Shown here: one piece after another, positions 1 through 64,000 of the stretch | Layout: each line of letters starts with the position of its first letter | Numbering within the stretch: position 1 is the first letter of the stretch | Assembly (NCBI GenBank): GCA_015066625.1 | Contig: SVOC01000005.1 | Span: 24,094 to 88,093 of the forward strand | Origin: Oscillospiraceae bacterium | Lineage (GTDB): Bacteria > Bacillota > Clostridia > Oscillospirales > Acutalibacteraceae | Direction: 5' to 3' | Length of the DNA: 64,000 nt | Made by a program: the position numbers and the translations under genes | Notes under the pieces: model-generated | Told to the model about the DNA's origin: nothing | Database searches by the model: none | The model's input: the letters and a program-made list of their open reading frames with translations, nothing else

Positions 1-806
1 ATGAGAGTAACTATTGTAGCATATCCCGCAACATCAATACCGAAGGCAAGCTTCTGAATTACAACCACAAACAGATAAATGATAGACAGCACGGAGGTGA
101 TGAGCCCCAACACGGTTGCTATTCTCAGGGGTGCGGTTGTAAACGCAAAAATGCCTTCCATTGCGTATTTGAACAGCTTCCAGAATGACCAGTTTGATGT
201 GCCCGTTGCTCTTTCTTCAACCTCATATGGAATAAATTTCGTATTGAAGCCTACCCAGGAGAAAAGTCCCTTTGAGAATCTGAAATATTCATCCATCTGA
301 ATAACAGCTTCAACCATCGGTCTGCGGAAGGTACGGAAATCGCTTGCACCCTGAATAAATTCCGTATCGGAAAACTTATTGATAAGCTTATAAAATCCGT
401 CTTTGAAGAATACAAGCAATTTGCTTTCCTTTCTTTCATCCTGATATGCTGCCACACAGTCGTATTCAGACTCGGAATCAAGCATATTCACCATATCAAG
501 AGCTATTGACGGTCTCTGCTGCAAATCGGCATCAATTATTGTAACATAATCACCTTCCGATTCTTTAAGACCTGCATACATGGCGGATTCCTTGCCGAAA
601 TTCCGTGAAAAATTCACGATTTTAACAGGCAAATCACCTTCACAAAGCTTCTGAAGCTCCTTGAAGGTGCCGTCACGGCTGCCGTCATTGACAAAAACAA
701 GCTCATATTTAAAATCTACATTTGCAAAATCTTTCTTGACCGCTTCATAGAAAAGCGGTACATTTTTTTCCTCATTATAACAAGGAACAACAAGAGAAAG
801 CTTCAT
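1..806 (-). CDS. Glycosyltransferase family 2, DPM1/GtrB-like (3' end off the window)
   Basis: The reading frame starts with ATG at 806 and runs off the left edge, leaving 268 residues of a protein that is usually a little over 300. The N terminus is a GT-A fold: MKLSLVVPCYNEEKN, then FVNDGSRDGT, and DADLQ at about residues 86-90, which is the metal/nucleotide-sugar motif of this family. After the catalytic domain comes TGTSNWSFWKL, typical of polyprenyl-phosphate glycosyltransferases, and then a hydrophobic stretch (about residues 225-255), the first of the expected membrane helices. Family knowledge suggests transfer of a sugar from a nucleotide donor to undecaprenyl phosphate at the inner face of the membrane. 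The usual DADLQDPP is DADLQQRP here. metK ends 14 bases upstream, so the two may be cotranscribed. The sugar cannot be told from the sequence. Confidence 0.9.
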   Translation of the reverse strand, partial: MKLSLVVPCYNEEKNVPLFYEAVKKDFANVDFKYELVFVNDGSRDGTFKELQKLCEGDLPVKIVNFSRNFGKESAMYAGLKESEGDYVTIIDADLQQRPSIALDMVNMLDSESEYDCVAAYQDERKESKLLVFFKDGFYKLINKFSDTEFIQGASDFRTFRRPMVEAVIQMDEYFRFSKGLFSWVGFNTKFIPYEVEERATGTSNWSFWKLFKYAMEGIFAFTTAPLRIATVLGLITSVLSIIYLFVVVIQKLAFGIDVAGYATIVTL

Positions 807-820
807 AAAATCTCACCTTT

Positions 821-1966
821 TCAGATTTTTGCCGCTTTTTTGATATCCTCAACTCTGTCTGTCTTTTCCCAGGGAAGATCAATATCCGTTCTGCCGATAT
901 GACCGAGAGCCGCAACCTGTCTGTAAATAGGTCTTCTCAGGTCAAGAGTGCTGATGATGCCTGCAGGGCTGAGGTCAAACAAAACATTGACGATTGCAGA
1001 TATTTCGGTATCTGTAATTTTGCCTGTGCCGAAGGTATCAACAAAAACAGAAACGGGCTGTTCAACACCGATTGCATAAGCAAGCTCAACCTCGCACTTG
1101 CTTGCAAGACCTGCAGCTACAATGTTCTTTGCAACATAGCGTGCTGCATAAGCTGCCGAGCGGTCAACCTTTGTGGGGTCTTTACCGCTGAATGCACCGC
1201 CGCCGTGGCGTGCATAACCGCCGTATGTATCAACAATAATCTTTCTGCCTGTAAGACCGCTGTCGCCCTGAGGACCGCCGGTTACAAATCTGCCGGTAGG
1301 ATTGATGTGATACTTTGTGTTTTCGTCAAGCATATCCGCAGGAATGGTTGTTTTGATTACCTTTTCGATAATATCCGCTCTTATCTGCTCAATCTCAACT
1401 TCAGGTGCGTGCTGCGATGATATAACAACGGTATCAATTCTTACGGGTCTGTGATTTTCGTCATACTCAACAGTAACCTGGCTCTTACCGTCGGGACGGA
1501 GATAACCCAATATACCGTCCTTACGCACTTCGGTAAGCTTTGCGCAAAGCTTATGTGCGAGAGAAATGGGGAGAGGCATAAGCTCGGGAGTTTCATCGCA
1601 GGCAAAGCCGAACATCATACCCTGGTCGCCTGCACCAAGCTTATCAACACCTCTGGCAATATCGCCCGACTGCTTGTCAAGAGCAGTCATAACCGCACAG
1701 GTTTTGCAGTCAAAACCGTACTCTGCATTATTATAACCGATATCATTCACTACATCCCTTACTATTGCGGGAATATCAAGCTCTGCGGTTGTTGTGATTT
1801 CACCCATAACAAGAACCATACCTGTTGTGCAGCAGGTTTCGCAGGCAACTCTGCCCATAGGGTCTTTTGCAAGAATCGCATCAAGCACTGCGTCAGAAAT
1901 CTGGTCGCAGATTTTATCGGGATGTCCGCCGGTAACGGATTCCGATGTGAATAAGTAATTAGCCAT
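821..1966 (-). CDS. metK: S-adenosylmethionine synthase
   Basis: Makes S-adenosylmethionine from ATP and methionine in the cytoplasm. The 381 residues match the usual length. The N terminus reads [18 protein letters not shown], with the ATP/methionine motif GGHPDK at residues 13-18; the central [10 protein letters not shown] and the C-terminal [17 protein letters not shown] are also family signatures. The ATG at 1966 follows AAAGAGG with eight bases between. Upstream lie a consensus promoter, a SAM-I riboswitch and an intrinsic terminator, so expression should fall when SAM is plentiful. The glycosyltransferase gene follows after 14 bases. No anomalies. Confidence 0.98.
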
Positions 1967-2006
1967 CTTTTATACCTCTTTTTACTGAATTCTATCAACA
2001 ATGTCC

Positions 2007-2036
2007 AAAAAAATGACCCGCCGATATAAGGCGGGT
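2007..2036 (-). terminator. Intrinsic terminator of the metK riboswitch
   Basis: On the minus strand a 7-bp GC-rich stem (ACCCGCC / GGCGGGT, plus-strand 2016-2036) is followed by seven T residues (plus-strand A run 2007-2013). It lies between the SAM-I aptamer and metK, the position of the expression platform. Formation when the aptamer is SAM-bound would stop transcription before metK. Confidence 0.9.
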
Positions 2037-2043
2037 TAAATCA

Positions 2044-2139
2044 CCTTATCTTCCGACATTACGCCGCAGGATTTAGCACCTTGCATAACACAGGTTGCCG
2101 GGCTTCAAAGGGCCTGTCCCTCAGCCTCTCTCAATAAGG
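2044..2139 (-). promoter_or_regulatory. SAM-I (S-box) riboswitch aptamer
   Basis: Read on the minus strand, the segment has the S-box landmarks in order: CTTATTGAGAGAGG..GAGGGA at the 5' side, GGCCCTTTGAAGCCCGGCAACC in the middle, AAGGTGCTAAATCC later, and GGAAGATAAGG closing helix P1 with the 5' CCTTAT. These are the conserved residues that contact S-adenosylmethionine. It is followed by an intrinsic terminator and then metK, the classic arrangement for transcriptional OFF control. Confidence 0.96.
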
Positions 2140-2159
2140 ACATATTCTATTGACACTTA

Positions 2160-2188
2160 ATTATATAATATGAGAATTCTTTTGTCAA
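2160..2188 (-). promoter_or_regulatory. metK promoter
   Basis: Minus-strand -35 TTGACA (2183-2188), 17-base spacer, -10 TATAAT (2160-2165): both hexamers are perfect sigma-A consensus. The predicted start lies about 13 bases before the S-box aptamer. The -35 box overlaps the stop codon of the upstream HAD gene. Confidence 0.92.
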
Positions 2189-2847
2189 CCGTTATTCGAC
2201 AAATATACACACTTCAGGACTTCTTCGGGAGTATCAACAATGTACTCTGCACCGTTTTCTTCAAGAATCTCACGGTCACGGAAGCCCCAGGTAACACCGA
2301 TACACGGTATGCCTGCGTTATGTGCAGTAATACAGTCAACCTCGGAATCGCCCACATAAACTGCATTTTCTTTTGACACAGCCAATTTTTCAAGAGCACA
2401 AAATATGCCGTCAGGCTCAGGTTTCTGGGCAACACCGTCAACCTGACCTACAGTTACATCTATGAATTCGTCAAAAAAACGGCTGACTATTTCTTTTGCC
2501 GCCCAATGAATTTTGTTTGTAACAACGGCGGTTTTAATACCTTTGTTTTTCAAAGCTTCAAGCACTTCGTTTACGCCGTCGTAAGGCTTTGTGTTTACGC
2601 AGGAATTCTTTTCATAGTGCACTTTGAAAGCATTCAGACATTCCTCGCACACATTTTCGGGTGTGCCGTAAGGCACGCTGAGATTGATAAGTCTGCGTAT
2701 ACCGTTGCCCACAAAAGAACGGACTTCTTCTGTACTTCTCTGAGAAAAACCGCACTCCGAAAGCGCAAAGTTCACACTGTTTGTAAGGTCAGCCAATGTG
2801 TCTGTGAGAGTGCCGTCAAGGTCAAATATCACTGCTTTAATTTCCAT
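2185..2847 (-). CDS. HAD-family phosphatase, phosphoglycolate phosphatase-like
   Basis: A 220-residue HAD hydrolase of subfamily I. Motif I is FDLDGTLTD with nucleophile Asp9 and acid/base Asp11; motif II is VVTNK around residue 112; motif IV is YVGDSEVDC around residue 165. Length and alpha-helical cap fit phosphoglycolate phosphatase or pyrophosphatase PpaX relatives, which dephosphorylate small phosphate esters in the cytoplasm; the substrate cannot be fixed. The ATG at 2847 has GAGG seven bases upstream; an in-frame TTG one codon earlier is less well spaced. The gene sits between a terminator closing the heat-shock operon and the metK promoter. Confidence 0.85.
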   Translation of the reverse strand: MEIKAVIFDLDGTLTDTLADLTNSVNFALSECGFSQRSTEEVRSFVGNGIRRLINLSVPYGTPENVCEECLNAFKVHYEKNSCVNTKPYDGVNEVLEALKNKGIKTAVVTNKIHWAAKEIVSRFFDEFIDVTVGQVDGVAQKPEPDGIFCALEKLAVSKENAVYVGDSEVDCITAHNAGIPCIGVTWGFRDREILEENGAEYIVDTPEEVLKCVYLSNNG

Positions 2848-2858
2848 CAATATACCTC

Positions 2859-2889
2859 AAAAACGCCGTGCCAATGACACAGCGTTTTT
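2859..2889 (-). terminator. Terminator of the hrcA-dnaJ operon
   Basis: Minus strand: AAAAACGC pairs with GCGTTTTT (2859-2866 with 2882-2889), extended by an inner CGTG/CAC pairing, and ends in a T run. It begins two bases past the dnaJ stop codon and separates the heat-shock operon from the HAD gene. Confidence 0.75.
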
Positions 2890-2891
2890 AC

Positions 2892-4058
2892 TTATTTCTT
2901 GCTTTTGAACTTATCGAAAAAACCTTCTTTGCCGTTGCCGATGGGCGAACCTCTCTTTACACCAAGCTCTTTTTCAAGCTCGGCAAGAAGGTCACGCTGA
3001 CGCTGTGTAAGATTTTTCGGTGTATCAACAACAACACGCACAAGCTGGTCGCCTCTGCCTCTGCCGTTAAGAATCTGAATACCCTTACCCTTAAGGCTGA
3101 ATACGGCTTCGGACTGAGTGCCTGCGGGCAAATCAAACTTAACATCGCCGTCAAGCGTGGGGATTCTGATACTGTCGCCAAGTGCCGCCTGAGTAAAGCT
3201 GACGTGCTGTTCAAGCCATACATTGTAGCCGTCACGCTCAAAATAGGCGTGAGGTCTGACAAACACCGCAACCTTAAGGTCGCCCTGAGGACCGCCGTTG
3301 ACACCTGCGTTACCTGCGCCGCTGACAACAAAAACCTGACGGTCGTCAATACCTGCAGGTATGTTCACGTCAACAGAAACCTTCTTGTTGACTCTTCCGT
3401 TGCCGCGGCATTTTGAGCAGGGGTTATCTATAACCTTGCCCTTGCCCTGACATTTGGGGCAGGATTTCTGACTTGAAATCACACCGAAGGGAGTTCTCTG
3501 CTGAACATTTACATAGCCTCTGCCCTGACAGTCGGGGCAGGTTTTGGGTGCCGAGCCTGCGCTTGCACCCGTGCCGTGACAGTCGGGACAGGAATCAACA
3601 CGGTTGATATCAACGGTTCTTTTGCAACCCTTTGCCGCTTCCTCAAAGGAAATGGTAACCCTTGTCTGAACGGTTTCGCCCTTTTGGGGTGCGTTGGGGT
3701 TTGCCTGCCTTCCGCCGCCGAATCCGCCGCCGAAAAACGAGCCGAATATATCTCCCAGATCGCCGAAATCAAAACCGCCTCCGCCGAATCCGCCGCCGTA
3801 AGCACCCCCGCCGCCTGCACCGTAATTGGGGTCAACACCTGCGTGACCAAACTGGTCATAACGGGCTTTTTTCTGGCTGTCGGAAAGCACTTCGTAGGCT
3901 TCGTTGGCTTCTTTGAATTTGGCTTCAGCCTCAGCATCACCCGGATTAAGGTCCGGATGATACTGCTTGGCTTTTTTTCTGTATGCTTTTTTTATTTCGT
4001 CATCGCTTGCACTTTTTGACACGCCGAGGACTTCATAATAATCTCTCTTATCTGCCAA
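2892..4058 (-). CDS. dnaJ: Chaperone protein DnaJ
   Basis: Hsp40 co-chaperone that delivers unfolded proteins to DnaK and stimulates its ATPase. The 388 residues show the full type I layout: a J domain at residues 1-70 with the HPD motif ([10 protein letters not shown]), a Gly/Phe-rich linker (about 75-120), a zinc domain with four CxxCxGxG repeats ([32 protein letters not shown]; about 155-220), and two C-terminal beta domains. It follows dnaK after 14 bases as the last gene of the hrcA-grpE-dnaK-dnaJ operon, so it should share HrcA/CIRCE control. Length and motifs are ordinary. Confidence 0.98.
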
Positions 4059-4072
4059 GGGGATTAACTCCT

Positions 4073-5896
4073 TTAATTGTTGTCGTCAACGTCTGTGTAG
4101 TTTGCTTCGGTGTAACCGTTGTCACCTGCACCGGCATCGCCCTGCTGAGCCTGAGCTGCTTCTGCAGCTGCCTTATAAAGTTTCTCTGATACTTCGTGGA
4201 ACTTTGCAGTAAGCTCGTCCTGACGGCTCTTGATAAGGTTGATATCTTCGCCCTTGAGAGCTTCCTTAAGAGCATCAATCTTTTCATTCACGCCTGCTTT
4301 TTCGTCTTCGCTGAACTTATCGCCGTTTTCGTTCATAAGCTTTTCACACTGATATACCATCTGGTCTGCGGCATTGCGTGTGTCAACATTTTCACGGCGT
4401 TCCTTATCTTCCTGTGCAAATTTCTCTGCATCTGCAACAGCCTTTTCAATATCTTCCTTGGACATATTTGTTGAGGAAGTGATGTTGATTGACTGCTCCT
4501 TCTGTGTACCGAGATCCTTTGCGGAAACATGGACGATACCGTTGGCGTCTATATCGAAAGTAACTTCAATCTGAGGAATACCTCTGGGGGCGGGCATAAT
4601 GCCGTCAAGATGGAACACGCCGAGAGTTTTGTTATCTCTTGCAAATTCTCTTTCACCCTGAAGAACGTGAACTTCAACTGAGGGCTGATTGTCTGCAGCT
4701 GTTGAGAAAATCTGGCTCTTCTTAACGGGGATAGTTGTGTTTCTGTCAATAATCTTTGTGCTGATACCGCCCATGGTTTCGATACCCAGTGAAAGGGGTG
4801 TAACATCGAGAAGAAGAAGACCCTTAACCTCGCCGCCGAGAACACCCGCCTGAAGTGCGGCACCGATTGCAACACATTCGTCGGGGTTAATGCCCTTGAA
4901 AGGCTCTGTACCCATAAACTTCTTTACAGCTTCCTGAACAGCGGGAATTCTTGATGAACCGCCTACCATAAGAACCTTATCGATTTCTGATGTCTTGAGA
5001 CCCGAATCGTTCATTGCCTGACGGACAGGACCCATTGTAGCATCAACAAGGTCTGCTGTAAGCTCATTGAACTTTGCTCTTGTGAGAGTCATTTCAAGGT
5101 GCTTGGGACCTGTTGCATCTGCTGTGATGAAAGGAAGGCTGATGTTTGAGGTTGTAACACCTGAAAGCTCAATCTTTGCCTTTTCTGCAGCTTCCTTAAG
5201 ACGCTGCATAGCCATTTTGTCGCCTCTCAGGTCAATGCCCTGCTCAGCCTTGAAGCCGTCAGCAAGCCAGTTAATAACTCTCTGGTCAAAATCGTCACCG
5301 CCGAGACGATTGTTGCCTGCGGTTGCAAGAACCTCCTGAACGCCGTCACCCATTTCGATGATTGAAACGTCGAAAGTACCGCCGCCAAGGTCATAAACCA
5401 TAACCTTCTGGTCGGTTTCTTTATCAATACCGTATGCAAGAGCTGCTGCGGTGGGCTCGTTGATAATTCTCTTTACTTCAAGACCTGCAATCTTACCTGC
5501 GTCTTTTGTAGCCTGTCTCTGTGCATCGGTGAAGTATGCGGGAACTGTGATAACAGCTTCTGTTACGGTGTCTCCGAGATATGCTTCTGCATCAGTTTTA
5601 AGCTTCTGAAGAATCATTGCAGAGATTTCCTGGGGTGTGAACTTCTTATCGTCAACAGCTACCTTGTAGTCCGAACCCATCTGTCTTTTGATTGAAGCAA
5701 TTGTTCTGTCGGGGTTTGTGATTGCCTGTCTCTTTGCAACCTGACCTACCATTCTTTCGCCTGTTTTGCCGAAAGCCACAACAGAGGGAGTTGTTCTTGC
5801 ACCCTCAGCGTTTGCGATAACTACGGGCTCGCCGCCTTCAATTACTGCTACGCAGGAATTGGTTGTACCCAAGTCAATACCGATAATTTTTGCCAT
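4073..5896 (-). CDS. dnaK: Chaperone protein DnaK (Hsp70)
   Basis: ATP-driven Hsp70 chaperone of the cytoplasm, working with DnaJ and GrpE. The 607 residues carry [13 protein letters not shown] (phosphate loop 1) at the N terminus, [12 protein letters not shown] around residue 170, and [11 protein letters not shown] around 310, the three Hsp70 signatures. The substrate-binding domain and helical lid follow, ending in an acidic tail with VDDNN. The ATG at 5896 lies 9 bases after AGGAGG. Codon choice is strongly biased, as expected for a highly expressed gene. It lies 39 bases after grpE in the CIRCE operon. Confidence 0.99.
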
Positions 5897-5935
5897 AATA
5901 ATTTTCCTCCTATAATAAAGTAAAATTTATAAACA

Positions 5936-6430
5936 TTATGAATTTGCAACCTGAACAACAGCTTCTCTGATTATTCTGTCGCCCAGTTTATAGCCTTTTG
6001 AAAATACGGATGCAACCTGATTTTCACCCAGTTCGGGGTCTTCAACGGTCATAACCGCATTGTGGATGTTGGGATCAAATTCATCCCCTCTTGCACCGTA
6101 TGCTTCGATTCCCAGTTTTTTGAGGATTTCGCCAAGCTGTGTAAAAATAAGGTCAATGCCCTTCTTGTAGTCCTCAAAACTGCATTCCTTATTTTCTGCC
6201 GCTCTGTCAAAGTTATCCAGCACGGGAAGAAGATCTTTAACGATTTCCGCCCGGGATGAAGTGTAAATATCCTGCTTTTCTTTCTGTGAGCGCTTGCGGA
6301 AGTTATCATATTCCGCACAAAGTCTCAGGAACTGCTCATTCTTTTCATCAAGCTCTTTCTGAAGCTTTTGTTCCGCAGTTTCAACGGTTTCTTCTTCAAC
6401 CGTTTCGGGAGTTTTCTTTTCTTTTTTCAT
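5936..6430 (-). CDS. grpE: Nucleotide exchange factor GrpE
   Basis: Releases ADP from DnaK. The chosen ATG (6430) gives 164 residues and has GAAAGGA eight bases upstream; a longer frame from 6454 would overlap hrcA and has no such site. The N-terminal third is a Glu/Lys-rich coiled coil (about residues 5-60) leading into RLCAEYDNFRKRSQKE, and the C-terminal beta domain contains NPNIHNAVM-like sequence (DEFDPNIHNAVM) and the closing IREAVVQVA, both GrpE hallmarks. It lies 13 bases downstream of hrcA and upstream of dnaK. Confidence 0.96.
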   Translation of the reverse strand: MKKEKKTPETVEEETVETAEQKLQKELDEKNEQFLRLCAEYDNFRKRSQKEKQDIYTSSRAEIVKDLLPVLDNFDRAAENKECSFEDYKKGIDLIFTQLGEILKKLGIEAYGARGDEFDPNIHNAVMTVEDPELGENQVASVFSKGYKLGDRIIREAVVQVANS

Positions 6431-6443
6431 CACGAAATCCTTT

Positions 6444-7466
6444 CTATTCTTCAATAGCCTGCGTTATAAGTCTGCCGACAAGGTTTGTCAGATATTTAAC
6501 GCTGGGAATTATATTTTCATAATCCATACGGGTAGGTCCTATGATTCCGATTGTTCCCGAATCACTGCCACCCACTGAATACTTCGCAACTATGACACTT
6601 GAATTTTCAAGCTGACGGTAAATATTTTCTCTGCCTATTTTAACATTTATCGGTTCTGTTGCGCCGTTGAGAACAGCAGAAACCGGCTCTTTTTTATTAA
6701 GAAATTCCAGCAATTCCAGAGCATCTCTGCCGTAGCTTGTAAAAAGATTTGAACTGCCGCCAACCATTATTCTTGATGTTGCCGTGCTTTTGGCAAGCTC
6801 ACACACCGCCGCCATAAGAGGAAGCATTGCAAAAACATCGCCGTCAACGGATGCTGCAACGGTCTGCATTGATGCTACACTGATATCCGATGCGGGTTTG
6901 CCGATAATACAGGACTGAACGATGTTATAAAACTGTTCGCATATTTTTGCGGTAAGCTCGCAATCCAGCCTGCAAAGTCTGCTTTTGAGAATTCCGTTTG
7001 ATGTAAGAAGCACAAGCATTGCGGAATGAACGCCTACGGGCACAAGCTCGATTTTGCGTATCAGCATTGCTTCGCCGCCGGGTGCAGTTGAAACGCAGGC
7101 ACATTTTGTAAGGTCTGCAAGAACCTCGCCCGCTTGGGCAATAAGCCTTTCGGGGTCGCCTGCTGCCGAGGAAATACCCGCTTCAATCATTCTGCGGTTA
7201 AGCTCGTCAATCTCTCTGGACTTCATAAGGTTATCGACATAATACCTGTAACCCATCTGCGAAGGCACTCTGCCTGCCGAGGTATGAGGCTGTTCAAGAT
7301 AACCCATTGCGGCAAGGTCGCTCATTTCGTTACGCACCGTTGCAGAGGAAACCTGCATACCCGTCAGCGCAAGAAGTTCCTTTGAACCGATAGGCTCACC
7401 CGTTTTGATATACTGCTCAACAACAGCCGCCAATATCTGTTTTTTTCTCTCGCTGAGTTCCGACAC
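6444..7466 (-). CDS. hrcA: Heat-inducible transcription repressor HrcA
   Basis: Represses class I heat-shock genes by binding CIRCE; GroEL is the usual partner that keeps it active. The 340 residues have an N-terminal winged helix (LSERKKQILAAVVEQYI, then GEPIGSKELLA, and SSATVRNEMSDLAAMGYLEQP as the recognition region, roughly residues 1-75) followed by the dimerisation/GAF-like domain. The likely start is GTG at 7466, eight bases after GAGG; the longer GTG at 7475 would overlap that ribosome site. It is the first gene of its own operon and a CIRCE element overlaps its transcription start, so it autoregulates. Confidence 0.96.
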   Translation of the reverse strand: MSELSERKKQILAAVVEQYIKTGEPIGSKELLALTGMQVSSATVRNEMSDLAAMGYLEQPHTSAGRVPSQMGYRYYVDNLMKSREIDELNRRMIEAGISSAAGDPERLIAQAGEVLADLTKCACVSTAPGGEAMLIRKIELVPVGVHSAMLVLLTSNGILKSRLCRLDCELTAKICEQFYNIVQSCIIGKPASDISVASMQTVAASVDGDVFAMLPLMAAVCELAKSTATSRIMVGGSSNLFTSYGRDALELLEFLNKKEPVSAVLNGATEPINVKIGRENIYRQLENSSVIVAKYSVGGSDSGTIGIIGPTRMDYENIIPSVKYLTNLVGRLITQAIEE

Positions 7467-7486
7467 CTGCCACACCTCTTTCCTCA

Positions 7487-7524
7487 GAGTGCTAATTTTA
7501 GCACTCGAACTTTCAGAGTGCTAA
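7487..7524. promoter_or_regulatory. CIRCE operator with an extra half-site
   Basis: TTAGCACTC (7498-7506), nine bases, GAGTGCTAA (7516-7524): a perfect CIRCE element, the HrcA operator. A further perfect GAGTGCTAA sits at 7487-7495, two bases away from the first half, making a second palindrome GAGTGCTAA-TT-TTAGCACTC. The array lies just downstream of the hrcA -10 box. Confidence 0.97.
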
Positions 7525-7535
7525 TTACAGTTATT

Positions 7536-7564
7536 ACTATACCCCGAGAAAACGGATTTGTCAA
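7536..7564 (-). promoter_or_regulatory. hrcA operon promoter
   Basis: Minus-strand -35 TTGACA (7559-7564), 17-base spacer, -10 TATAGT (7536-7541). The predicted start falls at the edge of the CIRCE operator, so bound HrcA would block initiation. Confidence 0.9.
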
Positions 7565-7615
7565 TATTTGAATTGTAAACAAGTTGTTAAAATGTATGAA
7601 TTTTCCATTAACCGG

Positions 7616-7652
7616 AGAAATAATAAACGGGCCACGCAAATACGTGACCCGT
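7616..7652 (-). terminator. Probable alr terminator
   Basis: Minus strand stem ACGGGxCACG / CGTGxCCCGT (7627-7652, one mismatch) followed by a T-rich TTTATTATTT tail. It lies 15 bases past the alr stop codon. The tail is imperfect. Confidence 0.6.
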
Positions 7653-7666
7653 AAACATCAAATATA

Positions 7667-8812
7667 TTATGCCAATTCGCCGTTTTCGTAGTAGATTTTG
7701 TTAACTCTGGGCATAAACGTGCAAATCATTTCATAATTGAAGCTTCCGCACATTTCGCCGAGCTCTTCGGCGGTTATTTTACCGCCTTTATCTTCGCCCA
7801 TGATAATGACTCTGTCGCCTACACAGGCACCGTCAATACCGGTAATGTCAATCATTATCTGGTCCATACAGACTCTGCCCACAACAGGTGCTCTTTTGCC
7901 GCCTACAAGCACGCATCCTTTGTTTGAAAATGCTCTGTTATAGCCGTCGGCATAGCCGATACAAACCGTTGCTATTTTACGTTTTTCGGGTGTGACATAG
8001 GCGTGACCGTAGCCTATACCCTCACCTGCCTCAACATCCTTTATGTGGATGATACGGCTGATAACCTCCATCGCAGGCTTAAGCTCAACTTTTTCGGTCA
8101 TAACTTCATCTGAGGGATAGAGTCCGTAAAGTGCAATACCCATTCTGACCATATCGTAATGATAATCGGAATCGATTATTGCCGCACTGTTGCAGCAGTG
8201 CTTGAGCGGAATATCAATGCCTTCCGCTTCAAGCTTTAACAAAAATTCATCAAAACGCTTCTGCTGAATGTGCATAAAGGATTTGTCTTTGCAATCCGCA
8301 CTTGCGAAATGGGTAAAAACTCCGTCAATCACTATATTGGAAAGCGTTGATATTTTTTTGATTATTTCCACACTCTCGGAATTATCTTTAAGACCTATGC
8401 GGTTCATCCCCGTATCAACGGCAATGTGGATATAAGCCTTTTTGCTCATTTCAACGGCAAGCTGCGAAAGCTTGCGTGCATCGTCAAGACTGTAAACGGT
8501 AGAGATAAGGTTGTTTGCAATAAGCTCCTCGTAATGATAAGAGCTGGTATACGAAAGAATGAGTATGGGGTTTTTAATTCCGTTTTCACGGAGTTCAAGA
8601 GCTTCTTCAATATCGGCAACAGCAAAATAATCCGCCATATTTTCAAGCACCTTTGCAACTCTTACAGCACCGTGACCGTAAGCATTGGCTTTGACTATCG
8701 CCATTGTTTTCGTTTTTTCGGGAACAAGAGCTTTCAAAGCAATGAAATTCTCTTTGATTGCCGATAAATCGATTTTTGCAAAGCTTCTGTGATATTTGAG
8801 AGATTTCTGCAT
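7667..8812 (-). CDS. alr: Alanine racemase
   Basis: PLP enzyme that interconverts L- and D-alanine, supplying D-alanine for peptidoglycan (and relevant to spore germination in spore formers). The 381 residues begin FAKIDLSAIKENF and carry the PLP lysine in AIVKANAYGHGAV (Lys41); the C-terminal beta domain has the catalytic-tyrosine region GIGYGHAYVTP and VGRVCMDQIMID. The ATG at 8812 has AAGGGGTG eight bases upstream and a strong promoter 34 bases away. It is transcribed alone, divergently from the sugar symporter. Confidence 0.97.
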   Translation of the reverse strand: MQKSLKYHRSFAKIDLSAIKENFIALKALVPEKTKTMAIVKANAYGHGAVRVAKVLENMADYFAVADIEEALELRENGIKNPILILSYTSSYHYEELIANNLISTVYSLDDARKLSQLAVEMSKKAYIHIAVDTGMNRIGLKDNSESVEIIKKISTLSNIVIDGVFTHFASADCKDKSFMHIQQKRFDEFLLKLEAEGIDIPLKHCCNSAAIIDSDYHYDMVRMGIALYGLYPSDEVMTEKVELKPAMEVISRIIHIKDVEAGEGIGYGHAYVTPEKRKIATVCIGYADGYNRAFSNKGCVLVGGKRAPVVGRVCMDQIMIDITGIDGACVGDRVIIMGEDKGGKITAEELGEMCGSFNYEMICTFMPRVNKIYYENGELA

Positions 8813-8845
8813 AAGTCATTCACCCCTTTCATTCTATGCCATCAA

Positions 8846-8874
8846 AGTATAAAACAATACATTTGATTTGTCAA
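8846..8874 (-). promoter_or_regulatory. alr promoter
   Basis: Minus-strand -35 TTGACA (8869-8874), 17-base spacer, -10 TATACT (8846-8851). Its -35 box lies only 12 bases from that of the divergent symporter promoter. Confidence 0.88.
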
Positions 8875-8886
8875 CCTTTTTAAGAC

Positions 8887-8915
8887 TTGACCTAAGTGCA
8901 TTTATTTGGTATCAT
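8887..8915 (+). promoter_or_regulatory. Sugar symporter promoter
   Basis: -35 TTGACC (8887-8892), 17-base spacer, -10 TATCAT (8910-8915). It is close to the lepA promoter in sequence (shared TTGACCT and ATTTGGTATxAT). Confidence 0.8.
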
Positions 8916-8956
8916 ATATTTGTTATACGCAAAAATTCAGACAGGAGGTCTGCCCT

Positions 8957-10516
8957 TTGGGAATAGGAAATAAAATCAAAGATGTTGTAGGCATCGAAGG
9001 CAACACCTGGGAATACCTCAGACCGATTATCGGCTATAATGTTGCCAATATTACTATCGGCGGTGTAACCAATCCGCTGAGCAAATACCACCAGCAGTTC
9101 CTTAACTACGTTGAAGGTCTCGACACCCGTATGACGGGACGTATCAGTGCCATTGCAGGCGTTTTTGATGCAATCACCGACCTTGCAATGGGCTTCATAA
9201 CCGACAGAACAAAATCCCGTCTGGGAAAGCACAGGGTGTGGATTATTACCGCACTCCCGGTTCTGCTTATCGGTTACTTTATGAAATGGTATTCTTTCGG
9301 CATTTCGGGCACGGGCAATGAAAACGCACTTTTTTTCTACTATCTGATGGCATCATTCGTATACAGCACCGGTTACACAATGATGAACATTCCCCACGCC
9401 GCTATGCTGCCCACCATCGCACCCGGATATTTTGAAAGAACCCAATATAAAATTGTTGAGTACATATTCAATATGTTCGGTATGTTCCCGTCGTTCATAT
9501 TTATGAGCGTAGTTCTCGGCGGAACGAATCTTGACAACCCGTCGGCTGCAGACAGAGGCAAATATCTGCTTTGCGGCATTTGCTTTATCCTTTATTTCTT
9601 CTGGTCGCCTATCGTAACTTTCTTCTCAACAAAAGAAAAAAGCTCGCTTGATATGGTGAATCCTCCTCTCAATCTGAAATACTTTTTCAGAGAGTATATT
9701 CAGGTATTCAAAAACAAGGCTTTCAGACAGTATTTCTTCATCGGAATGTTCTACAGCTTTGCAAAGAATTTCTACGGCGATGCCGACCAGATTTTTATGC
9801 GGAGCGTGGCGGATAAATACAGCCATTTTGCAATGCTCCAGACCATAGCAGGTGTTGCTGAGGTTGCAGGCGGACCCTTCAATTATTTCCTTTCAAGGTA
9901 TATGGACAAGCGTTTCTGCGGTCTTGCACTCACTCCTTTTATGATTGCAGGCCTGCTCATCAACGGTTTTGCGACACCTGCAACTCCCGTATTCTTTATT
10001 TACCTTGCATCCATTCTTTACAACTTCGGTTTCTCAGGCCCCGGATTTGTTGTTAACAACATTCAGCCCGACGTTACCGATGTTGACGAGCTTATCACCG
10101 GCAGACGCCGCGAAGGTGTTATTGCAACATTCAACTCATTCCTTAAAAAAACCAGCCTCAGCCTTTCTTCAGGCGCGCTCGGATACATGCTTTTTTATAT
10201 GGGTTATGATGTCAACAACCCGAGTTACGAAATGCTTTCGGGTACTGCAGAACTGGGCATCCGCCTTGCAGTAAGCTGGCTTCCCGCAATATTCATGGCA
10301 ATCTCACTCTTCCTTACATTCCGCTACAAAATGAGGAAGAGAGACCACGAAATCATCCAGCAGGTTATCAAGCAGAAACACGAAACAGGCACCTGCGATA
10401 TTTCATACAGCGATAAAAAGCGTCTTGAAGATATTGCCGGTCAGAAGTGGGAAGATATGTGGATTGGCAGAAGCGGCGAAGTTGACAGAAAGCTTGAAGA
10501 AGTTAACGGAATTTAA
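8957..10516 (+). CDS. MFS transporter, GPH (glycoside-pentoside-hexuronide:cation symporter) family
   Basis: A 519-residue polytopic membrane protein of the MelB-like GPH family, which imports glycosides or uronides with Na+ or H+. The signature lies at about residues 65-92: DAITDLAMGFITDRTKSRLGKHR, broken here into DAITDLAMGF and DRTKSRLGKHR. About twelve hydrophobic helices follow, and the last 60 residues are a charged cytoplasmic tail. The start is TTG at 8957 because AGGAGGT ends seven bases upstream; the longer frame from 8906 begins inside the promoter. A terminator follows the stop codon, so it is monocistronic. Substrate unknown; no glycosidase is adjacent. Confidence 0.88.
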   Translation: MGIGNKIKDVVGIEGNTWEYLRPIIGYNVANITIGGVTNPLSKYHQQFLNYVEGLDTRMTGRISAIAGVFDAITDLAMGFITDRTKSRLGKHRVWIITALPVLLIGYFMKWYSFGISGTGNENALFFYYLMASFVYSTGYTMMNIPHAAMLPTIAPGYFERTQYKIVEYIFNMFGMFPSFIFMSVVLGGTNLDNPSAADRGKYLLCGICFILYFFWSPIVTFFSTKEKSSLDMVNPPLNLKYFFREYIQVFKNKAFRQYFFIGMFYSFAKNFYGDADQIFMRSVADKYSHFAMLQTIAGVAEVAGGPFNYFLSRYMDKRFCGLALTPFMIAGLLINGFATPATPVFFIYLASILYNFGFSGPGFVVNNIQPDVTDVDELITGRRREGVIATFNSFLKKTSLSLSSGALGYMLFYMGYDVNNPSYEMLSGTAELGIRLAVSWLPAIFMAISLFLTFRYKMRKRDHEIIQQVIKQKHETGTCDISYSDKKRLEDIAGQKWEDMWIGRSGEVDRKLEEVNGI

Positions 10517-10523
10517 CATGTTT

Positions 10524-10550
10524 AACCCTCGGTTCATTCCGAGGGTTTTT
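10524..10550 (+). terminator. Symporter terminator
   Basis: Stem AACCCTCGG / CCGAGGGTT with a TTCATT loop (10524-10547), then TTT. Eight bases past the symporter stop codon. Confidence 0.9.
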
Positions 10551-10564
10551 CTTGGCAAAAATTC

Positions 10565-10593
10565 TTGACCTCAACAATATTATTTGGTATTAT
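10565..10593 (+). promoter_or_regulatory. lepA promoter
   Basis: -35 TTGACC (10565-10570), 17-base spacer, -10 TATTAT (10588-10593). The predicted transcript has a leader of about 75 bases containing a small GGCT..AGCC hairpin. Confidence 0.8.
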
Positions 10594-10676
10594 TAATAAG
10601 TATAAATTTGCGGATAAGGCAAGGCTCTGTTAACAGAAGCCCTGAAAATGTATTATAAACCAAGGAGAAAAGCAAA

Positions 10677-12491
10677 TTGGCAGTTTCAAAAGATAAAATC
10701 AGAAATTTTTCAATCATCGCTCATATTGACCACGGAAAGTCAACCCTTGCAGACAGACTGCTTGAAAAGACAAATTCCGTGGCAATCCGTGATATGACAG
10801 CTCAGCTTCTTGACAAGATGGACCTTGAAAGAGAAAGAGGTATCACCATCAAAGCTCACGCAGTTAAGCTCAACTACCTTGCTGAGGACGGCGAGGAATA
10901 TGTGCTCAACCTTATTGACACTCCGGGTCATGTTGACTTCAACTATGAGGTTTCACGCTCACTTGCGGCTTGCGAGGGTGCGGTACTTATCATCGACGCA
11001 TCTCAGGGTGTTGAAGCACAAACTCTTGCAAACACATACCTTGCACTTGACCATGACCTTGAACTGGTACCCGTCATCAACAAAATTGACCTTCCCTCCG
11101 CAGACCCCGACAGAGTTGCTGCCGAGGTTGAGGATGTTATCGGTCTTGACTGCTCCGAGGCTCCCAGGGTTTCGGCAAAAACAGGTGTCAACATCGAGCA
11201 GGTGCTCGAACATATTGTTAAGGATATTCCCGCACCAGAGGCAAATGACGACCTTCCTCTGCGTGCATTGATTTTTGACTCTGTATACGACAGTTACAAA
11301 GGCGTTATCGTTTATGTGCGAATCAAGGAAGGTAAAATCAAACCCGGCGACACGATGAGAATGATGGCAACAAGCGCAGAATTCACCGTTGTTGAAACCG
11401 GATATATGCGCGCAACACTGCCCGAGCCCTGCAAAGAGCTTACCGCAGGCGAGGTTGGTTATATCACCGCATCAATCAAAACAGTAGGCGATGCAAGAGT
11501 CGGTGATACGGTAACAACCGTTGAAAATCCTGCCTCCGAGCCTCTGCCCGGTTACAGAAAGGTAAACCCCATGGTTTACTGCGGTGTTTATCCTGCAGAC
11601 GGTGCAGACTATGAAAATCTTCGTGACGCACTTGAAAAGCTTCAGCTCAACGATGCCGCACTTACCTATGAGCCCGAAACATCGGGTGCTCTGGGCTTCG
11701 GCTTCCGCTGCGGTTTTCTGGGTCTGCTTCATCTTGAAATTATTCAGGAACGTCTTGAAAGAGAGTATGACCTTGACCTTGTAACAACAATCCCCAGCGT
11801 TATTTACAAAATTAACCTTACCGACGGCTCAATGATTGAGATTGATAACCCCACTCATTACCCCGACCCTGCAACAATCGCATCCTGCGAAGAGCCCTTC
11901 ACAAATGCTCACATCTACGCTCCTACCGAGTATGTAGGCACCATTATGGACCTTTGTCAGGACAGACGAGGCATCTTTAAGAATATGGATTACATCACAC
12001 CCGAGCGTGTTGACATCCACTATGAACTGCCTCTAAACGAAATCATTTATGACTTCTTCGATTCACTCAAATCAAGAACAAGAGGCTACGCTTCATTCGA
12101 CTATGAAATTTCAGAATACAGAAAATCAAATCTTGTGAAGCTTGACGTGCTTCTCAACGGAGATATCGTTGACGCCCTTTCATTTATTATTCACTCTGAA
12201 AAGGCTTACTCAAAGGCGCGCAAAATTGCCGAAAGACTTAAGGAGCATATCCCACGTCAGATGTTTGAAATTCCCATTCAGATAGGTATCGGCGGTAAGA
12301 TTATTGCCCGCGAAACCGTTAAGGCAATGCGCAAAGACGTTCTCGCAAAGTGCTACGGCGGTGATATTACCCGAAAGAAAAAGCTGCTTGAAAAGCAGAA
12401 GGAAGGTAAAAAGAGAATGCGTCACTTCGGTACGGTTGAAGTGCCTCAGGAAGCATTTATGGCAGTTCTCAAGCTTGATGACAACGACTAA
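10677..12491 (+). CDS. lepA: Elongation factor 4 (LepA)
   Basis: Ribosome-associated GTPase that acts on stalled or back-translocating ribosomes. The 604 residues match the family. GTP-binding motifs are [10 protein letters not shown] (G1, about 15-24), DTPGHVDF (G3, about 80) and NKIDL (G4, about 135); the EF-4 specific C-terminal domain ends with [15 protein letters not shown], a basic stretch. The TTG start at 10677 is eight bases after AAGGAGA. hemW follows after a hairpin terminator, the lepA-hemW order common in Firmicutes. Confidence 0.98.
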
Positions 12492-12518
12492 AAGAGGCGG
12501 CAATATGCCGCCTCTTTT
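12490..12518 (+). terminator. Hairpin between lepA and hemW
   Basis: Perfect 12-bp stem AAAAGAGGCGGC / GCCGCCTCTTTT with an AATAT loop, starting inside the lepA stop codon and ending in TTTT. It probably acts as a partial terminator, lowering hemW relative to lepA, because hemW begins 14 bases later with no clear promoter of its own. Confidence 0.8.
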
Positions 12519-12531
12519 CAAAGGTGATTAT

Positions 12532-13620
12532 ATGAAACCCATAGGATTATATATCCACATTCCCTTTTGCAACGGCAAATGTCCCTACTGCGATTTCTAT
12601 TCCGTCACACCTCAATGTGATACTGTTGAAAAATATGTAAACGCTCTTTGCCGTGAAATTGACAAGACCAACGGAATTTATGACACGGTCTATTTCGGCG
12701 GCGGTACACCGTCGCTTATCGGCTCTGATAACATTGCAAAAATTATGTCATACATCCGACGCACGGAAAACTGTGAGGCTACGCTGGAATGCAATCCGTC
12801 GGATACGGGTGCCGTTGATTCGGATTTTGACTTTAAAAAGATAGCACAAAGCGGAATTAACCGCATATCAATGGGTCTGCAAAGTGCCGACAACAAAGAG
12901 AGGTCTGTGCTGGGCAGGCGCGGCGGATGCGAGGATGTTAAGCGCGCCGTTACAAGAGCAAGAAACGCAGGTATCGACAATATTTCTCTTGATTTGATGC
13001 TGGGCATTCCCGGTCAGACCGCAGAAAGCCTTAAAGAATCAATCCGTTTCTGCAAGGAAATGAAGGCGAAGCATATCAGCGCATATATCCTGAAAATTGA
13101 AGAAGGCACTCCTTTTTACGCAAAAAAAGATACCCTTTCTCTGCCAGGCGAGGATGAAACCTGCGATTTATATCTCACTGCCGTTGATGAGCTTGAAAAT
13201 GCAGGATACAAACAGTATGAAATATCAAATTTCTCTTGTGAGGAATTTGAAAGCAGACACAACCTTAGATATTGGCGGAGCGAAGAATATCTGGGTATTG
13301 GTGCATCTGCGCATTCTTTTGTTGACGGCAAAAGATTTTATTATGAAAGAAGTATCGACAATTTCATAAACGGCACTCCGCCTGCTTACGACGGAGAAGG
13401 CGGCGACGAAGAAGAATATATTATGCTTGCCTTAAGGCTTACGGAAGGCTTAATTTTTAAAAATTTTAAAAACCGTTTCGGTCATTCCCTGCCTGAGAAT
13501 ATTTTCAGTAAAGCCGACACCCTTCAAAAGCACGGGCTTATAAAAATTGACGGTAAATCAATATCGCTGACCGTAAAAGGCTTTCTTGTGTCAAACTCGG
13601 TTATAAGTTCATTGATTTGA
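12532..13620 (+). CDS. hemW: Radical SAM heme chaperone HemW (former HemN-like)
   Basis: Radical SAM protein thought to deliver heme to target proteins; often mislabelled oxygen-independent coproporphyrinogen oxidase. The 362 residues start MKPIGLYIHIPFC; the iron-sulfur motif is CNGKCPYC (CxxxCxxC), and YFGGGTPS (SAM contact) and HNLRYWRSEEYLGIGASAHS follow. The HemN-specific fourth cysteine is absent: the motif reads CxxxCxxCD, as in HemW, instead of CxxxCxxCxC. The ATG at 12532 follows AAAGGTGAT. A longer frame overlaps lepA and the terminator hairpin and was not used. Confidence 0.92.
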   Translation: MKPIGLYIHIPFCNGKCPYCDFYSVTPQCDTVEKYVNALCREIDKTNGIYDTVYFGGGTPSLIGSDNIAKIMSYIRRTENCEATLECNPSDTGAVDSDFDFKKIAQSGINRISMGLQSADNKERSVLGRRGGCEDVKRAVTRARNAGIDNISLDLMLGIPGQTAESLKESIRFCKEMKAKHISAYILKIEEGTPFYAKKDTLSLPGEDETCDLYLTAVDELENAGYKQYEISNFSCEEFESRHNLRYWRSEEYLGIGASAHSFVDGKRFYYERSIDNFINGTPPAYDGEGGDEEEYIMLALRLTEGLIFKNFKNRFGHSLPENIFSKADTLQKHGLIKIDGKSISLTVKGFLVSNSVISSLI

Positions 13621-13682
13621 CTTGTTTTGTATTGAAAAAACAAGGATAATATGTTAAAATCAAGAAAAAGGAGGTTAATCCT

Positions 13683-14366
13683 ATGAAAAAATCTTTATGT
13701 ATAATTTTAACCGCAGTAATCCTTATTTCTTCCGTATTTTCACTCAGCGCGTTTGCTGCGGCATCACCCAAAACAGATGCTCTGCTTGACAAGGTTGAAA
13801 ATGCAGATGAACTTTCCGTAACCTTTACTTCGGGTCAGTCAACAATTTTCAGTTTTCTCGGTCGGAATCCCGTAAACAAAGTTTCCGTTAAGGATAACAA
13901 AATTTCATATGAATTCAACAACGGAATCATTACCGTCAGACTCGTTGCAAACGATGACGGCATTTATGCTTATCTTCCCATACTTCCTTTCTTCTATGTA
14001 AAGCTTGACAGCAAAATTCTTGCCGTTGCAGATGTAAAGGAGCTGATTGCAAAAGCCTCAAACCTTACTCAGGGCTTCATTCAGTTTATCGACAGCTACA
14101 ATGAAACCTTTGATGGTAAAGAATATTATGTTGAAGAATATAATGACAGAGAAGTTGTAACAAGCAAATTCTATTACGACGGCGACAGCCTTAAAATTCT
14201 CAAAGTTGAAAATGCTGTTACAAAGTCAGTGCAGTATACCTACTTTGACGCAATAGCTTTTGAGGCTGACGACGGTTTGTTTGATGTGCCTGTGCTTGCA
14301 TTTGATGTTACACCCCTGCTTCAGGGCCTTTTCCTTGCACTTATCGGCACTGCATTACCCGTATAA
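13683..14366 (+). CDS. Small secreted protein of unknown family
   Basis: The 227-residue product has a clear signal peptide: KK, a hydrophobic core (about residues 5-20), and the site AFA-AASP near residue 24. The mature part is mostly beta-like, with repeated short strands such as KISYEFNNGIITVRLV and EYYVEEYNDREVVTSKFYYDGDSLKIL, and a hydrophobic C terminus (LLQGLFLALIGTALPV) that might contact the membrane. No catalytic motif was recognised. The strand pattern resembles LolA/outer-membrane-carrier-like or YcdB-like lipoprotein folds only loosely. AGGAGG lies eight bases before the ATG. A weak promoter (TTGTTT-17-GATAAT, 13622-13650) straddles the hemW stop region. A strong terminator follows. 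Confidence 0.75.
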   Translation: MKKSLCIILTAVILISSVFSLSAFAAASPKTDALLDKVENADELSVTFTSGQSTIFSFLGRNPVNKVSVKDNKISYEFNNGIITVRLVANDDGIYAYLPILPFFYVKLDSKILAVADVKELIAKASNLTQGFIQFIDSYNETFDGKEYYVEEYNDREVVTSKFYYDGDSLKILKVENAVTKSVQYTYFDAIAFEADDGLFDVPVLAFDVTPLLQGLFLALIGTALPV

Positions 14367-14380
14367 TTCAATAAATATCA

Positions 14381-14414
14381 ACGGCAGAGAGTATATGCTC
14401 TCTGCCGTCTTTTT
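14381..14414. terminator. Terminator after the secreted protein gene, shared with spo0A
   Basis: Stem ACGGCAGAGAG / CTCTCTGCCGT (14381-14408) with a TATATG loop and a C-TTTTTT tail on the plus strand. It sits between two converging genes; for minus-strand transcripts the tail is only moderately T-rich. Confidence 0.88.
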
Positions 14415-15175
14415 TATACGGTTTTCATCCTCAGTTTCAGGTTATCGCTTATCATTGCAATAAACTCACTGTTTGTGGGCTTGCCCCGTTCATTCTGGAT
14501 TGTGTATCCGAAATATGAACTGAGCACATCAACATCACCGCGGTCCCAGGCAACTTCAATAGCGTGCCTGATTGCCCTTTCAACTCTTGACGGAGTTGTT
14601 TTAAAGGTTTTGGCAACGGTAGGATAAAGGATTTTTGTAACCGAGCTTATCATTTCACTGTTGCTGACCGAAAGAATTATGGCCTCCCTCAGATACTGAT
14701 AACCCCTTATATGCGCGGGAACGCCTATCTGGTGCATAATCTGCGATACAACAACTTCCAGGTCTTTGACGCCCGTGTGTGAAACATTGGAATTGTGAAT
14801 ATCGGAAAACTGGATTATTCTCTGAGCAAGCATCTGCGGGTCATAAGGTTTCAGAAAATAATAATCCGCACCGCTGCTGAGAATTTCGCTTTCAAAACGA
14901 GGGTTATCCGTGCTTGAAAGTACCATCACAACAGGTCTTTTTTCAAGACGCATTGAATCCAGCTCTCTGAGAACACCGAGGGCGTCAAGCCTGGGCATAA
15001 AGCCGTCCATCAGAAGAACATCGGGCATTTCGCCCTCTCTGAGCCTTTCGACTATTCTGCTTCCGTCCTTTATCACCGTAGACACTTCAAAACCGTTTGA
15101 GCGCAGAATTCCTGCAAGCTCGTGTGAAGTTTCTCCGCCGTCTTCAGTTATCATTGCTTTCAACATTTTTCTCAT
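14414..15175 (-). CDS. spo0A: Sporulation master regulator Spo0A
   Basis: Response regulator that, once phosphorylated, switches on sporulation genes and represses growth-phase genes. The 253 residues have a receiver domain (1-120) with phosphoacceptor Asp57 in LLMDGFMP and the conserved LKPYD near residue 105. The effector domain (about 145-253) carries the Spo0A signatures GVPAHIRGYQYLREAI, TPSRVERAIRHAIEVAW (recognition helix) and GKPTNSEFIAMI. spoIVB lies immediately upstream, the conserved spoIVB-spo0A order. A sigma-A promoter and a possible 0A box lie in the 113-base gap. Confidence 0.98.
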   Translation of the reverse strand: MRKMLKAMITEDGGETSHELAGILRSNGFEVSTVIKDGSRIVERLREGEMPDVLLMDGFMPRLDALGVLRELDSMRLEKRPVVMVLSSTDNPRFESEILSSGADYYFLKPYDPQMLAQRIIQFSDIHNSNVSHTGVKDLEVVVSQIMHQIGVPAHIRGYQYLREAIILSVSNSEMISSVTKILYPTVAKTFKTTPSRVERAIRHAIEVAWDRGDVDVLSSYFGYTIQNERGKPTNSEFIAMISDNLKLRMKTV

Positions 15176-15207
15176 GGTTTTACCTCCGCTTGATTTAGTT
15201 CACGAAG

Positions 15208-15236
15208 ATATTACCATATTTTACCAACTCTGTCAA
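15208..15236 (-). promoter_or_regulatory. spo0A promoter
   Basis: Minus-strand -35 TTGACA (15231-15236), 17-base spacer, -10 TAATAT (15208-15213). The predicted start is about 25 bases before the spo0A ATG. Confidence 0.78.
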
Positions 15237-15282
15237 TGAATTTTTACCAATTTTTGTCAATTATTTTTCGCATATTACGACA
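15217..15282. repeat. Direct repeats and a 0A-box-like site upstream of spo0A
   Basis: On the plus strand TTTTACCAA, 4-5 bases, GTCAAT occurs twice (15219-15237 and 15242-15261), about one and a half turns plus apart (23-24 bases); one copy covers the -35 box. A third TTACCA lies at 15211-15216. Further upstream the minus strand reads TGTCGTA (15276-15282), six of seven bases of the Spo0A box TGTCGAA. These could be operator sites; the protein is not known. Confidence 0.4.
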
Positions 15283-15288
15283 CTTAAT

Positions 15289-16362
15289 TTAAGATGCAGC
15301 CTTTAATTCCACAGTATTGAGCGAATCCATAGTGTCAATCATACGCTGTGCAAACACCGCGTAACCCTGCCGTGGTTCGGAAACAAAAACATGAGTAACC
15401 GCACCTACAAGCATTGAATTCTGAACAATAGGTGACCCCGACATACCCTGAACAATGCCTCCCGTCTTTTCGAGAAGCACAGGGTCTGTTACCTTGATTA
15501 TCATATTTCTTGCAGAGTAATCCGATGAAGAATATATTTTTATAATTTCTATATCATAATATTGGGGTCCGCCGTCATCAATTGTTGTTATCATCTTTGC
15601 TTTGCCGGGTTTCACTTCACTTTCAAGAGCAACCGGAAAACTTTTTTTGCCTGACGGATTTACGAGTGTACCGTAAACACCCATTTCGTGATTTACACGA
15701 AGGCTGCCCAGAACCGTATCTGAAAACACACCGCAAAGCTCACCGGGATTGCCTGAACTGCTTTTATAATAGCCGTTTACTCTCGCTTTAACCGCTTCAC
15801 CGTTATCAAGAGGCATTATTTTTCCTGTATCAACATCGCATACACCGTGCCCGAGACCTGCAAACATTTTTGCACCGTCATCATAGAAGGTAACTGTGCC
15901 TATACCCGCAGAACTGTCTCTGACCCATATGCCAACCTTGTATTTTCCGTTAACCGACATCTGGGGTTTAAGGTTAAGATGAGCCGTATCGCCGTCGCGT
16001 TCAACGGTTAATTTTATTGATTTACCCTGTGATTTTTCAACAAAATCCGTAAGCTGCTGTGAGCTTGATGCCTCAACTCCGTTAATATAAGTGATAACAT
16101 CCCCGCATTTGAGACCCGCATAATCCGCAGGGCTTACACTGCCCGATGCCGTGGTCACACTGTCTGTGCTGACAACTATAACACCTTTTGTATACAGCTT
16201 TATGCCGAAAACTTCTCCGCCGAGAGCAACATATCGCCGCTTTGCCGAGTTTACGGCGCGGATTTCATCAGGGCGGCTCTGAACGCCGTAAATTTCCGTT
16301 CCGAAAACCGAAACACATAAAACCAAAACTGCAGCCGCCGCAGTTCTAAAAAAACGTTTCAA
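15289..16362 (-). CDS. spoIVB: SpoIVB peptidase (stage IV sporulation protein B)
   Basis: Serine peptidase secreted from the forespore that triggers pro-sigma-K processing in spore formers. With the TTG start at 16362 the protein has 357 residues. It has an N-terminal membrane anchor (about 5-22), a PDZ domain (about 70-130, with ADYAGLKCGDVITYING) and an S55 peptidase domain with GLGHGVCD (His region) and GIVQGMSGSPI (nucleophile serine, about residue 308). The TTG is six bases after GGAGGTG; a longer GTG frame has the ribosome site inside it. It lies directly upstream of spo0A. No sigma-F/G promoter was assigned. Confidence 0.95.
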   Translation of the reverse strand: MKRFFRTAAAAVLVLCVSVFGTEIYGVQSRPDEIRAVNSAKRRYVALGGEVFGIKLYTKGVIVVSTDSVTTASGSVSPADYAGLKCGDVITYINGVEASSSQQLTDFVEKSQGKSIKLTVERDGDTAHLNLKPQMSVNGKYKVGIWVRDSSAGIGTVTFYDDGAKMFAGLGHGVCDVDTGKIMPLDNGEAVKARVNGYYKSSSGNPGELCGVFSDTVLGSLRVNHEMGVYGTLVNPSGKKSFPVALESEVKPGKAKMITTIDDGGPQYYDIEIIKIYSSSDYSARNMIIKVTDPVLLEKTGGIVQGMSGSPIVQNSMLVGAVTHVFVSEPRQGYAVFAQRMIDTMDSLNTVELKAAS

Positions 16363-16537
16363 ATTTTCACCTCCGTGTTTGCTTCGAAGCACTAATAATT
16401 TGCTCCGTCATCACAGCATTAAACCACGGATAAATAAGCCGTAATAAATTTTCAGCTTTTCAAAATTTTGCGGACCCGATTAGTGGATATGTAAAATTTT
16501 TCCTTTAAAATTCGTTCAATTTAACGAAAAAAAAGTA
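16363..16537. other. AT-rich spacer upstream of spoIVB
   Basis: First part of a 387-base gene-free stretch. It should contain the minus-strand spoIVB promoter, but no convincing sigma-A or forespore promoter could be assigned. No reading frame of note. The rest of the stretch holds the RNA unit and copA promoter listed next. Confidence 0.5.
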
Positions 16538-16566
16538 GTGACAAATGCAAAAACATATGATATAAT
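16538..16566 (+). promoter_or_regulatory. Promoter of the putative small RNA
   Basis: -35 GTGACA (16538-16543), 17-base spacer, -10 TATAAT (16561-16566). It points toward a 100-base segment with no coding capacity that ends in an intrinsic terminator. Confidence 0.75.
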
Positions 16567-16572
16567 GAGTGT

Positions 16573-16680
16573 ACCGAGGAATGCTCAATTCCTTTTGACG
16601 TTACCTACCAGCATTAATTCGGATATAAAGCCTAAGACAGAGAACTCTTCACTCAAATGAAGGGTTCTCTGCCTTTTATA
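16573..16680 (+). ncRNA. Putative free-standing small RNA of unknown family
   Basis: From the predicted start near 16573 the transcript would be about 105 bases. It begins with CCGA, then a hairpin AGGAAT-GCTCA-ATTCCT (16578-16594), a single-stranded stretch with TACCTACCAGC, a TCGG that could pair back to the CCGA, and ends in a 14-bp terminator stem with a TTTTAT tail (16638-16679). No reading frame longer than a few codons with a ribosome site is present. The copA promoter begins just after the terminator, so the segment is not simply the copA leader. I do not recognise an Rfam family; a copA attenuator is the alternative reading. Confidence 0.55.
16638..16678 (+). terminator. Terminator of the putative small RNA
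   Basis: Stem of 14 bp with one G-T pair, CAGAGAACTCTTCA with TGAAGGGTTCTCTG (16638-16651 and 16658-16671), loop CTCAAA, tail CCTTTTAT. Confidence 0.88.
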
Positions 16681-16707
16681 TTGACATATACCACATACGG
16701 GTATAAT
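16681..16707 (+). promoter_or_regulatory. copA promoter with a CsoR-like operator
   Basis: -35 TTGACA (16681-16686) and -10 TATAAT (16702-16707) are perfect hexamers, but the spacer is 15 bases, shorter than the optimal 17. Spanning the spacer and -10 is the inverted repeat ATACC-N7-GGTAT (16688-16704). Its size and ends match the copper-responsive CsoR operator known ahead of copZA in Bacillus. Repression by a CsoR encoded elsewhere is inferred. Confidence 0.7.
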
Positions 16708-16749
16708 ATAGTAAAGAACTTTTTGACGGTTTATGAAACGGGTGAGATT

Positions 16750-19242
16750 ATGGAACAATATAATATTACCGGTATGAGCTGTGCCGCTTGCAGTGCACGG
16801 GTTGAAAAAGCTGTTTCGGAGCTTGACGGCGTAACCTCCTGCACGGTAAGTCTTCTGACCAACTCTATGTCCGTTGAGGGCACAGCAAATCCATCACGTA
16901 TAATTGCCGCAGTAAAATCCGCAGGCTACGGTGCGTCACTTAAATCAGATACAGACAAAAAAATTGATATTGATGATTCGTTGAAAGATAACGAAACGCC
17001 TGTCCTGAGAAAAAGGCTTGTTGCATCCGTGGGATTTCTTACGGTGCTGATGTATTTTTCAATGGGTCATATGATGTTTGCCCTTCCCCTGCCTTCATTC
17101 TTTGCCGAAAACCATATTGCAAACGGAATATTTCAGCTTATTCTGACTGCTGTTATAATGATAATAAATCAAAAATTTTTTATAAGCGGTTTCAAGGGTC
17201 TGGTTAACCGTGCGCCCAATATGGATACTCTTGTGGCACTGGGGTCGGGCACATCCTTTGTGTGGAGCGTTATCATTCTTTTTTTGATGACTCAGGCACA
17301 GCTCAGCGGAAATCACGCAGCAGTTGCGGAATACATGCACGGTTTTTATTTTGAATCAGCCGCAATGATTTTAACGCTGATAACCGTGGGCAAAATGCTG
17401 GAAGCCCGTTCAAAAGGCAAAACCACAGATGCTCTTAAAGGGCTTATGAAGCTTGCACCCAAAACCGCAAATATAATAAAAGACGGGAGCGAAATTTCCG
17501 TTCCCGTTTCGCAGGTAAAAAAAGGCGATATATTTGTTGTGCGGCCCGGTGAAAGCATTCCCGTTGACGGTGTTGTGATTGACGGTACGAGTGCGGTTGA
17601 CGAATCGGCACTGACCGGCGAAAGCATCCCCGTTGACAAAGCTAAGGGTGATGAGGTTTCTGCCGCCACAATAAATCAATCGGGATTTATCAGATGTGAG
17701 GCTGTCCGTATAGGCGAAGATACCGCACTTTCACAGATAATAAAAACCGTCCGCGATGCCGCTGCAACAAAGGCGCCCATTGCAAAAACCGCAGATAAAG
17801 TTTCGGGCATATTTGTGCCTGCGGTTATTACTATCGCACTTATTACATTTATAATATGGCTTATTGCAGGCGAAAACACAGGCTTTGCTCTTGCAAGAGG
17901 AATTTCGGTGCTTGTTATAAGCTGTCCCTGTGCTCTCGGTCTTGCAACGCCTGTTGCCATTATGGTCGGAAGCGGTGTAGGAGCAAAAAACGGAATTTTA
18001 TTTAAAAACGCCGCATCTCTTGAAGCAGCAGGAAAAATCAGCATTGTTGCACTTGATAAGACAGGCACAATCACCGAGGGAAAACCCGTTGTAACGGATG
18101 TTGTTCCCTTTGATTGCAATGAAGAAGAACTGCTTGAAACCGCATACTCCCTTGAAATTAAAAGCGAGCATCCCCTTGCAAAGGCGGTTGTTGCAAAAGC
18201 CAAAGAACTGAAAATCAACTGTTATGAGGTTGATAACTTCACCGCGCTGACGGGTAACGGGCTTACTGCAGTTAAAGACGGCACAGAGATTTACGGCGGC
18301 AGTCTTAAATACATTCAAAGCAAAATCAAGCTTGACAATGAAATTGTTCCGGTGTGTAACCGGCTTGCCGGCAGCGGAAAAACTCCCCTGCTTTTTGCAA
18401 AAGGCAACAAAGTAATGGGAATAATCGCTGTTGCCGACACAGTCAAGAATGACAGTGCAGAAGCCGTAAATCAGCTGAAAAATATGGGCATAAAAGTAAT
18501 TATGCTTACGGGAGATAACGAAAAAACCGCTCATGCCATCGGCAAAGTTGCAGTGGTTGATGAAGTTTTTGCAGGTATTCTGCCTGACGGCAAGGAAGCG
18601 GTCATCCGCAATCTTATGAAAAAAGGCAAGGTTGCAATGGTCGGCGACGGAATAAACGATGCCCCTGCACTGACCCGTGCGGATGTGGGTATTGCAATAG
18701 GTACAGGTACGGATATTGCCGTTGACTCTGCAGATGTTGTGCTTATGAAAAACAGACTTTGCGATGTGCCTGCCTCAATCCGTCTGGGCAGAGAAACCTT
18801 AAAAAACATCCGTCAGAATCTTTTTTGGGCATTTCTTTATAATATTCTGGGTATTCCCCTTGCGGCAGGTCTTTTCATTCCCGTTTTCGGATGGGAACTG
18901 AATCCTATGTTCGGTGCTGCCGCAATGAGCATTTCAAGCTTCTGCGTCGTATCAAACGCTTTGCGACTTAATATTTTTAAAATTCACAGCGATAAAAAGG
19001 ATAAAAAAATAAAAACCAAGGAGAAAAAAGTTATGACAAAAACATTGAAAATTGAAGGTATGATGTGCCCTCACTGCGAGGCAAGAGTAAAGAAAACTCT
19101 TGAAGAAATTGAAAACATTGAAAGTGCGGATGTCAGCCACACAGAAGGCACGGCAGTTGTAACCTTCGTCACACCCGTTGCAGACGATGTTCTTAAAAAT
19201 GCAGTTGAAGAACAGGGATATACAGTAATTGAGATTAAATAA
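16750..19242 (+). CDS. copA: Copper-exporting P1B-type ATPase with a C-terminal CopZ-like domain
   Basis: Exports Cu(I) across the cytoplasmic membrane. With the ATG at 16750 the protein has 830 residues. In order: an N-terminal heavy-metal-binding domain (GMSCAAC, Cys11 and Cys14), membrane helices, the actuator domain with LTGES, the CPC metal site (Cys392-Pro-Cys394) that marks copper pumps, phosphorylated Asp436 in [15 protein letters not shown], and two last helices. After a lysine-rich linker (about 745-761) there is a second metal-binding domain, residues 762-830, with GMMCPHC. That domain has the size and sequence of a complete CopZ chaperone. The longer frame from 16657 would start upstream of the promoter and was rejected. 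No csoR is in the window. Confidence 0.96.
19033..19242 (+). CDS. Possible internally initiated CopZ-like copper chaperone (in frame with copA)
   Basis: Inside copA, AAGGAG (19018-19023) lies nine bases before an in-frame ATG (19033). Translation from it would give a 69-residue protein starting [15 protein letters not shown], the length and layout of a CopZ/Atx1 chaperone with a single CxxC. The ribosome site lies in the lysine-rich linker. This suggests the gene may yield both full-length CopA and a free chaperone, or that a former copA-copZ pair lost the copA stop codon. No experiment supports the internal start. Confidence 0.45.
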
Positions 19243-19245
19243 ACA

Positions 19246-19269
19246 AAGCGGTGTCAGATGACACCGCTT
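19246..19269. terminator. Terminator between copA and the glycerate kinase gene
   Basis: Perfect 10-bp stem AAGCGGTGTC / GACACCGCTT with an AGAT loop, then ATTTCTTTT on the plus strand. It includes the glycerate kinase stop codon (19254), so both converging transcripts can use it. Confidence 0.85.
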
Positions 19270-20372
19270 ATTTCTTTTGCCGCTTTTACGGCGGCATTAT
19301 ATAAATCTTCTTTGCAGGTTTTCAGAATTTCATCAAAGTTTTTATCGCTTTCGCAAGCAAAGTAAAGCTCTGAAACCCCGAGATTTTTGATTTTCTCTGC
19401 ACCTTCGCCCTTACTGCCGCAGATTGCAATAACCTTTTTATTCACACTTGCAGACCGTTTGGCAATACCCGATATCACTTTACCCTCAACGCTCTGGGAG
19501 TCAAGCCTGCCTTCGCCTGTTATAATCAAATCAGCATTTTTCGCTTTCGCTTCAAAATCCGCTGTATCAAGCAGAATTTCTATGCCTTTTCTTAATTCAC
19601 CGCCCAGAAAAGCCACTGTTCCTGCACCCATTCCCCCTGCGGCACCTGAGCCTTTTATGTGTGACACATTGGCACTTAAATCTCTGCGGATAATTTCCGC
19701 AATATGCCTCAGCCCTTTGTCAAGTCGTTTTACCATAGCTTCATCCGCACCCTTCTGCGGTGCAAAAACATATGCGGCACCCCTTGCGCCGTAAAGGGGA
19801 TTTTCAACATCGCAAGCAGCAATAACGGGAATATTTATTGTTTTTTCGGGCGGTGTGATTTTTGAAATTCTGCAAAGCGTACCGCCTGTGGGAACAAATT
19901 CTTTTCCGTTTTCATCGATAAACACATAGCCCAGTGCAGCCGCCATTCCTGCACCGCAGTCATTGGTTGCACTGCCGCCGAGACCGAGAAGAATTTTTTT
20001 CGCACCACGGAAAAGTGCATCTGTTATAAGCTCCCCTGCTCCGAAGGTTGTTGCTTTCTCGGGGTTTTTGTTATCACCTGCAAGAGGCAGACCTGCACAG
20101 GCTGCCGTTTCAATAACGGCGGTTTTATCGGGAAGCATAAGATATTCAGCCTGTATTTTCTCGCCGAAAACACCACAGACCTTTGTTTTTATCATTTCGC
20201 CGCCTGAAATATCATACAAACAGGCACAAAGCCCCTCGCCGCCATCGGCAGCAGGGAGCTTTGTTATATTCACATTATTTATTGTATCGGCAAACGCCTG
20301 CCCGATAATATCGCATACCTGACGTGCGGTCAGAGTGCCTTTGAAGCTGTCGGGTGCAATGAGAATATTCAT
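19254..20372 (-). CDS. Glycerate kinase (GlxK/GarK family)
   Basis: Phosphorylates D-glycerate, feeding it into lower glycolysis. The 372 residues begin MNILIAPDSFKGTLTA, the family signature; later signatures are AADGGEG, LGLGGSATNDCGAGMA (glycine-rich nucleotide site, about 120-135) and ITGEGRLDSQS (about 285-295). Family members are about 380 residues. The ATG at 20372 is one base after the stop codon of the upstream M20 peptidase, so translation is probably coupled; a longer frame would overlap that gene by 113 bases. It is the last gene of the long minus-strand run. Whether it makes 2- or 3-phosphoglycerate is not decided by the sequence. Confidence 0.92.
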   Translation of the reverse strand: MNILIAPDSFKGTLTARQVCDIIGQAFADTINNVNITKLPAADGGEGLCACLYDISGGEMIKTKVCGVFGEKIQAEYLMLPDKTAVIETAACAGLPLAGDNKNPEKATTFGAGELITDALFRGAKKILLGLGGSATNDCGAGMAAALGYVFIDENGKEFVPTGGTLCRISKITPPEKTINIPVIAACDVENPLYGARGAAYVFAPQKGADEAMVKRLDKGLRHIAEIIRRDLSANVSHIKGSGAAGGMGAGTVAFLGGELRKGIEILLDTADFEAKAKNADLIITGEGRLDSQSVEGKVISGIAKRSASVNKKVIAICGSKGEGAEKIKNLGVSELYFACESDKNFDEILKTCKEDLYNAAVKAAKEISGVI

Positions 20373-20373
20373 A

Positions 20374-21840
20374 TTATTCAGCAGAAGCCCTTCTGATATA
20401 TTTCTTGAAGAATTTAACACCGGGTGCAACGGCACTGATGGGAATTCTTTCGTTTGTGCCGTGGGACGTGCGGAGAAGCTCAACACTCAGTCTGTAAGGT
20501 GCGTAACGGTAAATATTTTCACAGATAGGCTCATAGTAGCAGGCATCCGTGCCGCCCATAACAAGGTAGGGAGTAACGATTGCGTTATTGTTATCCTGCA
20601 TAATGATTTCTTCCATTATTTTGAAAGCTCTTGAATCCGTGGGTGAGAATTTTGATGCTTCCTTGGCTTTAAGCACCTTTACTTCAATATCCTTATATCT
20701 GCAAACCTTGCGGATATGCTTTTCAACATCTGCAACGGTTGTGCCGGGCATCTGTCTGAAATTAACGGTTACACTTGATTTCTGAGGAAGAACATTTGCG
20801 GCAGGGCTGCCCTGAGCCATTGTAACCGCAGTTGTTGTTCTTACAAAGCAAGCGGTAAACGGTATCTTCGTCATACCGTATTTAAGGAGAGGCTTCATAT
20901 AATCAAGGTTGCACATAAGAAGGCGTGCGGGGTATGTGCAGTTTTTGCCTATGCCCGAGAAAAGGTCGTGAACAAAGGGCATAAGCTCTGCCTTGAACTG
21001 ATTGTTTTCAAGGTCCTTGATAACATTCGCAAGCTTACCCAGACCCGAATGAACGGGAGGCTGTGATGAATGACCGCCCTTGCTGTTAACGGTAATTTCA
21101 AAATCAACATATCCCTTTTCGGCAATACCGATGCCCACAAGGTCTTTTTCATTTATAATACCCTTGACATTAACAGGGATGATTGCACCGCCTTCGTCAA
21201 GCACACTGTCAAGATGAATTCCTCTCTCTTTAAGAACCTTCATAATGCTCTTTGCGCCGCCTTCTTCGGAGGCAACAACCTCTTCATCCTGACCGAAAAG
21301 AAGATAAACATCTCTCTCGGGCTGAAAGCCTTCTTCAAGAAGGGTTTCAACGGCATCCATAACACCGATAAGGTGATTTTTCATATCAACTGCGCCTCTG
21401 CCCCAGATGAATTCACCGTCGTTATGTCCGCTGAAGGGAGCATATGTCCAATCCTGCTCGGTGCCTTCCGAAATGGGAACTACATCCTGATGAGCAAGCA
21501 GAGCAACAGGCTCAAGGTCATCTCTTGTTCCCTTCCAGCGGTAAACAAGGCTTGCTTCCTGAACAATTTCTTTTTCGAGTGTTTTATGGATAAGGGGAAA
21601 TGCTTCTTCAAGAAAAGCGTGAAATTCATCAAACTTTGAGAAATCCACCTTTGCTTTATCGGGATAACTTATTGTGGGAATTGAAATCGCCTTTGAAAGG
21701 TGTTCAAGGCATCTTTCTTCATTAACATTTTCTTCGGTGGGTACGCCGTAATTCTTTTTCTCGGGTACATAAAGTGCTGCCTTTACTGCCGTTGCAACCG
21801 CCGCCGCACCAACGGCACCGCCTATAATTTTCTTCCACAT
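20374..21840 (-). CDS. M20 family metallopeptidase, carboxypeptidase S / PM20D1-like, membrane-anchored
   Basis: A 488-residue M20 peptidase. Residues 1-25 form a hydrophobic anchor (KKIIGGAVGAAAVATAVKAAL). Zinc and catalytic motifs are LLAHQDVVP (about 115), WGRGAVDMKN (about 150) and FGQDEEVVASEEGG (catalytic Glu pair, about 183), with a dimerisation domain containing VNSKGGHSSQP. The AHQDVVP form and the length fit carboxypeptidase S and PM20D1, enzymes that hydrolyse Gly-X dipeptides or N-acyl amino acids. The active site would face outside if the anchor inserts as a signal sequence. It is 15 bases from the DUF6320-like gene and 1 base from glycerate kinase. Substrate unknown. Confidence 0.88.
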   Translation of the reverse strand: MWKKIIGGAVGAAAVATAVKAALYVPEKKNYGVPTEENVNEERCLEHLSKAISIPTISYPDKAKVDFSKFDEFHAFLEEAFPLIHKTLEKEIVQEASLVYRWKGTRDDLEPVALLAHQDVVPISEGTEQDWTYAPFSGHNDGEFIWGRGAVDMKNHLIGVMDAVETLLEEGFQPERDVYLLFGQDEEVVASEEGGAKSIMKVLKERGIHLDSVLDEGGAIIPVNVKGIINEKDLVGIGIAEKGYVDFEITVNSKGGHSSQPPVHSGLGKLANVIKDLENNQFKAELMPFVHDLFSGIGKNCTYPARLLMCNLDYMKPLLKYGMTKIPFTACFVRTTTAVTMAQGSPAANVLPQKSSVTVNFRQMPGTTVADVEKHIRKVCRYKDIEVKVLKAKEASKFSPTDSRAFKIMEEIIMQDNNNAIVTPYLVMGGTDACYYEPICENIYRYAPYRLSVELLRTSHGTNERIPISAVAPGVKFFKKYIRRASAE

Positions 21841-21855
21841 AATACATTTCCTTTC

Positions 21856-22554
21856 TTACATAAAGAATTTACGCTTTGCCCAGTCTTTAAAGCGCTTGCT
21901 TTTTGCCATAACGGTAAAGAATATCATCAGCGAAACACAGCAGGCAGTTACAATAAATGAAACCACAACCTGCAGTTTTCCGTTATAATACATATTCATA
22001 CAGATTTCAATAATGAAGCTCATCAAATTGATTGCACCAAGCACTGCAACCGCAATCATAGACTTGTCCCGCGGCTTTTTAAGCCAGAAGATAAACAGAT
22101 TGCACAATGCCCATAACGCTATTACAACAGGCAGGACAATGGAACTGAACCAGCCGTCCTCAACTCCGTAAAGCCTGAACATATTAAGATATGCAAGCAG
22201 AGCAATGGCATCAATACCGAGCATAACAACGGGGATATTCTTTTTCCACATCAGAGGGAAAATAAACCATATCCACGCAACCGCAAAACCGCCGATAATG
22301 AACTTTGATATTTCGCTTTTAAAAATCAGTATATCCAGCACAAGAAGTACCAGATTGGGGATAAGAATAATAAGCGAAAGCACAAACGCCCAATATTTTT
22401 TGCTTACGGACTTGGGTATTTCAAGGATCTCGGGGAAAAGAGGTTTTTCAGGTTCTGCCGTTTTTTCTTTCGGATTTGTTACGGGTGTATCGCAAAGGGG
22501 GCAAGCCGGACATCCCTTTTCAAGCTCTACGCCGCAGTTTACACAGTATGACAT
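21856..22554 (-). CDS. Zinc-ribbon membrane protein, DUF6320-like
   Basis: A 232-residue protein with an N-terminal zinc ribbon of four or five cysteines (Cys4, Cys7, Cys15, Cys18, Cys21: YCVNCG..GCPACPLC) and then about six hydrophobic segments (for example SLIILIPNLVLLVLDILIF and MLGIDAIALLAYLNMF) ending in a basic tail KRFKDWAKRKFFM. This matches my memory of the DUF6320 family of Clostridia, of unknown function. Its start codon overlaps the stop of the acyltransferase gene by one base (TGATG), so the two are translationally coupled and probably work together. An enzymatic role is not visible. Confidence 0.8.
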   Translation of the reverse strand: MSYCVNCGVELEKGCPACPLCDTPVTNPKEKTAEPEKPLFPEILEIPKSVSKKYWAFVLSLIILIPNLVLLVLDILIFKSEISKFIIGGFAVAWIWFIFPLMWKKNIPVVMLGIDAIALLAYLNMFRLYGVEDGWFSSIVLPVVIALWALCNLFIFWLKKPRDKSMIAVAVLGAINLMSFIIEICMNMYYNGKLQVVVSFIVTACCVSLMIFFTVMAKSKRFKDWAKRKFFM

Positions 22555-23861
22555 CAGGCGTCACCTCCTGCAATAAAATGTCTGTTACTTTCAACCTTAA
22601 CGGGTATACCGAATTTAACAAGGGTTGTAAAAATTTCTCTCTGCACGGTGGGTTCTTCAAAAATATTCGAAACACTCAGTGCAAGAGTATCTTTATATGA
22701 CAGTGCCGCACATTTGGGAATAAGCATACCGGGGCCCGTTGAAAGATTCAGCTTTTCAATATATTGCTCCATTTCCTTTGGGGTTTTGATTACACCCAGA
22801 TTGGTAATAAGAGAGCTTGTTGCTTTTTCCCCGGTAATCTTATAAATAACGCTTATGCCGAAATCTTTTAAAAACGATGGCAAAACCCGCATCACGGGAT
22901 TTTTTTCAAAGCCTGCGTTACCGTTCATCATTGCCTGCAGCTCCTTTTCGTTATTGATATAACGAAGATAGAGCGAAAGCTGTTTCACGATTTCAGGGAA
23001 GGTGTATTCACCCATCTTAGGGTCAATCTGGAAGGAATAACACAGCATAAAGTTTCGCAGGGTTTCGCTTTCGCAGAAGTTACGGACATTAACGGGAATC
23101 TGAACACCTACAGGCTTTTCCTTATTCCACTTATCCTGCCTCTGAAGGTTATACATTATCCACACAAGAAGCGCCGCCACATATTCGGTTATGGTGACAC
23201 CGTGTTCACGGGCTTTTTCCTTAATTACGGCAACAGGTATATAACCGGTTGTGATGTTGAGATAATGCTTGGGCAACCGTTTTCCCTTATAGTGATATGT
23301 GAACTTATAGATTCGCTGTGCCTTGGCTTTTGATTTAACATTTTTAAGGTATGCATCTTCGCTTTCACCTTCGTGGGGCTTTTCGTTTATATCAAGCACA
23401 GCCTCACCGTTGGGAATATCTTTGCCCGTAAGCCTGAGATAAACGGCGGTAAGAGTCATAAAGAATCTTGATGCGCCGTATCCGTCGGTTATGGCGTGGA
23501 AAAAATCAACGGATATTCTGTTTTCGTAGTAATAAACCTTAAAAAGGTAACCGTTATTTTCTTTCCACTTGAAACGCTGGCAGGGGTTTGCAATGTCAGG
23601 CATAACAGGAGGCATTCCGTAAGGATTTTTTTCAAGATAATGCCAGAAAAAACCGTTACGCATACGAACGTCAAACGTAGGAAAGCGAGGCATTGTCATT
23701 TCCAATGCCTTTTGAAGCAAAGCGGGATCGATTTTCTCGGTCAGCGTAACCGACATACGGTAAACATTGGACCAGGATGACGTGTTCTGACCGGGGAAAA
23801 CCTTTGCCGCATTATCAAGTTTATACCACTGTCTTTGCCGTAACGGTATTTTAGCCTTCAT
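22554..23861 (-). CDS. Condensation-fold acyltransferase-like protein
   Basis: A 435-residue protein related to the CAT/condensation/alcohol acetyltransferase superfamily. The active-site motif HxxxDG appears as FHAITDGYGA (His122, Asp126); the second histidine of HHxxxDG is Phe here. A later VPVNVRNFCESETLRNFM-type segment resembles the DFGWG-side half of the fold. Family members transfer acyl groups to alcohols or amines using acyl-CoA or carrier proteins. It starts 12 bases after polC and overlaps the DUF6320-like gene by one base. A membrane-linked acylation (lipid or N-acyl amino acid) is inferred from its neighbours only. Confidence 0.78.
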   Translation of the reverse strand: MKAKIPLRQRQWYKLDNAAKVFPGQNTSSWSNVYRMSVTLTEKIDPALLQKALEMTMPRFPTFDVRMRNGFFWHYLEKNPYGMPPVMPDIANPCQRFKWKENNGYLFKVYYYENRISVDFFHAITDGYGASRFFMTLTAVYLRLTGKDIPNGEAVLDINEKPHEGESEDAYLKNVKSKAKAQRIYKFTYHYKGKRLPKHYLNITTGYIPVAVIKEKAREHGVTITEYVAALLVWIMYNLQRQDKWNKEKPVGVQIPVNVRNFCESETLRNFMLCYSFQIDPKMGEYTFPEIVKQLSLYLRYINNEKELQAMMNGNAGFEKNPVMRVLPSFLKDFGISVIYKITGEKATSSLITNLGVIKTPKEMEQYIEKLNLSTGPGMLIPKCAALSYKDTLALSVSNIFEEPTVQREIFTTLVKFGIPVKVESNRHFIAGGDA

Positions 23862-23873
23862 AAGTTACTCCAA

Positions 23874-26800
23874 TCAAAAGAAGCTTAACTGGGTTGATTT
23901 GGGAAGTGATTCGAACGCGCCGCCCTCTTCAAGGGCTGCAATAATTGTTTTTGAGGCACCTGAACGAAGCTGAAAATCCTCGATTGAAAGGAATTCGCCG
24001 CCGCCGTCATTCCTTGCCGCTTCAAGACCTTCCGCAGCTCTGCCGCCGCAGCCTGCAATTGCCGAGAAGGGCAGACGGATTTTACCGTCCTCAATAACAT
24101 ATCTGTTTGCGGTGGATTTATAAATATCGATGGGAAGAATTTCAACGCCTCTCGCCATCATTTCGTTGATAACCTGAAGTGAGGTGAATGTACCTTCTTC
24201 TTTGGCGGTAGCCGTTTTCTGGTTCATTTTAACCTTGATTTCATCCATCTTTTTCTTAACTGCTCCCCTGCCTGCAAGAACAGCCGCAGTATCGATATCT
24301 TCGCCTCGTACCGTCATATAGGTTGCGTAGTATTCAACGGGTCTGTAAAGCTTGTACCAGGCGAGACGCATTGCCGCACTTACGTATGCGGCGGCGTGAG
24401 CCTTGGGGAACATATATTTGATTTTCATACAGGAATCAAGATACCACTGTGGTACATCGTGGTCAAGCATTTCCTTTTTATGCTCATCGGTAAGAAGCGA
24501 GGTCGCTTTACCCTTTCTTACGATTTCCATAATCTTGAATGCCATACCCTTTTCAACGCCTTTGTTGATGAGGTAAACCATAATATTGTCACGGGTACCG
24601 ATAACCTCTGAAATGGTGCAGGTTCCGTTTTTGATAAGATCCTGAGCGTTGCCTATCCAAACGTCCGTACCGTGGGAAAGACCCGAAATCTGAAGCATAT
24701 CGGAGAAATTCTTGGGCTGTGACTCGATAAGCATCTGGCGCACAAAAGGAGTACCCAATTCGGGCAATGAGAGTGTTCCCGTTTCGCAATCAATATCTTC
24801 TGCGGTTACACCCATAGGTTCGGGAGTAGTCAGAAGTTCATAAAGCTTGGGGTCGCACACGTCAATTTTCATAACATTGGTACCGGTCATATCTTCAAGG
24901 TGCTTATACATTGTAGGAACATCATGGCCCAGGTTATCAAGTTTCAGAATTGTATCGTGAAGTGAATGGAAATCGAAGTGGGTTGTTCTGTGAATGGAAT
25001 CCGCATCATCGGCAGGATGCTGAATTGGAGTGAAATCCTCCGCATCCATATCCGCAGGCACAACAACCATTCCGCCCGGATGCTGACCGGTTGTTCTTTT
25101 GACACCTACACATCCCTGAACAAGTCTGTCTGCCTCTGCTCTTGAAAGAACAATTCCCTTTTCCTCTGCCCATTTTTTAACGAAGCCGAAAGCGGTTTTA
25201 TCTGCAAGAGTGCCGATTGTACCCGCCTTGAAAACGTGGGTTTTGCCGAAAAGTTCTTCCGTATATCTGTGAGCATAGAACTGATATTCACCCGAAAAGT
25301 TAAGGTCGATATCGGGCTGCTTATCGCCGTAGAAACCGAGGAAGGTTTCGAAGGGGATATCGTGGCCGTCACGGTGCATAGCTTTACCGCAGACAGGGCA
25401 ATCCTTAGGCGGCATATCGTAGCCCGAGCCGTATTCGCCCTTATAGAAAAACTCGCTGTGCTTACATTCTTCACAGATGTAATGGGGCACAAGAGGGTTA
25501 ACCTCTGAAATACCTGCCGCAAAAGCAACGAAGGATGAACCTACCGAACCTCTGGAGCCTACATAGTAGCCGTTGTCCATTGAGTTCCACACAAGCTTCT
25601 GTGCAATGATATAAAGAACAGCGAAACCGTTTTTGATGATTGAATCAAGCTCTTTATCAAGTCTTTCCTTGATATATTCGGGCAAAGGATTTCCGTAATA
25701 ATCCTGCATTCTGTCATAGCAAATCTGACGGAGTTCTTCATCCGCGCCCTCGATTTTGGGAGGATAAGTGCCGTCGGGAATAGGCTTTATCTCCTCGCAC
25801 ATATCCGCAATAAGATTGGGGTTTTTAACAACCACTTCATATGCAGTGTCTTCACCCAGATATGCAAACTCGTCAAGCATATTCTGAGTTGTTCTCAGGT
25901 AAAGAGGTGCCTGCTCCGCCGCATCCTTGAATCCCTGACCTGCCATAAGAATCTCTCTAAAAATCTTATCGCTTTCATCCATAAAGTGAACGTCACCGGT
26001 TGCAACAACGGGTATTCCCATTTCATCGGCAAGGTGAATTATACGGCGGTTGATTTCGTTAAGGTCTTCCTCACTGTCAACCATACCTTCACGGAGCATA
26101 AACGCATTGTTTCCGTTAGGCTGGATTTCAAGATAATCGTAAATGCTTGCAATTTCAAGCAGATTTTCCTTGGGCATACCCATAAAAATCGCCTGATAAA
26201 GCTGACCTGCCTCGCAGGCACTGCCCACAATAAGCCCATCCTTATGTGCAATAAGCTCGCTTCGGGGAATACGGGGATGACGGTAGTAGTATTCAAGATT
26301 GGATTTTGAAATGAGCTGATAAAGATGTTTCAGTCCTGCTCTGTTCTTCGCAAGAAGAATAATATGGTAAGTAGGCAGACGCTTGACATTAACAGGAATC
26401 TTTTCGTTGATTTCGGAAATATTCTCAACGCCCTTTTCTTCGCAGAGTGCAATAAGCTTTTCAAAAATACGGGCAAGCGCACCTGCATCTTCATCCGCTC
26501 TGTGGTGGTCAAACTTGGGAAGCTTGAAATAATTTGAGATTGAATCAAGCTTATAATTCTTTATACCCTCAATAAGGCTCTGCGCCATAACAAGAGTATC
26601 GATATGAGTGAAGTTATAATCAATACCGTTTCTTCGACAGGTGTGTTTGAGAACATTGGTATCAAAGGTTGCGTTATGGGCAACAAGCACACCGTCACCG
26701 CAGAATTCAAAGAATTTGCGGACAGCCTCTGCCTCCTTGGGTGCATTGGCAACCATTGCATTCGTAATGCCCGTAAGCTCCGTAATTTTTACGGGAATAG

Positions 26801-28157
26801 GCATTTCGGGATTTACAAAGGTCTGGAATCTTGCCCTTTCCGCACCGTCAACAAACTTGACTGCACCAATTTCCGTAAGACGTACTCTGTCGGTACGAAG
26901 ACCTGTTGTTTCGACATCAAATACAATAAATGTGCCGCTCAGAGGCATATCGGCATTACCCGTTACGATTTTTGCCGAATCGTCAACGAGATAGCCCTCC
27001 ATACCGTAAATAACCTTTATCCCGTTTTTCTTTGCCGCCGCAGCAGCTTCGGGAAATGCCTGAACAACACCGTGGTCGGTTATGGCAACCGCCTTGTGAC
27101 CCCATTTCGCCGCCCTTGCAACAAGCTTTGCCGCACCTGTCAGACCGTCCATTGCGGACATATTGGTATGAAGATGAAGCTCAACACGCTTTTCTTCTGC
27201 GGTATCTTTGATATCAAGCTCCTCGATAAGCATAACGGATGTTGCTTTGATACACTCGGTTTTGATGTAATCGTCGTACTCAACATGACCTCTGAGCATA
27301 ATAACCTTGCCGTCTGCAAGATTTGATACAAGTTGCTCACAATTCCGGGTTTCTTCAAAGATTTTTACCGTATATGAATTAGTTTTATCCGTTATATTGA
27401 AGTTAATGATTTTGCGCTTGCCGTCACGGGTGTCGCGCATATCAAGTGAAAAAATTCTGCCCCATACGGTAACATTACCGTCGTCCATGGAAATTCCGCT
27501 GAGAGGCACGGGCTTTGATTTGATTTTATTACCGTAGATAACCTTTGCATTGGTAAGTGAAATGGGAAGGTCTTCATATTCCTGCTTAGGTGCTTTGGGC
27601 TTTTTGGTTTCTTCTGCAACAGGCACTTCAATTTTGATATTATCTGCCTGCATCTGCACATATTCGGGCGAATCAAGCTTGGGCGCACCGCCCTCGCCTT
27701 TGATTTCAACAGCAGGCTGAAAACCGAAGGTTTCTTTTATGTACTTCACAAGGAATTCCTTTGCACCCGCATCGGTAAGAATATCCGCACCGCTAAATAC
27801 GGTTATCTCAACAGAATCTTCACCGAATGAAAATTTTGCATTTTCAAGAAAGCCGTTAGCCGCCGCAATATTTTCCTTCATAGCTCTCACAAGCTGAGGT
27901 GCACATTTTTCCGAAAATGCACCGCGGTTATATTTCGGCTCAATAACAGCTTTATTTATTCCCAGAGCGGCTTTTATTTCGTTTTGTGCCGAAACAATAA
28001 ATCCGTCTTCTGTATATCTGTCAAACCGAGCGGTAATGCTCAATTTCATTGTATCCTCATCAAGGCTGATTTTTTCAACCGTACCGCCTGCAAAAACCTC
28101 TCGCAGCCCCGGATTTATAAAATCGCCTATAAAGTTTAAAATGTTGTTTTCCTGCAT
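23874..28157 (-). CDS. polC: DNA polymerase III alpha subunit, Gram-positive type (PolC)
   Basis: Replicative polymerase of low-GC Gram-positives, with built-in 3'-5' proofreading. The ATG at 28157 gives 1427 residues. In order: an N-terminal domain and OB fold (to about 325), the PHP domain with VELHLHTNMSAMDG, the DEDD exonuclease inserted in it (FIVFDVETTGL, about 410-580), then the palm with PDIDLNFSGEYQ and SRGSVGSSF, and the C-terminal tail ending TQLSFF, a likely beta-clamp-binding peptide. GAGGAT lies three bases before the ATG (GAGG five); a TTG seven codons upstream would overlap ispG. ispG, rseP and dxr lie upstream, a common Firmicute order. Confidence 0.98.
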   Translation of the reverse strand: MQENNILNFIGDFINPGLREVFAGGTVEKISLDEDTMKLSITARFDRYTEDGFIVSAQNEIKAALGINKAVIEPKYNRGAFSEKCAPQLVRAMKENIAAANGFLENAKFSFGEDSVEITVFSGADILTDAGAKEFLVKYIKETFGFQPAVEIKGEGGAPKLDSPEYVQMQADNIKIEVPVAEETKKPKAPKQEYEDLPISLTNAKVIYGNKIKSKPVPLSGISMDDGNVTVWGRIFSLDMRDTRDGKRKIINFNITDKTNSYTVKIFEETRNCEQLVSNLADGKVIMLRGHVEYDDYIKTECIKATSVMLIEELDIKDTAEEKRVELHLHTNMSAMDGLTGAAKLVARAAKWGHKAVAITDHGVVQAFPEAAAAAKKNGIKVIYGMEGYLVDDSAKIVTGNADMPLSGTFIVFDVETTGLRTDRVRLTEIGAVKFVDGAERARFQTFVNPEMPIPVKITELTGITNAMVANAPKEAEAVRKFFEFCGDGVLVAHNATFDTNVLKHTCRRNGIDYNFTHIDTLVMAQSLIEGIKNYKLDSISNYFKLPKFDHHRADEDAGALARIFEKLIALCEEKGVENISEINEKIPVNVKRLPTYHIILLAKNRAGLKHLYQLISKSNLEYYYRHPRIPRSELIAHKDGLIVGSACEAGQLYQAIFMGMPKENLLEIASIYDYLEIQPNGNNAFMLREGMVDSEEDLNEINRRIIHLADEMGIPVVATGDVHFMDESDKIFREILMAGQGFKDAAEQAPLYLRTTQNMLDEFAYLGEDTAYEVVVKNPNLIADMCEEIKPIPDGTYPPKIEGADEELRQICYDRMQDYYGNPLPEYIKERLDKELDSIIKNGFAVLYIIAQKLVWNSMDNGYYVGSRGSVGSSFVAFAAGISEVNPLVPHYICEECKHSEFFYKGEYGSGYDMPPKDCPVCGKAMHRDGHDIPFETFLGFYGDKQPDIDLNFSGEYQFYAHRYTEELFGKTHVFKAGTIGTLADKTAFGFVKKWAEEKGIVLSRAEADRLVQGCVGVKRTTGQHPGGMVVVPADMDAEDFTPIQHPADDADSIHRTTHFDFHSLHDTILKLDNLGHDVPTMYKHLEDMTGTNVMKIDVCDPKLYELLTTPEPMGVTAEDIDCETGTLSLPELGTPFVRQMLIESQPKNFSDMLQISGLSHGTDVWIGNAQDLIKNGTCTISEVIGTRDNIMVYLINKGVEKGMAFKIMEIVRKGKATSLLTDEHKKEMLDHDVPQWYLDSCMKIKYMFPKAHAAAYVSAAMRLAWYKLYRPVEYYATYMTVRGEDIDTAAVLAGRGAVKKKMDEIKVKMNQKTATAKEEGTFTSLQVINEMMARGVEILPIDIYKSTANRYVIEDGKIRLPFSAIAGCGGRAAEGLEAARNDGGGEFLSIEDFQLRSGASKTIIAALEEGGAFESLPKSTQLSFF

Positions 28158-28164
28158 TTTATCC

Positions 28165-29214
28165 TCATAATTTATCAATTTCTGAAATTAATTTTTCAAC
28201 TGCCTCGTTTTCGGGCACTTTGCATACAATTTCGCCTTTTTTGAATATAAGTGCACAGCAGTCACCGCCTGCAATACCTATATCTGCTTCTCTTGCTTCG
28301 CCGGGACCGTTTACCGCGCAGCCCATAACCGCAACCTTTATGTTCTTTTTACAGCCCGAAAGCCTTTGTTCAACCTCATTCGCAAGCGAGATAAGGTCAA
28401 TTTTTGTTCTGCCGCAGGTAGGGCAGGCAACAATATCAACACCATCGGTTTTAAGACCGATTGCTTTGAGAATTCCGTTTGCCGCCGCAACCTCCTTAAC
28501 GGGGTCGTCGGTCATTGAAACCCTGATTGTATCGCCTATTCCGTCAAGCAGAAGGGAGCCGATACCGATTGACGATTTGATAAGCGCCATATTATGCGTG
28601 CCAGCTTCGGTAACACCAAGATGAAGAGGGTAATTGCATTTTTCGGCAACAATTCTGTAAGCCTGTGCCATAATATTTACATTTGATGATTTGATTGAAA
28701 TTATTATATCTTCAAAATCGCACTGTTCAAGAAGCGAAACGTGACCCAATGCGCTTTCTGCAAGTGCCGCGGCACAGGGTGATCCGTATTTTGAAAGAAT
28801 TTCTTTTTCAAGAGAGCCCGAATTAACGCCGATACGGATGGGCACCTGCTTTGCTTTGCAGGCATCGGCAACAGCTTTGACTCTCTCCATTGAGCCGATA
28901 TTACCCGGATTGATACGGATTTTATCAACACCTGCTTCAAGGCTTGCAAGTGCAAGACGATAGTCGAAATGTATATCCGCAACAACGGGAACGGTAAGGT
29001 TTTCTTTAAGCTTTTCAATAAGCTTTACCGCCGCCATATCGGGCACTGCGGCACGGATTATTTCGCATCCTGCCTTTTCAAGCTCAACCGCCTGCCTGAC
29101 ACTGCCTTCAACATCCGAAGCAGGTTTGTTAAGCATAGACTGCACGGATATCGGTGCATCTCCGCCCACAAAAATGTTGCCGACCTTTACCTTTCTGCTT
29201 ATTCGCCTTTCCAT
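28165..29214 (-). CDS. ispG: 4-hydroxy-3-methylbut-2-enyl diphosphate synthase (IspG)
   Basis: Penultimate enzyme of the MEP isoprenoid pathway, an iron-sulfur reductase. The 349 residues open with RKVKVGN and PISVQSMLNKPASD; the TIM-barrel part has ADIHFDYRLAL and RINPGNIG, and the iron-sulfur ligands are in ACPTCGRT and MGCAVNGPGEA near the C terminus. The compact bacterial form without the plant insert. Its ribosome site GAGG overlaps the end of rseP. It lies between rseP and polC, with dxr and uppS of the same pathway upstream. Confidence 0.97.
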   Translation of the reverse strand: MERRISRKVKVGNIFVGGDAPISVQSMLNKPASDVEGSVRQAVELEKAGCEIIRAAVPDMAAVKLIEKLKENLTVPVVADIHFDYRLALASLEAGVDKIRINPGNIGSMERVKAVADACKAKQVPIRIGVNSGSLEKEILSKYGSPCAAALAESALGHVSLLEQCDFEDIIISIKSSNVNIMAQAYRIVAEKCNYPLHLGVTEAGTHNMALIKSSIGIGSLLLDGIGDTIRVSMTDDPVKEVAAANGILKAIGLKTDGVDIVACPTCGRTKIDLISLANEVEQRLSGCKKNIKVAVMGCAVNGPGEAREADIGIAGGDCCALIFKKGEIVCKVPENEAVEKLISEIDKL

Positions 29215-29218
29215 AGCT

Positions 29219-30301
29219 CTAACCTCTTATCAATCTTAAAATATCACTTAACGAAATCACTGCCATAAGCAGTAAAAGAAGAACCATTCCCACAGCGTGC
29301 ACCCAGCCTTCGTACTTTGCAGGAACAGGCTTTCTGAACACAAATTCGATTGCGAGGAAGAAAAGTCTGCCGCCGTCGAGTGCGGGAAGGGGAAGAAGAT
29401 TAAATAATCCGATATTTATGGCTATCATTGCCATAAGTGTGAAAAGATAAGTGTAATCCGTCTGCTGGGTTGCAATCTGTGCCGCATCCGCAATATAGGA
29501 CACCGTTCCGATGGGACCCGAAAGGTCGCTGAGCCCGTACTGACCCGTGACAAGGTCCAGCAGACTTATCCAAACTATACGCCCTATTGAAACGGATTCA
29601 AGCACCGCGTTTTTTGTTACACTGAGAAAGCCGGGTTCAACACCTCTGATTATGAAATCGTATATGATGGTGATTGTACCGTCCTGATTTTTTATTGTCT
29701 GAAAAGGAACTCCGTTAAGCTCAACCTTTTCGCCTTCGCGCTCAACGGTGAAATCGATAATTCCGTCCTTATCCCTTGCCATAAGAAAGCTCAGGTCATA
29801 TTCGGAATAAACCCTTTTACCGTTGATTTTCTTGATTTCATCCCCTGCCTGCAGATACTGACTGCTGACTGAATTTTCTTCAAATGAATGAATTTGAGGA
29901 AGACCGATAAGGTTTGACTGAGAAAGCATAACCGCAACGATTATTGCACCCATAATAAGATTAATAATACCGCCTGCGGCAACAATGATAAATCTTTGCC
30001 AGGCGGGCTTATTGCAGAAAGCTTTTTCGTTTTCGCTTTCTTCATCCTCGCCTTCCATACTGACAAAGCCGCCGATGGGAAAAATGCGGAGTGCATATTT
30101 GGTTTCACCTTTTTTAAATTTAAAAAGCGTGGGACCCATACCCATTGCAAACTCATTTACCTGCACCTTGAAAAGCTTTGCAAAGGTGAAATGACCGAGC
30201 TCGTGAAAAAAGATGAGCAAGCCAAAGAAAAGTACGGCAACAAGAACAGGCCATACCTTTCCCCATACCGCCGCTGCGGACATAAGTGTAATTATTTTCA
30301 T
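29219..30301 (-). CDS. rseP: Site-2 intramembrane metalloprotease RseP/RasP
   Basis: Membrane zinc protease that cleaves anti-sigma factors or signal-peptide remnants inside the membrane. The 360 residues show HELGH (33-37) in the first helix, a PDZ domain (about 130-200, with YLQAGDEIKKING), and the third-helix motif NLLPLPALDGGRL around residue 300. Four membrane segments fit the family. The start overlaps the dxr stop by four bases (ATGA). The position between dxr and ispG is typical for RasP (YluC). Confidence 0.96.
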   Translation of the reverse strand: MKIITLMSAAAVWGKVWPVLVAVLFFGLLIFFHELGHFTFAKLFKVQVNEFAMGMGPTLFKFKKGETKYALRIFPIGGFVSMEGEDEESENEKAFCNKPAWQRFIIVAAGGIINLIMGAIIVAVMLSQSNLIGLPQIHSFEENSVSSQYLQAGDEIKKINGKRVYSEYDLSFLMARDKDGIIDFTVEREGEKVELNGVPFQTIKNQDGTITIIYDFIIRGVEPGFLSVTKNAVLESVSIGRIVWISLLDLVTGQYGLSDLSGPIGTVSYIADAAQIATQQTDYTYLFTLMAMIAINIGLFNLLPLPALDGGRLFFLAIEFVFRKPVPAKYEGWVHAVGMVLLLLLMAVISLSDILRLIRG

Positions 30302-31443
30302 ACAAATAACCTTTCTGTTTCTCTGCGCACAAGCATATCTGTTTCAAACACCTGCTCAAGGGTATAATCCGAAACCTGAGAAACACAATCAAAAGCAGCC
30401 TCAACTGCCTTGGGAATATCGAGAAAACCTATTTTACCGTTTCTGAAAAGCTCGTTTGCCTTTTCGTTTGCCGCATTTACCGCCGCAGGATAAAGACCGC
30501 CCATATCAAAAGCCTTTCTGCATAAGTTTATGCAGGAAAAGGTTTCATAATCAGGCTTTTCAAATGTTAACGTTGCTGCCTCGGCAAGGTCAAGCTGACC
30601 CACGGGGCTCACATAACGGTCAGGATAAGTCAGCGCATACTGAATGGGAATACGCATATCCGGCAGACCAAGCTGAGCTATAACCGAATTATCAACATAT
30701 TCCACAAGAGAATGAACAATGCTCTGCCTGTGAACAAGAATATCAATCTCCGAGCCTTTCATACCGAAAAGCCACGCCGCTTCAATAAGCTCCAATCCCT
30801 TGTTCATCATTGTAGCAGAGTCAATGGTTATTTTTGCACCCATACTCCAATTAGGATGCTTCAATGCCTGAGCAAGAGTAACCTTTTCAAGCTCTGCCTT
30901 GCTTCTACCGAAAAACGGACCGCCCGAAGCCGTCAGAATAAGCCTTTTTATCTGTTTATGGCTCTGACAGCCCTGAAGGGACTGAAAAATTGCCGAGTGC
31001 TCACTGTCAACCGGCAATATGTCAACTCCCCTGTCAGCGGCGGCGTTCATAACGATTTTACCGCCTGCCACAAGGGTTTCTTTATTTGCAAGTGCAATTT
31101 TACTGCCTGCCTCAACAGCAGCAAGCGTAGGTGCAAGACCTGCAATACCTACAATGCTGTTAAGCACGGTATCCGCACCGCACCTTGCACATTCCTCAAC
31201 ACCCTTTGTACCCGAAAGCACCTTTGTTGAGGTATCCGCAACCTTTATCTTTAATTCTTCAGCCGCGTTTTCATCTGCAACAGCAGCAAAACGGGGTCTG
31301 AATTTTCTGATTTGTTCTTCAATTATGTCGGTTCTTGAATTGGCTGTAAGAGCAAGAATCTCAAAACCCATAAGCTGAGCAACTTCAAGAGCCTGAACCC
31401 CTATTGAACCCGTTGAACCGAGCACAGCAAGAGTTTTTGTCAT
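30298..31443 (-). CDS. dxr: 1-deoxy-D-xylulose 5-phosphate reductoisomerase
   Basis: Committed step of the MEP pathway, NADPH-dependent. The 381 residues begin with the Rossmann motif LGSTGSIGVQAL; ANKETLV (about 123), PVDSEHSA (metal and substrate site, about 150) and MMNKGLELIEA (about 210) are Dxr signatures. It lies between cdsA (19-base gap) and rseP (4-base overlap) in the envelope/isoprenoid run. Confidence 0.98.
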   Translation of the reverse strand: MTKTLAVLGSTGSIGVQALEVAQLMGFEILALTANSRTDIIEEQIRKFRPRFAAVADENAAEELKIKVADTSTKVLSGTKGVEECARCGADTVLNSIVGIAGLAPTLAAVEAGSKIALANKETLVAGGKIVMNAAADRGVDILPVDSEHSAIFQSLQGCQSHKQIKRLILTASGGPFFGRSKAELEKVTLAQALKHPNWSMGAKITIDSATMMNKGLELIEAAWLFGMKGSEIDILVHRQSIVHSLVEYVDNSVIAQLGLPDMRIPIQYALTYPDRYVSPVGQLDLAEAATLTFEKPDYETFSCINLCRKAFDMGGLYPAAVNAANEKANELFRNGKIGFLDIPKAVEAAFDCVSQVSDYTLEQVFETDMLVRRETERLFV

Positions 31444-31462
31444 AATATCAATCCTTCAAATA

Positions 31463-32332
31463 TTATTTACCTGCGATCGCAAGACCTATCTGAATTATTG
31501 CATAAAGCACGGGCATTGCTACCAGGAAGCTGTCCATTCTGTCAAGCACGCCGCCGTGACCGGGGAAAAGATTGCCGAAATCCTTTTCGCCGAAGTTGCG
31601 CTTGATAACAGATGCAGAAAGATCGCCGCACATACCGAAAATTGACACAACAACGGCACCCAGTGCTACCATCCACCATTTTACTGTGTCAAGCACAAAA
31701 AAGAAGTGATCACACACAAGATATGTGCCTACACAAAATATGACCGAACCGATTACTCCGCCGATTGCACCTTCAACGCTCTTTTTGGGGCTGATTTTGG
31801 GAGAAAGCTTATGCTTGCCGAATCTGCTGCCCACGAAGTAAGCCCAGGTATCACACATCCACGCACAGTACATAGCACAAAGAATAAGGAACACGCAGTG
31901 CGAACGCTGGAAAAGGTGGGGATAATCAACACAAAGGTCTCTTACTTCAAAAAATGTTCCCAATGCGCCCGGAATTGCCAAAGAACCGAAAAGCGCAAGC
32001 GCAACATGCTCAAACTTCGTTTTCTCGTAGCATTTAAGCATAATCAAAAGCAAAAGGACTATATAACCGATAATAAGCACCGAGGCAGGCACGGGAATAT
32101 ACTGCTGCAAATCATAATCCACAAAAGCAGGGCCTACTGCGGCACCTATCATCGAAACCGCGGTTAAGACCTTGTTTTTACATTTTGATACACGCATTAT
32201 CTCATAAGCTGCAATCGCTGAAATAACGCCCATCGGAATGCTCATAACTCCCATATAGCCCAGACCTGTAAACACAAGCAGCATAATAACAATTGCTGCA
32301 CATATAAGTCCTGTTATAATTCTGACTTTCAT
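31463..32332 (-). CDS. cdsA: Phosphatidate cytidylyltransferase
   Basis: Makes CDP-diacylglycerol from CTP and phosphatidic acid for phospholipid synthesis. The 289-residue protein has about eight hydrophobic helices and ends with the CDP-synthase signature SVIKRNFGEKDFGNLFPGHG-VLDRMDS, in which the charged residues K, D and the DR-D cluster bind CTP and metal. The ribosome site is GAGAGTG upstream of the ATG at 32332. Between uppS and dxr as in most Firmicutes. Confidence 0.96.
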   Translation of the reverse strand: MKVRIITGLICAAIVIMLLVFTGLGYMGVMSIPMGVISAIAAYEIMRVSKCKNKVLTAVSMIGAAVGPAFVDYDLQQYIPVPASVLIIGYIVLLLLIMLKCYEKTKFEHVALALFGSLAIPGALGTFFEVRDLCVDYPHLFQRSHCVFLILCAMYCAWMCDTWAYFVGSRFGKHKLSPKISPKKSVEGAIGGVIGSVIFCVGTYLVCDHFFFVLDTVKWWMVALGAVVVSIFGMCGDLSASVIKRNFGEKDFGNLFPGHGGVLDRMDSFLVAMPVLYAIIQIGLAIAGK

Positions 32333-32385
32333 ATTAATTCACTCTCGTTTCTTGATTAATTTTCAGGTGTTTTATAAATCCCTCC

Positions 32386-33117
32386 TTACACTCCGCCAAA
32401 GCGTCTGTTGCGCTTTGCATAATCAATAATTGCCTTATCAAGGTCATCGGATGTGAAATCCGGCCAGAGTATATCTGAAAACCAGAATTCCGAATATGCC
32501 GCCTGCCAGATAAGGAAATTTGAAAGACGGTATTCACCGCTGGGTCTGATAATCAAATCAGGGTCAGGCTGACCTGCGGTAAAAAGATTGCCGTCTATAT
32601 GGTTCAAATCAATATCTTCCGCTTTGATTTCCCCTGCCTCAACCTTTTTTGCAATGGTTCTTACTGCATGAAGAATTTCATCTCTTCCGCCGTAATTTAC
32701 GGCAAGATTTATTGTTATGGCGTTTTTATCCGCCGAATTTTTTTCAAGTTCATTAATAAGTTTTACTATATCTTCGGGCAACGCACTTCTCTCGCCAATA
32801 TAACGGATACGCATACCCTTTGCTTTATTTTCTTCTTCTCTTTCCTGCGCTTCGAAAAGATAATCTCTGAAAAGATTCATTATCGCCGACACTTCTGCGG
32901 CAGGACGCCTCCAGTTTTCGGTTGAAAAAGCATAAAAGGTCAGATATTCGATTCCGATATCCCTTGCGTATTCGGTTATTACACGGAACACCTCAGCACC
33001 CTTTTTATGACCTTCGCTGCGTTCAAGACCGCGCTGCTTTGCCCATCTTCCGTTGCCGTCCATAATTATTCCTATGTGACGGGGCAATGAAATATTTGCA
33101 AGCTCATTTTTTGTCAT
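32386..33117 (-). CDS. uppS: Undecaprenyl diphosphate synthase (cis-prenyltransferase)
   Basis: Builds the C55 lipid carrier for cell wall precursors. The 243 residues contain IIMDGNGRWAKQRG (catalytic Asp and diphosphate loop, about 15-30), TFYAFSTENWRRP (about 65-78) and the C-terminal DLIIRPSGEYRLSNFL and FSDILWPDF signatures. AAGGAGAGGT lies four bases before the ATG at 33117. It is separated from frr by 63 bases with a hairpin. Confidence 0.98.
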   Translation of the reverse strand: MTKNELANISLPRHIGIIMDGNGRWAKQRGLERSEGHKKGAEVFRVITEYARDIGIEYLTFYAFSTENWRRPAAEVSAIMNLFRDYLFEAQEREEENKAKGMRIRYIGERSALPEDIVKLINELEKNSADKNAITINLAVNYGGRDEILHAVRTIAKKVEAGEIKAEDIDLNHIDGNLFTAGQPDPDLIIRPSGEYRLSNFLIWQAAYSEFWFSDILWPDFTSDDLDKAIIDYAKRNRRFGGV

Positions 33118-33144
33118 TTCAACCTCTCCTTAAAAACTGCAACA

Positions 33145-33171
33145 GCAGAAGGCGGATGTGCCGCCTTCTGC
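33145..33171 (-). terminator. Hairpin between frr and uppS
   Basis: Perfect 11-bp stem GCAGAAGGCGG / CCGCCTTCTGC. On the minus strand five T residues follow only after about ten bases, so it may be a weak attenuator or an RNA-processing stem rather than a full terminator. Confidence 0.45.
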
Positions 33172-33180
33172 ACTGTCAAC

Positions 33181-33735
33181 TCAGATAGCCATAATTTCCT
33201 TTTCTTTATCTGCTGAAATCTTATCAACCTCTTTGACATACTTATCGGTAATATCCTGAAGCTTCTTTTCAGCATTCTTAAGGTCGTCTTCCGTGATTTC
33301 GGAAGCCTTTTCCATCTTCTTCACCTTATCAATGCAGTCGCGTCTGATTGAACGGATGGCGATTCTTGAATCTTCCGCAATCTTTCTTACTTCCTTGCTG
33401 AGGTCCTTACGGCGTTCCTCTGTAAGCTGAGGGAATGTAAGGCGGATAACCTTGCCGTCATTCTGGGGATTGATGCCGATATCAGATGTCTGGATAGCCT
33501 TTTCGATGGTACCGAGTGTGGATGAATCCCAAGGCTGAATGACCAGAATTCTTGCCTCTGCAACCGAGATAGCTGCCATCTGATTGATGGGTGTGGGTGT
33601 ACCGTAATAGTCAACTCTTACCTTATCGAGAACAGCAGCGTTGGCTCTGCCTGCTCTGATTGAACCGTATTCGGAATTAAGAGCGTTGATAGTCTTTCCC
33701 ATTTTTTCTTCTGCGAATGCAAATACTGTCTGCAT
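33181..33735 (-). CDS. frr: Ribosome recycling factor
   Basis: Splits post-termination ribosomes together with EF-G. The 184 residues match the family exactly, with the three-helix bundle and motifs [27 protein letters not shown] and [16 protein letters not shown] [16 protein letters not shown], and [14 protein letters not shown]. It starts three bases after pyrH, the usual pyrH-frr pair. Confidence 0.98.
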
Positions 33736-33738
33736 AAA

Positions 33739-34449
33739 TTAGCCCTCCTTAACTATTGTTCCGATGTTTTCGCCCAGCACCGCTTTAACGATGTTTTCGG
33801 GATTTTCAAGATTAAACACCAGAATGGGAATATTATTGTCACGGCAAAGGGAAGCTGCCGTTGAATCCATAACTTTAAGGTCTTTTTCAAGAACCTCGCT
33901 GTGTGTTACAACATCATATTTAACTGCGTCCGCAAACTTGTTGGGGTCTTTGTCATAAACACCGTCAACATTTGTTGCCTTGAAGATTATATCTGCCTTG
34001 ATTTCAGCAGCTCTGAGAGCCGCACAGGTATCTGTTGAGAAGAAGGGATTACCCGTTCCGCTTGCAAAAATAACAACCCTGCCCTTTTCAAGATGACGGA
34101 CAGCCTTGTTTCTGATGTAGGTTTCGGCAATCTGATGCATCTCAATAGCACTCTGAACTCTGACCGTTACGCCGAGCTGTTCAAGAGAATCCGCAAGAGC
34201 AAGCGAATTCATAACAGTTGCCAGCATACCGATATGGTCTGCACGGGTTCTGTCCATACTTCCGCCTGAACGTCCTCTCCAGAAATTTCCGCCGCCGACC
34301 ACAAGTCCTACCTCAACGCCCAGCTTTGTAAGCTCGCTTACGGACTGACAGATTGTATTGATTGTATCAAAATCAAATCCGTGACCCTTGCCGCCTGCAA
34401 GAACTTCACCGCTGAGTTTAAGAAGAATTCTTTTATAAACCGGTTGCAT
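33739..34449 (-). CDS. pyrH: UMP kinase (uridylate kinase)
   Basis: Phosphorylates UMP to UDP; hexameric amino-acid-kinase fold. The 236 residues begin [19 protein letters not shown], with [10 protein letters not shown] (about 55), [14 protein letters not shown] (about 70) and [12 protein letters not shown] (about 165). The ATG at 34449 is eight bases after AAGGCGG; GTG and TTG codons just upstream fall in the ribosome site. First gene of the long minus-strand run with a clear promoter. rpsB and tsf, often upstream, are absent here. Confidence 0.98.
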
Positions 34450-34486
34450 TTTCAACACCGCCTTTATATAAGTATAGTTATTATAT

Positions 34487-34515
34487 ATTTTACTTTATTT
34501 AGGGCTGAGTGTAAA
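34487..34515 (-). promoter_or_regulatory. pyrH operon promoter
   Basis: Minus-strand -35 TTTACA (34510-34515), 17-base spacer, -10 TAAAAT (34487-34492). No other promoter this clear was found before 19254, so it may drive much of the following run. Confidence 0.75.
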
Positions 34516-34617
34516 GCATTATTTCGCATTTTGTGCAAATTTTTCAATTAATCTTATATTATTTTAACTCACCTGACGATGAAATGTATAAATAAGCTGT
34601 TAATTCTCTGAAAATTG

Positions 34618-34646
34618 TTGATATTGTGTTTATTCTGTTGTATAAT
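34618..34646 (+). promoter_or_regulatory. GH89 gene promoter
   Basis: -35 TTGATA (34618-34623), 17-base spacer, -10 TATAAT (34641-34646), about 26 bases before the predicted coding region's ribosome site. Confidence 0.85.
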
Positions 34647-34678
34647 TAACAGGTATAATTTTTATCTGGGTGAAATAA

Positions 34679-36784
34679 ATGAAGAATCTGATTTTAAGAA
34701 ACACTCCCGAAATTGCCGATGTTTTTGAGCTTCGCGATATTGAAAACGCAAACGGTCTTGACACCTATGAGGTGTTCTGTGAAAACGGCAAGATTGTCAT
34801 CTGCGGTAACTGCAAAATAAGCCAGGCAATGGGTTACTACGCATACCTGAAAAAATATTGCGGCGTTAACCTTTCTCACTGTGGTAACAGAGAAATTTCG
34901 GTTGAGTCCGCTCCCCTTTTTGAAGGCAAGCTTACCAAAATAATCAGGCAGAAAAAGCGTGCATATATGAATTACTGCACACTTGGCTATTCCTTTGCCT
35001 TCTGGAAATGGGACAGATGGGAAAAAGAAATCGACTTTATGGCAATGAACGGAATCAATATGCCTCTTTCCGTTGTAGGCAGTGAAGCGGTATGGTATTA
35101 CACAATGCGTGATTTCACATACAGCGAAACAGGTGCACTTTCATTTCTGTCCGGTCCCGGCTTCTGGCCCTGGCAGCTTATGACCAACATTACCGGATAT
35201 TTCAGCCTAACGGATGTCAAGTATATTGAAAGCCGCCTTGAACTTGGCAAGCAGATTATTGACCGTGAGATTGAGCTTGGAATGACACCTATTCAGCAGG
35301 GCTTTGCAGGCACTGTACCTGCAACAATCACAAAGCTTTTCAATAAGGTCCGTATCAGAATGGTACCTTCCTGGTGCAACTTCCCCATTACATATCAGCT
35401 TGACCCTACAGACCCCGTTTTCAAGAAATTCGGCAAGGCCTTGCTTGAAAAACAGCGTCAGCTTTTCGGCGCATTCCATTATTATGCCTGCGACCCGTTT
35501 CACGAAAACGCACCTTCCGTTAAAACAAGAGATTACCTGTGGAAGGTAGGCAGAGCAATCGACACAATGTATCAGGAATTCGACAAGGATTCCGTTTGGG
35601 TTATGCAAAGCTGGTCACTGAGAGAGCAGATTGTTAAGGCTGTACCCAGGGAAAGACTTCTTATTCTTGACCTCGACGGCACAAAACATAAAGAAAACGA
35701 TAACTTCTGGGGATACGAATTCATTCTCGGCAACATTCATAATTTCGGCGACAGAAACACACTTCACGGTAGTATTCAAGCGCTTGCAGACAATGCGTAT
35801 GCCTCTCTTGATTGTGACAACTGTGTGGGTACCGGTCTGTTTATGGAGGGTATATTTCAGAATCCTCTTTATTACGACCTTGCATTTCAGATGCTTACCG
35901 AAGACAGCAAAATCAATCTTGACGAGTGGCTGAAAGACTATGCATACCGCCGTTACGGAAGCAAAGAAAAATGCCTTGCTGATGCGATGCTGCTTCTTAA
36001 AGAAAGCTGTTACAGCGAAAAATGCACGGGCAGAGAAACCGGCTCGATTATGTGTGCTCGACCTGCAACAGACCTTCGTCACACTGCCCCCAACGACGTG
36101 AGAGAGCTTCGTTACGACAATAAAACCCTTTTCAAAGCGGCAGAGCTTCTGCTCAGTGCAGAAAATGCAACCAAAGACGGTTTTGCTTTTGACGCCTGCG
36201 ACCTTGTGCGTCAGGTAATGAGTAACTATGTTTCAAACCTTTACGATAAGGTTATGTACGGTTTTTATAACAAGGATGTCAGCATTTTTGAGCGTTCATC
36301 AAATGCCTTTATTAAAATCAGCCTTGAGGTGGATGACCTGCTTCAAACAAGACCCGAGCTTACCCTCCACGAGCATCTCAAAGAAGCAAGAGAGCTTGCC
36401 TTCACTGAAAAAGACCAGCAGAATTTTGAACTTAACCTGCTTACACAGATTACCGTATGGGGACCCATGGCAAATTCGGTGAACTATGATTACGCCTGGA
36501 AGGAATGGGGCGGACTCATCAAAACATACTATTCAAAACGCTGGCAGAGCTTCTTTGAAAGACTTGCTTATGAATTCCCCAGGCGGGGCAAATTCTCAAC
36601 CACCACAAGAAAGCAGCACTGTGAACGCAATATTTACAGGGGCAGTCAGTTCTACAAGAGCTATGCCGAGTTTGAACGCAAATGGCTTTCAACAGCAAAT
36701 CCCGATGCCCCCACCGACGGCAACACAGTTGAAATTGCAAGGAATATGCTTGAAAAATACAAGAGAGCAATACTTGAAGATTAA
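34679..36784 (+). CDS. GH89 family alpha-N-acetylglucosaminidase (NAGLU-like)
   Basis: Removes terminal alpha-linked GlcNAc, as in heparan sulfate or the alpha-1,4-GlcNAc caps of gastric mucin. The 701 residues contain the NAGLU-type segments YMNYCTLGYSFAFWKWDRWE and MAMNGINMPLSVVGSEAVWY (about 98-145), GMTPIQQGFAGTVP (about 200), WVMQSWSL and MEGIFQNPLYYDLAF, where the Glu is a probable catalytic residue by family comparison. There is no signal peptide, so the enzyme should act in the cytoplasm on imported sugars. It is transcribed alone from a good promoter and closed by a terminator. Confidence 0.9.
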   Translation: MKNLILRNTPEIADVFELRDIENANGLDTYEVFCENGKIVICGNCKISQAMGYYAYLKKYCGVNLSHCGNREISVESAPLFEGKLTKIIRQKKRAYMNYCTLGYSFAFWKWDRWEKEIDFMAMNGINMPLSVVGSEAVWYYTMRDFTYSETGALSFLSGPGFWPWQLMTNITGYFSLTDVKYIESRLELGKQIIDREIELGMTPIQQGFAGTVPATITKLFNKVRIRMVPSWCNFPITYQLDPTDPVFKKFGKALLEKQRQLFGAFHYYACDPFHENAPSVKTRDYLWKVGRAIDTMYQEFDKDSVWVMQSWSLREQIVKAVPRERLLILDLDGTKHKENDNFWGYEFILGNIHNFGDRNTLHGSIQALADNAYASLDCDNCVGTGLFMEGIFQNPLYYDLAFQMLTEDSKINLDEWLKDYAYRRYGSKEKCLADAMLLLKESCYSEKCTGRETGSIMCARPATDLRHTAPNDVRELRYDNKTLFKAAELLLSAENATKDGFAFDACDLVRQVMSNYVSNLYDKVMYGFYNKDVSIFERSSNAFIKISLEVDDLLQTRPELTLHEHLKEARELAFTEKDQQNFELNLLTQITVWGPMANSVNYDYAWKEWGGLIKTYYSKRWQSFFERLAYEFPRRGKFSTTTRKQHCERNIYRGSQFYKSYAEFERKWLSTANPDAPTDGNTVEIARNMLEKYKRAILED

Positions 36785-36790
36785 AATTTA

Positions 36791-36823
36791 CGGCACACTT
36801 TTTCACGAAGTGTGCCGCTTTTT
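36791..36823 (+). terminator. GH89 gene terminator
   Basis: Perfect 10-bp stem CGGCACACTT / AAGTGTGCCG (36791-36817) followed by CTTTTT. Confidence 0.92.
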
Positions 36824-36825
36824 CA

Positions 36826-36855
36826 TACAAAAAGCCCCTGACCGAAGTCAGGGGC
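36826..36855 (-). terminator. Terminator of the dockerin protein gene
   Basis: Minus strand: GCCCCTGAC / GTCAGGGGC stem (36834-36855) with a TTCG loop, followed by TTTTTG. TTCG tetraloops are typical of strong terminators. It is 36 bases past the stop codon. Confidence 0.88.
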
Positions 36856-36891
36856 AATTTTATTGGGGTTTATCCGGTTTTGTTTACAAAA

Positions 36892-39800
36892 TTACTCTGA
36901 AACAACCTGAGCTATGGGACCGTGTACATTCTGATCGATTGTATAGATTACACCAGTCTCATCATCTTCATGGAGCTGATAGTGCTTCATAATGAGTTCA
37001 ACGTCTTCCACATCAACGCCGCCATTATGGTTAACATCGGCTGCTTCAAACTTAGCTTCACCCATAATAGCTGATGTAGCTTCGTTGTTGTTGATGTAAA
37101 TTCTAAGTGCTGCTGCGTCGGTACCGTCGATACGGGTATCACCGTTGATATCACCGTAAAGGATAGCAAAGTATCTGAATCTCAGGTAGTTCTGGAAACG
37201 ACCGTCAATTCTTGCGTTTGTACCTGAACCGCGAGCTGAGTTCTGTCTTGAAATGGTGTTGTCACCACCGACTGCCATGCCTGCAAGCTTAAGGCCAAGA
37301 GTTTCGATAACCTGTATAGCTTCCATTGTACCGTCGCCGAAGCCAATACCTTCCTTAAGGCCAAAGATATGAGCGTACTGAACCTGATCCTTATAAACTG
37401 TGGGAAGGATTTCAACTACCTGCTCAACTTCGGGGTTCTGGTCGAGACTGGGATTGCTCTGATACTTAAGGTTCTGAATAGCCTGGTTAAGGTTAGCAGC
37501 TGCAAGGTCGATTTCGCCCTGTGCTTCCGAGTCATATGCAAGCTTACTGCCTGCTACTCTATCGTATATACTGCCATCGAAATCAGTGAATATAAGAGCA
37601 TCAGAAAGAGCTGCTCTGAGTTCATCAAGACCTGACTCAACACCGAACTGAGGATCGTTAACATAGGGGTCAGAAAGGATTGATTCTGCCATTGCTACGA
37701 ATGAGTCGATCTGTGCCCAGTCAGCAAAGCCCTCAAACTTAATAAGCTGCTGCCATGCTTTAAGAAGACCTTCATAAGCTGCGGTAAGCATTGACTGAGT
37801 AATACCTGATGCAAGGATGTTACCGCTCTTTGATGCGGTGTATGCGTCTTCTGCGAAGTCATATGCATCTCTGAACTTTTCGTATGATGATGTGGTGTAC
37901 ATCTTAACAACGCTGGGTGTGCCGTCTGCATTGTAAATCTGCTCGCCGTTTTCATCATATTCGAATGTGTAGTTACGGCCCTTAGCGCCCATATAATCAT
38001 CAGCTGTAAGGTCAAGAACCCACTTAATCATTGTGGATTCAGCTGAAAGTGAACGTCCGCCTTCAGCCTGTTCAATTCTCCATGAGCATTCGTCGATCTC
38101 ATTAAGGAGCTGCTGTCTGTACTGATAAAGCCTTGTTGCATACTCAGTGTATCCGTCTGATATTGCAAGAGTAACTTCTTCTGAGAAGGTTCTGTCTTCA
38201 TCCTTGGCTGTTTCTTTAATTCTGAGATAATTCAGTGAAAGAACATCTGTTGAGGGAACCATTGATGCTGTCATTGAACCGTTTGAGAAGGTCAGACTGC
38301 CGTCGGTGAGGAGCTTGAATTTGGGTCTCTTCAGGATATATGCTGTTGTACCGTTTGTAAGCTCGTTACCGTTTTCTTCAGTATATCCTTCATATGTGAA
38401 GCCATTCATCGTACACCAGTCTGCAATTGTGCTGAGCTGTGCATCAGTAAGAGTATTCCACTGCTTTGAGCCGTTGTACTGACCTTCACCGTTGAGGGTA
38501 ATATCAAAATCAAGTGTGCCGAGAATAAGTCTTACGATCTTTTCGGCATCCTCATTTGAAAGTGCAACGTTCTGTTCAGGATCATTACCTGCTTCAATAG
38601 CAAGAGCAAGCTGCTCATAGTTTGCAGGTGTAAGCGTGCTGCCGTTTTCTGATGTAACAGGTCTGCCGGTCTTATCGTTAAATAAACCATTGACTATACC
38701 GGCATTCGCGTCCTTCATCTGCTTTGCTGTGTCAACATCGTAATACTTGAACTGAATAGCGGAAGATGTTGAGAAGGGATACATTGCCTCAGGAATGGAA
38801 GGATCGCCGTCAGCGTAGTAGGTTACATCTCCTTCTGTTACATCAGCAGTAAGATATCTGCCGTCGCCGTTGGTATCAAGAAGACTGTTCATCTTAAGAA
38901 CTGATTCGATGCCGAACATATACCATGCACCGTATGCATCACCGAGATCGTTGATAAATCCGTTATACTCGTCGATGAAGCTGTATGCCGCATCCTTTGC
39001 ATCGCCTTCGTTGTTGTAGTAATAACCTGCATCGCCAAAGTCTTCAAATTCAAAGAATTTGTAGTCATCATCGTAGCTTACATAGGGATTTTCTGCTGTT
39101 CTTGAAGTGATCTGTGCGTATGTGAAACCGCTATACTCGTTATAAGCGTAACCGTTTTCATCGGTCTTAAGAGTAGCATTTGCCGACTCAAGATAGTCTC
39201 TTGCAAAGTAAAGCGTATAGGTGTAGGTTCTTTCTTCTTCGGGAAGAGTTTCATCATTACACTCGGTTACATAGTAGGAATCAAGAAGCTGTTCGATAAC
39301 ATCCTTTGCCTCCTGAAGAGTTTCATATGTGCCGAAGAGAGTACCGTTTTCGAGAACAACATCGGTTCTTACACCGTCAGCGTTTCTGACTGCATTAGCC
39401 TTACGGGTTGTTGCACTTTCAGCATCATCTTCATTGGTAAAGGTCTTTACAGGATAAGCATTAACGTTATCGTAAAGATCTGAAAGGTAGTTACTGAGAT
39501 CTTCAATCTTGTAGCTTGATTCTGTTCTGCCGTTTGCAGCAAGGTAGCCCTTATCGTAGGGTCTTGAGTATTCAGATGAAATGATAAGGGGAAGAATTGT
39601 TGAGAGAAGAGGCTCCTTGAATACGTCGAGAAGAGCAAGGAGAGTGTTGATAAGCTGAGGAACACCGGCAGCTGAACTTGAGCAATCAAGGAACTCATTA
39701 AATGTTGTATAGGATGTTGTGTTGTTAGCCATAACAACATTGGTTCTGCCAACAGGATTAAGAACTGCGTTGTCGTTGAATACAAGAGCAAGAACACGGT

Positions 39801-42366
39801 CAATGATGTTAAGAAGAACCTGAGTTACAGACTTGTTAAGTTCTGCGTTGGGGTCTGTATTAACGGTAAGAAGACCAAGGATACCCTGAAGGTCAAAGTT
39901 AATCAGGTTACCGAAGAGCCAGTCGTTGAAGAACTGAGCTGTACCGTTAAGGTCGGGCAGCCATGATGTGGGGAGAAGCTTGAAGAGAGTATTGTCGATA
40001 AGATCATAAACAACATCCCAATTTGCTGTTTCTTTGATTTCTCTATTGGTGAAATCGCTGTAAACCGCGTTGATGGTTGTTGTCATAACATCAGCAAAAA
40101 TACCGGTTCTCTTGAAGGTTGAGTTTTGGATGTAATCTTCTGCGTAAGTCTTAACTTCATATCTGTCAGTTGTTTCATTCCATACGCCGATAAATGCGGG
40201 CATATACTGGTTAACAGCCCAAACAAGGAACTCAATAGCGAACTGCTCAAGCGTTGTTTCTGTTGTGAACATCTCGCCATCGGAGTCAAAGTGGAATACA
40301 CCGTTAAGTCTCTTTGCCGCGAATGAGCAGATGATATTAAGAGCTGCTGAAGGAACAACAACTGATCTGTATTCAGTTACATTGCCGCCCATATCCTTGA
40401 TGGGAATATTCTTCAGTGTGGTGTAGGGAAGAGCTTCAATCTCTTCGCCGTCAGCAAGGATAATTGAATTTGAAACTGCTGCCGCACCTGTTGCTTCAAG
40501 CTCATGCCATGCATCAAGACGCTCATAGTAGTTGTTTTCAGGAACTACGGGAGCTGCGAAAGCTGCAAGACCGTACGCAAGAACTGAGGGAATATCTGTT
40601 GTCCACTCAGGCCAGTAGCAACCGTCAATGAAGTCGTTAAGCGCAAGCTTAATGATATTTGCGAATACCATCTTGGTTGTGATAACGTAGTTAGGTCTGA
40701 TGAAGTCAGCGTTTACATCACCGTTGCCGTTTGCATCCTTGAGTGAAACTGCTGAGTTGTCATCAAGGTAGCAATACGCAGTGGGAGTCTGAACACCGTT
40801 TGCATCAGTAACAAACTGTGTGGGATAGATAATTTCGTTTGTTTCGTATGTTACATAGGTCTGAGTAACCTTCGCATCATCAAGCGAGCTTACAAGGTTA
40901 TTATTCTCATCGAGGAACCAGCTTTCGTTAAGCTGATCGGGTGTGTATGCAAGATGTGCCGAGCTTTCGAAAAGACCCAAGCTGGGAAGAAGGTTGATGA
41001 GAAGACGGGCAACGTCGTTAAGGAGTGACATAAAGCCGTCCTGAATGTGGAGACCGTAGTAGTCAATCTTGATGAATGAATCGAGTGCGGGGAATGCACC
41101 GTTCGCAGTGTCACCCTTAAGGAGCCAGTTAAGAAGCTTCTTGACCTTGGGAACGGGATAGTTCATTTCATCCTGAGTGTAGTTGATTTCGGGAGCACCG
41201 TTGGCTACAAGAAGACCTTCAACGGCACCGATGATGAGTGAGAACATTTCGTCCTGAAGAACCGCAGGATCACCCATGGGGAATTCTTCGGTAACTTCGA
41301 TTTCAAGCAGGTCGATAAGCATTTCATCAAGCATATCGTAGAGCATACCGCCCATAAGACCCTGGATAGCGTTGTTAACAAGCTGATAGAAGCTCATTGT
41401 TGTTGTTTCGGTAACGCCGTCCTTATCTCTGTCAACGGTGATTGTTTCGCTGCCGATTGAAGCACCGCCGGGCTGGTCTGCAAGAGCGGGCATAAGAGGC
41501 TCTGCGTTAACACCGAGGAGTGACATACCGCCGCCTTCTGCTGTGTTGTCTGTACCTGTAACAAGAGCCCAGTTGATGATCTTCTGAACCCATGTATCAA
41601 GTGTTTCGCCTGCGGGAGCTTCTGTTGCAGTTGTGTCAATAAGCAGAGTGTAGAGAAGGTCTCTTACAAGAGCGTTGGCATTGATCTTATTGTCTACCCA
41701 CTTAACGGGAACGGGAAGAAGGTCTGAAAGCATATCGCCGAGGAGGCTCTTCAAAAGACCGCCGAGGTTGAAGTTGGATGAGAGAATTGAAACAAGCATG
41801 GGTCTGAGGCTGCACACAAAGTGAATAAGCATATTAAGAACAGCCTCATCATCCTTAGCACCTGATTTTCTCAGGGTACCTGTGCTGAGAATACCCTTTG
41901 CACATAAAAGACCGTTTTTTTCATCAACGAGATCGCCCAAAACAGTAAGAGCATCTGCAAAGCCAACAAATGAGTTGTTATCGAGACAGTCCAGAGCGCC
42001 GGCAAGCGACTTGATAAGAGCATCGACCGAACGAAGGTCGATAGCTTCGTCGCCATTTTCATCGTGCGAACCGTTTCGATCGAGAAACTTGTCAAGGTTG
42101 ATACCTAAAACATCATTGCTGATGAGAGCAAAGCCGATCAAATCGTCTAAATCTCCACATGTCATAACGATGTTGGCATCCGCCAGCATGTCGTCCAGCA
42201 TATCAAGTATCCAGGATGCACACTGTTCATAAGAGAAGTAGTACTTCTGACCGCCCGTAAGAATCGGCGTCTGCCATTCAACAAGAGCATACGAGGGTAA
42301 GCATGCCGCGCCGAATAACATCACAGCGGTCAAAAGAACTGCAAGGAGTCTTTTTGCCTTTTTCAT
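36892..42366 (-). CDS. Giant secreted protein with a C-terminal type I dockerin, function unknown
   Basis: With the ATG at 42366 (GGAGG eight bases upstream) the product has 1824 residues. A signal peptide covers residues 1-27 (KKAKRLLAVLLTAVMLFGAACLP). The dockerin is at about 1737-1797: two Ca-binding segments, GDINGDTRIDGTDAAALRIY and ADVNHNGGVDVEDVELIMKHY, which would bind a cohesin on a scaffoldin or cell-surface protein. Unusually, about 27 more residues follow it. The rest (1700 residues) is acidic, Asn/Asp-rich and leucine-helical, with scattered extra DxDxDG-like loops (DRDKDGVTET, DTNGDGRYL, DANGNGDVN); residues about 1500-1700 look like FIVAR-type three-helix repeats. No glycosidase, protease or CBM motif was recognised. 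Codon use is strongly biased, like dnaK, suggesting high expression. Transcribed alone. Confidence 0.85.
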   Translation of the reverse strand: MKKAKRLLAVLLTAVMLFGAACLPSYALVEWQTPILTGGQKYYFSYEQCASWILDMLDDMLADANIVMTCGDLDDLIGFALISNDVLGINLDKFLDRNGSHDENGDEAIDLRSVDALIKSLAGALDCLDNNSFVGFADALTVLGDLVDEKNGLLCAKGILSTGTLRKSGAKDDEAVLNMLIHFVCSLRPMLVSILSSNFNLGGLLKSLLGDMLSDLLPVPVKWVDNKINANALVRDLLYTLLIDTTATEAPAGETLDTWVQKIINWALVTGTDNTAEGGGMSLLGVNAEPLMPALADQPGGASIGSETITVDRDKDGVTETTTMSFYQLVNNAIQGLMGGMLYDMLDEMLIDLLEIEVTEEFPMGDPAVLQDEMFSLIIGAVEGLLVANGAPEINYTQDEMNYPVPKVKKLLNWLLKGDTANGAFPALDSFIKIDYYGLHIQDGFMSLLNDVARLLINLLPSLGLFESSAHLAYTPDQLNESWFLDENNNLVSSLDDAKVTQTYVTYETNEIIYPTQFVTDANGVQTPTAYCYLDDNSAVSLKDANGNGDVNADFIRPNYVITTKMVFANIIKLALNDFIDGCYWPEWTTDIPSVLAYGLAAFAAPVVPENNYYERLDAWHELEATGAAAVSNSIILADGEEIEALPYTTLKNIPIKDMGGNVTEYRSVVVPSAALNIICSFAAKRLNGVFHFDSDGEMFTTETTLEQFAIEFLVWAVNQYMPAFIGVWNETTDRYEVKTYAEDYIQNSTFKRTGIFADVMTTTINAVYSDFTNREIKETANWDVVYDLIDNTLFKLLPTSWLPDLNGTAQFFNDWLFGNLINFDLQGILGLLTVNTDPNAELNKSVTQVLLNIIDRVLALVFNDNAVLNPVGRTNVVMANNTTSYTTFNEFLDCSSSAAGVPQLINTLLALLDVFKEPLLSTILPLIISSEYSRPYDKGYLAANGRTESSYKIEDLSNYLSDLYDNVNAYPVKTFTNEDDAESATTRKANAVRNADGVRTDVVLENGTLFGTYETLQEAKDVIEQLLDSYYVTECNDETLPEEERTYTYTLYFARDYLESANATLKTDENGYAYNEYSGFTYAQITSRTAENPYVSYDDDYKFFEFEDFGDAGYYYNNEGDAKDAAYSFIDEYNGFINDLGDAYGAWYMFGIESVLKMNSLLDTNGDGRYLTADVTEGDVTYYADGDPSIPEAMYPFSTSSAIQFKYYDVDTAKQMKDANAGIVNGLFNDKTGRPVTSENGSTLTPANYEQLALAIEAGNDPEQNVALSNEDAEKIVRLILGTLDFDITLNGEGQYNGSKQWNTLTDAQLSTIADWCTMNGFTYEGYTEENGNELTNGTTAYILKRPKFKLLTDGSLTFSNGSMTASMVPSTDVLSLNYLRIKETAKDEDRTFSEEVTLAISDGYTEYATRLYQYRQQLLNEIDECSWRIEQAEGGRSLSAESTMIKWVLDLTADDYMGAKGRNYTFEYDENGEQIYNADGTPSVVKMYTTSSYEKFRDAYDFAEDAYTASKSGNILASGITQSMLTAAYEGLLKAWQQLIKFEGFADWAQIDSFVAMAESILSDPYVNDPQFGVESGLDELRAALSDALIFTDFDGSIYDRVAGSKLAYDSEAQGEIDLAAANLNQAIQNLKYQSNPSLDQNPEVEQVVEILPTVYKDQVQYAHIFGLKEGIGFGDGTMEAIQVIETLGLKLAGMAVGGDNTISRQNSARGSGTNARIDGRFQNYLRFRYFAILYGDINGDTRIDGTDAAALRIYINNNEATSAIMGEAKFEAADVNHNGGVDVEDVELIMKHYQLHEDDETGVIYTIDQNVHGPIAQVVSE

Positions 42367-42753
42367 ATTTTGCACCTCCATAAAATTTAGCACTTGCGCG
42401 CCGAAGCCTCTGCAAATTAAGGCTTCTATATACGGGCATTTAAAAATGCCTCAACTTACAGTAATTAATTTATAAGGGAGTTGTTGCATACTCCGTGTAT
42501 TTATTTTAATTTTTTGTAAATAATTTATGAACAAACTATGAACTTGACGATTTTTTGTTCATATTTAACAAACAAATTTGTCGCCTTTTGTTCATTTTCA
42601 ACAACAAATTGGGAATTTTTGTAAAATCTCTGTACTGAACATTTTTGCGATATTTTGTTTGATTTTGTGATTTTGGCATCCCGCCCTACGATATAATCGG
42701 ATGAGGGCAATGTTCACCCGCATTCAGCTTTAAAAAGGACAGCCGCAAGAAAA
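42367..42753. other. AT-rich leader region of the dockerin protein gene
   Basis: A 387-base stretch with no reading frame. It has a perfect 10-bp inverted repeat TATGAACAAA (42526-42535) / TTTGTTCATA (42554-42563), with further copies of TTGTTCAT nearby (42588-42594). Closer to the gene are three small hairpins on the minus strand: GGAGT..ACTCC (about 42476-42493), GGCATTT/AAATGCC (about 42434-42449), and GAAGCCT/AGGCTTC (about 42401-42424). Possible promoter TTGAGG-16-TATATA (about 42427-42454) is weak. The long leader suggests regulation or transcript stabilisation. Confidence 0.5.
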
Positions 42754-43389
42754 TTATTCTTCTTCCGCTATGGAAATAAGCTCCTTCAGGTCAGAAATAA
42801 CACGTGCGTTTGCCGAATAAAGTCTTTCTCTGTTTTCGTGGCCGCTTGTTATGAGCACGCAATCAGCACCCAATTCAGCCGCCATTTCGGCATCGTGTTC
42901 AAGGTCGCCAACCACCAGTGCACGGTATCCCCCACTCTTACCCAGATATTCCACTGCCCTTTCAATTTTCGAGCCTGCAAAGTAATCAGCCGCACCCAAT
43001 ACAGCTTCAAATCGATCAAAAATACCGTATTTCTTTACATTTGCGTAAAGCTGTTCGTTATTTGACGAGGAAACAATAGCCTGTTTCACTCCCTTTTGTG
43101 TAAAATAATCCAGCACCTCAACGGCGTTTTCGGTAAGTCCGCAATCTTTGAGATGGTGCAGATAACCATTATTATATTGTTTTATTATCAAAGAATAGTC
43201 CTCGCTTGGCAGATCGAAAACTTTCTCGTAGAACCTGATTATGGGCACACCGATACATTCACGGTAATAATCGATACCGATAGGTTCCCTGCCCCTCATT
43301 GCAAGCATATCGTTGACGCTTGCAAGAGATGCACCGATATCGTTGAGAAGGGTTCCGTTCCAATCCCATATGATGTGAGTATATTTCAT
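42754..43389 (-). CDS. HAD-family phosphatase
   Basis: A 211-residue HAD hydrolase. Motif I is WDWNGTLLND (nucleophile Asp9, with Trp-Asn between, DxN instead of DxD), motif II QAIVSSSNNEQ (about 108), motif III Lys and motif IV VVGDLEHDAEMA (about 165). The DWNGTL form occurs in phosphoglycolate-phosphatase-like proteins of Firmicutes. The ATG at 43389 is five bases after AAGGAG; the longer GTG frame is not favoured. Divergent from the alkyltransferase gene. Substrate unknown. Confidence 0.82.
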   Translation of the reverse strand: MKYTHIIWDWNGTLLNDIGASLASVNDMLAMRGREPIGIDYYRECIGVPIIRFYEKVFDLPSEDYSLIIKQYNNGYLHHLKDCGLTENAVEVLDYFTQKGVKQAIVSSSNNEQLYANVKKYGIFDRFEAVLGAADYFAGSKIERAVEYLGKSGGYRALVVGDLEHDAEMAAELGADCVLITSGHENRERLYSANARVISDLKELISIAEEE

Positions 43390-43398
43390 TGCTTCTCC

Positions 43399-43427
43399 TT
43401 GCACATTAGTAATGAATCATTTATAAT
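43399..43427 (+). promoter_or_regulatory. Possible promoter of the alkyltransferase gene
   Basis: -10 TATAAT (43422-43427) with a weak -35 TTGCAC (43399-43404) at 17 bases. Confidence 0.5.
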
Positions 43428-43443
43428 AAGGGTCGGTGATAAA

Positions 43444-43770
43444 ATGAACACATTTGAAAAAATCTATGATGTTGTAAAGAAAATACCGAAAGGAAAAGTT
43501 GCAAGCTACGGTACGGTCGCCGCAATAGCAGGCAATCCCCGCTGGTCAAGGGTTGTGGGTTATGCTCTGCACGTGAATCCCGAACCGGACAAAATCCCCT
43601 GCCACAGAGTTGTTACGCGCAACGGCGAGGTTTCAAAGGCTTTTGCCTTCGGCGGCGACAATATGCAACGTCTTCTGCTGACAGAAGAAGGGGTAAGCTT
43701 TCTAGCCGACGGCAGAGTTGACATGAAAAAGCACGGATGGTCAGGATTCGACAGTTCTGAGGCGGATTAA
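43444..43770 (+). CDS. MGMT-family DNA alkyltransferase, single-domain
   Basis: A 108-residue protein equal to the DNA-binding/active-site domain of O6-methylguanine-DNA methyltransferase. It contains the helix-turn-helix with the arginine finger region (GNPRWSRVVGYAL) and the active-site IPCHRVV with Cys53. Because the cysteine is present it may transfer alkyl groups; alkyltransferase-like ATL proteins have Trp there. The usual N-terminal domain is missing. The long frame from 43096 overlaps the divergent HAD gene; the start at 43444 follows GGTGAT. The 3' end overlaps the converging CapA gene by 30 bases. Confidence 0.88.
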   Translation: MNTFEKIYDVVKKIPKGKVASYGTVAAIAGNPRWSRVVGYALHVNPEPDKIPCHRVVTRNGEVSKAFAFGGDNMQRLLLTEEGVSFLADGRVDMKKHGWSGFDSSEAD

Positions 43771-45060
43771 ACCGTCATCGGCAATGCTTACGGTTTTGGG
43801 TTCAAAGCCCTCAACTCTGTCAAAAAGAGCTCTGCGTTCGGATTCCTCAACGAGAAGCCTTGTTTCACAGTTCTTCTGTTCAAGAGGCACAATAAGAGTT
43901 TCCATATCCGCACTGTTATTTATTTTTAATGTAATCACGCAGGAATCAAGGCTTTTGCTGTTGAACCAGAAATTGCCTACACTGTAAATAATAGGAACAT
44001 CCTTATAGAAATCCATACCCTGCAGACAGTGGGGATGCCCGCCGATTACCGCATCAACACCTGCATCAATATATTCCCGTGCCATAGTAATCTGCTCGGC
44101 ATCAAGCTTTGTTGTGTTTTCAGTGCCCCAATGCACATAGGCAACAAGGATATCGCACTGTGCATCGGCGGCTTTGATTGCCTTGATAAACTCAGTGCTG
44201 TCATAAGTACCCATAACACCGGGCTTGTTTTCTTCCGCAACGGGTGTAAAATAAACCTTTTCCGCGCTGCTTGCGGCAATTATGCCAACCTTTATGCCGT
44301 TGACGATAAAGTAATGACCCTCGGCTGCCTCGCCCAGATTCATGCCTGCGCCGATATGGGGTATACCTGCTTTATCAAGATTTGCAATGGTATCTTCAAA
44401 TCCAACCTGACCGTAATCGTAAACATGGTTATTGGCAAGGGATACAATATCAACACCCATCTGTTTAAAGAGGTCCAGTCTGTCGGGATGTGCCTGGAAG
44501 GTCCAGGTTTTGCCCTGCAAAGGCGTACCTCTCTCGCCTACGGTGAATTCGTTGTTGATAAGGAAAACATCCGATGATTTGAGGTAATCAACGGTTGCGG
44601 TGTCGATACAGTTGAGCACGCCGCCCATTGAGCTTGCATGCACCATGGGTCTGAAATCGGGGTCAAAAAGAATATCGCCCACGAAGGAAACGGTAAAGCT
44701 GTCTTTACCGTTAAAGCCGAAATCGGAAATATTATCTGCATTGATATTGCCCGAAAGCATATCGTTTATAACGTGGTAAGAATAACCCGTCACCTCAAGC
44801 CAGGTGCGGTCGGTATAAGTGCCGCCGTCAATGGCATCAATAATACCCTGTGCTTTCTCTTCCCCCATCGATTCAAGAAAAACTTCTGTCATATCAACAC
44901 CGGTTACAGATCTGATACGCTCCGCTGCATCGGCAAAATCAAAAGCCTGCGCCTGTGCCTGAATCTCGGCAACATAGTCTTCACTGATGCTTACCCTGCA
45001 GGAGCATAAGGTGCAAAGTATCAACGTAATCATGATTATTTTATATAATTTTCTTTTCAT
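43741..45060 (-). CDS. CapA-family metallophosphoesterase-like lipoprotein
   Basis: A 439-residue protein with a lipobox LCTLCSC (Cys21), so it should be anchored outside on the membrane. The PGA_cap domain (about 120-400) begins VSFVGDILFDPDF and carries SLANNHVYDYG, YVHWGTENT and VIGGHPHCLQGM, the metal-site motifs of the CapA/PgsA family linked to poly-gamma-glutamate capsule formation, although many members have other envelope roles. An N-terminal helical segment precedes the domain. It is the last gene of the SIS-GH84-Cys-cluster-CapA operon, three bases after the Cys-cluster gene. Confidence 0.9.
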   Translation of the reverse strand: MKRKLYKIIMITLILCTLCSCRVSISEDYVAEIQAQAQAFDFADAAERIRSVTGVDMTEVFLESMGEEKAQGIIDAIDGGTYTDRTWLEVTGYSYHVINDMLSGNINADNISDFGFNGKDSFTVSFVGDILFDPDFRPMVHASSMGGVLNCIDTATVDYLKSSDVFLINNEFTVGERGTPLQGKTWTFQAHPDRLDLFKQMGVDIVSLANNHVYDYGQVGFEDTIANLDKAGIPHIGAGMNLGEAAEGHYFIVNGIKVGIIAASSAEKVYFTPVAEENKPGVMGTYDSTEFIKAIKAADAQCDILVAYVHWGTENTTKLDAEQITMAREYIDAGVDAVIGGHPHCLQGMDFYKDVPIIYSVGNFWFNSKSLDSCVITLKINNSADMETLIVPLEQKNCETRLLVEESERRALFDRVEGFEPKTVSIADDGLIRLRTVES

Positions 45061-45063
45061 TTA

Positions 45064-45576
45064 TTATACTCCCAGTGCCTCTTTGAGCTCAATAATTTCA
45101 AGAAGTTCAAGACTGACAGCTTTAAGGTATTCCAGAATTTTTTCATCACGGATAAGATAAAGCGCCGCCTTGCGGATTTCTTTGATAAACGAAGGGTCAA
45201 GAGGCTTGCTTTCCCTTGCAATGGGGCACATACCTGCCCTGGGGTCATAAATCACTTCGATATTAATCTTTCCGTCGATTTCCGTAACCAAAGGAAAAAG
45301 CGGGAAAATTCGGCAGGCGAGCGGTCTTTCTCTGCGGTCGCACTCGCCTGAGCAAAGCACCATGGGATAACCGTAGTTACCTTCGGTTTCGCAGATTTCA
45401 AAGCCTTCTTTGCCCTCAAAAAGCTCCTCCTCATAAGGAAACAGCCACATACCCTGACTGTCCCCTCTGCAGCAAAGCCCGTCACAAAGTCTGCCGCAGT
45501 TGTAGAAGCCAAGAGGAGTTTTATGATAAAGCCGCTCGTACGCTTCACGCAGAGCGGAATTTTTTATATTATTCAA
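45064..45576 (-). CDS. Cysteine-cluster protein, YkgJ-like (putative metal binding)
   Basis: The likely product has 170 residues and eight cysteines, with clusters CGRLCDGLCC near residue 27 and CSGECDRRERPLACRIFP near residue 78, and a later MCPIA. This resembles YkgJ/UPF0153 cysteine-cluster proteins, which may bind iron or zinc; no function is known. The TTG at 45576 overlaps the GH84 stop codon (TTGA) and lies nine bases after AAAGGA, giving translational coupling; a longer frame from 45621 would overlap GH84 by 49 bases. Cytoplasmic, no membrane segment. Confidence 0.75.
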   Translation of the reverse strand: MNNIKNSALREAYERLYHKTPLGFYNCGRLCDGLCCRGDSQGMWLFPYEEELFEGKEGFEICETEGNYGYPMVLCSGECDRRERPLACRIFPLFPLVTEIDGKINIEVIYDPRAGMCPIARESKPLDPSFIKEIRKAALYLIRDEKILEYLKAVSLELLEIIELKEALGV

Positions 45577-47237
45577 AGTGTCAGCATCCTTTCGGCAAAA
45601 GCCTGCAACGAGAAGTCGCAAAGAGTTTTGGGGTGGTTGAGATAATCCTTGAGAAGTGAACGCACTGCCGCCTTTTTCTCTTCCGAATTATCATCAAGAA
45701 GTGCGGTTGCGGACACGAGCATTTTACAGGCGATTTTCTGCTTTTCAATCCAGGGTTCAAGCTCAGAAATTAAAGGATTATCAACGGTTTCAAGGTATTC
45801 AATGCATTTTGAGAGTCTGCCGATATATTCAGCCATAACCGCCTTTGCACCGCCAACATCTCCGCCGAAAAACTTCTGCTGAGCGTCATTGAGTGCTTCA
45901 TTCATCATAGGTGAATTTTCAACTTTCAAACAGGAAATCAGAAGGTTATCAAAGAAGGGCATAACCTTATCGTAATCATCCTCAAACACAATTTTACAAG
46001 CCTTGTGCCAGGATGAAAAGCCGTCATACGCAACGGGATTCCAAAGATAATCGCACACCGTCAGTAAAGGTATTTTACTTGACAAACAATATTCCATCGT
46101 GTTGGAAATTATACCGTGTGAATATCGGTATAAATCAGGCTCTCTGCCATTGAGATAACCGAGGTGCATTTCATTCTGCATTTCGGCATCGTTTACGGGG
46201 AAATTATCCCAATAGAGCGGCATATGATTTGTTGCATTTTCAAACACAACCGCCTCTCTGACAGTAAGCTCCTGAGAGCAGATATTTTTGCCCGTCCAGA
46301 AGATTTTTATTGAACTGTCAAGGCCTTTGCCCAGCTTTGAGATGTAATATTCATCTCCCCTGCCGTGATACTGTAACGGGCAAACCGTCAGCTTGCAATC
46401 TCGGTCAAGTGACCTGAGAAAAGCATGAAATTTATTGGAAACAGATATGTGAGCATTGACTGCTTCACCGTCAAAAGCGGTTTTATCCTCGTCAAAATAG
46501 AGGTTATCGGGGATATCATCAAGAAGCAGACCGAAGTTGCGCACACCTATGCCGTAAAGCTGTTCAGCTTTACGAGCAAGCTTTCCGAAATCAGCTTCCG
46601 ATGAGTATTTCATACTGAGTCCCGGAGCGACACAGAAATAAAAATCCACAAAATTTTCGCTGCAAATTTCAAGAAGCTTTGCAAGCTCGGAAAGCTCTTT
46701 TTCGGGGTATAATTCATCCCATTTGTCGCGGTGATAAGGGTCGTCTTTCGGGGCATAATAATGGGTGTTCATACCGTAAAACGACATCATTCTGAGCATT
46801 TCACGGCGGTTTTCAAAACTCCAAGGACTGCCGTAAAACCCTTCTATATAGCCTCTTTCGGCAAACAGAGGGTAGTCCTCTGCACTGCCGATGAAGAACC
46901 TGCCCATTCGCTTCATCCGAGCGATTCTGTTCATTGCTCTGAACAGACTTTTGCGGCAGGATACGGTAAGGGTTATACGAATGCCGTCATCACATTTTTC
47001 TGCATTGATGAGGTACTTTTCATCAGTCAATCTGCGGCTTTCATCGATGTATTCCGTGCGGCGTGAGTTTTCCTTTATAATGTCTATGTAAAGTATTCCG
47101 CCTGTAAAATGAGTATACGGAATCGTCAGACCTCTTTCAAACACAAAATCACTGTCAAAGCCGCCGGCAACAATTTTTACGGGTGAAAAATCAACCCACT
47201 CCGTAATATTTGATTTCTGAAGGGCAGGATATATCAT
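45573..47237 (-). CDS. GH84 family beta-N-acetylglucosaminidase
   Basis: Retaining hexosaminidase using substrate-assisted catalysis, related to bacterial hyaluronidase-like enzymes and O-GlcNAcase. The 554 residues include RGYIEGFYGSPWS (129-140) and NTHYYAPKDDPYHRDKW (157-173), which are family signatures, and the catalytic aspartate pair Asp240-Asp241 in LLLDDIP. A shortened N-terminal domain precedes the barrel and a helical domain follows. No signal peptide, so it acts inside the cell. It overlaps the SIS gene by four bases and the Cys-cluster gene by four bases, a tightly coupled operon. Likely substrate: imported beta-GlcNAc glycans. Confidence 0.93.
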   Translation of the reverse strand: MIYPALQKSNITEWVDFSPVKIVAGGFDSDFVFERGLTIPYTHFTGGILYIDIIKENSRRTEYIDESRRLTDEKYLINAEKCDDGIRITLTVSCRKSLFRAMNRIARMKRMGRFFIGSAEDYPLFAERGYIEGFYGSPWSFENRREMLRMMSFYGMNTHYYAPKDDPYHRDKWDELYPEKELSELAKLLEICSENFVDFYFCVAPGLSMKYSSEADFGKLARKAEQLYGIGVRNFGLLLDDIPDNLYFDEDKTAFDGEAVNAHISVSNKFHAFLRSLDRDCKLTVCPLQYHGRGDEYYISKLGKGLDSSIKIFWTGKNICSQELTVREAVVFENATNHMPLYWDNFPVNDAEMQNEMHLGYLNGREPDLYRYSHGIISNTMEYCLSSKIPLLTVCDYLWNPVAYDGFSSWHKACKIVFEDDYDKVMPFFDNLLISCLKVENSPMMNEALNDAQQKFFGGDVGGAKAVMAEYIGRLSKCIEYLETVDNPLISELEPWIEKQKIACKMLVSATALLDDNSEEKKAAVRSLLKDYLNHPKTLCDFSLQAFAERMLTL

Positions 47238-47971
47238 AACGACTTGATCTCCTTGATGTATTTCTTCACGTAGGCATCGTTTATCTCATCGCCGCCGTCA
47301 ACATTACTGCTTGAAAACACTTCAGGCACATAACCGTCAGCAACCATCATTTCAACGGCACGTGCTTCGATTGCATTGAGTATAGCAGCACCCGCAGCGG
47401 TTGAGGTAGGAGCAACATTTCTGCCGATTTCTTCAATTCTCATTGAAGCATCGCCCATACAACCGCAGTTATCAATCACAACCGTACCAAGCTCATAAAG
47501 CTTTTTGCCGCTTGAATGTCTTGATTTGCCCTGCAACGTGTGCTCCATATTGGTAATTACAACGGTTTTTACACCCTTTTCACGGGCAATGATGCCAAGG
47601 TCAATGGCAACACCGTTTCTGCCCGAATTGGAGAAAAGGAAAAGGATATCCGTGTTCTTTATTCCGTGCATATCAAAAAGTATTTCGCCGTAGCCTTCAA
47701 GACGTTCAAGTGCAGTGCTTTTTGATGCACTCTCGTGAAGCATAAGCCCCGTTTCAAGTATGGGGTTAACATTCACAAGACCGCCTGCACGGTAAAAAAT
47801 TTCTTCTGCGAGCATATGTGAATGACCTGTACCGAAGGTATGTATTCTGCCTCCGTTTTCGAGTGTATCCGCAACAGCTCGTGCCGCCGCTTCAATATTT
47901 TCTGCCTGTTCAGTTGATATACGGGCAATTATTCTTTGAAGATTTTCAAAATATTCCGTTGCTTTTGACAT
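47234..47971 (-). CDS. SIS-domain protein, UPF0309-like
   Basis: A 245-residue sugar isomerase (SIS) domain protein. The phosphosugar-binding signatures are HTFGTGHSHMLAEE (about 44-57), LFLFSNSGRNGVA (about 112) and APTSTAAGAAI (about 190). It fits the UPF0309 family, close to MurQ/GmhA types that act on amino-sugar phosphates. Placed first in an operon with GH84, it may process the phosphorylated GlcNAc product, but the reaction is not known. A promoter 30 bases upstream is divergent to malQ. Confidence 0.85.
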   Translation of the reverse strand: MSKATEYFENLQRIIARISTEQAENIEAAARAVADTLENGGRIHTFGTGHSHMLAEEIFYRAGGLVNVNPILETGLMLHESASKSTALERLEGYGEILFDMHGIKNTDILFLFSNSGRNGVAIDLGIIAREKGVKTVVITNMEHTLQGKSRHSSGKKLYELGTVVIDNCGCMGDASMRIEEIGRNVAPTSTAAGAAILNAIEARAVEMMVADGYVPEVFSSSNVDGGDEINDAYVKKYIKEIKSL

Positions 47972-48000
47972 AACGCTACCTCCGAAAAACTGTTTATTCC

Positions 48001-48029
48001 ATTTTACTCGGTATGAAGCAAAATATCAA
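48001..48029 (-). promoter_or_regulatory. SIS-GH84 operon promoter
   Basis: Minus-strand -35 TTGATA (48024-48029), 17-base spacer, -10 TAAAAT (48001-48006). The ribosome site GGAGGT follows at the gene start. Confidence 0.8.
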
Positions 48030-48046
48030 GTTTTTTACAAAATTAC

Positions 48047-48075
48047 TTTATTTTTATTACCCTATATGCTATAAT
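48047..48075 (+). promoter_or_regulatory. malQ operon promoter
   Basis: Extended -10 TGCTATAAT (48067-48075) with a poor -35 TTTATT (48047-48052) 17 bases away. Confidence 0.65.
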
Positions 48076-48106
48076 CAACTATATTTACTGTGAAAGGTGT
48101 TCCTTT

Positions 48107-49540
48107 ATGAAACGACAAAGCGGTATTCTGATGCACATTTCCTCTCTTTACGGAGATTACTCAATCGGTAACTTCGGAAAAAGTGCATATGAATTCATAG
48201 ATTTTATCCGTGAAGCGGGTTTTTCTGTATGGCAGGTGCTCCCATTCACCGTTACGGATGAATATAATTCACCCTATAAATCATTTTCGGCATTCGGCGG
48301 CAACCCTTATTTTATCGACCCCGAAACACTTTGCAAAAACGGACTTATATCTGCATCTGACCTTGAAAACTGCAAGCAGACAACACCCTATGCCTGCGAA
48401 TTCGAAAGGCTGGGTAAAGAGCGTCTGAATCTTCTCAGAAAAGCTTATTCCAACATCACAGATAAATCGGAAATCGACGAATTTATTGACTCCAATCCCC
48501 GACTTGAAGCCTTTTGCAGATTTATGACACTGCGTGAGCAAAACGGCGGCAAGCCCTGGCAGGAATGGGAATCAGATAAAATTACCGACACGGAAACTCT
48601 GGGGCTTTGGAAGTACATTCAGTATGAATTTTTCAGGCAGTGGTATGCCGTCAAGGATTATGCAAATTCAAAAGGAATCAGCATAATCGGAGATATCCCC
48701 ATCTATGTTTCGGATGACAGCTGTGATGTATGGGAAAACCGCAGACTGTTTCAGGTGAATGAAAAAGGCTACCCTTCGCAGGTCGCAGGCGTACCTCCCG
48801 ATTATTTTGCCGAAGACGGTCAGCTCTGGGGCAATCCGCTTTACGATTGGGATGAACTGAAAAAAGACGGCTACGGCTGGTGGAAAGAAAGAATCGACCA
48901 CGCACTTAAAATGTTTGACGGCGTGAGAATCGACCATTTCAGAGCAGTTGAAGCATATTGGTCAGTTGATGCAAAAGAAAAGACCGCAAGAAACGGCAAA
49001 TGGATAAAAGGACCGGGCATCGAGCTTGTCAATGCCATTAAAGAAGGCCACGAGGATAAACTTATCATCGCGGAAGACTTGGGAGATATTACAGATGATG
49101 TCCGTGCCCTTGTTGAAAAAAGCGGCTTCCCCGGAATGAGAGTTTTTCAGTTCGGTTTTCTCGATGACGGCAACAGCATTCATATGCCTCACAATTATAT
49201 CAGAAATTCCGTTGCATATTCGGGCACTCACGATAACAACACTCTTTTCGGTTTCCTTTGGGAAAGCAGTGATGATGTACGCAGGCGTGCTCTTGATTAT
49301 TGCGGCTTTGTCGGCGGTGACTGGGGCGGTGCAACTCCCCTGCTTCTACGTGCTGTATTTTCAAGTGTAAGCAACCTTGCAATAATCCCCGTTCAGGATT
49401 TTCTTATGTACGGGTCGGATACAAGAATAAACACACCCGGTGTGGCAAGCGGCAATTGGAGTTACAGGGTAACGAAAGAACAGCTTAAAAATGCAGACAT
49501 CGGATTTTTCAAATCACTCAACAGAATATACAGAAGGTAA
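48107..49540 (+). CDS. malQ: 4-alpha-glucanotransferase (amylomaltase), GH77
   Basis: Transfers alpha-1,4-glucan segments between maltodextrins in the cytoplasm. The 477 residues begin with RQSGILMHISSLYG and show WQVLPFTVTD, NSPYKSFSAFGGNPYFID, the nucleophile region VRIDHFRAVEAYW (Asp near 280), IIAEDLG (acid/base Glu near 325) and SGTHDNNTLFG (about 370). AAAGGTG lies eight bases before the ATG. First gene of a plus-strand run with a hexose-phosphate mutase, a logical pair for glycogen or starch-derived sugars. Confidence 0.97.
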   Translation: MKRQSGILMHISSLYGDYSIGNFGKSAYEFIDFIREAGFSVWQVLPFTVTDEYNSPYKSFSAFGGNPYFIDPETLCKNGLISASDLENCKQTTPYACEFERLGKERLNLLRKAYSNITDKSEIDEFIDSNPRLEAFCRFMTLREQNGGKPWQEWESDKITDTETLGLWKYIQYEFFRQWYAVKDYANSKGISIIGDIPIYVSDDSCDVWENRRLFQVNEKGYPSQVAGVPPDYFAEDGQLWGNPLYDWDELKKDGYGWWKERIDHALKMFDGVRIDHFRAVEAYWSVDAKEKTARNGKWIKGPGIELVNAIKEGHEDKLIIAEDLGDITDDVRALVEKSGFPGMRVFQFGFLDDGNSIHMPHNYIRNSVAYSGTHDNNTLFGFLWESSDDVRRRALDYCGFVGGDWGGATPLLLRAVFSSVSNLAIIPVQDFLMYGSDTRINTPGVASGNWSYRVTKEQLKNADIGFFKSLNRIYRR

Positions 49541-49543
49541 AAC

Positions 49544-50803
49544 ATGAAGGATTTTTTTAATTTCAGCGAAAAAATAAAAACGGCAAGCGATGCCGCACTC
49601 AAAAAGGCAAAAACAAAATTTGACGAAATAGACGAAATCACCGAATACAATCAGCAGAAGGTACTTTCCGCATTCATAAACAACAGAGTCAGCGAAACGG
49701 ATTTTGCAGGCTCCACGGGCTACGGCTACGGTGATACCGGCAGAGAAAAGCTTGACAGAATCTATGCGGATATTTTCGGTGCGGAGGATGCCATTGTACG
49801 CCACACCTTCACCTGCGGCACTCATACGCTTGCCGTTGCTCTTTTCGGTGTACTACGACCCGGTGATACCATGCTCTGCGTTACGGGTACGCCCTATGAC
49901 ACCATTCACAGTGTTATCGGTATCAGCGGCGAAGGCATGGGCTCGCTGAAAGAATTCGGTGTAAAATATGAGCAGGTTAACCTCGATAAAAACGGCAGAC
50001 CCGATATGGAAGCCATCGAAAAAGCTCTCGAAACGAAGCCGAAAATGGTTTACATTCAGCGCTCAAGAGGCTACAGTCTCAGACCCACTCTCTCCGTTGC
50101 GGAAATCGGTGAAATCGCACAGCTTGTTCATTCAAAATGCGATGCGGTTGTTATGGTTGATAACTGCTACGGCGAGCTTGTTGAAAAAACTGAACCTACT
50201 CAGGTAGGCGCAGACCTTATGGCAGGCTCCCTCATAAAGAACGCAGGCGGTTCCATTGCAAGAACCGGCGGCTACATAGCGGGCAGAGCAGACCTTGTTG
50301 AGCTTTGCGCATACAGAGCAACAACACCCGGTCTGGGCAAAGAGGTAGGCTGCACTCTCGGCGAAAACAGAAATATGTTTATGGGCATTTTCCACGCACC
50401 TCACGTTGTGGGCGAAAGCCTTAAAGCTGCAGTTTTCGCGGCGGCACTTTTTGAGAATTTCGGCTTTAAGGTCACACCGTCAAGCGACGAAAGCCGTCAC
50501 GATATCATTCAGGCTCTCTGCCTTGAACATCCCGACAGACTTGTTGAATTCTGCCGCGGAATTCAGAGCGGTGCACCCGTTGATTCATATGTAACACCCG
50601 AACCCTGGGATATGCCAGGATACGACAGCAAGGTTATTATGGCGGCAGGTGCATTTATTCTCGGTTCTTCAATCGAACTTTCAGCCGATGCTCCCCTGAG
50701 AGAACCCTTTGCCGTATGGATGCAGGGCGGCATCAATTTTCATTCTGCAAAAACCGCAATTATGCTTGCGGCTGAAGGTCTTGCACAGAAAGGTCTGATA
50801 TAA
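49544..50803 (+). CDS. PLP-dependent methionine gamma-lyase-like (aluminium-resistance family) protein
   Basis: A 419-residue fold-type I PLP enzyme of the family often called aluminium resistance protein (PF06838). The PLP lysine is likely Lys232 in GSLIKNAGGSIARTGG; GSTGYGYGDTGREKLD (about 56-71) and VVMVDNCYGELVE (about 202-214, Asp contacting the ring nitrogen) are characteristic. Family members are annotated as cystathionine or methionine lyases without firm proof. Its ribosome site lies in the end of malQ, and it is followed directly by the DUF2461 gene. Confidence 0.88.
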   Translation: MKDFFNFSEKIKTASDAALKKAKTKFDEIDEITEYNQQKVLSAFINNRVSETDFAGSTGYGYGDTGREKLDRIYADIFGAEDAIVRHTFTCGTHTLAVALFGVLRPGDTMLCVTGTPYDTIHSVIGISGEGMGSLKEFGVKYEQVNLDKNGRPDMEAIEKALETKPKMVYIQRSRGYSLRPTLSVAEIGEIAQLVHSKCDAVVMVDNCYGELVEKTEPTQVGADLMAGSLIKNAGGSIARTGGYIAGRADLVELCAYRATTPGLGKEVGCTLGENRNMFMGIFHAPHVVGESLKAAVFAAALFENFGFKVTPSSDESRHDIIQALCLEHPDRLVEFCRGIQSGAPVDSYVTPEPWDMPGYDSKVIMAAGAFILGSSIELSADAPLREPFAVWMQGGINFHSAKTAIMLAAEGLAQKGLI

Positions 50804-51487
50804 ATGGAATATAACGGAATTACCCGTGATGCTCTTTTCATGCTCGCAGATAACCGTTTCCGGGATTCCAGAGCATACTATGAGGAGCATAAAGAAGAAA
50901 TAAAAAACAAAGTTACCGTACCTATGCGGCAGATTGCGGGAATTATCGGCGAAGAGCTTCTTTCCCTTGACCCCATGATGAATACAATCCCCACAAGAAT
51001 GGTTTCAAGAGTCCGCAGAGACACCCGCTACACAAAGGATAAAAGCCTTTACCGTGAAAATATGTGGATTATGTTCATGCGTCCCAAGCACGAATGGAGA
51101 GGCTATCCCTGTATGTGGTTTGAGGTTACTCCCCGTGAATACACAATGGGTGTAGGCTTTTACGGTGATGAACCGGGTCTGCTTGAAACATTCCGTAAGA
51201 ACCTGCGCGAAAAGCCCGCCGAGTTTGCAAAGGCGGCGGATTTATGTAAAATGACAGGTTCGGTATTTATGAAAAAGCAGTACAAAAGAGCTTTTCCGGG
51301 CTGCCCCGAAGGTCTTGAAGAATACTACAACGCAAAGGATGTGGGTTTCATTGCTTTTTCGGGCGACCTTGAAAACCTTGAAAGTGAAAAGATTATTGAA
51401 ATAATCAGAGGTACATTCAAGGCATACTCACCTATGTATAAGTTCCTTCTTGACGTTTCCGACGAATACTTTGCAAAGGGAGAATAA
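50804..51487 (+). CDS. DUF2461 family protein
   Basis: The 227-residue product has DUF2461 (TIGR02453) features: FLADNRF-like FMLADNRFRDSR near the start, then YEEHKEEIK, VSRVRRDTRYTKDKSLYRENMW in two parts, and GVGFYGDEPGLLETFRKNL. The family has no established biochemical role. It begins on the base after the stop codon of the PLP gene and ends one base before the mutase start. Cytoplasmic, alpha/beta, no membrane segment. Confidence 0.88.
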   Translation: MEYNGITRDALFMLADNRFRDSRAYYEEHKEEIKNKVTVPMRQIAGIIGEELLSLDPMMNTIPTRMVSRVRRDTRYTKDKSLYRENMWIMFMRPKHEWRGYPCMWFEVTPREYTMGVGFYGDEPGLLETFRKNLREKPAEFAKAADLCKMTGSVFMKKQYKRAFPGCPEGLEEYYNAKDVGFIAFSGDLENLESEKIIEIIRGTFKAYSPMYKFLLDVSDEYFAKGE

Positions 51488-51488
51488 A

Positions 51489-53006
51489 ATGGATTATTCA
51501 AAATTCAAAAGCGGCAGCGATATCAGAGGCTATGCTTTGGGCGACGAATCAAATCCCCTCTACATGGACGATATGATGGTAATGCGCTGCACAACTGCGT
51601 TTCTTGATTGGCTTAAATCAAAAACCGGGGAATGTACACCTTACATTTCCGTAGGGCACGACAGCAGACTTTCAGCCGAAAGAATAAAAAATGCTGTTAT
51701 AAAAGCCCTTGTTTCAAACGGTGCAAATGTTGCGGATTGCGGTCTGAGTTCAACCCCTGCAATGTTTATGACAACCGTTGACCAAGGCTGTAACGGTGCA
51801 ATTCAGATAACCGCAAGTCATCACCCCAAAGACAGAAACGGTCTTAAATTCTTTACACGTGACGGCGGTCTTGACAGCTCGGATATTGCAGAAATTCTTG
51901 AAACTGCTTCAAAGATTGAAAATCCCGTAGGCAACGAAAACGGCGAATGCTCAGAAAGTCCGTACATGAAGCGTTATGCGCAAATTCTCCGTGATATGAT
52001 AATCAACGGTGTGAGCAGTGAAACAAACCGCAACCGTCCTCTTGAAGGAATGAAAATTGTTGTTGATGCAGGCAACGGTGCAGGCGGATTCTATGCAACG
52101 GAAGTGCTTGAGCCGCTTGGTGCGGATATATCGGGCAGTATTTATCTTGAGCCTGACGGAAACTTCCCCAATCACACCCCCAACCCCGAAAATACTCAGG
52201 CAATGGAATGTGTTTCAAAGGCAACAGCTGATGCGAATGCGGATTTCGGCGTTATTTTTGACACCGATGTTGACAGAGCCGCTTGTGTAGGCAAAGGCGG
52301 ATTTGAAATAAACCGAAACCGTCTTGTTGCACTTGCCTCAAAGATAGCTCTTGCCTCCTGCCCCGGAGGCACAATAGTAACCGACAGCGTCACCTCCGAC
52401 GGTCTTGCAGAATTCATTGCCGAAAACGGCGGTATTCACCTGCGTTTCAAACGCGGATATAAGAATGTTATCAACAAACAGATTGAACTGTGCTCAAAAG
52501 GCATTGATTGCCCCCTTGCAATGGAAACATCAGGTCACGCCGCATTTGCGGAAAATTATTTTCTTGATGACGGTGCATACCTGATTACAAAGCTGATTAT
52601 CAAAGCGGCGGCACTTGCAAAGGAAGGTAAAAACCTTGAAGATTTAATAGGCAATCTGAAAGAAGCCGAGGAAGAAAAAGAACTCCGCTTTAAAATTCTT
52701 TGCGCCGATTTCAGGCCCGAAGGCGAAAAAATTATTGAGCTTTTTGAAAATGAAGCAAAGTCGCACAAGGGCTGGTCTGCCTGCAATGACAATCACGAGG
52801 GTATCCGCATAAACGCTGATTCATCCTGCGGAAACGGCTGGTTTCTTATACGACTGAGTGTTCACGACCCGATTATCGTTCTTAATACAGAAAGTAACGA
52901 AACAGGCGGCACAATGAAGATGTGCAGGGATATCGCCGACGTTATCGCAAAGGCGGATAATATTGATTTGCTTGATATTTCGGCATTGACCGATTATATA
53001 AGATAA
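51489..53006 (+). CDS. Phosphoglucomutase/phosphomannomutase (alpha-D-phosphohexomutase)
   Basis: Interconverts hexose 1- and 6-phosphates. The 505 residues have the phosphoserine loop ITASHHPKD (Ser110), the metal loop DTDVDRAA (about 260), a sugar loop ETSGHAAF near 352 (ETSGH where GEMSGH is usual), and the C-terminal phosphate-binding domain. Glucose or mannose specificity is not resolved; the linkage to malQ favours glucose. The ATG at 51489 is six bases after GGGAG; a longer frame overlaps the DUF2461 gene. Confidence 0.93.
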   Translation: MDYSKFKSGSDIRGYALGDESNPLYMDDMMVMRCTTAFLDWLKSKTGECTPYISVGHDSRLSAERIKNAVIKALVSNGANVADCGLSSTPAMFMTTVDQGCNGAIQITASHHPKDRNGLKFFTRDGGLDSSDIAEILETASKIENPVGNENGECSESPYMKRYAQILRDMIINGVSSETNRNRPLEGMKIVVDAGNGAGGFYATEVLEPLGADISGSIYLEPDGNFPNHTPNPENTQAMECVSKATADANADFGVIFDTDVDRAACVGKGGFEINRNRLVALASKIALASCPGGTIVTDSVTSDGLAEFIAENGGIHLRFKRGYKNVINKQIELCSKGIDCPLAMETSGHAAFAENYFLDDGAYLITKLIIKAAALAKEGKNLEDLIGNLKEAEEEKELRFKILCADFRPEGEKIIELFENEAKSHKGWSACNDNHEGIRINADSSCGNGWFLIRLSVHDPIIVLNTESNETGGTMKMCRDIADVIAKADNIDLLDISALTDYIR

Positions 53007-53020
53007 AGGAGAGAATAAAA

Positions 53021-53893
53021 ATGATTGACAAAATTATCAGCGCATTTTTCGCACTCGTAACAGCAATTCTTACGCTTTTCTACACACCCACACCCGTAAT
53101 AAACGTTAATCCCGCAGATCTTCCTGAGGCATCTTCAACTCAGGATGTTACGATTATGTCTTATAATGTTTATTACAAGACCCCCGAAGAAAGAGAAGAA
53201 ATTGTTATTCAGAACATCCGCAACCACAACCCCGATTCTTTCGGCTTGCAGGAGGCAACTCCCGAATGGATTGAGGCAATCTCAAAGGCAATGCCCGATT
53301 ATGCATATGTGGGCGTTGGCAGAAATGCGGACGGCGGCGGCGAAGCAAGCCCCGTTTTCTACAAAAAGGATAAGTATGAACTTGTTGATTCAGGCACATT
53401 CTGGCTTTCAAAAACACCCGACAGACCCTCAAGAGGCTGGGATGCAATGTTCAACAGAATTTGTACATACGTTGTTCTCAGAAACAAGGAAACAAGATTT
53501 GTTTACGCTCATTTCAACGCTCATTTTGACCATATGGGTGTTATTGCAAGGCTCGAATCCGTTGCAGTTGTAACCGAAAAAGTTTCAAAAATCTGCAACA
53601 CCTTCCCCGCGGTATTCACAGGCGACCTTAACGACTACGAAGGCGGCGATATGTATAACCGTGTGCTTGAAGCAGGCTTCCGTGACACAAAGCAGCTTGC
53701 TGAAACCGCCGACGACGAAACAACCTACCACGGCTATTCCGACCTGCTGACAAAAGAAAAACCCATTGATTTTATCTTTGTCAACGCTATGGCAACAAAG
53801 GTCAGCACCTACAAAGTTGACACAACAAAGTATGACGGCGAATATGCATCCGACCATCATCCCGTCATTTCCGAACTGACTCTTTACAACTAA
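53021..53893 (+). CDS. Endonuclease/exonuclease/phosphatase family protein, copy 1 (exported or anchored)
   Basis: A 290-residue EEP-fold hydrolase, first of three tandem paralogues. A hydrophobic N terminus (about 5-22, IISAFFALVTAILTLFY) should export or anchor it. The EEP motifs are IMSYNVYY, SFGLQEAT (Glu), AHFNAHFDHMG, TGDLNDYEG (Asp-Asn) and ASDHHPVISEL (Asp-His), so the catalytic set is complete. Members cut phosphodiesters in DNA, sphingomyelin or phosphoinositides; the substrate is open. The ATG is nine bases after AAGGAG and 14 bases from the mutase stop. Confidence 0.9.
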   Translation: MIDKIISAFFALVTAILTLFYTPTPVINVNPADLPEASSTQDVTIMSYNVYYKTPEEREEIVIQNIRNHNPDSFGLQEATPEWIEAISKAMPDYAYVGVGRNADGGGEASPVFYKKDKYELVDSGTFWLSKTPDRPSRGWDAMFNRICTYVVLRNKETRFVYAHFNAHFDHMGVIARLESVAVVTEKVSKICNTFPAVFTGDLNDYEGGDMYNRVLEAGFRDTKQLAETADDETTYHGYSDLLTKEKPIDFIFVNAMATKVSTYKVDTTKYDGEYASDHHPVISELTLYN

Positions 53894-53908
53894 AGGGGGC
53901 TTTGAAAT

Positions 53909-54838
53909 ATGCTTTTCAAATTCGGACAGATTATAGTTTCACTCCTGCTTTCTTTAGCATCGCTCTTTACCGTACAGATACCTCAGACACCCGTTGAAAC
54001 CGAGCTTCCTCTTGTAAATATCAACCCCAACCCCATTGCGGAAGCTGTTACAACTCAGGATATTACAGCTATGACATTCAATGTGAAAATCAGCGGCGAC
54101 GGTTATCAGTCAACGGAAAACAGACTGCCAAAGCTGACAAAAATCATAAAGGAATATGCTCCCGATTCCTTCGGCCTGCAGGAAGCCGACAAATGGTGGG
54201 TTGATAATATTGCGGCTGAAATGACAGATTACGCCCATATTGAAAGATACAGAGATGACGGCATTACCGAAGGCGAATCCAGCGCGATTTTCTACCTGAA
54301 AGAAAAATATGAGCTTGTCAATTCGGGGCACTTCTGGCTTTCACAGACACCCGATGAACCTACATTCGGCTGGGATGCTGCTTGCAAGAGAATCACAAGC
54401 TGGGCTATCCTTAAGGATAAAACCTCAGGCTTTACATATGCCCACTTCAACACGCATCTTGACCATGTAGGCAACAAGGCTCAGGCTGAATCCGTAGCTC
54501 TTATAAGCGCAAAAATCGCAGAAATTGCACCTGATATCCCCGTTGTTCTTACAGGCGATTTCAACCTCCGCGAAGGCACGGGCAATTATGTGAATCTGCT
54601 TGCCTGCGGACTCAAAGATACAAAATACCTTGCAGAAAAATACGATGACTGTGCAACATACCACGACTTCAACCCCTTTGTTTTCAACACAAAGCCCATT
54701 GATTACATTTTTGTAAACGGTTATGTTTCTTCGGTAAAATCAAGTAAGGTTGATTCAAGAACAGTGGGTCTTGTTTATCCCTCTGACCACTTCCCCATTA
54801 TAGTTGAAATGACACTTTTTAACGGAGGTACAAAATAA
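53909..54838 (+). CDS. Endonuclease/exonuclease/phosphatase family protein, copy 2 (exported or anchored)
   Basis: A 309-residue paralogue of the previous gene, with its own hydrophobic N terminus (about 7-24, IIVSLLLSLASLFTV). Motifs: MTFNVKI, SFGLQEAD, AHFNTHLDHVG, TGDFNLREG, SDHFPIIVEM; all expected catalytic residues are present. It shares the block FWLSQTPDEP with copy 1 (FWLSKTPDRP) and copy 3 (FWISETPEKP), which fixes them as relatives. Stop codon TAA overlaps the ATG of copy 3 by one base, so the two are translationally coupled. Confidence 0.9.
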   Translation: MLFKFGQIIVSLLLSLASLFTVQIPQTPVETELPLVNINPNPIAEAVTTQDITAMTFNVKISGDGYQSTENRLPKLTKIIKEYAPDSFGLQEADKWWVDNIAAEMTDYAHIERYRDDGITEGESSAIFYLKEKYELVNSGHFWLSQTPDEPTFGWDAACKRITSWAILKDKTSGFTYAHFNTHLDHVGNKAQAESVALISAKIAEIAPDIPVVLTGDFNLREGTGNYVNLLACGLKDTKYLAEKYDDCATYHDFNPFVFNTKPIDYIFVNGYVSSVKSSKVDSRTVGLVYPSDHFPIIVEMTLFNGGTK

Positions 54839-55596
54839 TGTACAGAGTATTGACATTTAACCTGCTTTGTGCAGGCAAGGACGAAAGAAAATGGGAAAAC
54901 AGAGTTCCCAAGGTTGTTAAAATCATCAAGGAAGCAAACCCCGACTCATTCGGCGTGCAGGAAGCGCACTGGGAATGGATGCAGGCACTCACCGAAAACC
55001 TGCCCGAATATGACTATGTAGGCGTTGGCAGAGAAGACGGTGATAAAGACGGCGAGTTTGCAGCTGTATTCTACAAGAAGGACAAATTCACTGCAAGCGA
55101 AAGCGGCAATTTCTGGATTTCGGAAACACCCGAAAAACCCTCAAAGGGCTGGGATTCCGCCTGCACAAGAGTTGCAACATTCGTTAAGCTTACGGATAAA
55201 GAAAACGGCAAGGCATATGTTCATTTCAACACTCACCTTGACCATGTAGGCAGAATTGCACAGATTAACGGTGCGAAAATGATTCAGGAAAAAGCAGCAT
55301 CCTTCGGCGGCGTGCCCGTTGTTTGCACAGGTGATTTCAATGTTTATCAGGATTCCGATTGCTACAACACAATGGTAAGCGGCAATATGAAGGATGCAAG
55401 GAAGCTTGCCCCCGACAGTGACGAATGCTTCACCTACCACGGATTCAGACCTGAAGAAATTCAGGCAAGAATAGACTTTGTATTCGTTGATGAAGCAACG
55501 GTAAAGCCCGTAAGATTCAAGGTTATCAACAAGCTTGTTGACGGTGATTTCTACTCGGACCATAACGCCGCATATGCAGATATTGAACTGATATAA
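54838..55596 (+). CDS. Endonuclease/exonuclease/phosphatase family protein, copy 3 (cytoplasmic)
   Basis: A 252-residue EEP protein that starts directly with MYRVLTFNLLCAG, so it has no signal peptide, unlike its two neighbours. Motifs: TFNLLC, SFGVQEAH, VHFNTHLDHVG, TGDFNVYQD, YSDHNAAYADI; the last has Asn-Ala where the others have His-Pro or Phe-Pro. It is most likely an intracellular counterpart of copies 1 and 2. Last gene of the malQ run and followed by a strong terminator. Confidence 0.9.
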   Translation: MYRVLTFNLLCAGKDERKWENRVPKVVKIIKEANPDSFGVQEAHWEWMQALTENLPEYDYVGVGREDGDKDGEFAAVFYKKDKFTASESGNFWISETPEKPSKGWDSACTRVATFVKLTDKENGKAYVHFNTHLDHVGRIAQINGAKMIQEKAASFGGVPVVCTGDFNVYQDSDCYNTMVSGNMKDARKLAPDSDECFTYHGFRPEEIQARIDFVFVDEATVKPVRFKVINKLVDGDFYSDHNAAYADIELI

Positions 55597-55604
55597 ATAA
55601 AAGC

Positions 55605-55643
55605 AAAAGGGACTTTCTCAACACGAGAAAGTCCCTTTTACTT
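55605..55643. terminator. Bidirectional terminator after the EEP genes
   Basis: Perfect 15-bp stem AAAAGGGACTTTCTC / GAGAAAGTCCCTTTT (55605-55639) with an AACAC loop; T-rich tails on both strands serve the converging GH36 gene as well. Confidence 0.92.
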
Positions 55644-57299
55644 TTATTCACCTATCATAATTCTGCCGAGTTTAATGTTGAACACAAAATCCTTCTTTGT
55701 TCCGTTTTCATCAATAACAATCTTGATAACATCGGGGTTAAGACGCTCTGCCGAAACAATCTTTTCGTCGGTCTTTTTAAGATACTTTTTAAGCATGGCC
55801 ATCTGCTCTGCGTCATAAGCACCTGCGTTATCGGAAACGAAAAGAACATTGCCGCAAAGGTTGTTGATTCTTGCAAGCAGTTTCTTCTGCTCCAAGGTAA
55901 ATTTAAGGTTATCGTTTCTCAGGAAGAAAACATCAGGGTCATTCATAAATACTCTGCCGTTAAGGTGACGGCGGAATATTGAGTTATTGATTGCACTCTG
56001 TGCACTGAGCATTTCGTTCGAAACGTGGATATGGTTGTAAATCTTGCCCTTGTATGTAAGGTCAACGTCACAGCTGATTCTGCAGGCATCGCAAACGCCG
56101 ATTGCCGCACTCATGGGAACGCCGCAGCCGAGAAGAAGCTTATCGCCTACGCATTCTCTGAGGAACTGCATTGCTTCATACATAATTTCGCCTCGGCACT
56201 TGCCGTTTCTGGGAATTACGCATTCGCTGTAAAGGAAGTCAAGCTTAACCATATCGTATCCCCACTCATTGAGAACAACATCGAATACCTTTTTGATATA
56301 AGCTCTTGCTTCTTCGTTATAGAAATCAAGGGTATATGCACCGCCCCAGGCAATACAGCCGAGCTGGGGCTTGCCGTTTTCCTTGATAAGCCAGTCGGGA
56401 TGTTCCTTTGCAACCCTTGAAACCCTCTGACAGCTGAAAGGTGCAATCCAGATGCCTGCTTTATAGCCCTTTGCGTGAACCTTATCGGCAATGTATTTCA
56501 TACCGTGAGGGAACTTTTCGGGGCAGGGATCAAGCCAGTCGCCTACAAAAGGCTCATAACCGTCGTCAATCTGAAAAATCGAAACCTCGTCCTTTACAGG
56601 ATCAAGACCGTTAAGGTCACGAAGAATTATGCTTTCATCAATCTTCTGGAAATAGTTATACCATGAAGTGTAACCGCTCATTGCACCGGTTCTTGTTGCG
56701 GGCATATCAAAAAGTTCAAAATACTTATCAAAAACTTCATCATATGTGCCTTCAAAGTAAACGATGTCAAATACCTGCCACGGCTCGTTCACATACTTAC
56801 CCAGTGCATCTTTATGAATTGAGAAATAATTCTCATTCATCTTAACCTTGAAGTAGGTATAGCCTGTTTTTTCGCTGAGTGAACCCCAGAGCTTCATCTT
56901 TTCGCCGTTGCGGATGTATGTATATCCGTGGCTGTGAAGTTCACCGGGTTTTTCTGAATATTCAACGATTCTGTCGTCACTTGTGATGCTTGCGTAGTGT
57001 CTGAGGAAAGGATGAATGTGTGAAAGCTTGATTGTACCCTTCATTACATCGTTTCTGTTATATTCCTTGGTGTATGTCCATGACTGGTAGCCCGCACCGA
57101 AGAAGAGGTCATCTGCTTTGAATTCATAAGGGAACTCAACGTAGAAATCAACCATTTCAATATCGCATTTGGGGTTAAGCTTGACGGCATATTTTTCTGC
57201 AGTATCAACTATCTCCAATGAATAATGGTCATTTTCAATGTCGTTTGAAACGATGCTTACGCCGTTGCACTTGTAACTGATTACATATTTTTTGCTCAT
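55644..57299 (-). CDS. GH36-like alpha-galactosidase
   Basis: A 551-residue clan-D glycosidase, shorter than the usual 700-plus residue GH36 enzymes. After an N-terminal beta domain, the barrel shows FQIDDGYEP (about 242), GIWIAPFS (about 282), the nucleophile Asp354 in MVKLDFLYSE and a probable acid/base Asp411 in CRISCD. It lacks a signal peptide, so it hydrolyses imported alpha-galactosides such as melibiose or raffinose; a related alpha-N-acetylgalactosaminidase activity is possible. The ATG at 57299 is eight bases after AGGAG. Monocistronic with its own promoter and terminator. Confidence 0.88.
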   Translation of the reverse strand: MSKKYVISYKCNGVSIVSNDIENDHYSLEIVDTAEKYAVKLNPKCDIEMVDFYVEFPYEFKADDLFFGAGYQSWTYTKEYNRNDVMKGTIKLSHIHPFLRHYASITSDDRIVEYSEKPGELHSHGYTYIRNGEKMKLWGSLSEKTGYTYFKVKMNENYFSIHKDALGKYVNEPWQVFDIVYFEGTYDEVFDKYFELFDMPATRTGAMSGYTSWYNYFQKIDESIILRDLNGLDPVKDEVSIFQIDDGYEPFVGDWLDPCPEKFPHGMKYIADKVHAKGYKAGIWIAPFSCQRVSRVAKEHPDWLIKENGKPQLGCIAWGGAYTLDFYNEEARAYIKKVFDVVLNEWGYDMVKLDFLYSECVIPRNGKCRGEIMYEAMQFLRECVGDKLLLGCGVPMSAAIGVCDACRISCDVDLTYKGKIYNHIHVSNEMLSAQSAINNSIFRRHLNGRVFMNDPDVFFLRNDNLKFTLEQKKLLARINNLCGNVLFVSDNAGAYDAEQMAMLKKYLKKTDEKIVSAERLNPDVIKIVIDENGTKKDFVFNIKLGRIMIGE

Positions 57300-57332
57300 A
57301 CCGCACACTCCTCATTTTATTTTTACTATGGT

Positions 57333-57361
57333 ATTATAACAGAGAAACTCAATTAATTCAA
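57333..57361 (-). promoter_or_regulatory. GH36 gene promoter
   Basis: Minus-strand -35 TTGAAT (57356-57361), 17-base spacer, -10 TATAAT (57333-57338). Confidence 0.82.
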
Positions 57362-57400
57362 GTGCATTTGCGAACATTTACCGTAAGTGCCTTCGTTGCA

Positions 57401-57429
57401 TTGACTTTGCAAAACATATGCTGTAAAAT
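57401..57429 (+). promoter_or_regulatory. Lipoprotein gene promoter
   Basis: -35 TTGACT (57401-57406), 17-base spacer, -10 TAAAAT (57424-57429), about 33 bases before the coding region. Confidence 0.8.
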
Positions 57430-57461
57430 AGAAACATACTTTTTGAAACGGAGAAAGATAT

Positions 57462-58292
57462 ATGAAAAAACTGATTGCAGTATTAACCGTTTTTGCCTTA
57501 CTTATTTCTTTTGTAGCCTGTGCAAAAAAGCCCTCCCCCGATACCGAAGCAACCACTACGGAGCAGTATGCTGAGGAAATTACGGAAGCGGCAATTAATA
57601 TCAACACAACCGAGCCCGCTGAGTCTGACGACTCAATCGAAACAAGCAAAGCACCTGCAACAACAGAAACTGCCGCAGGCCCTTCGGAATGGACTCCCGA
57701 TGAAATTGTTGAGTTTTATAAAAAAGCTGCAGAAAAGACTAACCCCACCGCAAAATCAACTCAGGTTATGGTGCTTAACGAACTGATTTTCAATGACGGT
57801 GACGGCGTTCTCGCTTTCTTTGTAAAAATACTGGAACCTGCAATAGCATCGGTTATTGAAAAAAACGCATTGAAATTTGACGGAATAACCGGCGGATTTT
57901 CAGATCTTACCGCTTCGGATACAAAAGCAATCAAGGCATACAAAAGCGACGAATACACCGTTGTTGAGATGACAATGAAAAATCAGACCGACGGTATTCA
58001 CGCCAATGAATACGAAGGCACGGTAGGCCACGCAATAACCGTACTTGGCGATATTTCAAGAGTGCTTGAGCAATTCCCACAGTTCAAGGTTGATGTTGAG
58101 AATGCAAACATTGCCGTTCATTATGTAAACGCAACGCTGAAAGTGAAGATAAACAAGGACGGTATTATCGAAAAAGGTACATGGAAATATACCTGTGACC
58201 CCGAAATAAGCCACCTTGATATCAGCGGAATTATGATTGACAAAGCAGACGCCGAAATTGACTACATAATAACCGTCGGCGGCGGATTTTAA
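57462..58292 (+). CDS. Lipoprotein of unknown family
   Basis: A 276-residue protein with a type II signal peptide ending LISFVAC (Cys20), so it is lipid-anchored on the outer face of the membrane. A Thr/Glu-rich linker (about 25-75, EATTTEQY..ATTETAAGP) leads to a folded domain of mixed helix and strand with no motif I recognise. The C-terminal half (TLKVKINKDGIIEKGTWKY, DKADAEIDYIITVGGGF) looks like beta hairpins. A distant layout similarity to the secreted protein at 13683 is only in the style of short strands. Closed by a terminator that overlaps the next gene. Confidence 0.78.
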   Translation: MKKLIAVLTVFALLISFVACAKKPSPDTEATTTEQYAEEITEAAININTTEPAESDDSIETSKAPATTETAAGPSEWTPDEIVEFYKKAAEKTNPTAKSTQVMVLNELIFNDGDGVLAFFVKILEPAIASVIEKNALKFDGITGGFSDLTASDTKAIKAYKSDEYTVVEMTMKNQTDGIHANEYEGTVGHAITVLGDISRVLEQFPQFKVDVENANIAVHYVNATLKVKINKDGIIEKGTWKYTCDPEISHLDISGIMIDKADAEIDYIITVGGGF

Positions 58293-58299
58293 AACAGAT

Positions 58300-58337
58300 A
58301 AGGAGTGACTCATCAAATGATGAATCACTCCTTTTCT
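58300..58337. terminator. Terminator between the lipoprotein and CapA genes
   Basis: Stem AAGGAGTGAxTCATC / GATGAxTCACTCCTT (58300-58333) with one mismatch and an AAAT loop, then TT. It closes both converging genes. Confidence 0.82.
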
Positions 58338-59499
58338 ACATCTGTTCCAGAATATACTGTTTTACATCTTCAAGCTTACTTTTTTTCCATTCTCCGCTTT
58401 CCGCTTTCTCTGCAAGAGGGCAAAGAATAAAGAAATCAAGTGTTTCTCCCGGCACACGGCCTGTTCTGAGGGGCTCTGCAAAATGCTCTGCCCACTCCTC
58501 TTCCGTGGCATTTGCAAATCTGTCGGGGTTCAGATAGGTCATCTGCCGTCTTGTGGCGGCAATATGCATCTTTGCCGACAGAGGCGAAAGCAGATTGAAT
58601 TCATCTTCCTGCACATCCGTAAATATTCTCGGAAGGGGTGCTTTTACAATGTGTTCGGGACCTCTGAGGATTTCAAGCCCCATAGGTTCCCATGTAAACT
58701 CCGTTTCGGTGAAATTGATTTTCACAAGCAGACCGAATTCCGTATTGAACTGTGAACGCTGATAATCCGTATCAAAAATAAAATTACCCAGAGAATAGAA
58801 AATTATTTTATCCCCTACCGTTTCGTAATTCATAGGTACGTGAGGATGATGTCCTATAACCATATCCGCACCCATTTCGAGATACAGACGGTATCTTTCT
58901 CTTGTATAGGGCGAAGGCAGCGGAGTGAATTCCTCGCCTGCGTGAGCAACGACGATACACCAGCGGCACTGCTTTTTGATTTCATTTATGGTATTCTGAA
59001 TTTCATCAAGGTCGCTCCAGCTGTAACAGCCCGCCTTATTCTCATCTGCCTTACGGCAGGCACGCTGATATCCAACACCGAACATACCGATCCCCCCTGC
59101 TTCGTCAAGAATAACAGGGCGTCTTGCCTCGTGAATATTCATACCTGCACCTATGGTTTTTGCACCGTTTTCAGCCGCAATTTCAAGGGTACTCTTAACG
59201 CCGAATTCGCCTGCATCCATAATGTGATTATTGCAGATATTCCATATATCCGCATTCATTTTGTTAAGAACTTTCACTGCCTCGGGGTCGATTGTGTGAA
59301 GAAGCTGTTTCACACCGCCCTGAACCGTATTCTGCTCAACAGGTGCAACGGGGCCTTCAACATTTGCAATAACGTGGTCTGCACTGTGAAGAAATTCAAG
59401 GACATCCGACGAGAGAAGCTCTTCGTCATTCCACTGACCGTACATATATCTGTCAAAACCGATATCTCCGGTAAAAACAAGAGTTGATTTATCTTTCAT
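58336..59499 (-). CDS. CapA-family metallophosphoesterase-like protein (no signal peptide)
   Basis: A 387-residue PGA_cap protein that starts MKDKSTLVFTGDIGFDRYMYG, immediately inside the domain, so it lacks the lipobox found in the CapA at 43741. Motifs NVEGPVAP, NICNNHIMDAGE, VVAHAGEEFTP and MVIGHHPHVPMN are the metal-site segments of the family. The C-terminal 100 residues form an additional helical region. It has its own promoter and lies alone on the minus strand. Role in capsule or other envelope polymer handling is inferred from the family name only; a cytoplasmic location makes a capsule role doubtful. Confidence 0.88.
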   Translation of the reverse strand: MKDKSTLVFTGDIGFDRYMYGQWNDEELLSSDVLEFLHSADHVIANVEGPVAPVEQNTVQGGVKQLLHTIDPEAVKVLNKMNADIWNICNNHIMDAGEFGVKSTLEIAAENGAKTIGAGMNIHEARRPVILDEAGGIGMFGVGYQRACRKADENKAGCYSWSDLDEIQNTINEIKKQCRWCIVVAHAGEEFTPLPSPYTRERYRLYLEMGADMVIGHHPHVPMNYETVGDKIIFYSLGNFIFDTDYQRSQFNTEFGLLVKINFTETEFTWEPMGLEILRGPEHIVKAPLPRIFTDVQEDEFNLLSPLSAKMHIAATRRQMTYLNPDRFANATEEEWAEHFAEPLRTGRVPGETLDFFILCPLAEKAESGEWKKSKLEDVKQYILEQM

Positions 59500-59554
59500 A
59501 ACTTCCTACCTCTTTAAAATCGACACAAGATAATAAAGCCAAACTGTTGCATGC

Positions 59555-59584
59555 ATTATAACATATGCAGCCGAATATTGTAAA
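59555..59584 (-). promoter_or_regulatory. Promoter of the second CapA gene
   Basis: Minus-strand -35 TTTACA (59579-59584), 18-base spacer, -10 TATAAT (59555-59560) preceded by TGT (extended -10). It starts only a few bases after the terminator of the upstream RNA, so the gene does not depend on that transcript. Confidence 0.82.
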
Positions 59585-59590
59585 GGGTAT

Positions 59591-59621
59591 AAAAAAACGC
59601 CGAAGCCTTGCAGCTTCAACG
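59591..59621 (-). terminator. Terminator of the structured RNA
   Basis: Minus strand: CGTTGAAGC pairs with GCTTCGGCG (59598-59606 with 59613-59621; two G-T pairs) and is followed by seven T residues (plus-strand A run 59591-59597). Confidence 0.9.
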
Positions 59622-59877
59622 GTAAGATTTGCATTATAAATGAGAAATAACCCTTGACTGATGTTTCTTTACACAATCAATCAAGGGTTATTTCTGTGAA
59701 CTCTTGTTATCTAACATCTTTGGTTAACCTCTCTTTCTGCGGTATTGTCCAACCTTAAACTGTTCGATTATCGTTTTTCGATTAATTTAAGATTGTCGGT
59801 CAGAACTTTTTGATTTGTTTATCTGTTATCTTAAAGTTCTGAGGTTTTTACCTTCTCATTGGTATCACCCTTTCCTT
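59591..59877 (-). ncRNA. Putative structured RNA of about 285 bases, unknown family
   Basis: The minus strand carries promoter, a series of stems and a terminator, with no gene. From the 5' end: AAAGGGTG then ATG AGA AGG TAA (a three-codon frame, MRR); a stem CAGAACTTT / AAAGTTCTG (59802-59843); a 10-bp stem CAATCTTAAA / TTTAAGGTTG (59749-59795) enclosing ATCG-AAAAA-CGAT; then a perfect 15-bp stem AGAAATAACCCTTGA / TCAAGGGTTATTTCT (59643-59695); then the terminator. The downstream CapA gene has its own promoter after the terminator, so the RNA appears free-standing. It does not match tmRNA, SRP RNA, RNase P, 6S or T-box landmarks that I know. A leader-peptide attenuator is the alternative. 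Confidence 0.6.
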
Positions 59878-59883
59878 GACTAT

Positions 59884-59912
59884 AATATAGCATAGATTTC
59901 CGGGGTTTTCAA
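59884..59912 (-). promoter_or_regulatory. Promoter of the structured RNA
   Basis: Minus-strand -35 TTGAAA (59907-59912), 17-base spacer, -10 TATATT (59884-59889) with an upstream TGC (extended -10). Confidence 0.75.
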
Positions 59913-59998
59913 GACGGAATTTTGTACAAAATTAACCTTTTGAAGTTATGTAAAACAGAGATTTTTAGTTATTGTGTCTATAAACCCGTAAATACATA

Positions 59999-60062
59999 TT
60001 GACTTTTAACAGATAATAAGTTATCATTGAAGTGTTGGGGGTTATGAACCCCCTTATTTTTA
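59999..60062 (+). promoter_or_regulatory. Promoter followed at once by a terminator-like hairpin
   Basis: -35 TTGACT (59999-60004), 17-base spacer, -10 TATCAT (60022-60027). About ten bases later comes GGGGGTT-ATG-AACCCCC (60037-60053) and TTATTTTTAT. Taken literally this gives a transcript of roughly 30 bases, so either the promoter is fortuitous or it makes a very short RNA. Confidence 0.4.
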
Positions 60063-60083
60063 TGCCCTTTTGAATCCCTTACT

Positions 60084-60120
60084 CAAAAAAATTAAAGGAT
60101 ACGGAAAAATCCGTATCCTT
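60084..60120 (-). terminator. Isolated terminator-like hairpin
   Basis: Perfect 11-bp stem AAGGATACGGA / TCCGTATCCTT with four loop bases (60095-60120); on the minus strand it is followed by TTTAATTTTTTT. No minus-strand gene ends here; it may be a backup for the acetylesterase operon or serve an unrecognised RNA. Confidence 0.6.
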
Positions 60121-60225
60121 CAATTGGTACGAGTGTTCATAACGAATTCAATAAATAAATTGTCAACGGCGGTTAAACACACATTGTTTCATGCTATCAT
60201 TAATAACTGAAAGGAATTGCAAATT

Positions 60226-60288
60226 ATGAAAAACAATATGTATGAGGTATCGGAACTCGGTTACGTCGTACGGCAGAACGCAGTCTGA
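60226..60288 (+). CDS. Possible 20-codon peptide, or part of a small RNA
   Basis: The frame reads MKNNMYEVSELGYVVRQNAV and stops. It has an extended -10 TGCTATCAT (60192-60200), AAAGGA ten bases before the ATG, and a strong terminator 20 bases after the stop, so it forms a complete small unit of about 150 bases. The peptide has no cysteine, no hydrophobic core and no known family. The same segment contains TATCGGAA (60248-60255) and TTCCGATA (60289-60296), which pair around the 3' half of the frame, so a non-coding RNA is equally possible. Confidence 0.35.
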   Translation: MKNNMYEVSELGYVVRQNAV

Positions 60289-60307
60289 TTCCGATATGAA
60301 CATGGCA

Positions 60308-60355
60308 GATAAAAACAACGGCTGCTTCGTGTGTGAAGCAGCCGTTGTTTTTATC
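60308..60355. terminator. Bidirectional terminator with a perfect 21-bp stem
   Basis: 60308-60328 pairs without mismatch with 60335-60355 around a GTGTGT loop; the stem ends in AAAAAC / GTTTTT, so it ends transcripts on both strands. It contains the acetylesterase stop codon. Confidence 0.93.
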
Positions 60356-62555
60356 TGAAAAGTGATATGATTGCGCCGATAGTTTTTATGAATATGGCAG
60401 AGATTTTTTCGATTATTGTATCTGCGGTATTAATATCGGGGTCAAACTGCATCTTCCCGTCCGAAGTATCGGGCGCAAAACGGATATTATCAATGCTGAT
60501 ATCGGCATCGTTTTCGCTTGCAAAAGCAAAACGGATTTCCTCAACCTTGTTGAGCTTGCTGCAAGGTCTGCCTGCTCCTCCCTCATTGCCGAAAAGATAG
60601 AGTCTGTTAAAGTCAACGGTTACAAGATGCCACTGACCGTCGGCAGGGATTGTTGCTTCAACACCCTTTGTGCCGTTAACCGCAGGCGAATACCATACAA
60701 GTGAATCTTTATAAATTTTGATTTCACTCAATTCAATGTCTGCACCGCCGTTATTGCGAACATAAAAGCTCATCTTACCGTAATCGGAATAATCATTATC
60801 GGTATCTTCAAATTTTTCGCCCGATTTATAATTGAGTGCGGGGCTCAAGGTGAATTCCGTGCCGCCATTTAAGTTCATAACACCGTTTGTAAAGGTGATT
60901 TGCGCACCCTCTGCCGACCAGGAAGAATAATCCCTGTTGGCCTCCATTTCGCTCATAACGTGCCAGGTAAGCTCATCGTTGCAGTCCGTCCACGGTCTGT
61001 CAAACCAATAATGAGTGCCTGCGGATTTGTCCGTTACAAACTGACTTACGGGCAAGGCAAGATTGCCGTCTGCCGTTGCGTAGAGATTGGAGCGCATATT
61101 GCTCACGCAGTATGCATAGCTTGCGGATGCAGGTGAGGTCACGTCATTGCTCCACACCCTTACAGTATCGGCCGAAACGATTTCGGCATTCGCCTGAACG
61201 TAAACGCCGTCTGCGCCGCAAACCGCAAAGCCGTGAAGCTCATCGCCGCTGCAAGCAAGTCCGTCACCTTCATTTCTGAAGGTGACATAAACGCTGCCGT
61301 CATGGATTTCAGCCTTTTCAACGGTTGCGGCCGTGTAATCATCATCGCCGCCGTAAACAAGACCCTTTGCGGCAAACGCCATTCTCTCACCTATTTCCTG
61401 CTTGCATTCGGGGTGGATTGACCCTGCCTCGGGCAGAAACGTGAGAGGTACGTCATAAATCGTTACGGTTGCTCTCGACTCGGGTTGCGCCGCCTGAATA
61501 TTGCAATAATTGATATTCCAGTCCAACATATTCAGACCGTCGTCAGAGTAAAGATAGGACGCAATCTGTGTGCAGATAAGAGGCATACGCTCATTTTCAT
61601 AGCCGAAAAGCTCCGAATATGAACGCTGCATCAGATCATAGAAATCAGCATAACCCTCCTCTGTACATTCGAACATCAGGTCGGTTTCGCCCTGATACCA
61701 TATCATGCCCGAGGGTCTGAAATTCCTGAGTGGATGAATCTTGTGGTTATAGTTAGAGGTCATATCCTGGTAAATGCTGGGGTTTGCCATTTCCCAATCC
61801 GATTTTTCTATGTATTTCTCGGTGGAAATAAGATGGTTTTTAACCTTGCTGTCGCCGTCAATGGCGTCTCTTGAAAGCCAGCTTGCAATTGCAGAGCCGC
61901 CAAGCGAAGCATTGAGTATGCCTACGGGCATATCAAGTTCTCCCATCATCTTCGCCGCAAAATAATAGGCAACGGCACTCATATTGTAAACGTGCCCATT
62001 CTCACCCGTAGTCCATACTGCGCCGACAGCATCCTGCTGAGGATCAACAAAAGTATCGCCCTCCTTGTTATTGCAATAAATAGGCATATGCAGAACACGG
62101 AGCCATTTGCTCAACTTCTGCGAATTTTTAAACATATCTGCGCCGCCCTTTGCCTGAGCAAGTGGATACTGCATATTGCTCTGACCGCTTGCCAGCCACA
62201 GTTCACCGAAAACAACGTTATCAAGCTGTGCAAATTCAACGGAATTATTTTTGAGAATTACTTTATATTCCTCGTAGCCGCCTGCAGGAGCAGTGAACGA
62301 TACTGTGAAAGTACCGTCAGGCAACGCTGTTGAGTTTCCGTTTGCAACAAGCTCACCTGCCGCACTATACATTTCAACGGTTATTTTTGCACCGGCAGAT
62401 GCCGTGCCTGCAAAAACAGCATCCTTATTTTGCTGAAAAAGCATACCGTCGCCGTAGGTACCGTAGAGTTTTGCAGATGAATCCTCTGCGTAAGCCATAC
62501 TCACACCTCCGACCGTAAACAAGAAAGCAAGAAAAAGCGAAAGTATTTTTTTCAT
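60351..62555 (-). CDS. Secreted sialate O-acetylesterase-like protein
   Basis: Removes O-acetyl groups from sialic acids or other acetylated glycans, making them accessible to glycosidases. The 734 residues have a signal peptide (about 1-23, site near MAYA-ED), an N-terminal beta domain, the SGNH-type motif GELWLASGQSNMQ with Ser126, GASLGGSAI-like NASLGGSAIASW (about 212), WYQGETD (about 285) and the likely Asp-His pair in SIHPECKQE (about 385). A C-terminal beta-sandwich (about 550-690) resembles a carbohydrate-binding module, and the last 20 residues are a hydrophobic helix that may anchor it. GAGG lies eight bases before the ATG at 62555. Second gene after the unknown secreted protein. 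Confidence 0.88.
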   Translation of the reverse strand: MKKILSLFLAFLFTVGGVSMAYAEDSSAKLYGTYGDGMLFQQNKDAVFAGTASAGAKITVEMYSAAGELVANGNSTALPDGTFTVSFTAPAGGYEEYKVILKNNSVEFAQLDNVVFGELWLASGQSNMQYPLAQAKGGADMFKNSQKLSKWLRVLHMPIYCNNKEGDTFVDPQQDAVGAVWTTGENGHVYNMSAVAYYFAAKMMGELDMPVGILNASLGGSAIASWLSRDAIDGDSKVKNHLISTEKYIEKSDWEMANPSIYQDMTSNYNHKIHPLRNFRPSGMIWYQGETDLMFECTEEGYADFYDLMQRSYSELFGYENERMPLICTQIASYLYSDDGLNMLDWNINYCNIQAAQPESRATVTIYDVPLTFLPEAGSIHPECKQEIGERMAFAAKGLVYGGDDDYTAATVEKAEIHDGSVYVTFRNEGDGLACSGDELHGFAVCGADGVYVQANAEIVSADTVRVWSNDVTSPASASYAYCVSNMRSNLYATADGNLALPVSQFVTDKSAGTHYWFDRPWTDCNDELTWHVMSEMEANRDYSSWSAEGAQITFTNGVMNLNGGTEFTLSPALNYKSGEKFEDTDNDYSDYGKMSFYVRNNGGADIELSEIKIYKDSLVWYSPAVNGTKGVEATIPADGQWHLVTVDFNRLYLFGNEGGAGRPCSKLNKVEEIRFAFASENDADISIDNIRFAPDTSDGKMQFDPDINTADTIIEKISAIFIKTIGAIISLFR

Positions 62556-62560
62556 TTTAA

Positions 62561-63940
62561 TCACCTCAGGTTATCAAAACTTTCACGCATTTCGTCAACC
62601 GTACCGGTTGCGATATAGTAATTATATTCGCTCGGAACGAAGCTTCGGAAAGTGTTATGCTTAACAGTCGCAATATATGATGTTTGCGGTGCTACGGACG
62701 GGTCTTTATCTGTGGTGGTTTCCCTGGCCAGGACACCGGCAAGGAAATTCCCGTGGTGAGGCGTATAAATACCGATTCCGAAGCTGTCGTCAAACTCGCC
62801 GATAAATGCCGACCAATTTTCCGTTGCCTGGAAATTGGGGTAGCCTGCATCGGGCCAGAAAATAAGCTTGTTCTGATATGAGTAATTTTTATCTCCGGTC
62901 CAGGGTGCATCGCCGCCATAATAAACGAATCTGTTGAAGGGCTCTATGCAGTAAAAGGCGGGAAGCTCCTGAGTTGTGTAATATTCGGGATAACCCGAAA
63001 AATCAACAAATCTGCAGGCTATCTCAACGGCACCGTCGCAGATGCTGTAGGTTGCCTCCATATACGAAGGGCTCATATCCGTCGCAGGCTTTGCCCAGTC
63101 AAGGGGTCTGCACTTAATATAGATATAGTCATCGCCCACAACAAGGTCAACTATTTTGCTGCTCTCGTTATACTGATTGCCGCCCTGCACGGGGTTATAA
63201 TTCCACTTGTGTTCGCCGTACATAGCGCTCTGATAAGCATCGCAATCAAAGGTGCCGTAGTAGGACTGCTGAACAAGTCTGCCCGTATCGTGACGGTTGA
63301 TGAGATTAACGTTATTGTTGACGGATTTTACACCGTATCTCTCCGAAGCATCCGAATCAACCTTGGTTAAGCCGTCAACCATAACCGCCTGCACGTCGGA
63401 ATCCAGGTCTTCAAGGTAATCCAGTGCGCCACCCCAGAGAAGATTGACACCGATTTTATATTCGCTGTTCTGAAGATAAACGTTTTTATCGGGCACTTCA
63501 CGGTTGAACACGTCAACGCCGACAAGCTCAAACGCCGCCGTGTCCTTATCAAGAGGCTCGAGCGTTATTTTGCAAAGAGTGTTTGATTTGGTCTTGTCAA
63601 GCACACCGTCAATAAAGCTGTAAAAAGGCTTTGTGCCGTCCGAAGGTTCAAGGAAGAATTCCTCGGAATGCTGTTCACCTTTGAGCGTATATGTAATTAC
63701 GCCTTTCATATATGCGTCGGATTTATAGCTGATGCCGTAATAATTGAACCAGCCGCAATCGGCATCGCCGAAATCAAACTCGGCTTTTTCTGATATAACA
63801 CCGTTTTCAATTCCGCTTACGGACACAGCCGCAATTGCCTCAATTGCAAAATCCGTATCTGCTTTTGACGGCAGAAAACTGAAAAGATATGAGGGGAAAA
63901 GGAAAATAAACGAAAGAATAATGGAAAGAATTTTTTTCAA
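62561..63940 (-). CDS. Secreted protein of unknown family, beta-rich
   Basis: A 459-residue protein with a signal sequence (residues 1-28, KKILSIILSFIFLFPSYLFSFLP). The mature part is rich in aromatic residues and alternates strands and loops, with segments such as NLLWGGALDYLEDL, YIYIKCRPLDWAKP and GIGIYTPHHGNFLAG. The overall pattern suggests a galactose-mutarotase-like or lyase-type beta-sandwich, but no catalytic motif is certain and I do not assign a family. The TTG at 63940 follows AAGGGTG by six bases and is preferred to the GTG at 63949, which overlaps that site. It ends five bases before the acetylesterase start, so the two are cotranscribed and probably act on the same glycan. Confidence 0.78.
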   Translation of the reverse strand: MKKILSIILSFIFLFPSYLFSFLPSKADTDFAIEAIAAVSVSGIENGVISEKAEFDFGDADCGWFNYYGISYKSDAYMKGVITYTLKGEQHSEEFFLEPSDGTKPFYSFIDGVLDKTKSNTLCKITLEPLDKDTAAFELVGVDVFNREVPDKNVYLQNSEYKIGVNLLWGGALDYLEDLDSDVQAVMVDGLTKVDSDASERYGVKSVNNNVNLINRHDTGRLVQQSYYGTFDCDAYQSAMYGEHKWNYNPVQGGNQYNESSKIVDLVVGDDYIYIKCRPLDWAKPATDMSPSYMEATYSICDGAVEIACRFVDFSGYPEYYTTQELPAFYCIEPFNRFVYYGGDAPWTGDKNYSYQNKLIFWPDAGYPNFQATENWSAFIGEFDDSFGIGIYTPHHGNFLAGVLARETTTDKDPSVAPQTSYIATVKHNTFRSFVPSEYNYYIATGTVDEMRESFDNLR

Positions 63941-64000
63941 AGCAATCACCCTTTTATGATAATTTTTAATTTTTGCAAGCTCGTAATTCGAGAAGCTGCG

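Follow-up and report, generated by a model that had tools for sequence, protein, structure and literature searches.

A conserved two-part locus of gut bacteria with divergent predicted small RNAs and a short reading frame that stops inside a hairpin

What might a small structured RNA do that carries its own promoter, its own terminator and a reading frame of three codons? The question arose in a 64,000-nucleotide stretch of contig SVOC01000005.1 from an Oscillospiraceae bacterium, referred to here as the window, where an earlier note made from the letters alone had proposed an independent non-coding RNA of no recognised family on the minus strand. It is near certain that this predicted RNA, which we have named RNA-A, belongs to a real family, a conserved locus of two parts that also contains a divergent second predicted RNA, RNA-B. 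The features of the window copy are collected in Table 1.

Table 1. Features of the A/B locus and its neighbour in the window.
Feature	Positions	Strand	Basis or remark
RNA-A (predicted, about 290 nt)	59591..59880	-	Fold; promoter/terminator scan
RNA-A promoter, TTGAAA, 17-nt spacer, extended -10 TATATT	59884..59912	-	Scan; conserved in related copies
Upstream box TTTTGTACAA near the RNA-A -35	59931-59922	-	Column frequencies, 88 copies
Weaker similar box TTTTACATAA, 24 bp further up	59955-59946	-	Column frequencies, 88 copies
ORF1 ATGAGAAGGTAA, ATG AGA AGG TAA (MRR)	59859..59848	-	Ribosome site GGGTGAT, 59870-59864
Stem P1 (CAGAACTTT/AAAGTTCTG)	~59841-59800	-	Fold; differs between copies
Stem P2 (CAATCTTAAA/TTTAAGGTTG)	59795-59750	-	Fold and consensus fold
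ORF2 ribosome site AGAAAGAGAGG	59738-59728	-	Conserved block AGAAAGAGAGG...ATG TTA GAT
ORF2 ATG TTA GAT AAC AAG AGT TCA CAG AAA TAA (MLDNKSSQK)	59717..59688	-	
Hairpin P3	59695-59643	-	Terminator-like in many relatives; U-tract weak in window copy
P4, strong intrinsic terminator behind P3, T7 run	59591..59621	-	Hairpin 59621..59598; terminator scan
Next gene, 387-aa ORF	58336..59499	-	Own promoter TTTACA-18-TATAAT, 59584..59555
RNA-B promoter TTGACT-17-TATCAT, divergent	59999..60027	+	Scan; related copies
RNA-B (predicted, about 30-40 nt), start TGTTGGGG	60033..60061	+	Related copies
RNA-B hairpin GGGGGTTATGAACCCCC with T-run	60037-60053	+	Terminator scan; related copies

The minus-strand RNA is strongly structured, as had been claimed: its minimum free energy over 59880-59591 is -80.5 kcal/mol, compared with -49.35 +/- 4.41 kcal/mol for 200 dinucleotide shuffles, none of which folds as well (z = -7.06). 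The three stems described earlier, P1, P2 and P3, are all present in the fold besides the terminator P4, whose T7 run is the U7 tract of the original description. At the level of sequence, RNA-A also has the promoter and terminator of its own that had been ascribed to it, with a TG in front of the -10 box, and the following gene has the separate promoter that had been read there. The underlying scan returned 4 terminator-like sites against 0.5 in shuffles, and 4 promoter-like sites against a shuffle mean of 3.1; as the latter count lies near the mean, our promoter calls draw their weight chiefly from conservation. The 25-base pattern of the RNA-A promoter, with up to 3 mismatches allowed, has no site in the organism's own genome other than that of the window. 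Modeling the covariance of homologous copies, a check that the earlier note had suggested, shows pairing kept through two-sided changes in both P2 and P3, and P1 is absent from the consensus fold of 16 genus copies (16 of the 19 genus references were used; L023, L024 and L033 were left out). Elsewhere in the window, a separate strong hairpin with a T-run lies at 60090-60125 (minus strand), between the RNA-B terminator and the point where the next upstream gene ends, and a SAM riboswitch (RF00162, 80.5 bits) lies at 2043-2140 (minus strand).

Searches of Rfam 15 with the window and 20 further loci gave no family over RNA-A or RNA-B above the gathering threshold, in agreement with the earlier statement that the family is unknown; sub-threshold matches to miRNA, trpB, BTnc231 and similar families were discarded, being of the sort that a long hairpin would probably attract by chance. 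Literature searches with peptide and nucleotide strings of the locus returned no papers, and we recognised no description of it among the papers listed by our searches, supplementary tables aside (e.g. PMC8040213), where a listing is possible. By blastn, the region is present in 18 of 99 genomes including its own, three of them by short pieces only, with a single copy in its own genome. An exact 31-base pattern finds 32 stretches in named genome records, labeled as Clostridia, Clostridiales, Oscillospiraceae, Lachnospiraceae or Bacillota metagenome assemblies and mostly from ruminant guts according to their titles. Model R1, built on the 3' module from 34 sequences, matches 71 of the 394 order genomes; among 398 genomes of the phylum sample, the own genome is the only one it matches. 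The broader model R2 (120 sequences), which covered the genus, order and class samples, matches 14 of 45 genus genomes, 73 of 394 order genomes (37 of 169 genera) and 23 of 391 class genomes, the own genome being included each time. Outside the order lie 22 of the 23 class matches, 19 of them at E values of 2e-12 or better and 3 weak (E above 1e-5). A number of genomes hold the locus more than once. In the genus, 31 of 45 genomes, including 11 of the 15 of good quality, gave no match, and the locus is therefore dispensable; such absences are soft, given the strict filters in large searches and the many incomplete genomes. The A/B locus is widespread but patchy across many families of gut bacteria. 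As its copies are related, the shuffle and count results given here overstate independence, and counting by sequence clusters was applied to promoter spacing only. We also observed a Gut-1 RNA (RF01706) close to an A/B locus, at 4871-4944 (plus strand) of L100.

Patchy presence, together with neighboring same-strand copies in L056, L078 and L079, is what a small mobile element might leave behind, and a unit in front of a gene could be a cis-acting leader; we consider this pair of explanations hardly credible. With the own copy as query there was no match in 50,697 phage or 72,556 plasmid records, and the exact pattern had none in viral contigs, which gives no sign of a phage, plasmid or viral origin. 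When examined by eye for a transposon or MITE, the ends at P4 and at the RNA-B terminator are not mutual inverted repeats. Jumping within the genus was rejected, as the unit adjoins relatives of the window's 55.6-58.3 kb genes in several relatives (L010, L011, G011, G017 and G027); the relative of the 58336-59499 gene is placed differently, in G020 on another contig. Of 134 copies, 69 have the next open reading frame on their own strand, 59 have it on the opposite one and 6 have none, and by eye the next genes vary between copies. With no fixed orientation of the next gene, RNA-A is not a leader. Of 60 scanned loci, 6 are followed on the same strand by a tRNA-Pro gene at a distance of 60-290 nt (L009, L015, L022, L024, L057 and L073; four of these belong to the genus, two do not), a neighborhood that is perhaps the ancestral site.

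While the proposed independence of RNA-A stands as far as its sequence goes, the term non-coding does not, since ORF1 is usual in the family and ORF2 is nearly universal. A short frame follows the ribosome site in 104 of 105 sense-strand matches of the covariance model, the L156 entry among them being spurious, and encodes 9 amino acids in 57 and 10 in 38 (95 together). These 105 were kept from 162 model matches, the other 57 being dropped as antisense-strand or partial. Reading frame does not enter the model's score, which is based on sequence and pairing; the seed sequences did carry the frame and its peptide pattern, which biases which copies were found. In the window, the ORF2 stop codon forms part of the 5' arm of P3. 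In alignment A4, which holds 120 of 121 references (L120, with a score equal to that of L119, was left out), a stop codon fills columns 64-66 in 116 of 120 copies (TAA 55, TGA 49, TAG 12), and the opposite arm of P3 changes to match (TTA 49, TCA 44, CTA 7). The stop codon is lost in L123 and L156. Over the whole of P3, 97.2% of cells are paired and all 16 of 16 pairs show two-sided changes; none of 500 shuffles reaches any of these measures, and slid versions drop to 30-54%. Because the stop codon and the pairing are maintained together, neither a bare terminator nor a bare open reading frame is sufficient as an explanation.

Codons within ORF2 change synonymously (Leu TTA/CTG/TTG/CTA/CTC, Asp GAT/GAC, Lys AAG/AAA), giving peptides such as MLDIKSEQK, MMLDNKTEHK, MKLDTKTERK and MTLDFKSEQK, and L056 is short of exactly one codon. 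A reading frame and amino-acid pattern kept while codons change, behind a strong ribosome site, could indicate that RNA-A serves as the mRNA of a functional peptide, 9-10 residues long and typically of the form M-L-D-I/N/T-K-x-x-x-K, acting as a regulator or a protein partner. We judge this unlikely: distant subfamilies encode MIEPKSFGK, MLEPASEMK and MKLQIDSEQK and retain the length and the stop/hairpin overlap, leaving length and position better conserved than residues, and pairing in P3 puts a further constraint on the last codons of ORF2. The N of GTTANCC ahead of ORF2 (59724) is, in most copies of the genus, the same base as the N of GATANC in codon 4 (59707); these pairs are A/A, T/T or C/C, which by eye is identity and not pairing covariation, with exceptions that include L014 and L033.

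The arms of P3 (CCCTTGAC/GTCAAGGG) are conserved beyond the need of a bare terminator. This would suit a small RNA that acts in trans by base pairing, with the P3 arms as the seed for target mRNAs and the micro-ORFs serving stability or timing, as would a stand-alone unit without fixed neighbor orientation that is present in several copies in a number of genomes. The in-frame stops of 116 of 120 copies, with their compensating changes, point instead to translation, for which a pure pairing RNA has no need, and we hold this explanation to be a serious candidate, if somewhat improbable.

In 72 of 122 copies P4 follows within 130 nt of P3 on the sense strand, versus 32 of 122 on the other strand, with its T-run 19-65 nt on in 56 of the 72; our script did not find it in the other 50. 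P4 stands behind a strong P3 U-tract in 31 of 54 copies and behind a weak one in 41 of 68, and as it is not commoner after weak tracts, it does not appear to be a mere replacement. We found no antiterminator pairing that holds from family to family; by eye, the 5' leader of genus copies can pair with the P3 arm, and families with GAGG for GGG cannot. The P3 loop GTGTAAAGAAAC, or a close variant, recurs in several families (among them L086, L105, L108, L084 and L088) and is possibly a binding site, with unrelated loops in other families. Between ORF1 and ORF2, one subfamily (L072, L077, L082, L086, L090, L105, L106, L108 and L140) has a near-identical block, CACGGCGGTGT[TA]ACGC, followed by an ATATA-rich stretch; L086 has the variant TTAAACGC, and other subfamilies have TTCCGATnAnATAAATTT and a hairpin of the TCTCGCTTAAGAGA type in this interval. 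The middle region of the distant CACGGCGGTGT subfamily did not line up in the alignment, and no structure was derived for it.

The earlier note had pointed to the frame MRR and its good ribosome site near the 5' end as a possible sign of translation-dependent control. In the window this ORF1 is indeed present behind GGGTGAT, located in a predicted stem-loop, and its shortness recurs in related copies. Among 134 distinct copies examined, a ribosome site and ATG follow 104 of 125 promoter candidates, and the frame they open encodes three amino acids in 68, two in 16, four in 3, one in 1, six in 1, 7-15 in 10 and more than 15 in 5. Two or three codons are therefore found in 84 of the 104 copies, which bears out the hint that this frame matters; on a rough equal-codon expectation, a stop would follow two or three codons in about 9%. 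The peptides are diverse (MYR, MRR, MNR, MNK, MF, MI, MW, MAN, MKS and others), indicating that shortness is kept more than sequence. Some copies (L065, L082 and L085) contain a tandem pair of such frames, and in one subfamily (L075, L079 and L117) ORF1 has 13 codons of the MYTKRQSPKVTGR type in place of 2-3. The promoter, ORF1 and P4 finders were home-made scripts with misses, and some of the 21 of 125 candidates without an ORF1 are script misses, such as L105, which has ATGAGAAAGTAG. Still, with ORF1 not detected behind 21 of 125 candidates and longer than four amino acids in 16, it is not essential everywhere.

Two- and three-codon frames behind strong ribosome sites (MI, MY, MF, MRR) are also what a minigene would look like, in which case ORF1 would tie up ribosomes or tRNA by peptidyl-tRNA drop-off and RNA-A would brake translation when induced. 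This leaves ORF2, P3 and RNA-B unexplained, the codons of ORF1 vary widely, and some members of the family have a long ORF1 or none that we could find; we consider it very unlikely.

The view of the locus as a single RNA unit also has to be amended, as the divergent RNA-B is usually part of it. Its pattern, consisting of a TTGACA-like box, 16-18 nt, a TATAAT-like box, a few bases, a TGTTGGG(G/C)-type start and a hairpin, is present in 91 of 129 copies, with 0 on the opposite strand and 2 in shuffles, and lacking by that measure in 38. A T-run follows within 50 nt in 73 of the 91, and folding of the first 42 nt gives -13.4 kcal/mol, compared with -6.7 kcal/mol for shuffles. As this pattern was shaped on copies already seen, a strict version, likewise written from genus copies, and the promoter spacing are better tests. 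Across 45 genus genomes the strict pattern has 12 matches in 11 genomes, all 12 beside an RNA-A copy: 11 of 14 carriers have it, 3 of 14 do not, and 0 of 31 non-carriers do, with 1 match for a reversed control pattern. In the genus, the longest matches of the homologous segment run from the RNA-B terminator through the RNA-A terminator. A role for RNA-B as an antisense of RNA-A, or as part of a type I toxin-antitoxin pair, was rejected, as the two do not overlap and the complementarity of the 12-nt RNA-B 5' end to RNA-A is not beyond chance in 62 copies (8.06 versus 8.41 in shuffles).

The distance between the -35 boxes of the two promoters falls into steps of about one DNA turn: in 88 copies it is 64-65 bp (4), 74-76 bp (51), 84-86 bp (32, the class of the window at 86 bp) or 49 bp (1). 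The phased spacing thus holds in 87 of 88 copies, and when sequence clusters are counted instead, 59 of 60 belong to one of the three phased classes. Between the promoters lie two boxes of the TTTTGYACAA type, and in the window those at 59922..59955 (minus strand) form a possible operator. The phasing and the two boxes together suggest that a protein or DNA-shape effect may act on both promoters.

We tentatively favor a reading in which RNA-A is an attenuator without a downstream gene, with ribosomes on the two micro-ORFs gating P3, though our confidence in it stops somewhat short of even. When a stop codon occupies the A site, the ribosome shields about twelve bases of the RNA downstream of it. 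At the ORF2 stop this footprint takes in most of the P3 arm, which is the ground for reading RNA-A as an attenuator, and the resemblance of ORF1 to frames that report blocked initiation is the ground for reading it as a sensor. While terminating at the end of ORF2, a ribosome would mask the 5' arm of P3 and let transcription continue to P4, giving a long form; an RNA with no ribosome at ORF2 would end or fold at P3, giving a short form. ORF1 may set the number of ribosomes that reach ORF2, or the folding of the leader, and a protein bound between the promoters may control both RNAs jointly. Because no gene follows consistently, the output of RNA-A would act in trans. Taken as a whole, the A/B locus may be a regulatory locus of a new kind, with two divergent small RNAs from helically phase-locked promoters, in which RNA-A is a gene-less attenuator or ribosome sensor whose start-X-stop and stop-in-hairpin frames report the status of ribosomes at initiation and termination through two trans-acting RNA forms; this full picture is possible, and we lean against rather than toward it.

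If the mechanism is true, leader-peptide logic is used in bacteria without a gene to lead into. The micro-ORFs lie at the lower limit of open reading frame size and are omitted by lists with the usual length cut-offs, and the locus, absent from Rfam, is carried by gut bacteria whose small-RNA regulation is little explored. The coupling of stop codon and stem and the phased divergent promoters yield clean predictions.

Several known systems resemble parts of this arrangement. Dual-function small RNAs such as SgrS/SgrT, SR1 and RNAIII are small independent transcripts with an open reading frame. RNA-A, with its conserved promoter and terminator sequences, would resemble them in this; its frames are far shorter (3 and 9 codons), and one has its stop codon fused to a hairpin. 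The lambda bar minigenes tie up ribosomes or tRNA by peptidyl-tRNA drop-off. ORF1 is built in the same way, as a start, one or two codons and a stop behind a strong ribosome site, but it is not isolated, lying within a structured RNA that holds a second frame. In leader-peptide attenuation of the pyrBI/trp type, a short frame ends at or in the terminator stem and the ribosome covers that stem. RNA-A has the ORF2 stop in the P3 arm, with covariation, in 116 of 120 copies, and ORF2 is in our reading translated; in contrast to those systems, the A/B locus has no regulated downstream operon, and ORF2 is only 9-10 codons long with no run of control codons. Pth1 and mini-genes are the subject of a general statement in an abstract (PMC3856088). 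The attenuators of ARE-ABCF resistance genes have tripeptide uORFs (MIN in vmlR, MR[I/M] in cplR and MK[L/Q] in vmlR2), which are described as sensors of ribosomes blocked at initiation (PMC9226507, PMC10201436), the MIN frame of the vmlR leader lying in a stem-loop (PMC9226507). These leaders and RNA-A share a frame of three codons that lies in a 5' stem-loop behind a strong ribosome site, and the leaders, at about 200 nt, contain an intrinsic terminator, as RNA-A does. The uORF close to the 5' end, about three codons in those attenuators, has 2-3 codons in 84 of 104 copies of RNA-A. RNA-A differs in having no constant downstream gene, the next gene of the window having its own promoter; in adding ORF2, mostly of 9-10 codons, which overlaps a terminator-like hairpin; and in belonging to a unit that often includes a second terminator and a divergent RNA. 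While membership in either class fails on the downstream gene, the tripeptide-uORF and leader-peptide attenuators are the closest to RNA-A in their working.
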